A stretch of 64,000 nt of DNA from Moringa oleifera (lineage: Eukaryota; Streptophyta; Magnoliopsida; Brassicales; Moringaceae), in contig JAJFZO010000191.1 in assembly GCA_021397835.1 (NCBI GenBank), positions 5,523,001 through 5,587,000 on the forward strand, written 5' to 3'. Each line of letters starts with the position of its first letter. Within the stretch, counting starts at the first letter, position 1. A program made the translations under genes and the position numbers. The notes under the pieces were generated by a model. The model searched no databases and was not told the origin of the DNA. It was given only the letters and a program-made list of their open reading frames with translations. Shown one piece after another: positions 1-64,000 of the stretch.

Positions 1-766
1 TAGTGCCGATTCATGTTCACTGCAGAAACATTATCGATGCTAAGTATGTATGATATTTAAATTTTTTAAAGAAATATAAGTGAAAATATTATGATTATTT
101 ATTATGTATTTTTTTTTAGGCACGGGAGTTGGATCATGACTTACTGCAATAGAGCTTTTTAAACGGACTCAAACTAAAAAATTTAATCCTGATGAGCTCA
201 TAAATGAGCGTTCCAAAAAAGTAAATGTTAGTTTATTGCTTTTAATCTTTAATAAATAAATTTAATTATATCTTTTTTTATTTCACCATTCGATTCAGCT
301 AATAAGTTAATAAAGTGCTTTATTTATTGTAGGAACGATTTGGAGAGTTGGTTGTCACAGCTTTTTAGCCACAGGAGGATCTTCAGATACACCTAAGGTA
401 GACTACAGTGAGCTTTACTATGATGCAGTAGGTGGAGAGAAAAAGTGTCGAGTGTACGGGCTTAGGAGTCAAGCTCTATCATAGTATTTAGGCGACAGCT
501 CTAATAGTGGACACGTTATTGATGACGTAGCTATGCAAGATATGCTATCTAAGATGAAGGCTATGAAAGAGCGCATAGAGCTGGAGCGTAAGTTTACGGA
601 GAAGTGTAGGACTTTAGAAGAGAGATTAGAGGAGGAGCATAAGGCTAGGGAGCATGATCGCATACGCTTCGAGACCGAATTGAAAGAGTACTTACAGAGA
701 GAGGTTGATATGAATGAGCGCAATGGAGGCTCTCTTTTTGGGAAGCGAGCCCCCAGCACTGCCTAA
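1..766 (+). pseudogene. CACTA (En/Spm) transposase C-terminal remnant
   Basis: This is the 3' end of a plant CACTA-type transposase gene cut by the window edge. Around 140-230 a frame reads TAIELFKRTQTKKF, which matches the plant transposase (Ptta/En/Spm, Transposase_24) signature. A second piece at about 395-480 reads VDYSELYYDAVGGEKKCRVYGL, in the style of the same family. An uninterrupted frame from 533 to 766 encodes a charged coiled-coil tail ending KRAPSTA before a TAA. Stops separate the pieces (for example after the Ala-Leu-Ser near 480), and short introns may account for some of them. The coding strand and the terminus at about 1427 are consistent with one element. It is probably inactive. 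The 5' half, including any catalytic part, lies outside the window. Confidence 0.75.
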
Positions 767-929
767 TAATCAGATATAATTTCTGTATCAATATTGTATT
801 TCACGAAAATATAATACATAATCATGTATTTATTATGTTTTATGAATTTAGTTTATTTTATTTTTGTTTGGTTATTTAAATTTATTTTTTTATAAAAAAT
901 TAATTATATTAACGATAAATCCATTAGTC

Positions 930-1427
930 ACTAATCAGTTTGCAGTGAAGCCTTTGAGTTTAGCGACAGATTCTATATAGTTGCTAAAATAGCGATATAC
1001 AAAAATCTATCGCTATTTTAGTGATAGACAAGAATTTGTTACTATTTTAGTGATAGACAACAATCTGTCACTAAAATAGCGACGGATATTATTTTGTCTC
1101 TATATTTAGTAACAAATGTAAATCGATCACTAATATAGCAACAGATTCACACAAGAATCTGTCGCTATGTTTTACTAACAAAATTCTTTTCTGCACTAGT
1201 TTAGCGACAGATTAATATCTGTCACTAGTTTTGCGATAGATTCTTATTGGTCTCTAATCTATCATTAATTAACGACAGATTCAAAATTCAGTTGTTAGTT
1301 TTTCTCGCGATAATGATTTCAACTGCTAGTTTTATCTGTCATTAATCTGTTGCTAAAAAATTTAGCGACAGATTGTTTCAATTCGGTGACGGATTCATCG
1401 TTCGCTAAATTTGATTTTTTTGTAATG
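930..1427 (+). mobile_element. CACTA subterminal repeats and 3' terminus
   Basis: The block holds more than ten copies, in both orientations, of a short motif of the form TAGCGACAGATT or AATCTGTCGCTA, with variants such as TAGTGATAGAC. Dense inverted and direct subterminal motifs of this kind are a hallmark of CACTA elements. The block ends in GATTTTTTTGTAATG (1413-1427), whose complement CATTACAAAAAAATC is one or two changes away from the CACTACAAGAAAATC-type plant CACTA terminus. It follows the transposase tail on the same strand, so it is read as the 3' end of that element. Confidence 0.7.
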
Positions 1428-1559
1428 CATTTACCATTATGACCATCATTTTCTTTTCATTCACATGCCCAAGCCTACAATATCATAAATAAGAGTTTAT
1501 ACAAATGTTAATAACAACCATTATATCCTTGCTACTTGAGGTTATATAAAGAGTTTTTG

Positions 1560-2730
1560 TTTTGATTCTTTGAGCAACAAATATAGAACTTTAGAAACTT
1601 TTCAAGCATTATTATTAAAAATCACCTTGTGTCTCCATTATCAAACTGTCCAGCATAAATCATATTTTTCATTAACTTTGGCACGTGTTTCACTTTTTAA
1701 ATCTTTCATATATTCTCATTTAATCAATCACCTATAAATAATATCCAAATGTTCTTTTTCAATAAGATAAACCTTCTTATAATTACGAATGACATAATTC
1801 TTCATTATTTTATTATGGACAGTGGTATGAAAAGATACTCTAGAATCTAAAACTTAAGACTCAAGATACTATTAACAACGAGAAGTAATGGATCCTTTAC
1901 CTCATCTATGACAGTATTTGTACTATCATCTTTGTTTTTTTTTTTTATGACTGCTAATCCTTTTTCATGTGACTCATTTTTCCACAGTTCTAGCATTTTA
2001 GATTTTTTTTTTCTAGATTTAGACTTGCTTCTATTATTCCTTTAGAATTATCCTTTATGATTAGAATTTTCAGTTTCTCTTTCCCCATTGTCAACATTTA
2101 TGATAAAATTTAAAATTGATGTTTCATCCGAATTAATTCTAGGGATCTCTTCTGTAAGAATTCGATCACGAACATTATTGAGATTTAATTTTGCACTCCC
2201 AACAGAATTATCAATTGTTGCTTTCACAGGCTCCCAACTGTTTAGTTATGATACCAAAAGTATCAAAACACGTACCTCATTGTCAAAGTCAATCTCAACG
2301 AAAGACAATTAATTAATAATAGTATTAAACTCATTAAGATTAGTTAACATAGAATTACCTTCACTTATTTTCAAGTGAAATTACTTCTTTATGAGAAAGA
2401 CTTTGTTATTCACTGAAGGTTTTTCATACATGTTAGATAGCACTTTCATCAGATTTACAGTTGTTTTCTCCTTCGCCGCATTGTGAGCAATATTTTTTGA
2501 TATTGTCAGCCAAATAAACCCCAACACCTATCTACCAAGAAAATTTCAGTCACTTTCTAAATCTTTTTAGGTTTTTGACTCAATAGTGATTTATGCAACT
2601 TTTTTTTATATAAATAATCATTAATTTACATTATCTAAAAGACATAATCTCTATCATGAAACTTGATGATCCCATGTGATAAATTTTTTTACTACCCGTT
2701 ATTTTCAATCTTAAAATCCAGAGTTATGAT
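1560..2730 (-). pseudogene. Ty1/copia gag-protease fossil
   Basis: On the reverse strand, broken frames spell copia Gag from about 2730 down: DYLYKKKLHKSLL, then AHNAAKEKTTVNLMKVLSNM, then YEKPSVNNKVFLIKK, then LNEFNTIINQLSFVEIDFD. A zinc knuckle of the C-x2-C-x4-H-x4-C type lies near 1950-2000, with its last Cys replaced by a stop. Further on, around 1730-1860, the protease-like segment DSRVSFHTTVHNKIMKNYV carries DSR where an active element has DSG, and KHVPKLMKNMIYAGQFDNGD follows. Several stops and frame changes interrupt it, so it is a dead fragment. No LTRs were recognised beside it. The integrase and reverse transcriptase that should follow downstream are absent; the fossil ends close to the CACTA terminus, which may have truncated it. 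Confidence 0.8.
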
Positions 2731-3548
2731 ACCGGTTGTTAGGAATTTGAATGCTAAAATCCTAATTGATAGGATTACATTTAAATCCTTAAAATTTAAA
2801 AATAATAATAATAATAAATATAAAAAATTAAATAATCACAAAACACATAATTTATAATGATTTACCCTTAATTAAGCGTTATATTCACTTTACAACTTTC
2901 GTAAGAAATCTTCACACTTCAAAAAATAGATTACGAAAAAGCCAACTTATTTTCTCTCGATCTCTCAATTTATTATAATAAACTTTGGTACTCTTTCTTT
3001 TCATACATATGTTGAAATCTTCCCGTTGTAAAATAAAACCTAAAACTAATTAATAATACATAGCTGAAAATTTCAAAGTGCTTTTTCATATAAATTGGTG
3101 TGAGCACGTAATTAACAATATTCAACCAAATTGATTCAATTGAAGTAATTTATTTAAATTAAAAAAATATTTCCTCAATTTGACTTCGGCCATCCATAAA
3201 GAAACCTGGAAGGAAAAGATAATGAAATAGTTCAACATCGTAACCCACTTAGAGCTGACCAGGTCTAAGATAAGTTCATCTTCCTTTTCACATGAAGCTA
3301 TTGACCTAGTACCATCATATATGCATATCTATGCAGTAGTGTTAAACAGACAAAGGTTGAAGTTTCAGAAACAACGTCTAGGATCCCAGAAATGGCTGTC
3401 ACTCTCATTATGATCTCATACTAAATTTGCTAACTCTTCCTGACTAATTCAGAGTACGTTTGCTCTTCCAAATGTATTCTTCAAAATAAAGTACTCCAAA
3501 TTTTGTGAGGTTGGGTGCTCATACCAGGTGGGCTGCAGCTGCAACTGG
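2731..3548. other. Intergenic DNA upstream of the PUB42-like gene
   Basis: AT-rich sequence with no supported coding frame. It probably contains the promoter and 5' UTR of the U-box gene that follows; nothing more specific could be assigned. Confidence 0.5.
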
Positions 3549-6500
3549 ATGTCGGTAAGAGGCTGAGATCATATACTTACCTCCTTCTCTTTCTTTCTGC
3601 CCACACAAAAACGTATCTGTTTAGCTTCAAATTAACTTGATCATGCTTTCTCAGAACCTTAATCAACCATAAGTAAAAGGTCTGATGTGTCTTTAGTTTG
3701 AAGTGCTAAGGTGCTCTGAGCTTATAGCCTAAGCTGTTTAGATGAAGTTTAGGCTAACTTAATTTGACAGCGTAGGACCAACTGTAAGATCATTCAGCTT
3801 CTTGTTTCATCTTCTTGGTATTTACAGATAGGTATCAGCTGTAAGTTTCTCCTGGTGCAAATCAAACAGGTGAATCATTTCAGGTATCTGTTTCTGATGA
3901 TTGAGTTTACCTAGTAGGATAGTATTGACAAGTGACAGAAGAACTTGTAGAATTACAGAAATCAAAGAACCAAGAAGCAAGCACCCATGATCCACAAGTT
4001 TCAGTGTCATTTTCTTGCCTCCTTCGGGATGTTCTTGCCAAATATTCACTATACGATAGAAGCAAGCACTTCATTTTTCTTGTATTTTTCGATCTGCTAT
4101 CTGGAACTTAGCCAATTTTTTCGGTTAATGATCACCAAGGGACAAGAAACATAATCTTGTGATCCTGTGACTCTGGCATAAAAATTAGGCTGTCAATATG
4201 GATTAAAACTTCTAATTATCTTTTCTGATTTCCTTGTCTTCAGCTCAACAAGAGCACAACTCCAAATGCTACTCTCACAGAAATCTTGTTGGCGTCAATA
4301 TGGGAGATAACAGCATCTGTAGAATCTACGGAAGTAGAAAAGGATAAATTCATTGAAACAGGATGCTACCTTTACCGAGTTTCCGTTGCCATAACAGAAT
4401 TGCAGACAACAGAGACAGCAGCAAAAGATTTGGCGGATATTTTAGAATCCCTATCCGAAGGCATAAATTTGGCCAAGGACCTCGTGCAGAGATGCAAGAG
4501 AAGCAACAATCAAATTTCAGACAGTGAAGGGGGAATCATCACAGCAGAGCTGGAAGGGGTTGTAAAGCACGTAGGTAGATGCTTGCAGATGATACCATCA
4601 ATAACATTTGCAGACCAAGAATATGCAGAACTAGCAGTCAGGTCCCTTTCTACCGAGATGGAGAATGTGCACTTTGGAGTCAGCCAAGCTGATGTCTTAT
4701 GTACCAAAAAGCTTGATCCACCAAAGCTTCTTGTAGGACAGATTCCAAAAAGAGAAAAAATGCCAACGGAACTGGATCTCTATCCTATCAGTGTTGAATT
4801 TTCCAAGGAAAGTTCTCAGCTTTTAACTATGCCATGCGTGTCTGAATTCCTTACAGGCACAAAGCATCGCAGCCAAAAGAGACAAGGAAGCACCGCCAGA
4901 TCCTCATCATCATTGACACAATACATTGAGCCTCTATATGAGACATTCTTCTGCCCATTGACAAAGGAGATAATGGAGGACCCTGTCACCATAGAAAGCG
5001 GGGTGACCTATGAAAGGGAGGTAATAACAGAGTGGTTTGCGAGGTTCCAGCAATCAGATGAAATACTCTGCCCAACAACAGGAAAGAAGCTAACAAGTAG
5101 AGTCTTAAACCCTAATATAGCTCTAAAGACTACAATAGAGGAATGGAGAGAAAGAAATGAGGCAGAAAGGATCAAGGTGGCCCGCACAGCTCTGTCATTG
5201 GCTAGTTCAGAGAATATGGTTATGGAAGCCATAAAAGATCTGCAACAAATCTGTCAAAAGACACCATATAATAAAGTACAAGTTTGCAATATTGGAATGC
5301 TGCCATTGCTTATCAAGTGTCTGGACTATGAAGACATAAACATTACATGTGCGGCACTGGAGCTACTGCAGCAATTGGCAGAAGAAAGCGATGTTGGCAA
5401 GGTTCAGCTCTCACTTTTTCTTTACGCAATAGAAAATATCAAAAATGTTTCCATTACATAATATTTTACCTTGGTGGTTTTCATGCAGGAAACGATTGTC
5501 AAGGAAATGGACAGTCCAACAATAATCAAGTTGTTGTCAAGCAGTCACCAGTCTGTAAGGCATGCAATATTGCTACTCTTGCTTGAGCTTTCGAAATCAC
5601 AGCCTTTATGTGAAAGGATTAGGTTGATTACTGGTGGCATTTTGATGCTGATTACTATCAAGTATAATCAGTCCACTGATGCTTTGGGTTCAGAAAAAGC
5701 AGATCAAATCTTGAGGAACTTGGAAAAAACTCCTGAAAATATCAAGTGCATGGCAGAAAATGGACTCCTGGAACCACTTCTGAACCATCTTACTGAAGGT
5801 AATTCTCTGAAGTTCACTCTCCCCCCTACAAGCACCATTGTCTCAATTTCATTTTCCATCTTCGAAGTCTAAACCAGCAACAAGTGCATAAAAATACAGA
5901 TGCATTGTCCAATGATAACCATGTAATTCTATGAAAAAACAGGTCCTGAGGAGATGCAGATGGAAATGGCCAGTTATCTGGGGGAAATTGTTCTTGAAAA
6001 TGACCAGAAAACATATGTGGCAGATACGGCTTCTCCTGCTCTTATCAAAATGGTGCAAAGTGGAAACACACTCTCTAGAAGCGCTGCATTTAAAACTTTA
6101 GTGCAAATCTCATCTTATCATTCCAGTGGCAAGATACTTGCGGAAGCTGGTATTGTAAAAATCATGGCTGAGGAGATGTTCACTCGGAGAATCTACAATG
6201 AACCAATGGACTCTCAGAACGAAGCTGCTGCAATACTTGCAAATATACTAGAGTCCGGAACTGAGCATGAAAATCTCCGAGTAAACACGCATGGTCATAC
6301 AGTGACTTCAGACTATTTCGTCTGCAACATTATTCACATGCTCAAGAACTCAACCTCTGATGGACTCCTCAATCTGGTAAGGATTCTCCTATGCCTGACA
6401 AGGTCACACAAATCCATTGGAACCATTGTCTCGGTGGTCAAAGAGACTGATGCAAGCTATACCCTGATTGAACTCATCAACCACCCGCATGAGGAACTTG

Positions 6501-7513
6501 GAGTTGCAGCATTAAAACTGCTCACTGCGCTCTCACCCTGCATGGGTCACACGCTAGCAGAGAAGCTATGCAAAGTAAGAGACCAACCTGACAGTCTGAT
6601 TCAGTTCCCAGCTGAAGTGAACCATATTACAGAAAAGCAGGCTGTTTCGACCAAGTTCCTTGCAGAACTTCCGCATCAGAACCTAACACTCAATCTAGCT
6701 CTTCTCAGCAAGAACAGAGTCACCAGAATCCTGGAGATGATCCATCTAATCCAAAAAAGTGGAAGAAGGACAAGCAGGTATGCAACTGCTTACTTAGAAG
6801 GCCTAGTGGGAGTTCTGGTCAGATTCACAGCGACACTTTATGAACCCCAAATATTGTTTCTAGCAATAAACCACAACTTCACATCAGAATTCACTGAACT
6901 GCTGATGACAACGTCAACCGACGAAGTTCAGAGGTTATCAGCCAATGGACTGGAGCATCTATCATCAAAATCAATAAATCTGTCAAAACCAGCAGAAATC
7001 AAGAGAACCAAGTCCATGAAGCTGTTTTATGTACCCAAATCTCTATCCTTTGGCTCATCCAGAAAGAGGTCCATTCCAGTCTGCCCAATTCATAGAGGGA
7101 TTTGTTCTTCACAAAACACATTCTGTTTGGTTGATGCAAATGCAGTGGAGACGCTATTAGCATGTCTTGATCATGAGAACCCTGAGGTGGTTGAAGCTGC
7201 ATTGTCGGCTATATGTACATTGTTAGATGACAAGGTTGATGTGGACAAGAGCTTAAGCATGTTGAGTGAAGCAAAAGCAATACAACACGTATTGAATGTG
7301 GTGAAAGAGCACAGAAAAGAAAGCCTGTGGCAGAAATCATTTTGGGTAATTGAAAGATTTTTAGTAAAAGGTGGAGATAAATCGGTCTCAGACATATCAC
7401 AGGATAGGCTGCTCCCTGCAATGTTGGTCAGTGCTTTCCGTCACTGTGACAGCAATACTAGGCAGATGGCTGAGAAGATTTTGGTGCATCTGAACAAGAT
7501 GCCCATCGTCTAA
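3549..7513 (+). CDS. PUB42: U-box/armadillo-repeat E3 ubiquitin ligase, PUB42-like
   Basis: Predicted plant U-box E3 ubiquitin ligase, which would recruit an E2 through the U-box and bind substrates through ARM repeats. Exons: 4244-5401, 5489-5798, 5943-7513, each with GT/AG borders and matching phases (0, then 1). The frame at 4244 is open but has no ATG and is preceded by a stop at 4226, so a first exon is needed. The best candidate is ATGTCG at 3549-3554, followed by the strong donor GTAAGAG in phase 0; the leader intron would be 689 bp. The protein would be 1014 residues. The U-box starts near residue 234 (FFCPLTKEIMEDPV, then TYEREVITEWF). The N-terminal 230 residues are a helical UND-like domain (TEILLASIWEI), and ARM-type helical repeats fill residues 310-1000. 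The N-terminal extension and the position beside the PPR gene favour PUB42 over PUB43/44. The small first exon is the least certain part. Confidence 0.87.
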
Positions 7514-8771
7514 GACTCCTTAAACCACATAAAATCTCTATATCTCACATTGTAATTTTTCTCTAGGCAAATGTATAAGCAAAAAAGAGCACAGTCCAAG
7601 AATTGAAGTATTAGTGCTTGCTAAGTTGCTAGTACTATGTTTTCCTCAAGACCGAGCTCTCTGCTCTCATAAGTTGGAACATAAACCTATCTTTTTAACG
7701 TTTAATCTGGTTAGCCAGTCCATGTCTATTAACTTTGATAGCAAACCAAGAACCAGTTTATACTGCAGAAACCCAACCCAGTTAACTTACCTGAAATGTT
7801 ATTCTCTCTTCCTAATCTGACTTCCTGGCAACTTCAATGATGTCCTCCTTGTATTTCATTTTAACAGTTTTAGGCAATTGGGGTCAATTGTAGGTGGGTT
7901 TATACTTAAAACAAGAATGCAATTTAACCAGAGAAAGAACATTGTGTCCAATATTTGAATCATCTCTCATATGCTTATGGGAAAGCGACTTTTGATAACA
8001 TATTTACTCGAAGCAACATCAGCAAGCTTTACCTTGGAAAGTTGGTGATTCTTGGCAAAATTTGTCTGGTTAGGGAGACAGGTTTTGGCCGGCTACTGGG
8101 GAAACCAACATCAGCAAGTAATCCTCAATTGGCTTTTGACCTTTTCTAGGCAACTTTCTGAGTCCAGAAAATTCTTTCTAGCCTTATGTAATGTAGTTTT
8201 TGTCCTGTTGAATAGGATTTAATTCAATTTATTTTTCTTTATTTCTACTTGAGCCACCTGGAACTTTCACATGGTTTGTCCTGTCTTCGACATGCATGCA
8301 ATAAGGAAGCGTTTGGACATCCCAGACCAAAGATGTCAGCGGGACCTCATCATCCACTGTTTTTAAGGGCAGTGAAAATGATTCCATTTCTATGAAAAAT
8401 CCAAACACGCCAGATAAATTCTGACAGTTATCCGCCTTAATTTATTATCCTTGTGGCATGAGAACACAATTAAATATCAAGGTTAAATTCATTTGTTCCA
8501 CATGTAGAGTTAGTGGAGTTGTTAAAAACTTTTAAATGAAGGAAACAAATTTTATTCTGAGGATTAGTATTCAGATCCAAGTGAAAGACAAAATCAAACC
8601 CAACTGTTATGACATCGTCAATGCCGAACCAAATGTATATTTATTACGCAACTGCTTCACAATGGACACAATGTTTCTTACATGTCATGACTCATGAGCA
8701 GTTGGCCCTATCGCCAATAATATCAGCTTCAACACCCAAACTCATTCAAGCTACACCACATTCATCCAGTA
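7514..8771. other. Intergenic region between PUB42-like and PRXL2-like genes
   Basis: Contains the PUB 3' UTR and the upstream region of the next gene. Open frames here are short and resemble no family. A MITE-like element at 8309-8410 is listed separately. Nothing else was recognised. Confidence 0.5.
8309..8410. mobile_element. Possible MITE of about 100 bp
   Basis: The segment starts GCGTTTGGACATCCC and ends AAAATCCAAACACGC. The complement of the right end is GCGTGTTTGGATTTT, so the two ends form an imperfect terminal inverted repeat of the GTTTGGAT type common among plant miniature DNA transposons. The inside has no coding capacity. No clear target duplication could be fixed by eye. Confidence 0.35.
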
Positions 8772-10743
8772 ATGGCTTCTTATTCCATGGAAGCTTTTGT
8801 TGGAAATGGAGCTTTGAAGGTATTGCTTCAAAAACTGCTGGAAGAAGGGTGGGATGATGTGCCAACCTTGAAGATTATGAACGCAGAGGACATGGAAGCA
8901 ATTCACATGACACAGCAGCAAAAGGTTAGTTATCCATACCAGCAGCTTCTGATGACAATTTCTAGAACTTCCCTGCCAAGTTTGTTCCAGTTCTTGCAGT
9001 AAGTTTCCTTGTTCCTTAATTCCTGACACAACAAACAAATCTTGTAGTCGCAAGTACTGGTCTGAAATTTGATACAGCCTGTACGTAACTAATTTGCACC
9101 TGACACATTTCTTCACTCTCTAGGATGCACTCGAGATCAGGACATACCTGCATGACCGCTCTCTGATGCAATATGGAGACAGATTAGAGGACTCTGGAAA
9201 ATGTCTCTCTGAGCTTCTTAATTTAAGTGTTGCAGATCTGTCTTCCCAGTTCAATATGAAAAGAGGTCATATAGCTCGTTTCACAAACAGAACCAGTGCA
9301 TGTGAAGAACCTTTGTCCAAGTCATATACCATCTCTGCGAAGAAAACCAGTAGCACACCACCTAGAAAAAACAGCATGTACAAGGGTTTTGTATCTGTCA
9401 AATCCAGTAATGCTGTAAGTATGACAAAATCTCTTGCTAGTGGTTCAACAAATGAGAAATCCCTTGAACAATCATTGGCTGATTTCAAGATTAAAGATGG
9501 GTATGTCTTCAAAGGAATTGTTGCTGCAGAACCAGCTGACCCTCGAGCCTGTGGTTGTATACAGCCTCCTCCACTAATAGAGGAAGCAGCTCCTTATTCT
9601 GCTATTGAAAGCATCTCAGTTCAAAAATTAACCCCCCAGTATAGGATTGGCATGGAGCGTTTGGTTAAGACCAAGACGCCTCCAATGAAGGCTTCGGAAT
9701 TGTGGCAGGATAAGCCAGCTCTGCTCCTCTGCATCCGACGTCCTGGGTAAGGGTCTGTTATGTGCATACCCAGCTTTGTCATCTATAAGTAATGACTATT
9801 CTATTATGAACTCCGACAGGAGTCCCAAAATCTCAACATGAACTTCACAAGAACTTACCAAGAAAATTAAAATTATGCATAGATTACAGATGAGGTAGTA
9901 GTAAATAAGAGACATAAAATTCAGCGCCTATTTTACAGATACAGTGATGGATGCATAGATGACACTCAAATGAATGCCAAATCAGATTTAAAAGCAAGAC
10001 CTTGAAATATAACTAATTAAGAAATATCAAGGAAGATTATGCTTATTCAGATCATGATACTAATAATTCTTCCTCTTTACCTCTTGAACCTGTAAACAGT
10101 TGTATCATGTGCAGAGCAGAGGCTCACAGACTTTACTCCAAAAAGCCCATATTTGATGCACTGGGAGTTCAACTTGTTGCAGTTCTTCATGAACACATAG
10201 AGGCCGAGGTACTTGGAAAACTTCACTATCTTGCTCTCCAATCTGACCTTATCTCTTGATCATTTGAAATATTATCTTCATGATACAGGTAAAAGACTTC
10301 TGGCCCCAATATTGGGGTGGTGTAGTTCTCCATGACCGCAACATGGAATTCTTCAAAGCTCTTGGTGGTGGAAAACTGCTGAAGGAAAAGTTTCTATCAG
10401 GATTTGTCTTCAACCCACGAGCTATTGCAAATTACAAGCGTGCAAAAGCTACGGGTATACAGCAAAACTTCAACGGAGAAGGTAACACTAAGGGTGGACT
10501 GTTTATTGTTGGCAAGGGAAAAAGTGGCATTGCTTACCAATTCATTGAGAGGAATTTTGGTGATTGGGCCCCTCTGGCTGAAGTGATTGAGATCTGTACT
10601 CAGTTGCAGGTAAGTCTTCTTTGATCCCATACTGGACCTGCTTTCCAGTAAAACTTTAATTTTAACCAACTTCCATCAACCTGATGCAGAAACAACAGCA
10701 AAGTGAAAGAGATGCCATCAGCTCATCAGAACAGTCCAAATGA
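8772..10743 (+). CDS. SAM-like domain plus AhpC/TSA (PRXL2/AAED-type) thioredoxin-fold protein
   Basis: Predicted thiol-redox protein with a thioredoxin fold of the AhpC/TSA antioxidant, peroxiredoxin-like 2 group; the substrate is unknown. Five exons: 8772-8924, 9124-9746, 10100-10208, 10289-10609, 10690-10743, all GT-AG with consistent phases, give 419 residues. The N-terminal 75 residues form a SAM-like helical module (LLEEGWDDVPTLKIM, then EAIHMTQQQK). A Ser/Thr-rich linker follows, then the redox domain from about residue 225. The splice into exon 3 is decided by the motif GCIMCRAEAH: using the AG at 10098-10099 keeps Cys260-x-x-Cys263, the expected redox pair, whereas the later AG at 10113 would delete it. 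Downstream signatures are FWPQYWGGVV and FNPRAIANYKRA. No transit peptide is evident, so a cytosolic or nuclear location is possible. The ATG at 8772 follows an in-frame-free leader. Confidence 0.87.
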
Positions 10744-12352
10744 AGTGCTCTATGTCAAAATTCACTTGTAAACATCTATTTCCAGCAACGTAATTTCTTT
10801 TTTTTTTTTTAATTTCTCCTTGTTGCAGCATGTGGCTTTTATGGACTTGTTTGCTTTGTATTGATGGAAAAATCAATTTAGCAATGGTATTCTATTTGAT
10901 AAATCAGAATCTGCTCTCACTTAAGAATTTTGAACTGAGATATAAACTGAAACAAAGAGCACACAGTTGCAATGCAGGAAAGAGATAATCTACCTTCAAA
11001 AAGGATGAAAAGTATGGAGATTATCATCCTCACTATTTTGACCAATCTACTCAAGACATTTGCATTGTACTCCAAAAAGTTACAATCAAATTTCTATTAA
11101 TCAAAATTTTTTCTATAAGCATTGGTTTTCAGCATACTGTCCCTCAATAAGTTCTGTGCATTTACCTGATGTTTTTGTAAACCTAAATGCAGAGTTCATT
11201 GTCTTGCAAAGCTCCATCGGACAAATTAAAGCCTCTTCATTGCATCAACAAAAGCACAGACATAATCATGTACCGGCCAACATAACAAACCTGCAGAACA
11301 AGTGAGCTGGATGTAGGATCAATACTAGATAAATGCCTGTTCCCTTTGTACATAGGTTTACTAAATGATGAAGAGAACTTGAACGCTACTAGCTCGTAAT
11401 CACGTGCACCGTCTGTAAAAGATTTGTCCATATAGAAATCTTCTTCAAACAGTTTGAGTAGCAAAAGACAAGCATATTCATTGAGGAAAGCAAACACTAA
11501 AACATTTCGAATGGATGAAGATGCCAAAGATACTAAAAGATGAAACTTGATCAAAATCATCATTCTGAATGCTGAACAAGACAAATGTTTATCAATCTAT
11601 AACATTTCCAATGGAAAAATCGCTGGAGGACTGACATGAGCCTAATCAACCTTAGAAGCTTGCTGCTTGGTTCCTCCTCCTCCTCCCATACATTCTCTAA
11701 ACTTTAAGAAAGGGACACCAAAATCATCACGGGGGCTTAGCAACAAACTGATACAATTCTATCAGTCCATACAGAAGTTACCAACTAACCATAAACTAAG
11801 TGTGTTTTTGTGGGAAGGTAAGTTAGTGGATGGTTTACATAATATACAAGCAGTCTAGCATAACAAGCCAATGTACACTTCTTTGTTGTAGCACCACTTG
11901 GTAAAGAAAAATGTAAATTTGTTCCTATCTTTCTCAACCACTTGCAGTCTTTCACAGCATTCAAACAATGAATATCTGCAATCATGTTGAGAATATACTC
12001 TTTTATCCGGTAGTGTGCAAGAAGTTCAACCCAACTCCTATGTAAATGAAAGCCACTCTTCTTTGGTAAAACGAGGTTAGTGCTGATGGTACCTTAGTCT
12101 TCATTTCACACAATAATCTTCATTGTACGAAACAATTTGAGATGCAGGATCACTGAGAACAAAATTGTTAATATGCTTCTCTCCTAATAAGAAGGTTTCT
12201 AAGATGCAAGGCCCTCAAGTGTTGCAACAACATGCCTATCAAATTGCATAATTTCTTTTCCAGAGATCAAAATCCCAGGGCTTCGTCAGTCACTTGTTGG
12301 ATAAAAGGTTTTAATATCCCTCCAACAGCCTGGACACTATAAGAGAACATCA
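10744..12352. other. Convergent intergenic region
   Basis: Lies between the 3' ends of the PRXL2-like gene (+) and the PPR gene (-), so it should hold both 3' UTRs and polyadenylation sites. A poly-T tract sits at about 10797-10811. The short open frames within have no recognisable features. Confidence 0.5.
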
Positions 12353-14584
12353 TTACCAGAAATCTCCACATGAACATGTTCCATCTTTAAATAAGTGGAA
12401 ACGGACAGCATCTCTCACAAGTATCTCTCTCTGGGTGACTTTAGAAATATACTTAGTAGCATTATGGCAATCCATGCAGACTCTCAAATTTTTAACCACT
12501 CGAATGGGAAGACCAGGAGGAATGAATATCAATCCAAATGCAATTGCAAGCTTCTCGCTGTGGTGGTTAAGCATCTTTAGTTTCTCTGATTCCCCAACAT
12601 CATGAAGAACAGAACTCATATCTGGCACATAACCCTCCTCTATCATTTTGCAGTTTAATTTCTCCAGCTCAGCATATATCTGATCAGAAAATGGACTTGA
12701 CTGATCATCTGCTGAAAAAATGTGTACTTTTCCTTTATATTTGATCCAACTACATCCAGGTTCCTTTCTCACTCCCTTGTTTCTCATTCTTCTCCTCAAT
12801 TGAGCCACACAGTCCCATTTCTCTTTAGCAGCATAGATACTCGAGAGTAAGATATAGCTTGCAGGGTTATGGGGCTCTAATTCCACAAGAGATTCAGCTG
12901 CCCATGTTCCGATTTCTACATTGCTATAAAGTCTACAAGAACTTAATAAGGTAGACCAACCAATTGCATCAGGAGGAAAAGGCATCCTATCTATAAAACT
13001 CTTTGCTTCTTCTAGCCTTCCAGCTCGGCTGAATAGGTCAATCATGCAAGTATAGTGATCAGGGATTGGTGTAATCCCATGTTCTTTTACTATTGATTCA
13101 AAATATTGACGCCCTTTCTCCACTAGTCCTGCTCTACTGCAAGCAGAAAGAACCCCAACGAAAGTAACTCCATCGGGTTTCAAACCATGGGCCTTCATTT
13201 TTTCAAATAAGTCAATTGTTTCATTAGCCTTTCCGAACTGAGCATACCCAGAAACCAGTGCAGTCCAAGTGACTTCATCCCTAACATTCATTTCATTGAA
13301 CAGCTTTGACGAATCTTCTATGCTGCCACATTTACCATACAATGTCACAAGTGCATTGGAAACAGTTATGACAGAAATTAAGCCAGAAACTATAGCTCGA
13401 CCATGAAATTGGGCACCCTCTTCTAAGCTTGCTAGGTTTGCACATGCACTAATTACACTTCCTAGAGTATAATCATCAGGGACAATCCCACTTCTCTGCA
13501 TATCACAAAAAATTCTCACAGCTTCTGCACTGTATCCATTTTGACCATAACCCACAGCCATTGCTGTCCATGATACAACATTCTTCCGCATCATTCTTTT
13601 GAACACTGCTTCTGCATATTTTATACATTTACACTTGCAATACATATCAACAAGAGCACTGCCCACAAAGACATTATCCTGATGGTCAGTCCTAATAATG
13701 AAAGCCTGAATTTGCTTGCCTTCCCTCAAGGCTGCTAACCCCCCACAAGCAGTCAATACACTTCCGAAGGTAAACTGATCCATGGCCAAGCCTGCCATTC
13801 TCATCTCTCTAAAACAATCCACAGCCTCTATGTCTGAACCATTTTGGGTAAGTCCAGTTATCATAGTTGTCCAAGAAATTGAATCTTTCTCCTTCATACC
13901 TTGAAACAACTTCTTTGAATCCCCAACCATCCCACATCGCAAGAGCCCTGTGATCATTGTATTGTGCATAACCACATTGCGCTCAGGCATCTCATAAAAG
14001 ACCCGCTCGGCATCATAAATCAACCCAACTTTTGCATACATATCCACCAGGGGACTACCCACAAAAACATAAGACTCAAACCCAAACTTCAATATCTGCC
14101 CATGAATCTGCCTACCCAAATCAACACACTTCTGACTGGAAGATAATATAAGCATCGTGGAAAATGTAATCCTATTCAGATTGACAGACCCTTCGGTCAA
14201 CATCCAATTGAATGCGTTCATGGCCTCAGAAACCAAACCATGAGATGCATACCCGGAAATTAGCGAGTTCCAAGACACCCCATCCCGACTTGGCATGCGA
14301 ATGAAGATATCTTGCATTTCTAAGAGATTACCAGTTCTGGAATAAGCAGAGAGAATGGTGTTCCACGAAAAGTCGTTTGGTTGGGCCATTCCATCGAACA
14401 GGCGCCGTGCATAGGTTATGTTGCCTAGTTTACCATAAGCGTTAATGAAATTGTTCCAAAGAAAAGTTTCCGGGTCTAGCAGGGTTTTGATTATGTGGCA
14501 ATGGATTCTCTTGGCATGGATATGGTTTCTGGTTTCACAGCAGTGCTTTAACAAGGAACAATAGTAGTTGGACAGTGAAGACAT
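12353..14584 (-). CDS. PCMP-H22: DYW-class pentatricopeptide repeat protein, At1g68930 orthologue
   Basis: Predicted sequence-specific organellar RNA-binding protein of the PLS class with E, E+ and DYW domains; such proteins usually direct C-to-U editing. A single exon of 743 residues, which is the length I recall for the Arabidopsis protein. The open frame runs 79 codons further upstream to 14821, but the start at 14584 (MSSLSNYYCS) matches the family, and the upstream part is low-complexity Phe/Leu-rich. PPR motifs run from about residue 40 to 560 (for example FLWNNFINAYGKLG, VSWTAMAVGYGQNG, VTWTALVSGYAQFG). The PG box EPGCSWI follows. The deaminase residues are present: His675-Ser-Glu677 and Cys703-x-x-Cys706, plus the later CSC. 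The protein ends DFW rather than DYW. No clear mitochondrial or plastid presequence is seen from this start. A longer in-frame N terminus cannot be excluded. Confidence 0.93.
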   Translation of the reverse strand: MSSLSNYYCSLLKHCCETRNHIHAKRIHCHIIKTLLDPETFLWNNFINAYGKLGNITYARRLFDGMAQPNDFSWNTILSAYSRTGNLLEMQDIFIRMPSRDGVSWNSLISGYASHGLVSEAMNAFNWMLTEGSVNLNRITFSTMLILSSSQKCVDLGRQIHGQILKFGFESYVFVGSPLVDMYAKVGLIYDAERVFYEMPERNVVMHNTMITGLLRCGMVGDSKKLFQGMKEKDSISWTTMITGLTQNGSDIEAVDCFREMRMAGLAMDQFTFGSVLTACGGLAALREGKQIQAFIIRTDHQDNVFVGSALVDMYCKCKCIKYAEAVFKRMMRKNVVSWTAMAVGYGQNGYSAEAVRIFCDMQRSGIVPDDYTLGSVISACANLASLEEGAQFHGRAIVSGLISVITVSNALVTLYGKCGSIEDSSKLFNEMNVRDEVTWTALVSGYAQFGKANETIDLFEKMKAHGLKPDGVTFVGVLSACSRAGLVEKGRQYFESIVKEHGITPIPDHYTCMIDLFSRAGRLEEAKSFIDRMPFPPDAIGWSTLLSSCRLYSNVEIGTWAAESLVELEPHNPASYILLSSIYAAKEKWDCVAQLRRRMRNKGVRKEPGCSWIKYKGKVHIFSADDQSSPFSDQIYAELEKLNCKMIEEGYVPDMSSVLHDVGESEKLKMLNHHSEKLAIAFGLIFIPPGLPIRVVKNLRVCMDCHNATKYISKVTQREILVRDAVRFHLFKDGTCSCGDFW

Positions 14585-15799
14585 TCTCTTCTTTGAAGCC
14601 TTCCCTGGCGGGAAGGACGTTGGTTGGATTTGAATAAGAAAAAAAACAGGAAAAGGAAACAAAAAAAAAAAAAGAGAAACAAACTCCAGATCAGAACCAA
14701 AAGTAAATATATATGTTTTTCCTTGTTGGGCACTTCTCCCCTTTAAGGAGGGCTGGAACCTGGAACAGACGGTGAAAGTAACAAGAACGGTGATTATTAA
14801 ATAATTAGATAAAAACAGCAAATATTGTGATCAAATGGGCCCAACTCCTTATGAACTCGACAGAATGTTTAAGAACCGGGCTGAGAAATTGCATAGTGTG
14901 AAAACAGGATCATCCACTGCTCTCGGAGCATTTTCAGAAGAATGACGAAGTTAAGCACTTGCAATTGGGTACATCATAGCATAAAATTCATGTCAAACGA
15001 CCTGTAAAAGAAAGGTACGTTAACATGTGTTGAATGTGTACATGTTGATAAGTATAGTTGTATTAATTGGAAAAAGTATACAATGTACGATGAGATTTTC
15101 TATGTAGATTTTTCAAATCGATTTCTTTAGCTTTTACAGCAATGTAGCACATTTTCTCCATCAACTGTTTTTATTTATTGTCACTTATTCTTCAAATTCC
15201 CTTCAATTTTTTTTTCTTTTTGCCAGCAAATCAGTTGTCTCTAAACCATTCATGAATTCATATAAATATGAAGCAGTATAGAAAAATATGACTTTGATAA
15301 GAAAAACAGATCTCTTCATAAGAAAAGGTTATCTTTTTGGTTAAATATCTTGATTTCTGTGACGTGTTATGGTATTATGATGAACCAGATAATTTAGCAA
15401 TACCCAGTAACTGGCCTGCCCAGAACCAGAATCTCATGAGAGCTTCACCAGTAAAGGATAAGAGGCCCTGATTGTTAATTGACTCCTCCCGAATACCAAA
15501 GTTTCTGTCTCCTGACCTCCAGGGGCATCTCTTCCAATACTTGGAGATAATGGATTTTAATCACAGAGAATCTGTTCATAAAGATTACATTAGCCCAATC
15601 AGATGGAAAATCAGAGATAAGGTCCAAAAGGAAACCCTCGATCTCCGACAACTTTGCAGCCAACAAGTAACTTCAAGCAATTTGATTGAAAGAAACAAAG
15701 GGATGATATCACATTTGTGAATATATAATTACCACATACAGCTTCCAACTCTAAACTATAAAACAGTGTAGTTTCAGGGTATCTCATAAACTACACAGG
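14585..15799. other. PPR promoter side and bHLH downstream region
   Basis: AT-rich DNA between the PPR start and the bHLH 3' end. It should contain the PPR promoter. A frame at 15472-15720 has no recognisable family and looks fortuitous. Confidence 0.45.
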
Positions 15800-16230
15800 C
15801 AAATTCCTATTAAGAAGAAATATGGGCATCTCTCTTCCCCCTATCTCTTGAGATCAAAAGCGTCGATCTATACATTCTTTGATCCAGAGATTATCCTACA
15901 CAGAGTCTATTTCCACAAACAAGAGGGATTTCCACTTTTCTGGGTATGTATGCGATGATGAGAAAAGAAGCATGAAGTTGGCCGCTGAAGCTCATAGCTG
16001 AGGCCCATCAAAACTAGAAGGGGCTTGTCTGCTTTGCCATGCTACTCATCTGACAAGCCGGCCAGTAGCATCTTCATTAGCAGGTAGAGCTGGAAGTAAG
16101 CACATGGTGCCGCTTTATATTTTATCTAATATTCAGCTAAGAATTTCTGGTGAGCATTGCTATCCCCTTACTAGTGGTGCAAGCACATATGATGATAAAG
16201 CACTGCTTTCTGGCAGAAAACTAAGAAACT
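15800..16230 (-). other. Probable 3' UTR of the bHLH49-like gene
   Basis: Sequence directly downstream of the bHLH stop codon (16231-16233) with no coding frame; assigned by position only. Confidence 0.4.
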
Positions 16231-19175
16231 TCAGAGCTCAACTTTCATGTGGCCTGGTGGCAGAGATCCTGCTGCTGCAGGAGAGACCTCCATTATTAGT
16301 TCAACAACACTGCTAACATTACATTAAATGTTTCAAGGGAAAATCAATAAGCTTGTACCATTTACATCTTGGTTATCAGGGGGTGCAGTGGTTCCATAGC
16401 TCATCTGGACAACATTGTGAAGCTCATCCTCCCACCCATTAGGTATCTGCAGTAAAAGTATATATCAAATTGAAGGTACATTACCACAGGCTCATTAAGG
16501 CAAAAGAGATAGGATAATTTTCACTTAATTGATACTCTGTCTGAAGGAAGTTATCCTAGCTGCACAGTAAGCCAAGTTAATAAATTTCACCACTTATCCC
16601 TTCATTCACTGCAAGAGGGGGAAGAAAATGGATTCCTCTTGTATCAGGGCTTCATCATTTCCGTCAATGAAGTCCATTAGTTTGATTCCTGTCTGGTGGC
16701 TAACTAAATGATGCTGGGACAAACATAACACCCTCCCCTCCCCCTCAACCAAATAAATTGTGCGATAAACAGCACTAAAAGTAAATTTATGAGGAAACGC
16801 ATATCTAGCACCAGACTGATAGATACCTGAATAGGCTCCTTGAATCCACCACTCATGGCTCCACTCATAGATGGCAACTGGGAATTAATGGTTCTTCGAA
16901 GAATGTCAGAGGGGCTGCCAATGCCAGGCAGAGTGGCTGGAACGAGTCCAGGTTGAGATGGATGAAGTGGAGGATAAGCCATAGGCAAATCTGGGGGAAA
17001 CCCCAGAGAAGATGAAGGACCAGCCCGTGATTGAAGGATCTGCATGAACATAGAGTTTCGGTTTTCATGGGTAAAAAATGATACAAGAAAACATAATATA
17101 AGAGTGAATTTGCAGTTATCGAAACATGTGCAAATTTGCTTACATCTTTTGCTAGCAGCCCTTCTAGGTGAAAATCAAGCCGGGGATTCACGGTTGCAAG
17201 TTTCATTGACAGAAACTAGAAAGAAAAACAATCTCATACATATTAGCAATAAGCTCATCCAAAGCAAAAATAGTTTTGTGATATGAGCAAATCAATCAAA
17301 CTGAAGAACAAACAAGGAGAAAGATAAAGAATAGGAATGGTCCAACATGTAAAGCTCAATTATTATCAGTCTTAAAATCAAAGGCTCTTATGACAAGAAC
17401 CAAGGACTTAATATGCTGTCTCACTCAAGTAGATCTGCTTCAAGCTGGACTAGGGAGAAGTTACCTTGCATACATATGTATCAAACCTTTTCACAATAAA
17501 TGCAAATGTTGCAATGATGTATAAATTGGCATATTGAACTGGAGTAATTCAGAACCACTAGGCTGGAAAAAGGAAAACACAAAAATAATTGTTCCCATAC
17601 CTCCACCTGCCGTTGTAGTGATTGCACATAGTTAATGATTTCATCAAGCATCACCGCCTTGCCAGTGACCTGCAAAAACCCATCAAATTGAGATCATATG
17701 AACAGAAGAACAGTGCAGTGATAATTTATGTTGAGAACTTCTTGCATTTTGTGGCCAAAAGTTCAGCAAACACACCTTGCTACAACCTGGTACCAGATCT
17801 TGCAGAAATTTCATCCTTTCACTAATCTTTTCCCTTCTTACCTATAGTCAAAATCATTTAAATTACTGCCACCAAAATACTAGGAGGAAAAGCTTGGTTC
17901 ACTCAAACTTGAACTTCCATGTTAAATCTTACTCTTTCTGCAAGACTATGGCTATTTGTTGCCTGGCCTCTTCGAGCTCTGACATGAATATATTCTTCTT
18001 TGGGAGGATCAGAAGCTTGAGACCCCTGTTTCCCATGTTTTCCAGCATTCTTATTAACTGTAAAAGTTGGGTTCTGGTCTCCTTTCTCTTGGTTGTCAGC
18101 ATTATCCTTTGCCAGTTCACCAGGTTGTTGGGCTCCCTTCGCTTGATCAGTCTCAGCCCCCTAACAAAAGAAAATTTTGTTACTGTAAACAACAGAAAAA
18201 CTAAAGAGCATAGCTACCATTAGAAACAACACAAAAACAAGGTTCAGTGTCTTCTACCTGTCCAGTTCTCTTCCTTTTCTTTGAGCTAAGGCCCTTGCCA
18301 GAAGGTTCGCCACCTGTACCCTCCAAACCAGATGGCTCATCTTGACCACGACCTCCACTGAACTCAGCTTCATCAGACTCATTACCAGACCCAGGTGCAA
18401 CTTGTTTTGCTTCCTCATGGGATGTGGCAAGGCCCTCACTTTTTCTATCATTTTTGAGTGGGCTCCCTTCAGTAGCCCCACATTCTACTGAAAGAGAAGC
18501 ATCTTTTGGAGGTTCACCAACATTCAGGTCATTCTTCCTAAATTGCCCACCAGACGCTGATTTCAAGTCACTTCCCAGGAAAACATCTTGCGGACCTTGC
18601 ATCACCCCTCCGGCCCTAGGGCATAGACCCATCGATTCAGGAATGCCTAAAGGATTCACCACATCACCAAAATTACCACCATTAAAGCAGGAAAACCTGG
18701 CAGCACGCTCAATGAAAGCAGAATCAGCTGGAAACTGGGCCAAGCTCTGCGGGAGCATTCCAGGTGCATGTGGCAAGAGAATACTGCCTTTCAATATTGA
18801 ACTAGGGGGATTCCAAGCCATGTCAAGTGGTCTGTCGATACTAGTTCTCAAAGAGGCAGTACTGCCTTTTCTAATTCCCATTGCATTACAAGTGCTTGGA
18901 TTATTTGGGACATTAATCTCACAAAATCGCATGTTTTGTCCACAGCTTTGTTGATCCCAGAGTGTTTGGCCAAATGAATCTACCATTGAAGTAGAGGAAC
19001 AAGAAGAAGAACAAACTGCTACTGGGTTATCAGTGTGAGCTAAACCCATCGGCGTGCTTGCAATATTTGCAGCACTAAATCGCCAGTCTGAGGACATACT
19101 AGGTGAATTGTAGTTCACAGGATTACTATCATTCCTCTTTTCCATCCCAAATTTATCCTTGTCATTCATGTCCAT
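16231..19175 (-). CDS. BHLH49: bHLH transcription factor, bHLH49-like (CIB/BEE-related)
   Basis: Predicted nuclear G-box-binding activator. Exons on the reverse strand: 19175-18258, 18160-17933, 17841-17776, 17669-17601, 17215-17144, 17039-16827, 16446-16359, 16274-16231. All have GT-AG borders with compatible phases, giving 565 residues. The first 306 residues are the disordered Ser/Asn/Gly-rich N terminus, ending in the basic run KKRKRTGQ. The DNA-binding domain spans about residues 367-430: RARRGQATNSHSLAERVRRE holds the His377-Glu381-Arg385 triad typical of G-box binders, then helix 1 (ISERMKFLQDLVPGC), loop, and helix 2 (GKAVMLDEIINYVQSLQRQ). The C terminus ends SLPPGHMKVEL, a typical ending in this subgroup, reached only with the donor at 16358 (phase 1). 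It sits between PPR and WIT genes as bHLH49 does in Arabidopsis, which separates it from bHLH62/78. Confidence 0.92.
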
Positions 19176-20250
19176 CTCTATTCAACAAGGAATAACAAAA
19201 GTAAAAACCTTTTCTCCCACAATTCTAATTGAAAAACCTAAAGCAATCTAGACTAATTCAACCAGAATAGAAGGTAAGCCTCCAAAATTAACCACCCCAA
19301 AGACCCAAAGAACTCGATGAGATTAGTCAAATATCAAAGCCTCAAAGTAGGGTAGTAAGGAGGAAGAAAACAAAAATAAAGGTACATCAGAAGCAAAATT
19401 ATCTACTGTCCAGGATGTAACAAAACTGTAAACTAAACAAACCTGAGCTGAATTTGGAACTTGAAATACAAGAAAGTTTACTATGGTATCAGAGAAATTT
19501 AGTCAAAAGCTCAACCCGTAAAGGAAACAAATCATAGGTGTCAAGTTAGAACTATTGAAGCAAACTACAAGAAATCCATCAATCAAGAACCTTAAACATC
19601 CAAAAAAAAACTGTATAAACAAAGAAAGGTGCCAATTAGGTGCACAAGATCAGACAGACTAATCTGCTACCATTTCCAAAGCAACCACTGGACCTGAAGT
19701 ACCAAATTTGCCACATAACGAGGCCTCTCTCTCAAGGTAGAAGAAACACAGAAAACAGAAAAGTTAAAAAGGACCAGTGAAGAGAGAGAGACAGAGAGAG
19801 AGAGGAAGAAAGTCTAACAGAAGCAGTCAATTAGACAAACGAACATTGATTTCAGTATAATAAATAACCCCCCAGCCCATTCAAAACCCTAGTCAGAGTT
19901 AGCAGAACACAGCTCTGAAACACAGAGAAAAAGAGAGAGAAACCCAACTAAAAGTGGCCAGAGAAAGATACCCATTTCAGATTCTGTGCTACTTTTGGTA
20001 CCCTGCTCTCCATTTCAAGCTTTTCACTTCTCACTAAACTTTATTGAATTTGAACTTTCGCTCAAAACACCCACCCTGTTTTCTAGTCTGCTCCTCACTG
20101 TCAACACACACAAAAGATATAGAGAGAGAGTGCTCACAGAGAGAGAGAAGCAGGCAGTAGAGAGAGAAACAAAGCTATAGGTATTTTTGAAGAGAGAGTG
20201 AAAGAGAAGAGTAATGGTAAAGGTCCTGCATTTATACCCACGCTTGCCTC
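19176..20250 (-). promoter_or_regulatory. Long 5' leader and promoter region of the bHLH49-like gene
   Basis: The gene probably has a long leader with an intron. A likely acceptor (GAATAG, then AGATGGACATG) lies just before the start codon, and a candidate donor (AAATGG, then GTATCT) is near 19970, which would give an intron of about 790 bp. GA/CT microsatellites occur at about 19776-19806 and 20118-20165, as is common in plant 5' UTRs. The transcription start was not located. Confidence 0.45.
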
Positions 20251-23200
20251 GAAAAGAGAGCGTTGATCGTTAACCACCGCCACTGCTACTGTAAAATATT
20301 GTGCATTTAAAAAGACCTTCCTCAAAAGCATATTTATTTATTGCTTTTCAAATTTTTAAACTTTATTTTAACTTTAGTTAAGCATTAACCTGCATATTTT
20401 AGTAGGTAATTATTCCAGCTTGAGCTAGCAACTGACAATGCCAACTCTCATTAGGAGGTTTTCTCAATATCTTATTGCATTGTCCTCGTTAATCCTCGGT
20501 AGAAGAGCTTAGTATCTTTATTGATGGGTTGGTTTAAGCCAATATCTAGCTAGCTCATTTTCATACTTTTTTTTCTTCCAAAGCTAATTATTAATACTCC
20601 ACACATTAGGATTAAACCATATCTCGTTCAGTTCATGCAACCTGTATTATTTTTAGGATGGGAAGATCTATGGTCTAAGTATTACCATATCTCTTTTGTG
20701 ATAGCTTCACTGTCTTATCTAACACTATCACTTCAACATGTTCTCCTGTTTCTTTCCTGGACAAGGCAATAGCAAAGACTTCATCAGTCAATGTAATTCA
20801 AGCATCTGTGATCCTAGTCTCCTTCAAATTAGAATATATTCAAAAATTAATAAAACTTAAAAGAAATCAAATCAGAAATCATCTATTCTGCTGGATTTGA
20901 TCCCTTTCCTTAGTTCGATTATATTAAATTGAGCCTCCCGTGAATTCTATGAGCTCCCTAATCCAGCAATGTGAATACCTTCTGTCATTAAGTTAACATA
21001 GAAATAAACAAAAACTCATTTGAGTTTCGTTTTTTTTTCCCCTCCTGTTTCTTGGCAAATTGAGGGATTTGAATAATAAAGCTAATTAAATCAAAGAGTT
21101 GCAACCATGACTTAATATTAAGTGTTGACTCATTAATTGTAAACTCCTTTCCTCTCCTCCAAACAAGGGTTTCCCTAGAAAAGATCATCCATGAACAATA
21201 AAATATTAAGATGATGCTTGTATTATTCTGCAAACTTGTTTACAAGTTGTTTACTGCCTTATACTGTGGAGTATTGGACTGTCCCTTCCTCTCTCTCTCT
21301 CTCTCATGTCATTATTAGTTGGCCTTGGGACTTGTAATCTCAAAGACCTAAGCCTTAGAATAATGGAATCTCTCTCACACTTTGCTTTATTAAACCCTAA
21401 TCTTTGCTTAACCCAATGCTTTATTTAAATGCCCATGTAAGAGGTGAAAATGATTTGTGTTGATTGGGTTGGCTTTACTAGGCATGTAAGAAAAGAAAGA
21501 TCATATAGTAAATTCATTAATTTATATAAAGATAATATGGGTGAGTCTATTAAACAAAGAAATTTAATTTTAAGGGTGTATGATACATTGTATAGGAAGC
21601 CATAAACAAATGCTATGTGGGTATAGGCCAAAGGTGGAGACGGTGAAAATTTCAACCCAAAAAGCAAAAGAAAAAAGTACTAGTACCCTATTAAAGAAAA
21701 ATGGATCAGATTCCTGAGTACAAAATTTCTCCAATTACATAATGAGAAGGCCAAAAACTTAACAAATGGGGCACCGCCACATGTACTTGTGTGTCGCCTT
21801 TGGTAGGAAGCTTTTGATTGGTGTCACATCATAAATGATAAGAAATTGCAAAAATCCAAATTGTATTTAAAATTATAATGCAATGTGAGAGTCGGTTCAT
21901 GGTTGGCAATGGCTCTCCTTTTGGGAAAGCTAAAACCAAGCAACCCCATTAACCGAATCCCATCCGAAGCAACATGGGATGGGAGTTGGGGATTCGAGAT
22001 CTCTTTAAACACACAGCTTTAAGAACCAAGCAATCTCTGTATCATTCATGCTTACTCTCTCTGCCTATTATATCTTTCTTCATGCTGTGGAGATGCTAAT
22101 AAAGTAATGCTTTTGCTCTTGAGCTTTAATAAATTAAAGCAAGCACGTTTCAGATTTTGACATTATACCCTTCTAAACATTGTACTGACCCCATTGTTTA
22201 AACTATTACTGCCTTCATATTTTATGAATCTTGATGCCGTGTATTTCACTTAAAGCATGGTAGCTGAAAATAATGTAATTTTAGTACCTTCATTTGTTGA
22301 AGAAACAATGCACAAAAGCATTAGTATGGTCAAGATCCTTTGTTCTTCTTCCCATTGTCTCACAGGAATTTCATCGAACAGATTAAATGGTATCTAAGTT
22401 AAGGGTATAAAGGAAGTTAGATGGTGGTAAGTGTGGATGAGAAATGAAGGGTGGAGAAAGGGAAGGAATGTGAGCAGGGTCTGCAAAGGGAGTGGCAAGA
22501 GTTTTGATGAATTTGATGCAAGCATCATTGCAAGGCATGATGGGATGTTGGTGAATGATGGTTTTCCAACTTTTATAGCCCCTTTTTGGGGCACTTTTGA
22601 TGAACCCTAATTTCATAAGATTCACCTCTTTCTGATTAGAGAAGATGCCACTTGCGAAAAATGTTGGCAACTTTCCCCTCTACTTTTTTCACATTTTTCA
22701 CTCAAAACCCCTCTCATGTGTCCCCATGAAAGTTCTTGTAGGGCAATGGGTCCCTCCAATTTGGTGGCAGAATCCCTATCACATGTACCACATATTGTAA
22801 CTCTTTGTCCCCTCCTATATGATTGTCTCCAAAAATATCAACCTATATATATATATATATATATATTCATTTTCATACTTTTGTTTTGACACTAATTAAT
22901 ATGGACACCCCACATGATTTTAATCATTATTTATTTTAAAAAGCATTTTATGAAATTAAAATACATAAAAAATTTGTATGACATCTTATTGATAAGTTTG
23001 TAATTAATATAAACTTTGATTTTTCTTTATAAGATTTTAAAAATAAAAGAATATCATTTTAATATGCCAAATTTTATGTTCTTTTGAATTATATTACTGG
23101 GTGTAATTGGGATAGAAAGAGGGAAATGATAAGCCTTTACATGAATGAATGAACTTTCTCATGTACTCCATGATTAATGGTTGAATGAGTAAAGATGACC

Positions 23201-25360
23201 CACGAACCCAAGATCTGAATTAACCAAGAAAAAGACATTCCAATACCCGAATGCTTTTCTAAAGCCTGTCACCCACCACCAATCAACATTAGATTTCCCT
23301 ATGTATATCTTATGATTCAAATGTCCAATTTCTCATAGTAAAAGCGTACAATTCATACATATAAAACCCAAAAAGGTGATTTTTCTATACTCTTTTTAAG
23401 CAAAATAGCATTCCCAATCCCACCTTTTAACTTGTACATGGATCCCACCTCATCCCTGTCTTCTCTTTACTTTCTCTATGATCAATTTCTTACACAGAAA
23501 AATAAATAAATTAAATTTCAAAAAAAGCTTTTTCTTTTTTTCTCAAAAGGGTATTCTCCTTTCCATTCCTTTCAACCAAACAGGAAAAAAAAATTATTGG
23601 GATATAATTAAGGGTTCTTATAGATTTCACTTTACGAGCCAATTAATGCCAACTTAACAATCTTGACTTATTTTCCGTAAAGTGGAGAAATTATTAACAA
23701 GTGTTTGGTGTATTAATGGTGTCATGGGTCACCACCCAAATCTAAAGAAACTTATCCTAACTATGCACGAAACAGAGCCCAACATTTGCATGTAGGCTTT
23801 TCCAGACCAGTCACCCTCATTCCAGTTTTTGCTACCTTACGTCATTGGGGCTGATCTTCGTTGCCACTTCAAGTTTATGATAGCAATCTCAAGATTTTCT
23901 TCTCATTAATTCAAGTACTAGTTTTCAAGTTTTGGTTCTGTGCTCCTACAGATTTCACTTTCAGTGTACTGATTGAACCCAACTCTGTTTATGTCCAGTA
24001 GGTATATGTCTCATATCTCATAAGGTTCTAGACTGCCTTTAGACACTTTGATGAAACAGTTGTTGAGTTGATCTTCTTGACCTTTACTTATAATTGGACT
24101 CAGGTTCGTATTTGAACAGTTCATTTTTCATTAATTGGAAATTAACTGCTTATAATCTGACTAAACAGTTGAACGGAAATGAAACTGACCTACACCCATA
24201 ATTGGTTTAATTTGGCCAAGCAACCAAATTATTGGGTTTTCTTCCCACTTTGGGTTTTAATGGATACACCAAATTAGCAACGTTGTTATCTGTTTGTTTA
24301 GTAATATAAGGTGCAATCTCCCAACAATTTTGGATTGTGTAGCTTCTGTTTCCATATAATTAAAGAAACCAAATTGTCCTGTTGTTAGTTAAAGAGCCAG
24401 TGGTGGCAGTGGTAGAATGCAAAGAATCTCCATCTTTCTTGGATATTATTGGTGTTATTTCTGTTGCACATGTTGAGAAGTAGTGCTTCTAAGTCTCTTT
24501 GCTCTTCAAGGCAGTGTTTTTCTGGTTATGGAAAAGATAAGAGGCTCCTTTTCCTTCATGTTTTTCTTGCTCAAATTGTTCTTTTTAAATAAAATATCAA
24601 TAATAAAATTGTTATTTTCCGGCTGTTGTGGTATGTTCAGTTATTTCATGTTTTAAATATTATTCTGGTATAAAATTATTTTTATCATGAAAATATTTTA
24701 TAATTTTTAAAAAATATAAAAAATTACCAAGATGCCATGGTTTGATTTTGTAATGAGTGTTAAATAATTCTTTTGTTTTTCTAATAAATTTTGGATAAAC
24801 ATTATTTGGTGTCATGGGTTATATATTTAATTTCTTTGATTTAATTTAAATTAAATTTTGATTTAGTTATTATAAAAAAAATTAATGATGTTTTGTTATT
24901 GAAATATAAAAAAATAATTAAAATAAATTTAAAGAATTTTTAACTCGTATTACTCTTGATGTTGTAACATAAAAAATTTAATAATTTGTATTATCTAACA
25001 AGAGATCTAAGATTCAAGTAACATAACATATGTGTTTTTTTCCTATTATATTTTTTTTAAAAAAATTAATTAGCTATTTTTATAATTTTTAATTTTTTTA
25101 ATGATGTAAATTTTTTAAAAACTATTTTTAATAGTCAAAATAAATTAAAATTTTTATAATGATTATTTGAATATTTATTTACATTCAATTTTATCATTTT
25201 TAATTTTTAAATTTTTTAATTGATTCAATCAATATTTTAAATTATAAAATAAAATATTTTAAAAATGATCAAATTTTACTCATAAAATAATGAAAAATAA
25301 ATAATATGTATAATATGTTATAAAAATTTAATAATTATGAATTGAAAATGTTTTACTCTT
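20251..25360. other. AT-rich intergenic spacer
   Basis: About 5 kb with no supported gene on either strand. Simple repeats: CT tract at about 21288-21305 and a TA tract at 22844-22866. From about 24600 the sequence becomes almost pure A/T. Open frames such as 21425-21667 and 22383-22670 lack family features. Confidence 0.5.
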
Positions 25361-25625
25361 ATGGGCATGGCCTAAACGCCATGGGATGGTGACGTCCACT
25401 AGGCCGAACTCGTAAAGAAAGCTGGCGGTTCAGTTTTGCGAAAGATCAATTTAAAGCCTATCTCTTATGTGGTTAGGTAGTGTTTGATTTACAATCGTGT
25501 GGGCGGCGAAGCCCGGCGGAGTCATTTTTGTGAGAGGGGCCATCCATCTCTTTCAATGCGAGCAAAAGATAACTACGGTTCATACTAACGAGGCTACCGA
25601 ATCACATGCCCGAAGTGGACATGGA
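25361..25625. other. GC-rich island, possible mitochondrial insertion (NUMT)
   Basis: A sharply bounded block of roughly balanced base composition lies inside several kilobases of nearly pure A/T DNA. It contains runs such as GGCGGCGAAGCCCGGCGGAG and GGCCGAACTCGTAAAG. The texture resembles plant mitochondrial non-coding or intron DNA rather than plant nuclear genes, and no long reading frame crosses it. The organellar origin is inferred from composition and style, not from an identified gene. Confidence 0.4.
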
Positions 25626-28600
25626 TAATTAATGAAACAAGCTATTTATATTTTAAGGGTCATCCTAGGGCATCAGCAAATTTTAAAAATTTTATTTGGT
25701 TTAGAAAATGCTGTTTATTTTAAAGATATTTGAATAAATGTTATTTAAAATTTTAAAAGATATATTTTTTACTTAAAATTTTAAAATATCTTTAAATTAA
25801 TTTTAGTTAATAAAAATAATTAAATTAAATTTCATAACAAAATAAAAAATTAAAAATATTTAAATTATCTTGTACTATGAATTTTATTTCAAAATTTTTT
25901 ATGGACGTGAAGAAATATTCAATTTACTATCAAAATAAATTTTAAAATTTTTTGAGTTTTGAAATATATTTTTAAAAATTTACTTTTGTAAATTTAAAAA
26001 TTCATAATAAATAACTCACAAGTCGAATATTATTCAAAATCGACGTAATATCTGAAAATAGAATATATAATTTATTTAAATTATCTTATACATATTTTAA
26101 TAATAAAAATGTGCTTAATTTTTTTTTATTATAGTTTAGATCAATGTTTAATTTAACTATTTGTCATCAATTAATATTTATTTGGATACATTTTAAAATT
26201 TAAGATAAAGGTTAGGAGAGAGAATATTTTTTAAAATTTAAAAAAATATTTATCCAATATATATATATATAAATATATAAAATTTAAAATGTAAAGGTAT
26301 CTTAAAACTTTTTGTCAACAATCAACAACGATTTTAAAGAATTTTGAAGAAAATTTCATTATTTGAGCGGGAGTATTGAAGAAATAAGGTTCGATTGCTT
26401 TCTTGGAAAGAAATAAAAGAGAAAATGTGAAGAGATTTCAAAATTTTTAATTCAATTGGAAAAAAATGTACATTTTTGCAAACGATCATTTTTGTAAGAG
26501 TTTTTTTAAAAAAGTCTATTTCAATTCAAGAGATAATTTTAATGTCAAGAACAATATATCATTTTAAAAAATCCATTTTCTGTCCAAGTAATAATATCAA
26601 AAAATAAAAATAAAAACAATGATCAAAGGAAATATCAAATGAAATGAAAAAAAGACAGATAATAATGAATCAAACAAAACCAAACAAAGCGTAGGCACAT
26701 GGATTATGGGATGGTGTCCTATAGCCTGTTTTGGAGGCCCAAAACATTGGAAAACTGGACCACCAAGTACCATAGCCCCAATCTAATTGGTTTACTTGTC
26801 CCGATCTCACCACCTAACAAAATTATGGTACCAGCCACCATCCCATTAATAGGTAATTCCCCTCCCCCCAAAAAAATAAAATTAAATAAAAGAATAAAAA
26901 TATTAAAAAAATAAAAAACTCGTGACATTAAATACCTGATAAATGATTGAGAAGTTGAGACATCAGCATCCTTAGTGCATGCTTCCCTAGGTTTCATCCT
27001 CACGGCCGTACCAATCTTTGTCACCTTCCCAAACAGTAGCCAGCACCTACAAAGGTTGTACTCCTTGCTCTTACTTTAGGCTTCGTTTTTCCAATCCTTT
27101 AAAACTCATTTTTAATTTAAAATATATTAATTTGTATGCAAAATAAAAAAAAGTCACAATTTTTGATTTTTATTATTTTATAATATTTTTTCTTTTTCTT
27201 TTTCTCCTCTTCTACTTTGTATTAAGTGTTAGAGAAGAAACACATGCACAGCCCAGCCTGGATAGAAATCATGGGCCCAATCCAATTACCCGACCCATTA
27301 CCTAATTGGGAATTAAAGCAACTTCCTTGATGATAATGACATTTAAATTCCTAGTTGGTTGGTACAATACTCCTTTAAATCAATGCCATCAATATTTTTA
27401 AAATTTATATATATATTTTAATTTTTCTGATGTATTTACATCTACAATACCTTTACATTTGTCTTTTTTCTAAAAATAAATGAAAATAATAAGAGAAAGC
27501 AAGTAGTTTCTAACAATTCTTTTTTTAAAAATTTATTTATTTCGAGAATGGACATTAAAAATAGCATAAAGGGAAGATCCACTAAAAGAACAAATAGCAT
27601 ACAAATTATTTACGCACAAATTATTCGCCATCCGAGTAAATCAAATTTTTTAGCTTGGATCATAAATTGATTTGAAATATATTAAATTTTTAAAAAGATA
27701 ATAATAAATAATAATTTAAAAAAATAAATAAATAAAAATTTTAATTTTTATGTTAATATATAATTATTAAAAATGTATTTTTTTTAAAAAAAATATGCTC
27801 AATAATAAAAATCTTAACCCTTCAAATTTAGTGGCGTCCTAGAATATTGCCACCTAATATTATTAATCTGCTACTTACACAAGATATAAAGTCACTTCAG
27901 CAGTGTATTCTCACATAAGATGTGATTTTTTTCTTTTTTTTTAAAAAAAAAGAGATCCAGCTGACCACCTAACACGAAGTCAGGTTGCTGACAAAGTTGT
28001 TTCTTTCTGATTTTTCTGTAATAAGTTGCAAGTACCTGGTGGCTGCTAACGTGCGCCCAAACAAACTTTCCCAAAATGGTCAATGATTGCTGACTGTGGC
28101 TGCAAGTTACCTTGACGGGCCTATACCCACCTGGCTCATTTTAGCCTCGAATCCCGCATCAGAACTGAGATGGAAAAATCAACGGTATTATCACATAAAG
28201 GTAGTTAAAGAGAGCTATATGATAAGCTGTGGTTGATCGCCTTGCTCTTCAGAAAACCAGCAGAACCCATCAAGATTTGTTTCCTCGGGTACTAGTTCTT
28301 GCGCCAACTCTATTCATTTGCCTGCAAGATTGTCTATTGTAATGTCTCACTTGATACTGTACTCTGCAAACTGCAGCTTATTTTCTTTTTTGATGTTTGT
28401 TTTCTTTGTAAGAGGCTCATTATCATTTTGGTTTTGTTGATTGTTGTATATAACCTGAAGAGCTTAGACTGTTAAATCAAATTGATTCTTCACGTTGATG
28501 CTTGTACAATTGGTGGCTTTGCGAGAGGTGCTAATTCTTTGATTCTAAATAATTTTTGAGTAAATGATTAAAATTGCTCATGAAATAACTTTTCAAAGTT

Positions 28601-29593
28601 AGGTAGGCTTCCTGCTATGTTTTCAGGTTTTGTTAAGAATTGTTGAAACTTCAATTATGTTGGTTGCTCAATGATCTTACTGTAGTGGAGGGTTCTAGTT
28701 CGATAGAACTGGCTGTTTGAATCAACTTTATAGAAGGTAACTAGACAAAGGAAGCAATCATTAGTTGAGAATGTAGAAGTTCTTGTGTTATATTGTGTTA
28801 TTTGTATGAGTTGATTAGTTTAGAGGTGAAGCTCAGTAATTCCATCAGTTGGGTCTGGATCCCAGAGAACCTGTTTATCATCAGATGCAGCAGTTCTTGA
28901 AGAGAGTCTCTAATGGGAATGGGGCTGTGTATACTTATAGATAAAAGCACAAGGTATAGAAGTCAGTTTGTGAGATTAGAAGCTGTTGCTTGCAATTTTC
29001 CTTGCTGATGGAAAAGATAATTGTAAGTAAGATGTATAATATTCTTCAGAACTGAGGAATTTAATTTATGATTATACCATGGGGATATTCGAAATTGCAA
29101 TTAGACATATCCACCTTGTTTCATAGTTGATGTTGAACTTGTAACTTGAATGCCTTACTCTAGTGATGTGGCATTGGGCAACAATAGCATAAATGTGTTC
29201 GATGATGGTAAACCAGTGTCAACTGATTCTGGATTGTAGTAAAAATTCATTTTATCTCTATGAACTGCATTAATTCATGGTGACAAGTTTTATGGTACTT
29301 GTCTACTACATGTTTATTACAATTATGTTTGGTGCATATTGCCTTTTGTTGGGAATGAAACACAAACCTTATGAAATGTTCCAGCATTCTGTCGTTGTTT
29401 GGTATAGATGATTGTTTCATCATTGCTTGTTTGGCATTAAACTTCCCACCTTCCCTAGTACCTTTTAGTGGTTAGTTTGTGGACTTTGAAATTGAGGTAA
29501 AATTTATGAGAATGAAAAAAATTCAATGTTGACTTTTTCTACCTGTTTTCCCTCTTTTGCTTTGTTGCTTAACAGAAGAATTGGGCCATACAG
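25626..29593. other. AT-rich spacer and upstream region of the WIT-like gene
   Basis: 25626-28140 is AT-rich with no gene recognised; (AT)n tracts occur near 26255-26280. The part from about 28140 is less AT-rich and may hold the WIT promoter and a 5' UTR exon, because an acceptor (TTGCTTAACAG, about 29566-29576) precedes the start codon. The donor of that leader intron was not identified. Confidence 0.45.
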
Positions 29594-32500
29594 ATGGATG
29601 GCTCAACTGTTGATGATCTGTTTAACAGCCACACAGCGTTGGGTGAAGTTAGTCTAATTAAAGAGGTCTCAGTACGTGGTAAAGACACCCCGGAGATGGA
29701 TGATACTATGAAAATTTTAACAAAAGTGGACTTTGATGTGACATGTTCATCTCAAAAGTTGGTAAACTTGCATTTACTGCTGATGCACCTATTGACTTGG
29801 TATAATGATCTTGAAGCAACAGCCGTTAATGGTAGCTATATCTTGGCAACATCCATTGAAAAGGCATTGGTATTTGATCTTCTATCTGGCATATTAGATT
29901 CTGAGCTGAGAGAGACTGAGAGATACCTGGATACACTCAAAGCTGAGATTGTGGATGTCCGTCATAAAACATATTCATGCATACACTTGAAAGAACAAAT
30001 CATTGTACTAGAAGATAAGTTGTGTGATTCTGAAGAATTGTGGAAACGATCTCAAGAACAGGTCTTAGAGATTAAGATGCAATCAGCAATGTTACAGAGA
30101 TTGTTTTTATATTTCAAACATGAGAAAAGTAAGTAATAATGCTTTGTCATACTATAAATGTCTTCAGAAGAGAAACGACAAAGATGCACTAGAAATACAA
30201 ATACTTTTACTTTCTGATTATTCACCTTTCTATAGGGCATTCATAATAACAGGGGAAAACGATGAGCCAATGGAGTCAACAAAAAATGGTCAGCTGTTAA
30301 GCATTAGTGCGAAATGGAAAAAGCAGACAACTCTACAAAGACATGTTCTTAGTATGCTGGAGAAGTCTCTTTCAAGGAACCTAGATCTTGAGAAGAACTT
30401 ATCAAAGCTTGGGCAAAATGAAGAACAGCTGAAGTTAAAGCTGCATTACACAGAACAAGTAGCTTTACGCATGGAAGAAGCAGCAGAAGTCATTTGGGGA
30501 AGATTTTTAGAGGCAGAAAATGCTTCAGAGGTGCTCATGGGAATTTCAAAGGAACAGCTTGGTCGGCTTCAGATTGTTCAGTTTCATCTACATGGTTCAA
30601 TCCAACGAGAGGTTGAGCTGAAATCCAAACTTGAAGATTGCATTGAGCAACTCAAGGCCAAAGATGATGTTATAAGGAATCTCAAGAGCAGCAATGCAGA
30701 ATATGTCACTGTAATTTCTGACGTATTCACTTTGAGGAAAAAAGTGAATCACTTGAAGAGCAACTGAAAGATACTGAGCTCCAGCTGCAGAATGCAAATG
30801 CCTCCTATGAAGCAAGTCAAGAGCAGCTGGATGAAGCAGAGCACATAATTGAGTCACTAAAAGAAAGTCTTTATGGGGCAGACAATAAGGCTGAAAGTGC
30901 AGAAGCCAAGGTTACACAGTTGACAGACACAAATTTGGAACTTACTGAAGAGCTAAATTTTCTTAAAGGTAATGATAGTAACTCAAAGAAGGTTAGCCTA
31001 CTCGAGAAGCAGGTGAGAGAGTTGGAGATTCAATTACAGCATGCGAAAGCATCTTCTGAAGCTAGTCAAGAGCAGCAGAACATGTTGTATTCTGCAATAT
31101 GGGATATGGAGACTCTGATTGAAGATCTAAAGTCAAAGGTTTCAAAGGCTGAAAGTAACACAGAGAGTGCAGAGGAAAAATGTATAGTGTTATCTGAAAG
31201 TAACTCTGAACTAAATAAAGAACTGAACTTACTGAGGGCTAGAATGGAATCCTTGGAGATATCGTTGCACCAAGCTAACAATGCAAAGGATCAAATTGCT
31301 AATGAAGTTAATCTTAGTACCAAGGTTATGACGGACATGATTATGCAACTAGCAACGGAGAGGAAGCGCATCCAGAGACAGGTTTAACTTTCTGACCTTT
31401 TGTTTCTCTTTCTAACTTGACTTGTAGCTTTTAAGTTGTCCTCTTGATTTCCTCTGCTCTTGAGGGGGAATAGATTAATTAATGTGCTTACTGCTTAATG
31501 GGAACCAAAACTTAATTGTAATATTATGTTTAGTTTATGAATGTCATAAGTCTATCATTGTGAACTTGTATGCTATCATTTTGGTGATTCTCATTGGTCC
31601 AAAAATCTGCATTTTTAATAATGACCTGTAGCTGGATATAATGACTTCATGAGGCAATCATTAGCACCATCAATGTTTTATCCCGAGTTCTGTGATATTG
31701 CAATTTTTTTTTGGGATAGGTAAACAGATAGCAAAATAATAGTTCACCAGTTGAGGTAATATTTTCTTTGTAGCTCCATATTTTGACCAAGGACAATGAA
31801 GTATTGGTGGAGACATTACAGAACATGGGAAAGAATGCCTGTGTAACTATGACTAATGGTCGAGATAGTGATGATAAAGGACTGCAGTTTTCCCAGAATG
31901 ACTGGAATCAAGTTGTTTGTGCAAAGAAATCTCAGATTGCGGAATCCTTAGCCAAGAGTTTGCAGGCAGGTACTGTTTTAACTTTTTTATTCTTTACATT
32001 TAGTGGCTTTACATATCTTTATATAAATGTGTAGTATCAGCAAGATTTAAGAGTCTCATGAAATTAATGCCGGTAAGATGCTAAAAGAATGCTAACCTTT
32101 AAATGAAACTTCATCTTGTTGCTACAATGGCCATAGTGCAATTATTTCGTTCTTGCTTCTTTTTCTTTTCCCCCATTTTTCTTGTAATATCCATAGATGT
32201 TTGTATTCATTTCTGCTCTTCTCACTTTTTTTTGTTGTTGTTGTTTTTTCTTAATAATTAATCTACTGACAAAGAAGAGGTTGCGGAGGGTGAGTGGGTG
32301 CAATCAACAGGGAAGAGTTGAAGTTAATTGGTCTCCCCTTTTGAGTCATGGATTATGTAACATACGAGACATGATGGTGGTAGTGGACTGAGTCTTATAT
32401 GATAATGGATTTCCTCTTTGTTTATTTAATTCCAACTGTTAGGCATCCCTTGATACTTCTATATTTTTGACATCCCCTTGTTTGTATAATTCATAAATTA

Positions 32501-33265
32501 GTAGATTAGGTAATATATTAGAAGATTAGTTCATAGATTGTAAGTGATTCTGCTTCTACTTACAGAAGGCTTTGGCCAACAAATATGGACTGATATAGTT
32601 ATAAAAATAACAGAACTGCCCTCCTCATGTGGCTAAAGGATATCTAGTGAAGCAAAAGGAATGTTTCTTCTCTGACCCTTCTCCTGTTTTTTGTCTTTTG
32701 TCTTAGATAGTCAAATGCATTTAGGTTTAAAATGATATCCAATATGAGGTCTTCTTTAGCAAAATTTATTCTTTGTGACTCAGACTAGTTCATTCGTCAG
32801 ACCGAGTGTTTCGTAGACCTGAAAAAGTCGGTGTTACTCAGTGAACATCGGCATAAATTAAATTGATCTACTATTTGGCTCAGCAATAAGAATACATCAC
32901 CGACCTCAATTCTCTGTTCTTTTTTTGCCCATAAATTTCCCTTTTTCCCTATTCAACTTGTGCTTAGTAGAAAAGCTAATAGTGTATTTAGATATTAATC
33001 TAACTGTGGAGGACTTAGTTTTGATGCTGCACTTATTCCAAGATCATAGAACATTGTTAAATTTTATCTCTACTGAAGGGACAGTTTCAAAATTGAAAAG
33101 TTATTTGATCTTTAATTGTTGTGAGAATTCCAGATAAAAAACCTCTTTCATTCTCTTTTTTGTTTCCCTGACCAGGATGAATCACCAAAAGATGTATCTG
33201 ATTGCAAGACTGAAATGGAGCATTCGAACTCTGCAAAAACCGGCACTGGCAGGCTCAAAGCTTGA
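29594..33265 (+). pseudogene. WIT2: WPP-domain-interacting tail-anchored protein (WIT1/WIT2-like), apparently broken
   Basis: WIT proteins anchor RanGAP and WIP/SUN complexes at the plant nuclear envelope through a long coiled coil and a C-terminal membrane tail. Exons: 29594-30128, 30253-31381, 31774-31965 (or 31969) and 33176-33265. Exon 1 carries the family N terminus (VDFDVTCSSQKLVNLHLL, then KALVFDLLSGILDSE). Exon 2 carries QRHVLSMLEKSLSRNLDLEK and EVLMGISKEQLGRLQIVQF. At about 30740-30749 the frame shifts: LRKKVNHLKSN-stop in one frame, then SLEEQLKDTELQLQNA in another; the spot is beside a run of six A. The last exon ends at TGA 33263, while the family-like continuation LDSLRTVKAGNLN sits in another frame and soon meets a stop. 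No intact membrane tail is encoded. It is either a decayed gene or a sequence with several indel errors. Synteny supports WIT2 rather than WIT1. Confidence 0.72.
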
Positions 33266-33704
33266 CTCTTTGAGGACAGTAAAGGCTGGCAACCTAAACC
33301 AAATATGATTGTTTTTTTTAATGTTACTCCCACTTTCCCTGAATATTGGTTGACCACCAAACCTCTTCTCTTCCATTATTTTTGATGGTCGGTGAGAATT
33401 TAGACACAATTCTTGTCATGTAATGCTCTTTTCTTTTCTTTTTTATTTTTTTTTCTTTTGTCTGGTATCATTTCCGGTTCCTTATTGTGCTTCATTGAGT
33501 TCCTTAAATATTGCACATAATGTATTTTATTGTACTTTTTATATAATTTTTCCTTGTAAATAAGGAAGAAAAAGCATGTCATTGTGGACGGAATTTAATA
33601 ATGTCAAGGTGGATGAGTAGTTAAAGTGACAAGACAATTGATTTATAATTCTTTGAAGTTGATTCATGTGTCGGTTAAACAATTATATAATTAATAATAC
33701 ATTA
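33266..33704. other. Downstream region of the WIT-like gene
   Basis: T-rich sequence after the WIT stop. It includes the displaced tail reading frame up to about 33310 and probably the old 3' UTR. No other feature was seen. Confidence 0.4.
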
Positions 33705-34480
33705 TTGTTGGAAGATTCAAAATTTTTATATATCAATATGATTCAATAATAAGATGTGATAAGATAAAAATATTTTGATTAATAAATCAATAAAGTAAAA
33801 GATAATAAAACAATAGTTAGATTAAACAAGAAGAAATAATTTTATAACTTCTTTTTTTACAACAAAACATATTTGTTAAGCAAAAGTATAAAGAAAGCAT
33901 TAAGAATAAATGTAAGGAATAAACGAAGAGGAATTTACTTGGTTCAATATAAGTTTACACCCATGATTGGTTTTCAACAAGCAAAAAGATCAAGAGCTTT
34001 CACTAATTCTTCAAGAAAGGAATACAAAGTTTTTTTGGGTTACAAGGACAAACTAGAGTAGCTCTTTCACCCTTCTTTAACCTAATTTTCAGCCTCCTTG
34101 CTGATATATTGCTCTTACCCTCTTTCTAGCGCAAGACACCCACATAAAGTACCTTGAGTACAGATTATACATCCTTCACTAGCCTTGGTGAGCAACCTAC
34201 ATGTTGTTCTTTGGAATCTGACTAACAACATTACCCTGTAGTGCTGTAGCCTTTTGAAATTTACAGTTTTTTTTTTTTTTGTTATTGATTTGGTCCATTA
34301 TGCACAATTAGAATGTACTTTTTGTCTTCAGCAAAATAAGTTTTACATGTGTTTTAAGAAAGACCACATTAGACTTGCCAAAGTCATCTTAAAGAAAACC
34401 AAAAAAACTGAACTTGAAAACATTTCAAAAAACAAAAGCTTCACTAGTAGGTTTTCTTAGGAAGCATTCTGCTTATAATT
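33705..34480 (-). repeat. Possible 3' LTR of the copia fossil
   Basis: The reverse strand shows a polypurine-type run (AATCAAGGTGGAAATTATAA, about 34478-34500) just after the pol stop, where copia elements place the primer for plus-strand synthesis. The region that follows ends, on the reverse strand, in CTTCCAACA near 33705, a plausible LTR end. The partner 5' LTR is missing, so the borders are tentative. Confidence 0.3.
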
Positions 34481-34561
34481 TCCACCTTGATTCCCATAAA
34501 CACATTAATGAAAAAACATTTCAGACTTGTTACTTGTTAATGACCTAAATTGCCAAGCATA

Positions 34562-36985
34562 TCACTTAGCTGTGATGCTTAAAAGCATTAAACATTTTTC
34601 TAGCTTGGATGAAGGCACAACTTTGGTTGCCATGTTAGATGGATTTTCATCAATCATCACTTTATCTAGAATTTCACCATTCTCAATCATTTCACGAACA
34701 AAGTGATATTTAACATCAAAATGCTTTAATATTTCATGGTATACTAGATTTTTAAGCAAATGAATTATAGATTAAGAATTATTAAATACCTTCACCTTAC
34801 TAGAACTCAGTTTCATTTCTTCCAACAAACTAACAAGCCAGCTTGCTTTTTTAAAACCTTTAGTCTTTGCCATATATTTAGCTTTAGTACTTGATAAAGC
34901 TATCATTGATTGAAGCTGTGCTTTCAACTAATGTAGTATTCGTTAAACAAGAAAACATATGTAGACAAGGACCTTCTTTTATCTTTATCACTTGAAAAAT
35001 CTGAATCCACAAAGCCTACCAACCCTTTTTGCGTCATGTCTTTTTTCTGATAGATCAAACCGTAGTTGACAGTATTCTTTATATGATTGAGTAGCCATTT
35101 AATAGCTAGCCAATGTTCCTTGCCTAGATTAGCCATGTATCTACTTAGAACACTCAGTGAATAAGCTAAATCTAGTTTACTACATACCATTACAAACATT
35201 AGAGAGCCCACTGTATTTGAGTATAGGATACTGGCCATTTACTCTTTTTCTTCTTTTGTTTTAGGATAACACTTGGCTGAAAGCTTGAAGTGGCTTCCTA
35301 AAGGGGTGCTAACTCCCTTAGCTTGATGCATTTTAAATTTTGATAATACTTTTTGTAAATAGAGTTGTTGATTTAGCTTTAACTAATTTCTAATCCTTGT
35401 CAATGTTAATGCCTAGAATCTTTTTTGCCTCCCCCAAGGCCTTCAAACAAAATTCTTTACTTAACATTATTTTCACTAGGATTATTTACATCTTACTGTT
35501 ATTAGCAAACAACATATCATCAGCATATAGTAATAACAATACTGCCTCATCAGTTCTAACTGATTCAATGTAGAGATAAACATCATGCTTGCTCCTTACA
35601 AAGCCTTGATAAAGAACATAAGAGTCAAACCTTTTATACCATTGTCTTCGTGATTACTTCAAACTATAGAGTGACCTTTTGAGCAAGCAAACTCTATGCT
35701 GCTTGCTTTTTAATTGAAACCCTTCAGGTTACCTCATGTAAATAATCTCTTCAAGCTTACCATGAAGGAATGTTGTTTTAATATCCATTTGATCTAATTT
35801 CCATCCCTCCAAAGCAATATTTGCAAGTATTAATCTTATAATCTTGTACTTGACAATAGGGAAGAATACTTCATTATAATTAATACTAACCACTTGAGAT
35901 AAACCTTTTGCAATAATTTGGCTTAAACGTCTTAAAACCAACTGCATATCCTTCCTTAAGCTTGAAGATCCATTTATAATCTATCATCTTCTTACGTTTT
36001 AGTTTATCAACAATTTTTCAAGTTTCATTACTCATTAAAGACTTCATTTCTTCTTGCATAGCTGCCAACCAGTGTTCAGAGTGTTAGCATCTCATTGCCT
36101 CTTTATAATTAACTGGTTCATGGTTTATAAATAGTTCTGCAAAATTCAGCGTAGTTGCAATACCTTGATCATCATCTTCTACTTGACTAAAATGGGAATC
36201 AGTTAGTTGGAATCTACTGGGTGTCTTATAGATCTCTTTGTTCTATCCCTTGCTAGCTGATAACCTCTCAACTAATCAGCATCATGATTTTTATCACCAG
36301 GATCTTTTTCATGCTTACTTGTTTGAGCCTGACTCGTCATTGACTGCTTCTATCATCTTTTAGGTTATTAGTAAGTGTGGCAAATTGAATTTGCCTAACA
36401 ACAGGCTCCATCTCAACTCCAAATCTCTCGGGTATGTCTATTGCATCATAAGACTTATTATGATCTAACTGAGTTGGCATTTTCTTTACCATAAGGCATT
36501 CAAATTTTTTTGAAGATAATATCTCTAGAAATTAGAGTCTTGAATCCATTTCCTTGCTTGCTACAAATTTTGTATCCCTTAACACTATCAGGATATCCTA
36601 GAAAAACTCCTTTAACTGACCTTGGATCTAATTTTCTTAATCTTTGATATGCATACATAACACAACTAAGTACTTTTAAATGAGACAAGTTGGGAAGCTT
36701 ACCACTCCATAATTCTTTAGATGTTTTTAGTCCAATAGCTTTAGATGGACTTATGTTAACCAAATAAGTAGCTGTTATAACTGCTTTTCCCCAAAATCCT
36801 GTAGGTAGATTAGCAATATACAACATACATCTAACTTTCTCCATTAAAGTTTTATTCATTCTCTCTTCCATAACATTTTGATGTGGAGTTGCTCTAACTG
36901 ATTTATGCCTTAAGACTCAAACTTCTTTACACAATTGATCAAATAAGGCATTGAAAAATTGTAGGCTGTTATCAGTCCTGAAACT
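34562..36985 (-). pseudogene. Ty1/copia pol fossil (integrase, reverse transcriptase, RNase H)
   Basis: Reverse-strand fragments in the normal copia order. Integrase: FRTDNSLQFFNALFDQLC (about 36925-36985), then MEERMNKTLMEKVRCMLYIA and PTGFWGKAVITATYLVN, then SVKGVFLGYPDSVKGYKICS (36500-36871). Reverse transcriptase: GWKLDQMDIKTTFLHGKLEE (about 35750-35820) and the catalytic YADD motif at 35516-35527 within LLYADDMLFANN. RNase H: DLAYSLSVLSRYMANLG (about 35100-35200) and ILKHFDVKYHFVREMIENGE near the end (about 34660-34730). Stops and frame changes lie between the pieces. Gag, protease and the 5' half of integrase are absent, cut at 36985 by the gypsy fragment. Not functional. Confidence 0.9.
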
Positions 36986-37375
36986 CATGCAGATAGACAT
37001 ACTATGGCAAGGAAAATCATAAAAGTCAGATATTATTGGTTGACTTTAGAGAAAGATTGTATAGAATATACAAGAAAATGCCATAAATCTTACATATATA
37101 TTGATAAAATCCATATGCCACAATCATCTCTACATGTTATGAGTGCAGCTTAGGCATTTTTAATGTGGGGCATATATGTCATCGACCCAATTGCTATAAA
37201 GGTTTTCGATGGTCATAGATTCATACTGGTTGCAATTGATTACTTTATGGAATGGGTAGAGACAAAGTTATATGCTAGTTTCACTAGCTCAATAGTTTGT
37301 CGGTTCATCAGGAAACATATTGTTTGCCATTATGGGTTGTTGAAGAGGATCATCACTGATAATGACCTTTAACAC
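36986..37375 (+). pseudogene. Ty3/gypsy integrase fossil
   Basis: Forward frames read HADRHTMARKIIKVRYYWLT and CHKSYIYIDKIHMPQSSLHV (zinc-finger part and linker of gypsy integrase), then after a stop WGIYVIDPIAIKVFDGHRFI and RIITDNDL (catalytic core). The position normally holding the first catalytic Asp, in a WGMDVIGPI-like motif, reads Tyr; the second Asp in ITDN is kept. The fragment stops before the catalytic Glu. It is fused head-on to the copia fossil at about 36985, with integrase sequence on both sides but from different superfamilies. Confidence 0.85.
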
Positions 37376-39089
37376 TATCAAAAATTGACATTAACATAAG
37401 GGGTATCTTCGTATGTTCATTTAATTTACTATCCTTGTTAGTGACTTTGACTAAACACTACTTCTTCTTTTCTTTCTTTTCCTTCACAAAATATTGATGT
37501 CATTTAGGTACCCCTCATCAAGCTTTCTCTCTTTAAATCATTTAGGAACTACTAAAAAGATGTTCACCAAAAGACTAATCTCTGGGCTTCACTTTCTGCT
37601 ACACAGTGAAAGACTTGGTTGTTTGGTTTACTTATCTATCTTGCAGCATATGGTTTCATTCATGACACCATTTTACACCAAAAAATTCAATAACCTCATA
37701 AAGCCATCAACTTTCTTAATGCAATTAAATCAAACCGAGAAAAAGTTACACCTATCAGATGCAATTTGACATTTAAACAAGTCTCATATATATATTGCAA
37801 TTGAAGGAGCAATCCACTTCCACTTATTGCCCACGAACTTGAAAACATCTAACCGAATCACAAATCTACTTAACCTAATCTAATATACTCAATGATTCAT
37901 AAATTACTTACAGTGGAACCTCTTGAAGCACATTAATGTTACAATTAAGATCTCTTGACATCGCACTTACATACAAAATTTTAAAACTTTATTTGATGTT
38001 TGCCACATTTTCATGATTTGACAGGCCCATCTTAGAAATCGTGAAAACTAGATTGTTTTTTATTGTGTTACTTGCTACACTAGTACTAGCATTAGTTCCT
38101 CATTTTGCTGTAAAATTTCTTTGTGAATACTAAGACCTTGTGATGTTCAGATTGTGAGGGAAGCCCCAAAACTCAATAATTAGAGGGAGTTTAATATAAA
38201 TGAATCCAATCTTGGGTCCTCCAAGGAGATGAAAAGGTGAAAGACTTTTTGCCTTGTGCATTTCCCTTTTTTCTTTTATAAATATGTCATACACTTTAGG
38301 CTGATTTCTCAAGTCAATTTCATCTTGATTGCTTCTTTTGGATTTGATGGAGCCTTGAATGTTGATGTAATGGAGCAGACAAACACCTCATCATAACCTA
38401 ATTGCATCATGAGCATGGCATTAACAAGAGTCGTCACCCCAACGGCTCGTTGAAATGTTCTAAGGTAAAGAACTTATCGTTGCTCATGTTCTTAAGCAAC
38501 CTGATGTCTCCCATAATGCTCTTAACATGTTTGATGGCCTCAATGATGTTTTTAGTTTTCACCTCTCCTTTGGTTTAAATTATGGTGACAGTGAGGATGT
38601 GAATGATGTGACCACTATTTAGGCATTGTTTAGGTTTGGTAAAAAAAATAAAAATGAAAACTTGAATTTTCTCTTCTTTAATCATTAACACCATAACTAA
38701 AATGATAATTCAGAGTTTGTTTCGATCGATATATAAACATCAGAATTTATCTCAACTGGTATTAAATATCAGAGTTCGATTTATCACTCGAGGTAAACAT
38801 AAAAATTGTTCAAAATATTTATCTTAAATTTTTGATATGTTATTTATTAATTAAATTTAAATGATACAATTTAGTACTTCAATGATTTAAATATCTTATA
38901 AAGAGTTTCATGAGTCACAAAATAAAAATACTCCTTTATAATGAAAAATTCATAAATTGCATTAGATTCAGAACTAATTTATTTATAAAAAATTAGAACT
39001 GCTTGAGCTTGGTCGAGTTAGTGAGTAGGTTTGCTCGAAAATTAGGTTCCTTTTGATAACCTAGAATACTTAATTTTGTATCCGATTAG
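37376..39089. other. Intergenic DNA after the gypsy fossil
   Basis: No supported gene. The stretch 38340-38600 looks less AT-rich than its surroundings and may be an unclassified retroelement remnant, but no motif could be named. 38640-39050 is AT-rich. Confidence 0.4.
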
Positions 39090-39092
39090 TCT

Positions 39093-39182
39093 TGGGCCGA
39101 TCATCACGGACGCAACCCGACCCAAGACAGAAACAGGCCCAGCCCGATGGCAAGTAATCGCTATAAATTTCTAAAACCCTAA
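39093..39182 (+). promoter_or_regulatory. Site II / TATA / telo-box promoter
   Basis: Ordered elements in 90 bp: TGGGCC at 39093-39098, GGCCCA (the same site II element, inverted) at 39136-39141, TATAAAT at 39162-39168, and the telo-box AAACCCTAA at 39174-39182. In plants this combination is characteristic of ribosomal-protein and snoRNA genes, which is what lies downstream. Transcription would run on the + strand, starting near 39190-39200. Confidence 0.7.
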
Positions 39183-39617
39183 TCCCAAACGCAACAAGTT
39201 AGCCCCTGTAACCTTTAGTCACCTATACACATCTGAATAAGTCTCAATGATTGACGGCCCCATCAGCCATACTATCGACAATTGGTTTCTTGAGTTTCTA
39301 GTTTCGGGTACATTTATTAGTGAATCAGGAGAAATTTGATCAAAAAATTGAACGATGAGGCACCAACTAGCCCCTTGCTTCTTTGAAGTTATAGTTGCAA
39401 GGAAAAAGTTCGAGTATAGGGTTTTCTGAGTGCGAGAGCCAATCCCATTGGCGTTAGCGACTTTTGTTCTTTGCAGCGAATAAGATAACACTGCATAGAG
39501 TTTGCTTTTGCCAAATAAAAGAGACACTTTGGTGCTCATGTTTTTCTTGTACTAGTGTGAGTTTTACTCTTCGGTTTTTTTGTCCCGTTTCTGTGCGGCT
39601 TTGGTTACCTCACAAAG

Positions 39618-39707
39618 CAAGGCAAGATGATGAGCTACTTTCGACCTGAATTTCTATGTGGAATATTTGTGTTCCGTTATGGTCTTCAAAGTTCTCTGAT
39701 TGCTTCG
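39618..39707 (+). ncRNA. C/D box snoRNA, copy 1
   Basis: Box C ATGATGA at 39627-39633, box D' CTGA at 39646-39649, a C'-like ATGTGGA at about 39656-39662 and box D CTGA at 39696-39699. A short terminal stem pairs GGCAA just before box C with TTGCT just after box D. The 15 bases before box D, GGTCTTCAAAGTTCT, should be the guide; they pair with the 25S rRNA segment AGAACUUUGAAGGCC as I remember it, with one G-U pair. By the D+5 rule the methylated base would be the C of AGAAC. Copy 2, with the same guide, lies about 340 bp downstream. The D' guide differs between the copies. Not matched to a named snoRNA. Confidence 0.72.
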
Positions 39708-39961
39708 CTGTTTTCTGATCTTTTACAAACTTTTATCCCATGTGGATGATTCTTAACCTGATTTATTTTCTTGTTTTTCTTTCTCTCTTTTTTTTTACTG
39801 GCTTGGGTTGGTGGGTTTTATCGTATGGGGTCAACCAGTGAAGTCTTTTTTTTTTTTTTTTGTGATAGAAAGTCCGCCTGAAGTTGTTTCACTAGTTAGC
39901 ATCTCCCAAATGTATGTTGTGTACTCAGAAATTGTATCTTGGTGGCCTCTGGTTCTAGCTG

Positions 39962-40052
39962 AGCAGAGCAAAATGATGAGATTTTATTAACTGAAATCGA
40001 TGTGAAACAAACCTTATCGAATTGGTCTTCAAAGTTCTCTGATTGCTCTGCT
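39962..40052 (+). ncRNA. C/D box snoRNA, copy 2
   Basis: Box C ATGATGA at 39973-39979, box D' CTGA at 39991-39994, C'-like GATGTGA at about 39999-40005 and box D CTGA at 40039-40042. A perfect 10-bp terminal stem, AGCAGAGCAA (39962-39971) with TTGCTCTGCT (40043-40052), brings boxes C and D together, as required for the kink-turn. The box D guide is identical to that of copy 1 (GGTCTTCAAAGTTCT), while the internal part has diverged. Conservation restricted to boxes and guide is what selection on a snoRNA pair would leave. Probably processed from the same primary transcript or intron host as copy 1. Confidence 0.8.
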
Positions 40053-41600
40053 ACGCAGCACTAATTTTTAGTTTGCAGCAAACTAAGTAGCCATGCCATA
40101 TTTTGTTGTTTTTGAGGGAATGCATGTTGAGATTGTTTCTGTGCTCATCTAAACCTGCCTGTATGGAAAATAAGTTGAGGGAAGTGAAGGACCAAATAGA
40201 CTGTTATGTACATATCTTTCAGGCTTATGGAGCATGGTGTGGTAGAGATAATTTCCTTCTTTGTTCATTCTTGCTTGAGTTGTCATTTCAAGTGACTGAT
40301 GTAGCAGGAACTGGAGAGAAGATATATTAGCATTATGATCTAATTCTCCTTTTAGTTTTGCTGTGCCCCATCGTGGTCTTACATCTGAACTTATGAGTGC
40401 AATCTTCTATTGGTAAGATGCAGTCTACAATGCAAGTTTTGCTCAAAGTATGATGGCCCCCTGTATAATGTGAAATACTCATTTTATTGAGTTTATCATT
40501 GTCTCGGGTTGCTGGGAGAATGATGTAGCCTGGAATTTGGGCTGGGTTTTGTTTTTGTATTGGACTGTGGAAAATGATAATTGAACATCTTCATCATGGG
40601 TAATATTTTCTTGGTTGGTGAAGTAAAAAGTTGTAGAAAGATGCATTCATCATCATTTGTTTGGTGAGACAAACAATTTCATGTAGCAGATGCTTCTCTA
40701 GTAACAGAGTGAGAAGTTTTTCAGCCATTTGGACTTTGGCCTGATGCGGTTAACTTCTGCCGTCTGGATGTTATGTTGGTTTTTGGTTTTTGGTGTCCAA
40801 ATTGTAATTTCCAGCAGTTGAATTTTGAATGATAAATCTGTTCACTGCTGTTCGGCTCAGATTGTTAATGTATGTTTTGATGATTGAATGTCATGTGTGA
40901 ATGGATATTTGTTTTGCAAGGAGGGTATGACTCTAATTCGAGATATATTTTCCCATGGATTTTGTGGCTGTAAAGCTTCTGCCTCATGCAACCTTTGCTT
41001 TGTGCTAGAAATGATTAGAAAATTCTCTTGTTTGCGAATTCTGTGTTCCTTCCCTTGACAGATGTACAGGGGCAAAGTTCCACTACTGTACGTGCTTTTT
41101 CATAAACATCCATCCTAACGAAGCCTACAAGTTCATTAGCTAGTGAATTTAACTAATTTCCTACAATCAAACTAGTCTGGCTCTTGCAGATATGATCACA
41201 GCAACAGACACCATGAAGGTAAGATGGTTTACTTTCTTAACTTTATTTCCTTTCTGTGTCATTCCAAATGTGTTGGAGTTTGCCCAGTGTGTTGTGACCT
41301 TGGGAAGCTTGGTTCAGTGTGGTAGAAGATGGCAGAATAAACAGTACCACTGAATGCCTTTGTCCTTTGCACTGTGTTGAGGCACTTCAGTGGATCTAAT
41401 TCTCTTGACGAAACATTTGTATCACTTCTTATTGAATAAAAGTTTTTGTATTTTCTTTTTTTTTTTGTGTTAACTATGGAATAAAGGTTTTTGTAACCTC
41501 GTGGAGTTGGGTCTCATTTGATCTATTAGTGTCCAACAATGATCTCTATGTGCTATAACGATGGAACATTGATCTCAATTTCTCATTTTTGATTTGTTTT
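40053..41600 (+). ncRNA. Probable remainder of the snoRNA host transcript
   Basis: Downstream of the two snoRNAs the + strand stays relatively T/G-rich, as in plant introns and UTRs, but no protein-coding frame of recognised family is present. The longest forward frame (40103-40330) is 75 codons and looks fortuitous. The transcript end is unknown; the limit given is only a guess. Confidence 0.3.
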
Positions 41601-43955
41601 TTTTTTAATTACTAGCTTATTCAGAGGTTTTCTTGGTGGATTAATTCTGCTATGGTTAATAACATCCCCAAATTTTACATCTAAGTATGTGAAAATTTTA
41701 ATTACTTTATCCTTATTCTATACATTAAGAGAGAATCACAAACATTAGAAGTATATAAGTTATGTTAGATTCTCTATGATACATTAAACTTGTTTTTGTT
41801 CTCAATATAATGAATTTATTTTTCAAACAAGCCATGAAATTGAATCCTCAATTAGCCATAAACTTGAGTTGTTAATGCTGCCGGGTCTTTATCCATTTAT
41901 GACTTATTCTGCTGCCAATAAATATTCAGACATTAGAGAAGCTTTAGATTGACAGATACCACAAAAGACCCTGGCCTATGTAACCTCATGTTCTATGTTC
42001 TTCATGCAGTCAACTTGATCATGACCTGTTATGTGACTGACAATATGGGTTAATGATCATTGCTTGAATTAGATAAAATCAGCAGATTGCTAGCTTTTTT
42101 GATTGATTATTGATTCAATGTAACTTCACCATGACCTGCTAGTGCTATGATACAGGAAGAAAGACAAAAAGAGTCTGCAGGCCTAATAACTCTATTTTTG
42201 ATGCAGAAAGAAAGACAAAAAGAGTCTGCTGGCGGAATAACTCTATTTTAAAACTTGATTGGAATTAGTGATTGCTTGTAATTCAGATAATAAAATTCAC
42301 ACTTTGCAGCCCAGACAGGCTACCCAAGTCCTAAACGATTAGATTAAGAAGAATTTTTAGTTAACTTCAATATGAACTGATTCTAGTGTTCCTGGGATCT
42401 TCCACCCTATTCAGCAGTTATAAATAGTATGAGTGTGCAGCTTCAGCTTTCCTTACCTTTTCCTTGACTTCTTTTGCCCAATTTGTGTATTGGTTATTAG
42501 ATGCATCTTTCTTTTGTTTACAAGTGACATTTCCTGTATCTTTTAAGAGTAAAATGAACGTGTACCTCTTCTTTTGTTATATTCTGAAAAATTATTGGTA
42601 ATGCCCAGTCTAATGTTTTGCTCTTTGTTATATTACTACAATGCATCTCATGCAATGTGAACTGATGCAGATGCTGGAATCAATCTGGTGTACTGAGAAG
42701 GTGTATACATGTACGAGAAATTCGTGTTTATCAATCTTGCTATATCGACCTGAATGTGCTTGTATACACTACAGAAGCAGGTAGATACAAATAAAGGAGC
42801 AAATGAAGTCCGACTGCCATTTTGCATGCTTGTTCGGCTGCATAGTCCTATCAGTAATTTGCAATTGTTAGAATATTTGTGGATTGTAGAATAATTAAAA
42901 TGGTATGAAAGATGTGCTTGAAAAATGCATCTACCTAGAGGGAGAACCAGAAAAAACAAAAATTTTGTGATAGAAGGATTGGCTTAATTCCATTATCATT
43001 TTGTGTAATAACTGGTGAAGTAACAAGCACATTGCTTTTGTTTGGTAACTAGTGTCATAAGGGAGATTTCTCATAATTTTATACCTCAAACTATTTAAGT
43101 AATTTGAGCTTTGAAGAAGAGGAAGATACTTCAACCAGTAGAGTTAATCTTTTCATTGGATATCCGTTTTTTCTATAAGTTGGTATCAGGGCGAGCTAAA
43201 ACATTGTATTTGAAATTTTATCAAATATCAGGAAGATGTAGGTTTTATGAAAAAATGGTTTTACAATATAAATCTTCTTACCCGAGTTTGCTATTTGATA
43301 TTTTACTATATGTTTGTCTATGAACAATAAGGAGAGGCTGTTTAGAGGTGGTGAGAGAAACTTTAGTTTGTGGCCCTTGAACTGCATGCTACATGTTCTT
43401 TATGCCTGTGGATGAGGTTGCCCACTAGAGCAAGTAAAATAAATGAAAAGATGGCGAAGACAGCACTAAAGGAGTAATCTGATTTTAAAGTGATTACATA
43501 TATCTCTTCTGAATAATGTGGGATTTGAAGCGTAGTTAGTATCATATGTGTTGAGTATATGGCTAGCTGATGCTCTGTATTCAGTTTTCAAATTTTCCTT
43601 ACACCTTGGTTTCCTGGGGCACTTGAAGTTATGGAAAAGCAGGATGATTGAATTCATTGGAATGTCCAACTATGTTTTCATTTGATCATAAACTTGAGTG
43701 CAGAAGTTCATTCTCCTGAATGGTGATTGTAACCACCGACATGAAACTGATTGGACATCAAGTAAAAGAAGAATCAATCATTTGCCCAAAGAAAAAAGTA
43801 AACTACCAAAATGGAAACTAAACTGTGACACTGATCAAATAAGATGAAAACAAGATAATAAATGATGCAGCTAGCCAGTCATTGTACTTGGCATGATGCC
43901 TCCCAGGGGAATGAATGCCGAAGAAGTAGAGGAACCACCTGAACACAAGGCAAAT
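41601..43955. other. Intergenic DNA
   Basis: No gene recognised on either strand. A short tandem duplication at about 42155-42250 is listed separately. Confidence 0.45.
42155..42250 (+). repeat. Tandem duplication of about 51 bp
   Basis: Two adjacent copies, each containing GAAAGACAAAAAGAGTCTGC and then a TAATAACTCTATTTT segment. Copy differences are few (for example AGGCCT against TGGCGG), so the duplication is fairly recent. Confidence 0.8.
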
Positions 43956-44867
43956 TCAAACAAGATCACAAGGGAGCTCCTCAGATGGCTTCTTTATTGA
44001 GAAATCAAGTAGCTTGCAACGGTAGAACAATGATCCTAAGGTGAATGCGAAGAGTAACCATGGAGCCCAGCTGAATTCAAGTGGTAAAAATGCGCATAAC
44101 AGTATTGTAAACGAGAGGATGACACCAATGATTGCTATCATGCTAAAAACCTTACTCATCCTGGGAGACTTCTCCCTGAATATGACTCCATTGATAGCAG
44201 AGAAAAACACCACCATCAAATCCATCAGAAAGATGATGAATAAGTATTGCCGTCTGTAAAATATTTCCGGTGAAGGGTGCTCCTTGCTCATTTTATAGTT
44301 GATGCTTAGCAGAGAAAGCATGGCTGTAAATGCTAGTACCGTGGCCACTGTAATCCATTTGAATGAATATTTTTTGGCTAACAGGTTTTCGTCTATGTTG
44401 TTAGTGTCTTCCATAGAGTTCAAATTAATGCCAAGATTATCATCAGGGACACTGTCGGTCTCAGTTTCAGTTACTGTATTGTTGGTCTTGAACCGGGTAG
44501 CCATCTCTATGTCACCATGATCCACTTCAGCGGAAACAAACGAGTCCGGAGAACTTCTCGGGTCCTGTAATGATCAATATTTGTACATTGAATGTTAATC
44601 TCCTGTATCATATAGCCAACCTTGTCAATGAAAAGGAAAAAAAACAGAATTGATGTTGAAGCGATATCTTACCATATGAAGAAAGTGAGAGAAGAGGATC
44701 GTCGAAAAGAATACGTATACTATGAGACTTACAAATCTTATACAGAAGCTAGCTTGGAGACAGAAGAAGAAGGGAGAGGCTTTAAACACAGAGAGAGATG
44801 ATTTATGCTCCATAGGAAAACGATACAGGAGCATGGAAACGTGATTATTACCAAGCAACTCGGACAT
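43956..44867 (-). CDS. Small multipass membrane protein A of a local cluster
   Basis: Unrecognised plant membrane protein. Exon 2 is 44564-43956 and encodes an acidic N-terminal stretch, then four likely membrane helices: WITVATVLAFTAMLSLLSI, FIIFLMDLMVVFFSAINGV, MIAIIGVILSFTILLCAFLP and APWLLFAFTLGSLFY, with a short hydrophilic tail. A phase-0 intron (acceptor TTACAG at 44565-44570) can join it to exon 1, 44867-44733, whose frame starts at MSELLGN and ends at a GTAAGT donor, giving 247 residues. Alternatively exon 1 is untranslated and translation starts at MATRFK (44504), giving 182 residues. The helix-loop-helix segment with REKSPRMSKVFSM resembles the equivalent part of the two genes at 46777 and 48784. 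No known domain, signal or catalytic motif was seen. Confidence 0.65.
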
Positions 44868-46499
44868 AATCGGCTGTTTTTCTTGTTCAATGTGACGATC
44901 GGCAAATCCTACATTTTTCTTGTCTTTTTTTGAAGCTTCATGTATAACTATATACAGCTTTTTTTTTTGACGTATCTACAGTGAAACTTCATGTATAATC
45001 TTATACAGCTTAATTTTACGGCACATGACTGTTTGTTAGCCGACCTCCATTATTGCCACACAGGAAGTGACAAATCATTGTTGACAGTGTTTGCTTCTAG
45101 AGAAACACAGGGAAATCTAAATGAAGCTTACATAGAATGAGCAATACTCATCTGTTTTGGCATGTCATTGGACAAAAGGCTCTATTGGTTCAAGCATAAG
45201 GTGTGATGACTGTAGTTCTTGAATACATTGATGGCATTGCATTGGACAAATCATGGCTCTATTGGTTCACGCATAAGGTTTGTTAGCCAACCTTGAATAC
45301 ATTGCTGGGTAATTATTCCCAAAAGAATTGTAGTTGTTAATTTTTGAAGTGTGGTCTTTGTAAATTATGGAGAAAATTGATAAAAGAAAACAGTAAGAAA
45401 AAAAGCAAAACCATAAGACATTAATGTCCCGCCTCTATGTTCTTGGTAGAAAGGAGCACTTAATATTTTTCTTTTTTTTCTTTTGCTAGTGGTGAGAATT
45501 TTGCTATTAGCTAGCTGCTAATTAACAATGTGATTAATGAATTAATTTAATGAATTTTCTGAGTATTGTTAGATAAAATATCCTGTTAATGAATTAATTA
45601 AGAAATATTGTGGTCTTTCAATCTGGATTAATTATCAAATACATGGATAACAATATATAGGCACTCCCTCCCCCTCTCTAGTTCCTCTAATCTAAGCCGA
45701 GTATGTGGATGATTTAATTACTAGTGTTAATTAGTGCACATTGTTTTTGAAAATAAAATGCTGGGATTCATATATTCTCTTGTATTAAGTCCAATTTGGT
45801 CGTCGGTATAAAACCGGTACAGAAAGCATATGATATGTCACTACGTTTACACAAAAGCAAAGTGAAAAAATGTGTGGTACCCTTTCATCACAAGTTATTG
45901 GTAATCAAAAATCTTATTGGCAATTTAAATAATTCCATTTTTAAATTCATGAATATCCTATGAATGTTGAATTACTGTTTACAGGCATCTTATTAGAAGG
46001 AAATGATTTAGATTCTACCAAGAGAGAGTGTTCTACATTCACCTTCCATTAGATTTTTCCAATCAAGATCTTTCAATGATATTAGCTTTGTTGGCCTTTT
46101 AAGAAAAAAAAATATTTATAATTTATTAGGTTGAGAAGACAACAAAATAAAATAAATAAAAACAAATCATATCCATCCATCTCTGTTTAATTGTTACATA
46201 TTAACATCCTTTAGAAACAATGATAAAAATCAATCTGTGAAGGATTTATTCTTCAAATTTTTAATTTTTGACAGTGCAATCTGCATAAAGGAAAGAAAAT
46301 TAAATAAAAGCCAGCATTTCCAGCAGAATTGATCCAAGCCGCTGATCAGGTTGCTTGCCTGTAACAGGAACATTAATCATAATCTCTGGCATCTTCCTAG
46401 TTCAGCACAGCTGGTCTATGATCAACTTCCCTTCTACTTCCAGCTTCAGGTGAAATGAGGATCGGCATGAATTGACAATTGGGATTTCATTTGACATAC
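44868..46499. other. Intergenic DNA with two small duplications
   Basis: No gene seen. Short direct duplications: a 28-bp one (CTTCATGTATAACTATATAC) at about 44936-45011, and one of about 90 bp containing CTCTATTGGTTCA and CTTGAATACATTG at about 45165-45305. Upstream sequences of gene A lie at its left edge. Confidence 0.5.
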
Positions 46500-46600
46500 A
46501 TGACCCTCCTCCTTTACCCGGGCTTGGGACCGGCTGTGCCAAAGGTAAGACAAGGACCTAGGCACAGGCGGAGTTGCTAATAGTGGCTGAGCCACCTTCA
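46495..46600 (-). mobile_element. Possible LINE (RTE-type) 5' region fragment
   Basis: On the reverse strand the segment reads GTGCCTAGGTCCTTGTCTTA, then CACAGCCGGTCCCAAGCCCG, then GGTAAAGGAGGAGGGTCATG. I recall a near-identical stretch as a widespread dicot repeat found ahead of endonuclease/reverse-transcriptase LINE frames. No LINE coding part is present here. The identification rests on memory of the motif only. Confidence 0.35.
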
Positions 46601-46776
46601 ATCCATTTTTAACTTGATTAACATTGTAACGTGTTATAACATACTAACCAGACCATCCTAGATGGTTATGTTGGATCCATCAGTTAGATAAATCATGGAA
46701 GGTGACAGGGCCTGCTACACTGACACCCTGAAGTGTCTGGGTACGGCAGGCCCTGTTAAATCATCTGAAATTAACT

Positions 46777-47388
46777 TTACCTAATGAAGGATATGGAAAA
46801 GGCTAGCAAGAGAAAAGCACAAGCCATCCAACCTATCCAGCACATTAGGCTCCCGGGAAGGAAAATGCCCGCCATTGCAAAGAACCCCATTGCAGCAGAA
46901 AGCGATCCTATATTCTCAAGAACACTGGAGATCCTTGGATAAACGTGTCTTAAGAAAATTCCACTGAATGAAGCTGCAAAAGCAATAACCATGGAAGCTT
47001 TGACAATATTCTGACTGAGAAAGTGAGCATGCCCCAGGGAAGGTGACAGAGCCAAGGCAGCAGCCACTTGGAAAGTCAGGCTAATATTCGTCTTGCCAAG
47101 ACTGGCGCGAGTTCTGCTTTGGTAACTTTGCATTTCCACATCAAAACAATGGACATCAGATGACTGAAAGTTCCTTTGTTGAAACAACCTATGCTGATGA
47201 AACAAATCGTATGTAGTTCTGATAATGGAATCGGGGGTTCGTAAAGGTAGCATTGCAGGTAGGGTAAGCAATGTATCTTCAGTTGAAGGCTTAAATAGGG
47301 ATAGAATAAAACGGGCTGCCCATCTAATTAATTTAGCGAAGGAAGATGGTGGATTGTCTTGGGAACCTGGGGTGTTAAGAGGGGCCAT
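46777..47388 (-). CDS. Small multipass membrane protein B of a local cluster
   Basis: Intronless frame of 203 residues. The start at 47388 has the strong context ACCATGG; the open frame extends seven codons further but without an ATG. The N-terminal 110 residues are soluble and basic (LIRWAARFILSLFKP has some amphipathic character). Four hydrophobic segments follow: SLTFQVAAALALSPSLG, ASMVIAFAASFSGIFL, LSAAMGFFAMAGIFLPG and IGWMACAFLLLAFSIS. The loop RHVYPRISSVLENIGSL aligns by eye with REKSPRMSKVFSMIAII of gene A and SHKPTIARYCGYSSMIS of gene C, suggesting one family. A TATA tract (47461-47477) lies 75-90 bp upstream. Function unknown; no known domain recognised. Confidence 0.75.
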   Translation of the reverse strand: MAPLNTPGSQDNPPSSFAKLIRWAARFILSLFKPSTEDTLLTLPAMLPLRTPDSIIRTTYDLFHQHRLFQQRNFQSSDVHCFDVEMQSYQSRTRASLGKTNISLTFQVAAALALSPSLGHAHFLSQNIVKASMVIAFAASFSGIFLRHVYPRISSVLENIGSLSAAMGFFAMAGIFLPGSLMCWIGWMACAFLLLAFSISFIR

Positions 47389-47460
47389 GGTAAAAAGAAA
47401 CTCGAACACTGACCAAAACCTTAGTGTTCTCTCATAATTTCCAAGTTCGGTAACATTTCA

Positions 47461-47477
47461 ATATATATATATATATA
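47461..47477 (-). promoter_or_regulatory. TATA tract upstream of membrane gene B
   Basis: An (AT)n run 73-89 bp upstream of the ATG on the reverse strand. It is suitably placed for a TATA box, although an (AT) microsatellite could be there by chance. Confidence 0.45.
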
Positions 47478-48680
47478 GCAAGGTGAGGAAAATTCGAGAA
47501 TAACCGGTCTTGACTACTCCCTCCTAAGCTTTGTTGAAGTTGCTAAGTAGGTGCCAAGGAATGATTAAAAGACTCTAATTTACCAAACTATTTCCTTGAA
47601 AAATTCTTTTCTTTTAAAATGAGAAAACTGAATTGCTTGAACCTTGGGTTAGGATGGTGACCCACAATGGTCTGGTGACTCGTGGAATGCTTTTTGTGGG
47701 AAAAATCATTATATATATGCATGTATATAGATATTTTGCCTATGATCTAACAAATATATAGCAACTTGAAAGATTACATCAATATTTGGAACCTGTTAAA
47801 AAATAGCTGAGGATAAAGTATGCAAAAGGTTTAATGTAGAACGATCATAACTAAGCATGATTTTAACTCAAATTTCATGAACAACTTGAGTTTGATCAAA
47901 AGTTTATGAAGTTTAGATACATCGGGTTAAAGTTTATTGAAACAAGTTGATTCTTTTCATAGATTAATTCTTGTCTATATATGTGAAATGATATGTAATT
48001 ATAATTTTAGTTATTGTAAAGTAAATATATGTTGGGTGAACCAAAAGAACTTGAAAAAAGTCTCCAAGTTTCCTTCTCTGGCCCGCAATACGTGAGACAA
48101 GTCTTCGTCATGCTTCATTGATGCATTTTAGATTTGATTATTCATTCCGTGAATGCTGAATCCATTTCACGGCAAGCCATGGTGTGAAAGCTCCTTGTTT
48201 TCTCATTTCTTTTCACATGGTAATGGAGTCAAAAAGGCCATCTGACCCCGTGGATCCAACAAGGTGACCTTCCCCTTTTTCTTAGTGTTTTTTTTTTTTT
48301 AAATTTTGAAAAAACCTTACTTCATCATAATGCTGTACTCAAAGTTTTATTTGACGCGTCGAATCTTACGTGTTTACACTTCTCAGTCACAATCTTTCCA
48401 TCTCATTGTATTATCCCTGAGTTTACGCTTAATGCTGTGAGCTTGATAGATTCCAAGGCGAGCAATTTACTCAAAAGTTAAAGAAAGAAACCAAAGCTTT
48501 AGTCAGTCAAAAAGCTAAAAGATAAGTCGTCGTTCCCTTCTTTCATCTTTTTCTTTTCTTCAATTTCTCCATCTTTTCCTTGTAGCTTCCTTCGGTGAAC
48601 ATAACAGAAATTACTCATCTTTCTTTCTGATGACGAGTTTTCAGGAAACGGCGGCCACAAGAAAGAAATCTATTTTCTCA
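47478..48680. other. Divergent intergenic region between membrane genes B and C
   Basis: About 1.2 kb between the divergent starts of genes B (-) and C (+), so it should carry both promoters. No gene was seen. It contains AT-rich parts and a poly-T run near 48289-48300. Confidence 0.5.
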
Positions 48681-48681
48681 C

Positions 48682-48690
48682 TATATATAT
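48682..48690 (+). promoter_or_regulatory. TATA box of membrane gene C
   Basis: TATATATAT about 94 bp upstream of the ATG at 48784, in a pyrimidine-rich context typical of plant core promoters. Confidence 0.5.
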
Positions 48691-48783
48691 GTACTAAAGT
48701 TGCGCAAGTTCCTCAGTATTTGTCTCTTCAGTTTCTTTGGGACCGTTGCTTGGTTTCCTAGCTCTCAATGACATGAAGAAGGG

Positions 48784-49131
48784 ATGGTATCAGTAGCTTT
48801 ATTTGACTACCCTCAGCATGTCACTGCCGCAGATGCGTCAACAACCCAAGCCAGGGCCTTGGAATCTATCTTGTTTATCTCGGTCACAATAGTTACAAGT
48901 CTCGTCCTAGTCCCCCATGAATACGTTGACGGGAGTCCAGTTCCGATCATTATCTTTAAGGGCCTCGCGTCAATCTTTCATGCCTTCATAGTGTCCATTA
49001 TCTTTGCGTTTTTAGGTGCATTTTGTGCGTTACTAGTTTCTCACAAGCCAACCATTGCCAGATATTGCGGATACTCTTCTATGATTTCGATGGCCTTAGC
49101 TGTTGGTTTACTGGTGTGGGCTTTGTCTTGA
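48784..49131 (+). CDS. Small membrane protein C of a local cluster
   Basis: Single-exon frame of 115 residues ending in TGA. Three hydrophobic segments: ALESILFISVTIVTSLVLV, FHAFIVSIIFAFLGAFCAL and SSMISMALAVGLLVWALS, where the protein stops. The segment between helices 2 and 3 (SHKPTIARYCGY) and the pattern FAFLGAF match gene B (FAASFSGIF, then RHVYPRISSV) and gene A. Compared with those proteins it lacks the soluble N-terminal region and the fourth helix. Either it is a short family member or it is truncated; no in-frame continuation follows the stop. A TATA box and pyrimidine-rich leader precede the ATG. Function unknown. Confidence 0.7.
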   Translation: MVSVALFDYPQHVTAADASTTQARALESILFISVTIVTSLVLVPHEYVDGSPVPIIIFKGLASIFHAFIVSIIFAFLGAFCALLVSHKPTIARYCGYSSMISMALAVGLLVWALS

Positions 49132-49885
49132 AGGAGTGTGATTTAAAGCAGCGTCTTGCATGTCAAACACTCTTATGCCGCTTTCATGTTTCATATCTTT
49201 TTTGAGGAGATGAAGCCAGGATTGTCAGTAGCATTAGAATGTACTATTATGTGTGTTTATGTTATTGAAATAAGAGGCTGCATATATTCCTAATGTTTTC
49301 TCGTACATCTTTGTGTTTTCCATCATTTATATTGTGAGACTTTACTTTGTGCACCCATGAAGTGCCCTTGCTTTTGATGGGTAAATTAAATCATTTATGC
49401 TTTTCTAAGAGAAGACGCTGTAGATTGAATATAAACAGACATATATAATCAGTGCGTAATGTTATTCTTCGAGTTGATTTATGCTCCAAGACAAGCTCGA
49501 TGAATTATACATTAGAACAATTTTTTCTTAAGCTTGATTTTAGACTAAACTTGAAGATTCCTATCAATTAAGGAAGAAAGAAAATTCAACAAATAATTTT
49601 TCATGGAATATCTTACATTGGGGGATGGAAAAAGCATCTTCTTTTGTTGGAAAATTTATTTATCTTATTGTTGAATTTATTTTTCAATTGAGTCAATCAT
49701 TTAGTTGTCCGGAGTTTACGAGTTGTTATTGTATATTGGAATTTTGCATTATTTTAGTAGCTTGTTAACCTAGTTTTTAAGAGTGGTGAGTTATGGATAT
49801 AGGACTTAATTTTTTAGGGATTTCAATTGTCTATATTACCTATTTAAAGAAAGGGTGGACTAGATCAATAATCATGAATGACGTT
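49132..49885. other. Intergenic DNA before the repeat array
   Basis: 3' side of membrane gene C and AT-rich DNA with no gene. Its right edge contains ACTAGATCAATAATCATGA, a motif also found inside each 1.1-kb repeat unit, so a piece of an additional unit may be fused here. Confidence 0.5.
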
Positions 49886-52560
49886 TTCAAACAACTAAGT
49901 CCCCGAATCTTGATATAAGATCGTCAACGATCACAATGGTATATAGATATTTTCATTTTGATGTGAGATCAACATCAATCACATTTAATTGTCCCTTGAT
50001 ACCGATGTGAGATCATTATCATTATCTGTTTTCCATTCTTGATGCGAGATCATCCTCAATCAACATTAAATTGTCACAATTTTTTTTAGGTTCAATATGA
50101 GATCGGCATCATTCACCATTTAACTTATTAAAAATATTACATAGTCAATGCAAGGTCCATACGAATCATTTTTCTCATTATTACATAGTCAATGCAAGGT
50201 CCATACGAATCATTTTTCTCATTACTTTTTCCTTATGTGGGATTGGAAAATATCTCAATTATTGACACTATAAATAGTTGCTATCATGTGTCAAGAGTTG
50301 ACTAGATTAATAATCATGATGTCATTTCAAGTCTCACGCTGTAGCCTTTATATAGTTCAACAATTACTCTTTCTCTTTTCTTTTCTTTTTTGACTCAAGG
50401 TTTTCTCTCTTTTATAATTTCTGGTAAATTTAACTTTGATCTTGAAAATAAATATATTTTGATTTGAAGATTTGAAATATGAACTTAATCAAATTCTTCT
50501 GTTTAAAACGCTTTTCAAAAGATATGAAATACATCGTTGAATTCATAGTAAATTTAAAAGAAATGATAAACAATAAAGGTTAAGGAGAAGTAAAATTGAC
50601 TTCATAATCTTCATTCCATTTGCAGCTGATGATGCACATAAATACGTGAGGAAAAGTTATACCTGTAATACAGTCTACTTGTTGGCTTTTTTGCTAATAA
50701 CAATGCAAAAATTCTCTCTTTTCTAGAGATCTCTTTCTTCCTAAGAACTAAAACTTTAAGCAAAGTTTAAGAATTGTTTTACACTAATAAAGAGAATAAA
50801 TGTGCAAAACATGTCCTTTTTCCATATAAAATGAGTTTATTTATAAGAAAAATTTAGAGCAAGGCCCACCAAAAATTTATTTGGGAAAGGGAGATTGCGA
50901 CATCAATTAGTCAGTTTTGAATAAAATGCGCATCTCTGTGTACTTTACCAAGAACTATCTACAAGCTTCTTTAGTCTTCGCTATCCAACCTTTCCAAACA
51001 ACTAAGTCCCTGAATCTTGATATAAGATCATAATCAATCACAGTGGTATATGGATCTTTTCATTTTGACATGAGATCAACATCAATCACATTTAATTGTT
51101 TCTTGATACTGATGTGAGATCACCACCAATATCAATTTTTCATTCTTGACACGCGATCATCCTCAATCGACATTAAATTGTCACAATTTTTTGGGTTCAA
51201 TGTGAGATTGGCATTAGTCGGCATTTAACTTATTAAATATTACAGAGTCGATGCAAGGTCCATATAAATCACTTTTCTCGCAACTTTTTCTTGATGTAGG
51301 ATAGAAAAATGTCTCAATTACTGACACTATAAATAATTGCTACCATGTGTCAACGGTTCAATAGATCAATAATCATGATGTCATTTCGAATCTCACGCTG
51401 CAGCCTTTACATAGTTTAACAACTACTCTTTCTCCTTACTTTCCTCATTCGACTCTTTCTCTTTAAAGCTTTTCTCTAGTTTGTAACTTTTGGTAAATTT
51501 AATTTTGATCCTGAAAATAAATATACTTTAATTTAGAGATTTGAAATATAAACTTCATCAAATTTTTATATCCAAAACACTTTTTAGAAGATATAGAATA
51601 CATCATTGAATTCGAGGTAAATTTAAAAGAAATGATAAACAATAAAGGATAACGAGAAGTAAAATTGACTTCATAATCTTCATTCCATTTACATATGATA
51701 ATACACATAAATATGTAAGGAAAAAGTTATACCTTTAATACAGTCTATTTGCTATCTTTTTTGTTAACAATAATGCAAAAATTCTCTCTTTTCAAGAGAT
51801 CTCCCTCTTTCTAAGAACTAAGAACTTTAAGCAAAGTTTAAAACTGTTTTATACTAGTGAAGAGAATAAATGTGCAAAAAAGGTCCTTTTCCATCTAAAA
51901 TAAATCTATTTATAAAAAAAATTAAGAGCAAAGCCCACCAAAAATCTATTGGGAAAGGGAGACCATGACAATAATTAGTTAGTTTTGAATAAAATGCACA
52001 TCTGTGTGTTCCTTACCAAGAACTATCTACAAACTTCTTGAGTCTTTGCTATCCAACCTTTCCAAACAACTAAGTCCTTAATCTTGATATAAGATTGTCT
52101 TTAATCACAACGGTATAAAATCTTTTCATTTTGACGTGAGATCAACATCAATCATGTTTAATTTTCCCTTGATACCAATGTGAGATCATCATCAGTATCA
52201 GTCTTTCATTCTCGATGCGAGATCATCCTCAATCAATATTAAATTGTCACAATTTTTTAGGTTTGATGTGAGATCGGCATCAGTCGCCATTTAACTTATT
52301 AAAAATATTATACGAATCACTTCTCTTGCTACATTTTCCTAATGTGGGATCAAAAAATGTCCTAATTACTAATACTATAAATAGTTGCTACAATGTGTCA
52401 AGAGTTGACTAGATCAATAATCATGATGTCATTTCGAGTCTCACGTTGTAGCCTTTACATAGTTCAATAATTGTTTTTTCTCCTTACTTTCCTTTTTTGA
52501 CTCTCTCTTTTTAAGGCTTTTCTCTCTTTTGCAACTTTTAATAACTATTTTTTGGCAACT
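49886..52560 (+). repeat. Tandem array of a 1.07-1.1 kb repeat, about 2.5 copies
   Basis: The anchor CAAACAACTAAGTCC followed by TCTTGATATAAGAT occurs near 49888, 50996 and 52063, and the sequence between anchors is colinear: several GATGTGAGATCATCATC-like motifs, then CACTATAAATAGTTGC, GATCAATAATCATGATGTCA, TCTCACGCTGTAGCCTTTA and a long AT-rich half with AAGAAATGATAAACAATAAA. Unit 3 is cut after about 500 bp. Unit 1 alone carries an extra 47-bp tandem duplication (about 50137-50230). TATAAATAG in each unit could be an LTR promoter, so these may be stacked LTRs, but no TG...CA borders or target duplications were established. No coding capacity. Confidence 0.85.
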
Positions 52561-55439
52561 TTTCCAAGCTTATTCTTGATAAGATTTGGTCTTTAGCCTC
52601 ATTCTTTTAGCTACGAACAGTATAAAAGCTTTCTCTCTCTCCTTTGACTCATTAGAGAACCTTAGGTTCTCTTAATCCATTCTAGACCATGTTCATATTG
52701 TTGCTTCTTCTCTCGATGAATGGCCATGATATGACAAACTTGGCTATATTTGCATTTTTGAAGAATTCTTTTGCAATGGCCTTAAGCTATCACTCCACCT
52801 TTTTGCCATTAAGATTTGCCTTAAATGTAGACTATCCCCCATTTCAGCTTGTCCTAAATGCCTAGAGACTTCTCTTTAGGTTTCTGTTCATATGCATAGA
52901 TTTAAGTGTTGAAACCATCTGTGTAAATTTCTTTTCTAAGTCCTTTAAGCTTATTAGAAATCATGGTGGTGCCAAAGGCTTTGTCTTTAGGTTTTGATAC
53001 TTCATAGCTCACCGATAGCTTGCCATCGTTGAATAAAAGTTGGAAGACTAAGTATTTTCTGGCTATTTACGACAACCTTTACTTTAACCTCACATCATGA
53101 AAAATTTCAAACATGACATATAGGTCCAAAAAGAACCTCTGTGATCAATCTAAAACCTTCTACCTTAGAATGATAGATAATGCTTATAAACGTAATATTA
53201 AGTATTATCTCACACAAGTCAAATTGTCTATAGCTTATAGTGTAAAAGCAAACTGTTTAGATAATCCTATTGTTAAACCTAATCTAACATTCGGACTAAA
53301 AATAGATCAAAACATAGACTTTTCTTATACTCCATCTCCTAATCCCATTCCAAACCCTTATCGACATCTTTTCGATGTTGAACCTTCTTCACATGAGCTA
53401 GCCATTTATGATCCAGCTACTTTTATAAACTTTTCCTTGATCTTACTTTTGCCATTAGTTTGTCTTATTTCTTTTTGACTTTTTATGTTTTCAATACCAA
53501 TACTGATCTAATTTTATTTCCAATGTGCAAATCTGAAATGGCTCTAAATAAAAGACTTTAGATGGTTTAAGATTAGCCAACGCTTCCACCAAATCATTAC
53601 CAGCAATTTAATGCACTGTTATTGCTCCCTTACTTGTCATTACCACAAGATAGGGATTGGCTACCTGATCCCAAGGAGTTTAGTTATCGACATCGAGCAA
53701 TTAATCTTAATCATAAACTAAGAGAAGAGCTACTGATACTACCTCCAAGGGATCATCCAAAAGCAATCGTAAATTAGTTTGACACTAAGGTGGAAGTCTT
53801 TGCGGATGTAGCTATCAAACCTTTGTTTGGGGCATCCTAAATAAGAGCACTATTGATGTGTTAGACAGCTTGATCCCACACCTATTATCGTGCAATGCTT
53901 TAGATCATTATTATCTCAACTCGAATATGAAGCCAGAGGGTCCTGGTCTCAATGTGATGGTGTTTTACAAGAGTATACACAAGGCAATGCTTCCAAGCGA
54001 TTAGATAATGACTTTTAGGATTGGAGACTAATGCCCTTGCAAGCAAAGTAGTTCATCACATAATGTAGGTATGAGATTGTCTTTCTAATTTTCTTTTGCA
54101 TGAGTATCATTGTTTTGTACTTTGCTTCCATTTAATCCAACATTAGCTTTTTATTAAACTTAATCAATCTAACATTGGTTTCATTTTCTTGTAATTTTTT
54201 AACGAAATGGCCTTATAAAATGATATAAAATTATGAGTAAGGCCCATCCTTCAAATCAAAGAAACAAAGGATGCGAATGAGTTGGTAATCATTATTGTTG
54301 AAAGAGTAAGGGCTTTGGTCGCCATCATTGAGCATTAGAAATAGTGATGACCGAGATGGACCAAGCTTTGTTGGACACAGGGACAAAACTTGCTTAAGCC
54401 TAATTTAAGCTTGAGTAAAGGATTCATCAAAAAAATAAAGACACGACCAAACTAGGGAACTAATCGTTGAAGCCTAATTAATCCGTGTTGTATAAAGAAA
54501 GCACTGAGTTCGACTCTAAAATGAATAGGGTTGGTTTCGAGTTATTGTCTGCTTTCAGATCGAACAACCATGGATGAAGTTCAAAAGCTTTATCTTGACC
54601 TCAATTTAAGGCCTCGGAATGGGGCAACAACTCCCTTTGCCACTTTAAGGAACGATGCATCCTCCTCTGCTCTAAGTATGATCATTCTTTAGATGATCGA
54701 CATCTCAGATGAGCTGAAGCCTAAAGCCTATACTTTAGATTAGGTGGCAGCTCTTACTACATTAGCTCTAGCTCTAATAGAGGCTCTTTCAATACTAGTC
54801 TGCATTTCAGCCTTAACAATCTAAATATTTTTTTTTTAATTTTCTTATTTCCAGCTTGTATTTTTTATTATTATGAATGAAAGTTCTCTTTTCATAATTC
54901 TCATTATGCTAACTTTAGTAACAAGTTAACTTGATTTCGAATTACCATTATTCATTTGATGATCCAAACCTTGATATCTCAACGAACCACTAACTATAAT
55001 CCAAATACCTTTCAATTTAGATCATAATATTTCAAATCTAATCTAACTACAACCTGATCTTCATCTAAACATCAGTCTACTGATGTACCTTAGCCTTGAC
55101 CTCAAAACTTTCTTGGCATGCTTCATCATAATTTTAATCTCAATGTTAAAATATTACTACGGCATAACTATTATCTCATATTACTTTCTATCGATCTCAT
55201 ACTTAGCAATTTTACAAAACAACCTTAATCCCACTAACCATCATCTCTAAGACTTTAGATTGGTTGCATGCTCACCCGGCCTTAACCAATTCTATGTAAT
55301 CTTTCACCTCTAATACAAAATTTTTAGGGGTAAAAATTAGGTCTTTATAGTTGCCCCTCCTTGTCCATCCTTAAAGATTAGGAATAGGGCAAAGACCCAA
55401 GACTACTCAATTTTAAACCCTAAATCTAAATTGCTGTAG
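52561..55439. other. Decayed repeat DNA, probably retroelement
   Basis: One frame of 121 codons (53113-53478, + strand) and shorter broken frames such as DPKEFSYRHRAINLNHKLRE (about 53667-53730) hint at an old retroelement polyprotein, but no domain could be assigned. It lies between the LTR-like array and the gypsy integrase fossil, so it may belong to one of them. Confidence 0.4.
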
Positions 55440-55479
55440 AATTTTCTTCTTTTTTTTAAAATCACTTTTTTGGTAAAAT

Positions 55480-55810
55480 GTAAGCAATATGATTCACATT
55501 CACTATCATAAAAAGTTGCTAGAACTAATTGATGTGATTCATATGCATCTTGCCACATAACTTGTGGAATTTTTTAAAGAGTAATATATATTCATCTAAT
55601 TCCTATTATCTTAAGAAAAATCCTTTTTTTTTAGTTAATCAAGATGCGATTCACATTCACTTGAATAACCTTGACATATGATAATTCTTTTCACATGCAT
55701 TTCCTGTTCTATCAATGGCGCGATTCACATTCGCTATGACTACCCATTGCTATTCGTAAGGTGTTTAAGACTTTTTTCCTTTCAATTAATTAAAATGTGA
55801 TTCTAATTCA
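55480..55810 (+). repeat. Degenerate minisatellite, GATGCGATTCACATTCACT type
   Basis: Five diverged copies of a unit of roughly 65-80 bp carrying GATGCGATTCACATTCACT (variants at about 55490, 55530, 55646, 55718 and 55794). Confidence 0.65.
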
Positions 55811-55879
55811 TTTTGACATTTTAGATTCACAACAATTTTCGTGGTATGGTTTCCATTCATCATGATTATTCACCTTTGA

Positions 55880-56370
55880 TGTAATTATCAACATTTAAGG
55901 GGATCAAGGTTTTCAATCTCAACCTTTAAGAATTTCAACCATGGTACAAAGTAAGGAAAACCGATTGTGATATTCCTACATGAATTTTCTTCCATGGTGC
56001 ACCAGGAGGCAAGCCAGGAATATTTTGTCTATGATGTGATTCTTAATTATTAAGAGTTTTGATCATGGCAAAAAGTTAAGGCAAGCTAAGTTTGCTGAGC
56101 ACTTTCTTCTTCCATGGCACAATGTAAGGCAAGTCAAGAATATTTTCATCCATGATCCTATTTTCTAGTATTGGGATCCTTTTTTATGCATGATGCAATG
56201 TAAGGCAAATCAAGAATAATTTCATTCGATCAAGATGCAATCTTTAGATCAAGAACTCCTACCATGGTGCAATATAAGGCAAGCTAAGTTCAACTTTATC
56301 CGTGATGCGATTCTCAGCTATCATGGACTCTTACCATGGCGCAATGTAAAGTAAAATAAGTTCAATATGT
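55880..56370 (+). repeat. Degenerate minisatellite, CCATGGCGCAATGTAAGGCA type
   Basis: About six diverged copies of a 65-100 bp unit with core CCATGGCGCAATGTAAGGCA followed by AGCTAAG or AGTCAAGAATA and then a CATGATGCGATTCT-like segment. The latter links it to the neighbouring repeat at 55480-55810, so both may come from one older unit. Confidence 0.7.
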
Positions 56371-56519
56371 TCTCATTTGCAATGCAACTGCCAATTGTTA
56401 GGAGTTGTTTCTGTCATTTTCCTCAATCCATTGGGGATAATTCTTTATACTTCAATGAGAAGATTATTGTTTCCTATCAAGATTTTCCTTTCTCACTTCA
56501 CAACAAATTCTCTTCATCC

Positions 56520-56705
56520 TCATCAAGAAAGTTTCACACCATTCCTAACCATTAGGAAGTTTATTTTATTTCCTCCCATCACAAAAATCTATTTCATTCC
56601 CTTTCATTGGGAGACTTATTTCATTCCTTTCCATTAAGAATTTTTTTTTCTTTCCTTTCTATTAGGAAATTCTCTTTCATTCCCCTTATCGAGAATTTTT
56701 AAGCA
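56520..56705 (+). repeat. Degenerate 35-40 bp tandem repeat
   Basis: Four to five copies of a unit like TTTCATTCCTTTCCATTAGG followed by an AAATT-type spacer, ending near TTCCCCTTATCGAGAA. Confidence 0.7.
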
Positions 56706-57429
56706 AAATAATGATTATGAATGCATGATGCATAATGTACTTTTTAATTATTGTTATTATTGTTAGGTAAAGCCATATATTCTAGCTACCCTTGTACTCT
56801 CCATCCTTCAATATCCTCTAATTCAATTATTATAGGATGCACGATTATCCCTTACATGATGTATTTTAGTAAACTAGTCGAAGTACCTTTCAAAATCTCT
56901 CTTCCCTTATGATTTTTACAACCTTGCTATTTCCTTTAGAATATTTTCCCTTGTATTTTAAGGCTCACCATACTCTATTTATCGCTTAAGGTTTGACTGA
57001 AACAACCAATTTAGGTAATAAGATCATCATCTATTACCAAGATGCAATTCATGTATTTCTCTCTTTTCAAGAAGAGAAAGAGTTTAGAGTTATGAGATAA
57101 AAAATGCTTTAAGGCTTTATTTGATGGATAATTTAGTACATGGAATCCTATTCTAATACATGATACCTAAAGGGCATTCATCATGTTTAGTTTTTCTCTT
57201 CATAATGAATACCTCTTATTCCTCATCTTTATCCATCATGGTCAAAATAAATATCATAGATAGCTTTTTACTTCATTGAAATTCTTCCTAGGCTGTTACT
57301 TAATCAAATCACCTTTTTAGGTTTTTAGCACTAATCACCCATTTTTTTTTTCTCTTTTACATTTTCATCGCCCTTTTGGGTTTTTGAATTTCGTCTTCAA
57401 GTATAGTACTTTTTAACTACATGTGAATT
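56706..57429. other. AT-rich intergenic DNA
   Basis: No gene or recognisable element between the minisatellites and the gypsy integrase fossil. Confidence 0.45.
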
Positions 57430-58480
57430 AATAAGATTAGAGAGAACATTAGTATCCATTTTCACCAATATCAAAGTGCCCCGTAAAAAAGCCTTATTTG
57501 TAACATATGGCCTAGCCCAATTGGGTGCTCATTTTCGTCTAGAATTGGAGATATTATCAGGTATTCTTTTCAGTACTAAATCGCCTTGTTTGAAGACTTT
57601 CCGATGAATTCTCTTATTGTAAGCTTCCTCCTTTTTTTTTCCTAGTATAATAACCATGGCATAAAGCTTTCAACCTTTTTTTTTTAAATCATATTAAGTT
57701 ATTCATACTAAGCTTTAATCCACTCTTTTTCATTGAGTTTGGCTTCTTTTATCACTCTCAATGAAAGGATTTTTATTTCAGTTGGAGCACTACCTTTATC
57801 CCATACACTAAAGAATATGGTGAAATTTTTTGACACTTTTTCTATAAGGCAACAGAGCCAGAGAAAGCATTTCATGCCAATTCTTATAAGTTAATGTCAT
57901 TTTCATGATAATTTTTTAATGTTTTGTTCGCAGCCTCTATTGTACCACTCATCTTTGGTATAGTTAAGTCACCAAATTATGATATTTAATCTTGAATTTC
58001 AGGTAAATTGCCTTAATCTGTTTGTTATTCAGATTAGCTACATCATTTAAGATAATCTTGTTTAGTGGGTCATACCAACATATAATTTCTTTTTTTTTTC
58101 AAGAGTCTACTAACTATTGATTTTTTCATGTTAGTGAATAATTCTACCTTAATTCACTGGATAAAAATAATTAATAAATATCAAAATATATTTATACCTA
58201 TTAAAAACCTTTAGGACGATTGCTCCAATTACATCAAATCCCCCACATGAAAAGGCCATGGTGAATGAATTCATCATATGCAATGAAGCAGGCTGGGCAT
58301 GAATTTTACCCCCATAAATCTAACATTTATGGCATTTACGTTGTATCAGATGTAATTCCATTGTGAACCAATAATATCTCCTTCTCATCATTCGTTAAGC
58401 CACCACATGACCATTTGCATGTGTACCACAAATTCCTCCATATATTTCCCTAATTATATTTTTTGCTTCTTTATCAACAC
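57430..58480 (-). pseudogene. Ty3/gypsy integrase C-terminal fossil
   Basis: Reverse-strand broken frames follow the order of gypsy integrase: IYGGICGTHANGHVVA (about 58400-58450), RRRYYWFTMELHLIQRKCHK (about 58320-58385), IILNDVANLNNKQINKAIYL (about 58005-58070), MTLTYKNWHEMLSLALLPYR (about 57835-57905), then EEAYNKRIHRKVFKQGDLVL (about 57570-57640) and WARPYVTNKAFLRGTLIL (about 57455-57520). Many stops and indels interrupt it, so it is long dead. It belongs to the same broad group as the forward fragment at 36986-37375. Confidence 0.88.
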
Positions 58481-60349
58481 AGCGAAGTAGGGTGTGATTA
58501 AAATTTTTGTATACAAGTATTCTTCGTGTGGGATAAAATTAACAAACAGCCTTCTTTTTTTTTTTTTTGGCATCCTCGTATCAAGAAAGATGTCCTCATC
58601 TTACAATGATTCAATCTTTTCTTTTAAAATCATGACAATCTTTTGTAGGGCCGGCTCCAAATATTTTGGGGTCTTAGTCGAAGTTATGATAGAAGGTCTA
58701 TATGATATTTTAATTAAAATTTATTTTTTATTTCTTAAAATACAAAATCATTAATTAAATTTTTGTATTTAAATTTCAACAATAAATTTTCTCAATTTAT
58801 AAGATAATTAATTCATTTAATATTTTATGACACACTTGAACATACATAAAATTTTATTAATTTTATTTTTTTTTTACAGTAATAACTGCTATAGATTTAT
58901 AATGCTTATATTGTGTCTAATCAAGTCAAAACACCTACATTACCATACAAAAAAAATTACTTAAAAATTAATATATTAGTAAAATTGTAATGATCATATA
59001 TGAAATGATTAAATTTTAATTAAAAAGTAAAGAAAAATAAAAAATATTTTTTTATAATTTTTTATAATTGATTGTAAAAATTATAAAATTTTAAAATTCA
59101 GTGATGATATTAAAAAATATTAAACTTTAAATATTATAAAAAAGAGAAGAGAAAGACATTGATTAAAATGAAGAAGGAAAAAAATGAAAGAAATGGAAGA
59201 AGGAAAAGAAGGAATGAAAGAAATAGAAAAAAATAAAAGAAGAAAAATTAGAAAAAAACATAAGTATAAAAATTAACCTTTTAGAGTTTAAAAAATAAAT
59301 TTAAATTAAATTAATGTATAAAAATTTAATTTGTTTAAATAAAAAGTGGAGCACTTTCTCTAAAAAAAGAGAGAATGTAATAGGAGAAGAAACTCACCTA
59401 CCAGTGCTCAGCTACCTTGACATGCGACTTCAATTTTGAATTAAATGATACAAATCATTAAATTTCTTATATCAATTTATAAAATATAAGTTAAATTGGT
59501 AAAGGTAGTTAAACATACAGAATTGTGCATTTACCCACATCTTTCCAATTAAAAGATTAAAAAAAAAACTTTTATCAAATTAAATTCATACATATTTTTG
59601 CTTATAAAAAATTAAAAATAATAAAAAAATAAATAAAATGAATGAAAAAGAGGCTGTTAAAATATAGGGTCCTAAGCAATGACATCAACGACCTTATCTC
59701 GAAGCCACCCTTTTTGTATCATAGTTACAGCCACTGTTAAATCTAAAAGAGCTTCTTTCATTATTATGCCATTTCCCCTTGATTTTTTTTTTTTTCTTGT
59801 GGGGCTACTTCTTTCACATGCTTGCAAGGTCTTCTTGTTATCATCTTCTCCACTGAAATATTATCATCTTCTGTTAAAAATGCATTTGTGTTATAACTTA
59901 GGTTTCCATTCAAGGCATTATAAAATGGATACTTAAGAAACCCTTACATTTTGCTTTAACTCTTTGATTTTGACAATTACTTCAATAATTTTTTTGATGT
60001 AATCACTCAATGGTTACATGAGTTTTTTTTTTTAAATGTGAAATAGCTTGATGGTAATCCATTTTTTAACCATATTTTTGGTGAAGCTAGCTAAAAAACC
60101 CCAAAAAAAAAATCTCAAAGTTTCAAAGCAACAAAAATACCATGATCTTGTTTCTTTTGTTAGAGTTAATACTAAGAATAGTCTATCAATACATTTGACA
60201 CTCCTTATATTGTTATCATCTTACTAAAGCACTATGAATAGTCTTTTATCTATGTTGAACCATAATATAACTCAATTTTGTGGCATATTGAACTCAACTC
60301 TGTGGTACATAGGTTTATAGTATTTCTTAAGTGAAAGGTGAGTAATTAC
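58481..60349. other. AT-rich intergenic DNA
   Basis: No gene found. 58730-59660 is extremely A/T-rich with purine-rich runs (AGAAGAAAAATTAGAAAAA type). Frames at 58494-58754 and 59679-59936 lack family features. Confidence 0.5.
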
Positions 60350-60480
60350 CACTACAACAAAATAGATTTTAGTGACAATTGTTTAGCAGTAGTTGTGATA
60401 ATTGTCATTACATATTAGCAATATAGTTCTTTGTCGTAGTTTTAACGATATTTATCAAATAGCCATTATTAATAAATATA
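60350..60480 (+). mobile_element. CACTA-type terminus and subterminal motifs
   Basis: Starts CACTACAACAAAATAGATTT (60350-60369), the classic plant CACTA end, followed by AGTGACAATTG, GTGATAATTGTCATTA and related short inverted motifs. The opposite end (TTTTGTTGTAGTG) was not found in the remaining 3.6 kb, nor was a transposase, so it is a solo end, a truncated copy or part of an element running beyond the window. Confidence 0.55.
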
Positions 60481-63400
60481 AATGTCAATTATAATCATTA
60501 TCATTAAAATACATATTTTTAGAAGCTATTGTTTACAATTACTTTTAAAGTGAGTTTTAATTTTTTTCAACATTTTATATTAAATTAATCAATATCGATT
60601 CAAATATAATAAAATAATATTTGTTGAATCATACTTAAAATTAAACATAAATATATAAAGATTAAACATATAAATTAAAGTTAAAAAATTATTATATTTT
60701 TTAAAGTATTTTTATTATTAAGATATAAAATATAAAAATAATAATATTTTTTCAATTTAATTTTTGTATTTTTTAAAGAAAAATATTAAATTTAACTTTA
60801 AAATAATTTTTTCTTTAATAACAGAGTTTTTTTAATTATTTTAATCTAGAATGTATTCTCACATTTAAAATGTAGTTGGCTGGAGAAAACAATAAGGTTG
60901 AATATGATTGCATTCTTCTTGGATCATATATTTTAAGGAAAGAGACCAACAGACATTTTTGTCTTTCTGTGTGGAACAAATGAAGGGCTATGCATTCATG
61001 ATACTAAAACAAAATCCTTGATAAAAAGGAATGATGGGTCAACTACATTGATACAAACAATGTACGCTATAAATTTTCTTTTTGAATTAAAATCATGTCT
61101 ACAATGCTCTTTTGTAGCAGAGCCATCTATTATAATACAAGCCAAGAGGATGACAAGAAAAAGTTAATCAGATGAGCACTATTAGAAGCATTTGTGGCGA
61201 ACAATTGATGGTTTAGTTTCATCGTAATCTCTCTTAGTTACGTGCTAAACAAAAAATTCCTACCCAATCTGAATACATTATCAAATTCTCTAGCATATAT
61301 TTGGGCAGCTAAGATAAACAAAAAAGAAAAAACAACAAAACTTTTGTCGCGAGGCAGTGTGAATCACATGAAAATCATAAACCGAACAACTGTACGAACA
61401 TTGCAATCGTTATGAATTATTGACAACCTTGGTGACTAAATCACCTTCACTAGTGAAGGCCAAATAACAAATGAGCATGTTGTGGGTGTTCCAGACAATT
61501 TGATTACCCCAAACAAAGAAAATCTACTCAACAAGCTGCAGTTAAATGTGACAATACATTCCAGATTAAATAATAAAATAAATGTGAGAATATATTTAAG
61601 AAAAATGATAATTTTTTTGAAAAATAAACACAGTTCAAATAAACTAAAAAAATTCTTAATTCGTAGGAAGGGTTACATTTTGAGACTCAAATAGTTTGCA
61701 AGATTATATTCTCAAATGCAGTTAAATCAATATTATTAGGATGAAATGATACAAACTGATTATTACAACTATTTGCGTTTCAAATAATAATTGAATGATG
61801 ACACTTGTTTTCTTACTTTCTATTTCAAAGTGCACTTAAAGGTATAGGACTTCTGTTTTCTTACTTAGCATGGTTCGTAAGCTATTTCATGCTACAGCTA
61901 ATGCAGTGGAAATAAAGGAGGAGACTTCTTATTAACTAGTCTTTTGCTAGGGTTGATTTTGGTGCATTAATTGCTTAGTCAAATCCTTCTACTCCTTCTC
62001 CAGCATTTGCATTTAGTCAATCATCTCTAAGTATATTTACTAGTTCAACATCTTCTAACCTTTGCCATTACCATCTGATCGTTTTGTCTCTTTATTTTTA
62101 GCGAAATAAGAAATGTCGATCCTTTTGCAGCTTCAAGTCGCCCTTTCTTCCTTATTTTCATCACATAACACCTCAAATTTGTTATAATCTACAAAGTAGA
62201 GTTGATCCTCATTGTTATGGTTATTATAATAGTAAGAAATAAGGCCACAAGTCTTCTTCACCTACACTTCTGCCAAGAAGTTTCTTCCTATTTACTCACG
62301 TAGGAGTGTATTTGTAAACATATCTTTCATCAGCATGCTTTAGTGGATAACATATCACTGGATTTATAGCAACTATAATTCATAGTTTGATAGTCTGATT
62401 AAATTTGTCTAGGTTCAATATTTAATGTTTCTTAAGGAGGTATTGGTATTGTTGTTTGAGGTTTTCTCCATATAATTGCTCTAATATGTTCCTCGTCTTG
62501 ATCTTTTGCAAATATTATTCCTTCATGATAGAATCTTTTAAATCTAGGTTGGTTACTTAAACAGGAATCCTTTTGGCAATCATGGTCAATAGGAATAACA
62601 ACCTTTTAATTATTTCATATATAATTAATGCTCTAATCCTTATGCTTTAAATCTTTTGTAATAGTATTAAATTTCAATTACTTGAATATATATATAGTTG
62701 TTTCTGACAACAAGATTGAGAACAAAAAGAAGAAAAATCATTAGGCATGGGTGGAATTGATATATTTTCTCCATTAGTCCATGAATAGAAGCAATGAAAA
62801 CTCACAATCATTAATCTTAAACATTTTTGAATGATTAGGCAGTACTAGAATTAGAAAATATCATTAGTTTTTTTATAAGTGGAACTGTCTTATAGGTTAG
62901 AATAGATAAGACTTGTAATTTTCTTTGTTTATTTGCAAGAGAAGAAATTGATTGCACTTAACAAACTAAAGCAATGAATCTTCTACATATGCATACAAAT
63001 GCACCATCTCGAAGCAATGTTACTCCCATATTTCAAGGATTCTTTTGTATCATTTAGGCTTATCTGTTGAGGGCAATATCCTTTGAATATCATGCATATT
63101 CTAATTTGGTTATTTCTTTTATATAATTTATTGTGTTGACCCTATGTTTTTAGACAATTTTAGTAGTATTATTGTAGACCAGACCCACTATTGTTTGACT
63201 CCCTCATCGATTTCCTTGGAGGTACTACTTTTCAGAACACAAATTAGTATGATCTTATCCTATCTTTACTTAGCATATCGATACCAAATATATTATTTTG
63301 GTTACAAGTAATTCATTATTGTCTTACTGGATCTTGTTTTATAATTCTGTATCTAATTACTAATGCATGTTATAAAAGTGCAATTAATGTATATATGTAA

Positions 63401-64000
63401 ACACAGACACCTCATTGTGACAATGTGTCTCCTTACTAAATAAATTTATGAAGCACATAAATTAAAATCTTGAATATTCACAAAATCATTTCAGAATCGC
63501 AATAATGTCTCGATCTCTTTTTCTCAAATATGTTTTGGAAATACCATCCTTTCATATTAATTTATTATCTCTTAGTTTAGAACTTCATTGTTAATTGGAC
63601 TTATATAAGTGAAGGATGCCAATGTATGTAAGTTTGTGAGTTTGGTACCAATGGTGGATTTACCAATGAATTATTCTACGTTATTGCAATGTACTTTCAA
63701 ACATCATTAATCTTACTCATAGGAACAAAGATTTACATGCTAAACAGTTTCTTTAGTAAGTATAGTGAGATGATGTGAGTTAAGATCTAGTACTTGTTTA
63801 CTCTTAATTTGCCACAATTAATGATAGGTCTACTTTTGTTTATCAATGTCACTACTTGCATGTAAAGGCAAAAGTTTTGTACAGGACAAACATTTTGAAA
63901 ATGAGCATTTTTTATAACTGAAACAATAAAATTGATATTCTTTTTGTATCTATGGATGATCAAGATAATCTATCTTTGTGTTGATGGATGATTTGATCAT
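60481..64000. other. AT-rich intergenic DNA to the window end
   Basis: No gene supported on either strand. The longest forward frame (61482-61694) is 70 codons and lysine/asparagine-rich, as expected by chance in AT-rich DNA. Weak hints of an old retroelement near 62090-62600 could not be turned into a named domain. Confidence 0.45.

Follow-up and report, generated by a model that had tools for sequence, protein, structure and literature searches.

Within the 64 kb stretch of Moringa DNA that was analysed (hereafter the window) lie two box C/D snoRNA elements, arranged in direct order and both on the + strand. Their parts, with the evidence by which each was placed, are as follows:

39617..39708, + strand: snoR160 copy 1 including its terminal stem (Rfam match 39621-39704; stem folding)
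39627..39633, + strand: box C ATGATGA of copy 1 (box scan and re-read sequence)
39646..39649, + strand: box D' CTGA of copy 1 (re-read sequence)
39681..39695, + strand: D guide GGTCTTCAAAGTTCT of copy 1 (exact guide search and re-read sequence)
39696..39699, + strand: box D CTGA of copy 1 (box scan and re-read sequence)
39962..40052, + strand: snoR160 copy 2 including its 10-bp terminal stem (Rfam match 39967-40047; stem folding)
39973..39979, + strand: box C ATGATGA of copy 2 (box scan and re-read sequence)
39991..39994, + strand: box D' CTGA of copy 2 (re-read sequence)
40024..40038, + strand: D guide GGTCTTCAAAGTTCT of copy 2 (exact guide search and re-read sequence)
40039..40042, + strand: box D CTGA of copy 2 (box scan and re-read sequence)

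The paired elements and their family

The original prediction had described two C/D box elements with box C ATGATGA, D' CTGA and box D CTGA at near-identical spacing, and direct reading of the sequence confirms this, with a C-to-D' gap of 12 nt in copy 1 and 11 nt in copy 2. It had further proposed an identical 15-nt guide directly before box D in otherwise diverged copies, and both parts of that description hold: a 25-nt block, TGGTCTTCAAAGTTCTCTGATTGCT, is common to the two copies and has just two exact occurrences on the window's + strand, at 39680 and 40023, whereas the copies have diverged from one another in the stretch from D' to the guide. The terminal stems are likewise as described, copy 2 having a perfect stem of 10 uninterrupted pairs (z -3.24; 0 of 200 shuffles fold equally well) and copy 1 one of eight pairs with one interruption (z -1.95; 9 of 200). 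Thus, in each copy an RUGAUGA box and a CUGA box are joined by a terminal stem, which is the defining architecture of box C/D RNAs. When both strands of the window were scanned for [AG]TGATGA followed downstream by CTGA, four candidates came up on the + strand and two on the - strand; requiring a terminal run of at least five pairs left three of these six, namely copy 1 (six pairs), copy 2 (10) and a candidate at 15377 (five). The last of these, at 15377-15471 on the + strand, is a third box C/box D-like pair, which no Rfam model matches at gathering score.

The original prediction recognised no published name for the elements, and in this respect it was overtaken by the Rfam check, which did supply one. 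When Rfam 15 was searched at gathering scores over the 64 kb window, both copies matched RF00203 snoR160, copy 2 with 64.8 bits and copy 1 with 55.7 bits against a cut-off of 42, and these were the only two matches at gathering score in the whole window. RF00203, which we take to be a plant family, is covered end to end in both copies (model positions 1-80 of 80), with substitutions and short insertions or deletions in their middle part. Between 38.5 and 41.0 kb, relaxing the Rfam E-value to 5 revealed no additional snoRNA, the eight matches being the two to RF00203 and six below the cut-off that belong to other C/D families and are placed on the same two copies. A whole-genome search gave two RF00203 matches, both at the present locus, a number that is a lower bound as scoring covered 66 of the 61424 first-look candidates; 14 control genomes gave no match to the family, a result of little weight as the makeup of that set is not shown. 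The family is already curated and its target site already published, and the locus adds a pair of members to it.

The surroundings of the pair contain, at 35729-36916 on the - strand, copia-like retrotransposon remnants in separate frames:

35729-35980, - strand: RVT_2 domain (Pfam)
36500-36916, - strand: retroviral SH3-like domain (Pfam)

An open frame at 34924-35238 (- strand) has no Pfam match. The snoRNA family, the promoter motifs described below and these retrotransposon remnants are all in keeping with a plant genome. On the other side, at 43956-44573 (- strand), lies an open frame of 205 codons that includes hydrophobic stretches; its only Pfam match, Cation_ATPase_C, stands at 17.2 bits, under the cut-off of 27.3.

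The guide and its position in 25S rRNA

The guide region was compared with the first 3500 bases of the 25S rRNA in the rDNA stretch L019. Pairing starts at box D and runs contiguously over 16 nt in copy 1 and 17 nt in copy 2, with two G-U pairs per copy, one of them inside the 15-nt guide. When the copy 2 guide region was shuffled 500 times, no shuffle attained 16 pairs; the longest run, 15, came up in two of them. The D guide is therefore what is expected of a C/D RNA, an antisense stretch directly before the box that pairs with rRNA. The earlier claim that this guide pairs with 25S rRNA with one G-U within its 15 nt is borne out by the genome's own rDNA, which also shows the 25S sequence given with that claim to be correct.

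Exact matches to the guide number six genome-wide, and all six are accounted for by the two snoRNAs and four places antisense to rDNA copies. These four read GACC where most rDNA copies read GGCC, and it is the GACC form that is the exact complement of the guide. The 19-mer of the 25S target, taken with either GGCC or GACC, has 62 exact matches in the genome, 61 of them with GGCC. It is spread over many contigs (L001, L004-L006 and L009-L018), and the copies inspected include shortened or altered rDNA.

The position that a box C/D RNA directs for methylation is given by the well-established D+5 rule. Here, counting upstream from box D, the fifth nucleotide is a G, and its partner is the C of AGAAC in 25S, so that under this rule the predicted 2'-O-methylation site is the C of AGAACUUUGAAGGCC in 25S rRNA. 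The same rule is named in PMC8053127, Table 1 of which sets out 74 mapped methylation sites of Arabidopsis 25S rRNA; among them is C1479, mapped by RiboMeth-seq and assigned there to SnoR147.

The numbering was approached by a letter check, in which the first 30 Arabidopsis sites (U44 to U2114) were compared with six rDNA loci at five offsets, L019 and L015 being parts of one rDNA copy and L020 and L017 of another. In L020/L017, 22 of 30 methylated letters agree at offset +3, as against 5 to 13 at the other four offsets; at +3 the letters agree at every one of the 20 sites listed between A661 and C1518 inclusive, among them C1479, while the four sites that precede A661 fit offset 0, as a 3-nt length difference would lead one to expect. 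In L019/L015 agreement is highest at offset 0 (14 of 30, including C1447, A1459, G1460 and C1479; 6 to 12 at other offsets), and no offset is supported in L001 (6 to 10 of 30) or L013 (7 to 10 of 30). The two longer stretches, L019 and L020, contain shortened 25S copies. Plain counting without gaps, begun at the motif of the 25S start, places the nucleotide at C1479 in L015, C1482 in L017, C1505 in L013 and C1379 in L001 and L010, which are the same place, and yields no result in 13 of 18 loci, because the copies carry insertions or deletions or are without the 25S start. By letter agreement with the published sites, then, the predicted target C corresponds to Arabidopsis 25S C1479, and the guide of both copies places that nucleotide at D+5, as is expected of a SnoR147 guide. 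The choice of the C of AGAAC in the original prediction is thus upheld by both the rDNA pairing and the numbering check.

Promoter-like region and the nature of the gene

Upstream of copy 1, at a distance of 435-525 nt, a motif scan placed two Site II motifs, a TATA box and a Telo-box within 39093-39182:

39093..39098, + strand: Site II element TGGGCC
39136..39141, - strand: Site II element (GGCCCA on the + strand)
39162..39167, + strand: TATAAA box
39174..39182, + strand: Telo-box AAACCCTAA

Just one place in the window combines a Telo-box with two or more Site II motifs inside 100 bp, and one of 200 dinucleotide shuffles produced such a combination; since the 100-bp criterion was chosen after the site was seen, this result is to be taken as a rough guide. 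Telo-boxes number four in the window against a shuffle mean of 0.96, and Site II motifs alone are not enriched in it (32 against 32.4). According to PMC4660826, the combination of Telo-box and Site II is characteristic of the promoters of plant polycistronic snoRNA and ribosomal protein genes; both motifs stand upstream of the present pair, at 39093, 39136 and 39174.

The family match, boxes, stems, rDNA pairing, target position and promoter motifs computed here are present at the locus, and co-transcription, processing, expression and methylation are what we infer beyond them. The whole is very probably a dicistronic plant snoRNA gene in which two copies of snoR160 guide one methylation. Transcription by Pol II would proceed from the Telo-box/Site II promoter near 39.1 kb and would yield a single precursor carrying the two paralogous box C/D snoRNAs, this being the most economical reading of their arrangement. 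Processing would cut each snoRNA back to roughly its terminal stem, fibrillarin would be bound, and the common D guide, by pairing with 25S rRNA, would direct 2'-O-methylation to the C of AGAAC (Arabidopsis C1479). On the best reading, the pair arose by tandem duplication and constitutes an ordinary dicistronic snoRNA gene.

One might instead suppose that only one copy is active, with the other a paralogue in decay. Copy 1 would be the candidate for this, given its lower score (55.7 against 64.8 bits) and a terminal stem that is shorter than that of copy 2 and interrupted (z -1.95 against -3.24). However, copy 1 retains all boxes, the full guide and a stem, and exceeds the RF00203 cut-off; since these elements were kept while the stretch from D' to the guide diverged, selection appears to have acted on both copies, and such decay is improbable. 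The D' boxes invite a different proposal, namely that each copy has a second target of its own: the D' CTGA is kept in both, and the best D' pairing, that of copy 2, extends over 14 nt with four G-U pairs in the 18S part of L019. Yet this pairing starts elsewhere than at D', 11 out of 500 shuffles, made with the D guide region against 25S, gave a length of at least 14 by chance, and the two D' guides differ from each other as well as from the Rfam consensus. As the D' guides had no convincing target in the rDNA (25S and partial 18S), second targets are very unlikely, and it is less likely still that the pair is splitting its functions at the D' site, with the D' halves diverging toward separate targets while one 25S guide is kept.

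As against a simple dicistron, the snoRNAs could also lie in introns of a host gene, whether coding or not. The 435 nt between the promoter motifs and copy 1 leave room for an intronic origin or for two separate units, and Telo-box/Site II promoters also drive ribosomal protein genes, according to PMC4660826. Against this, the interval from 39.2 to 41.5 kb has seven open frames that are 70 codons or more in length, none with a Pfam match at E 0.01, on which ground a coding host gene was set aside, though short exons or a spliced non-coding host would escape such a search; we consider an intronic location about as doubtful as the decay of one copy. A tRNA-snoRNA dicistron was also discarded, ARAGORN finding no tRNA in the window.

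Relationship to known snoRNAs and snoRNA genes

The analysis adds to the annotation of one genome a snoR160 locus of two copies together with its promoter-like region, and it connects snoR160, the name used in Rfam, with C1479, a published methylation site of Arabidopsis. What is seen belongs to the ordinary machinery of ribosome making and leaves the view of snoRNA function unchanged. With the RF00203 model both Moringa copies have in common the boxes, the D guide GGUCUUCAAAGUUCU and the terminal stem, while they differ from it in the middle part and in standing here as two copies in tandem. With Arabidopsis SnoR147, as given in Table 1 of PMC8053127, they share an identical predicted target nucleotide, 25S C1479; judged by this common target alone, Rfam snoR160 and SnoR147 are likely one family.

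The name snoR160 itself is a source of confusion. In passages of PMC7464842, the Arabidopsis "snoR160" is an H/ACA RNA with 25S U2855 as its proposed site of action, and it has nothing but the name in common with the box C/D family RF00203; as far as these passages show, the same name has come to denote two different RNAs, the C/D family of Rfam and the H/ACA RNA of Arabidopsis. In the literature searched, the name was met only for this H/ACA RNA and RF00203 was met nowhere, and the main texts of PMC8351944 and PMC11542601 contain none of C1479, 1479, snoR147 and snoR160.

A passage of PMC5122169 dates snoR147 to the ancestor of seed plants and places it in rice in a cluster with snoR44 and snoR17. 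In contrast to that cluster as there described, the window has RF00203 matches only, and the Moringa arrangement thus seems unlike that of rice, provided that Rfam includes the snoR44 and snoR17 families. The Telo-box/Site II polycistronic snoRNA genes of plants, as described in PMC4660826, carry a Telo-box, Site II elements and a TATA box upstream of clustered snoRNAs, as is found here; in comparison with such polycistronic genes, the present locus has only two members found, both of one family.
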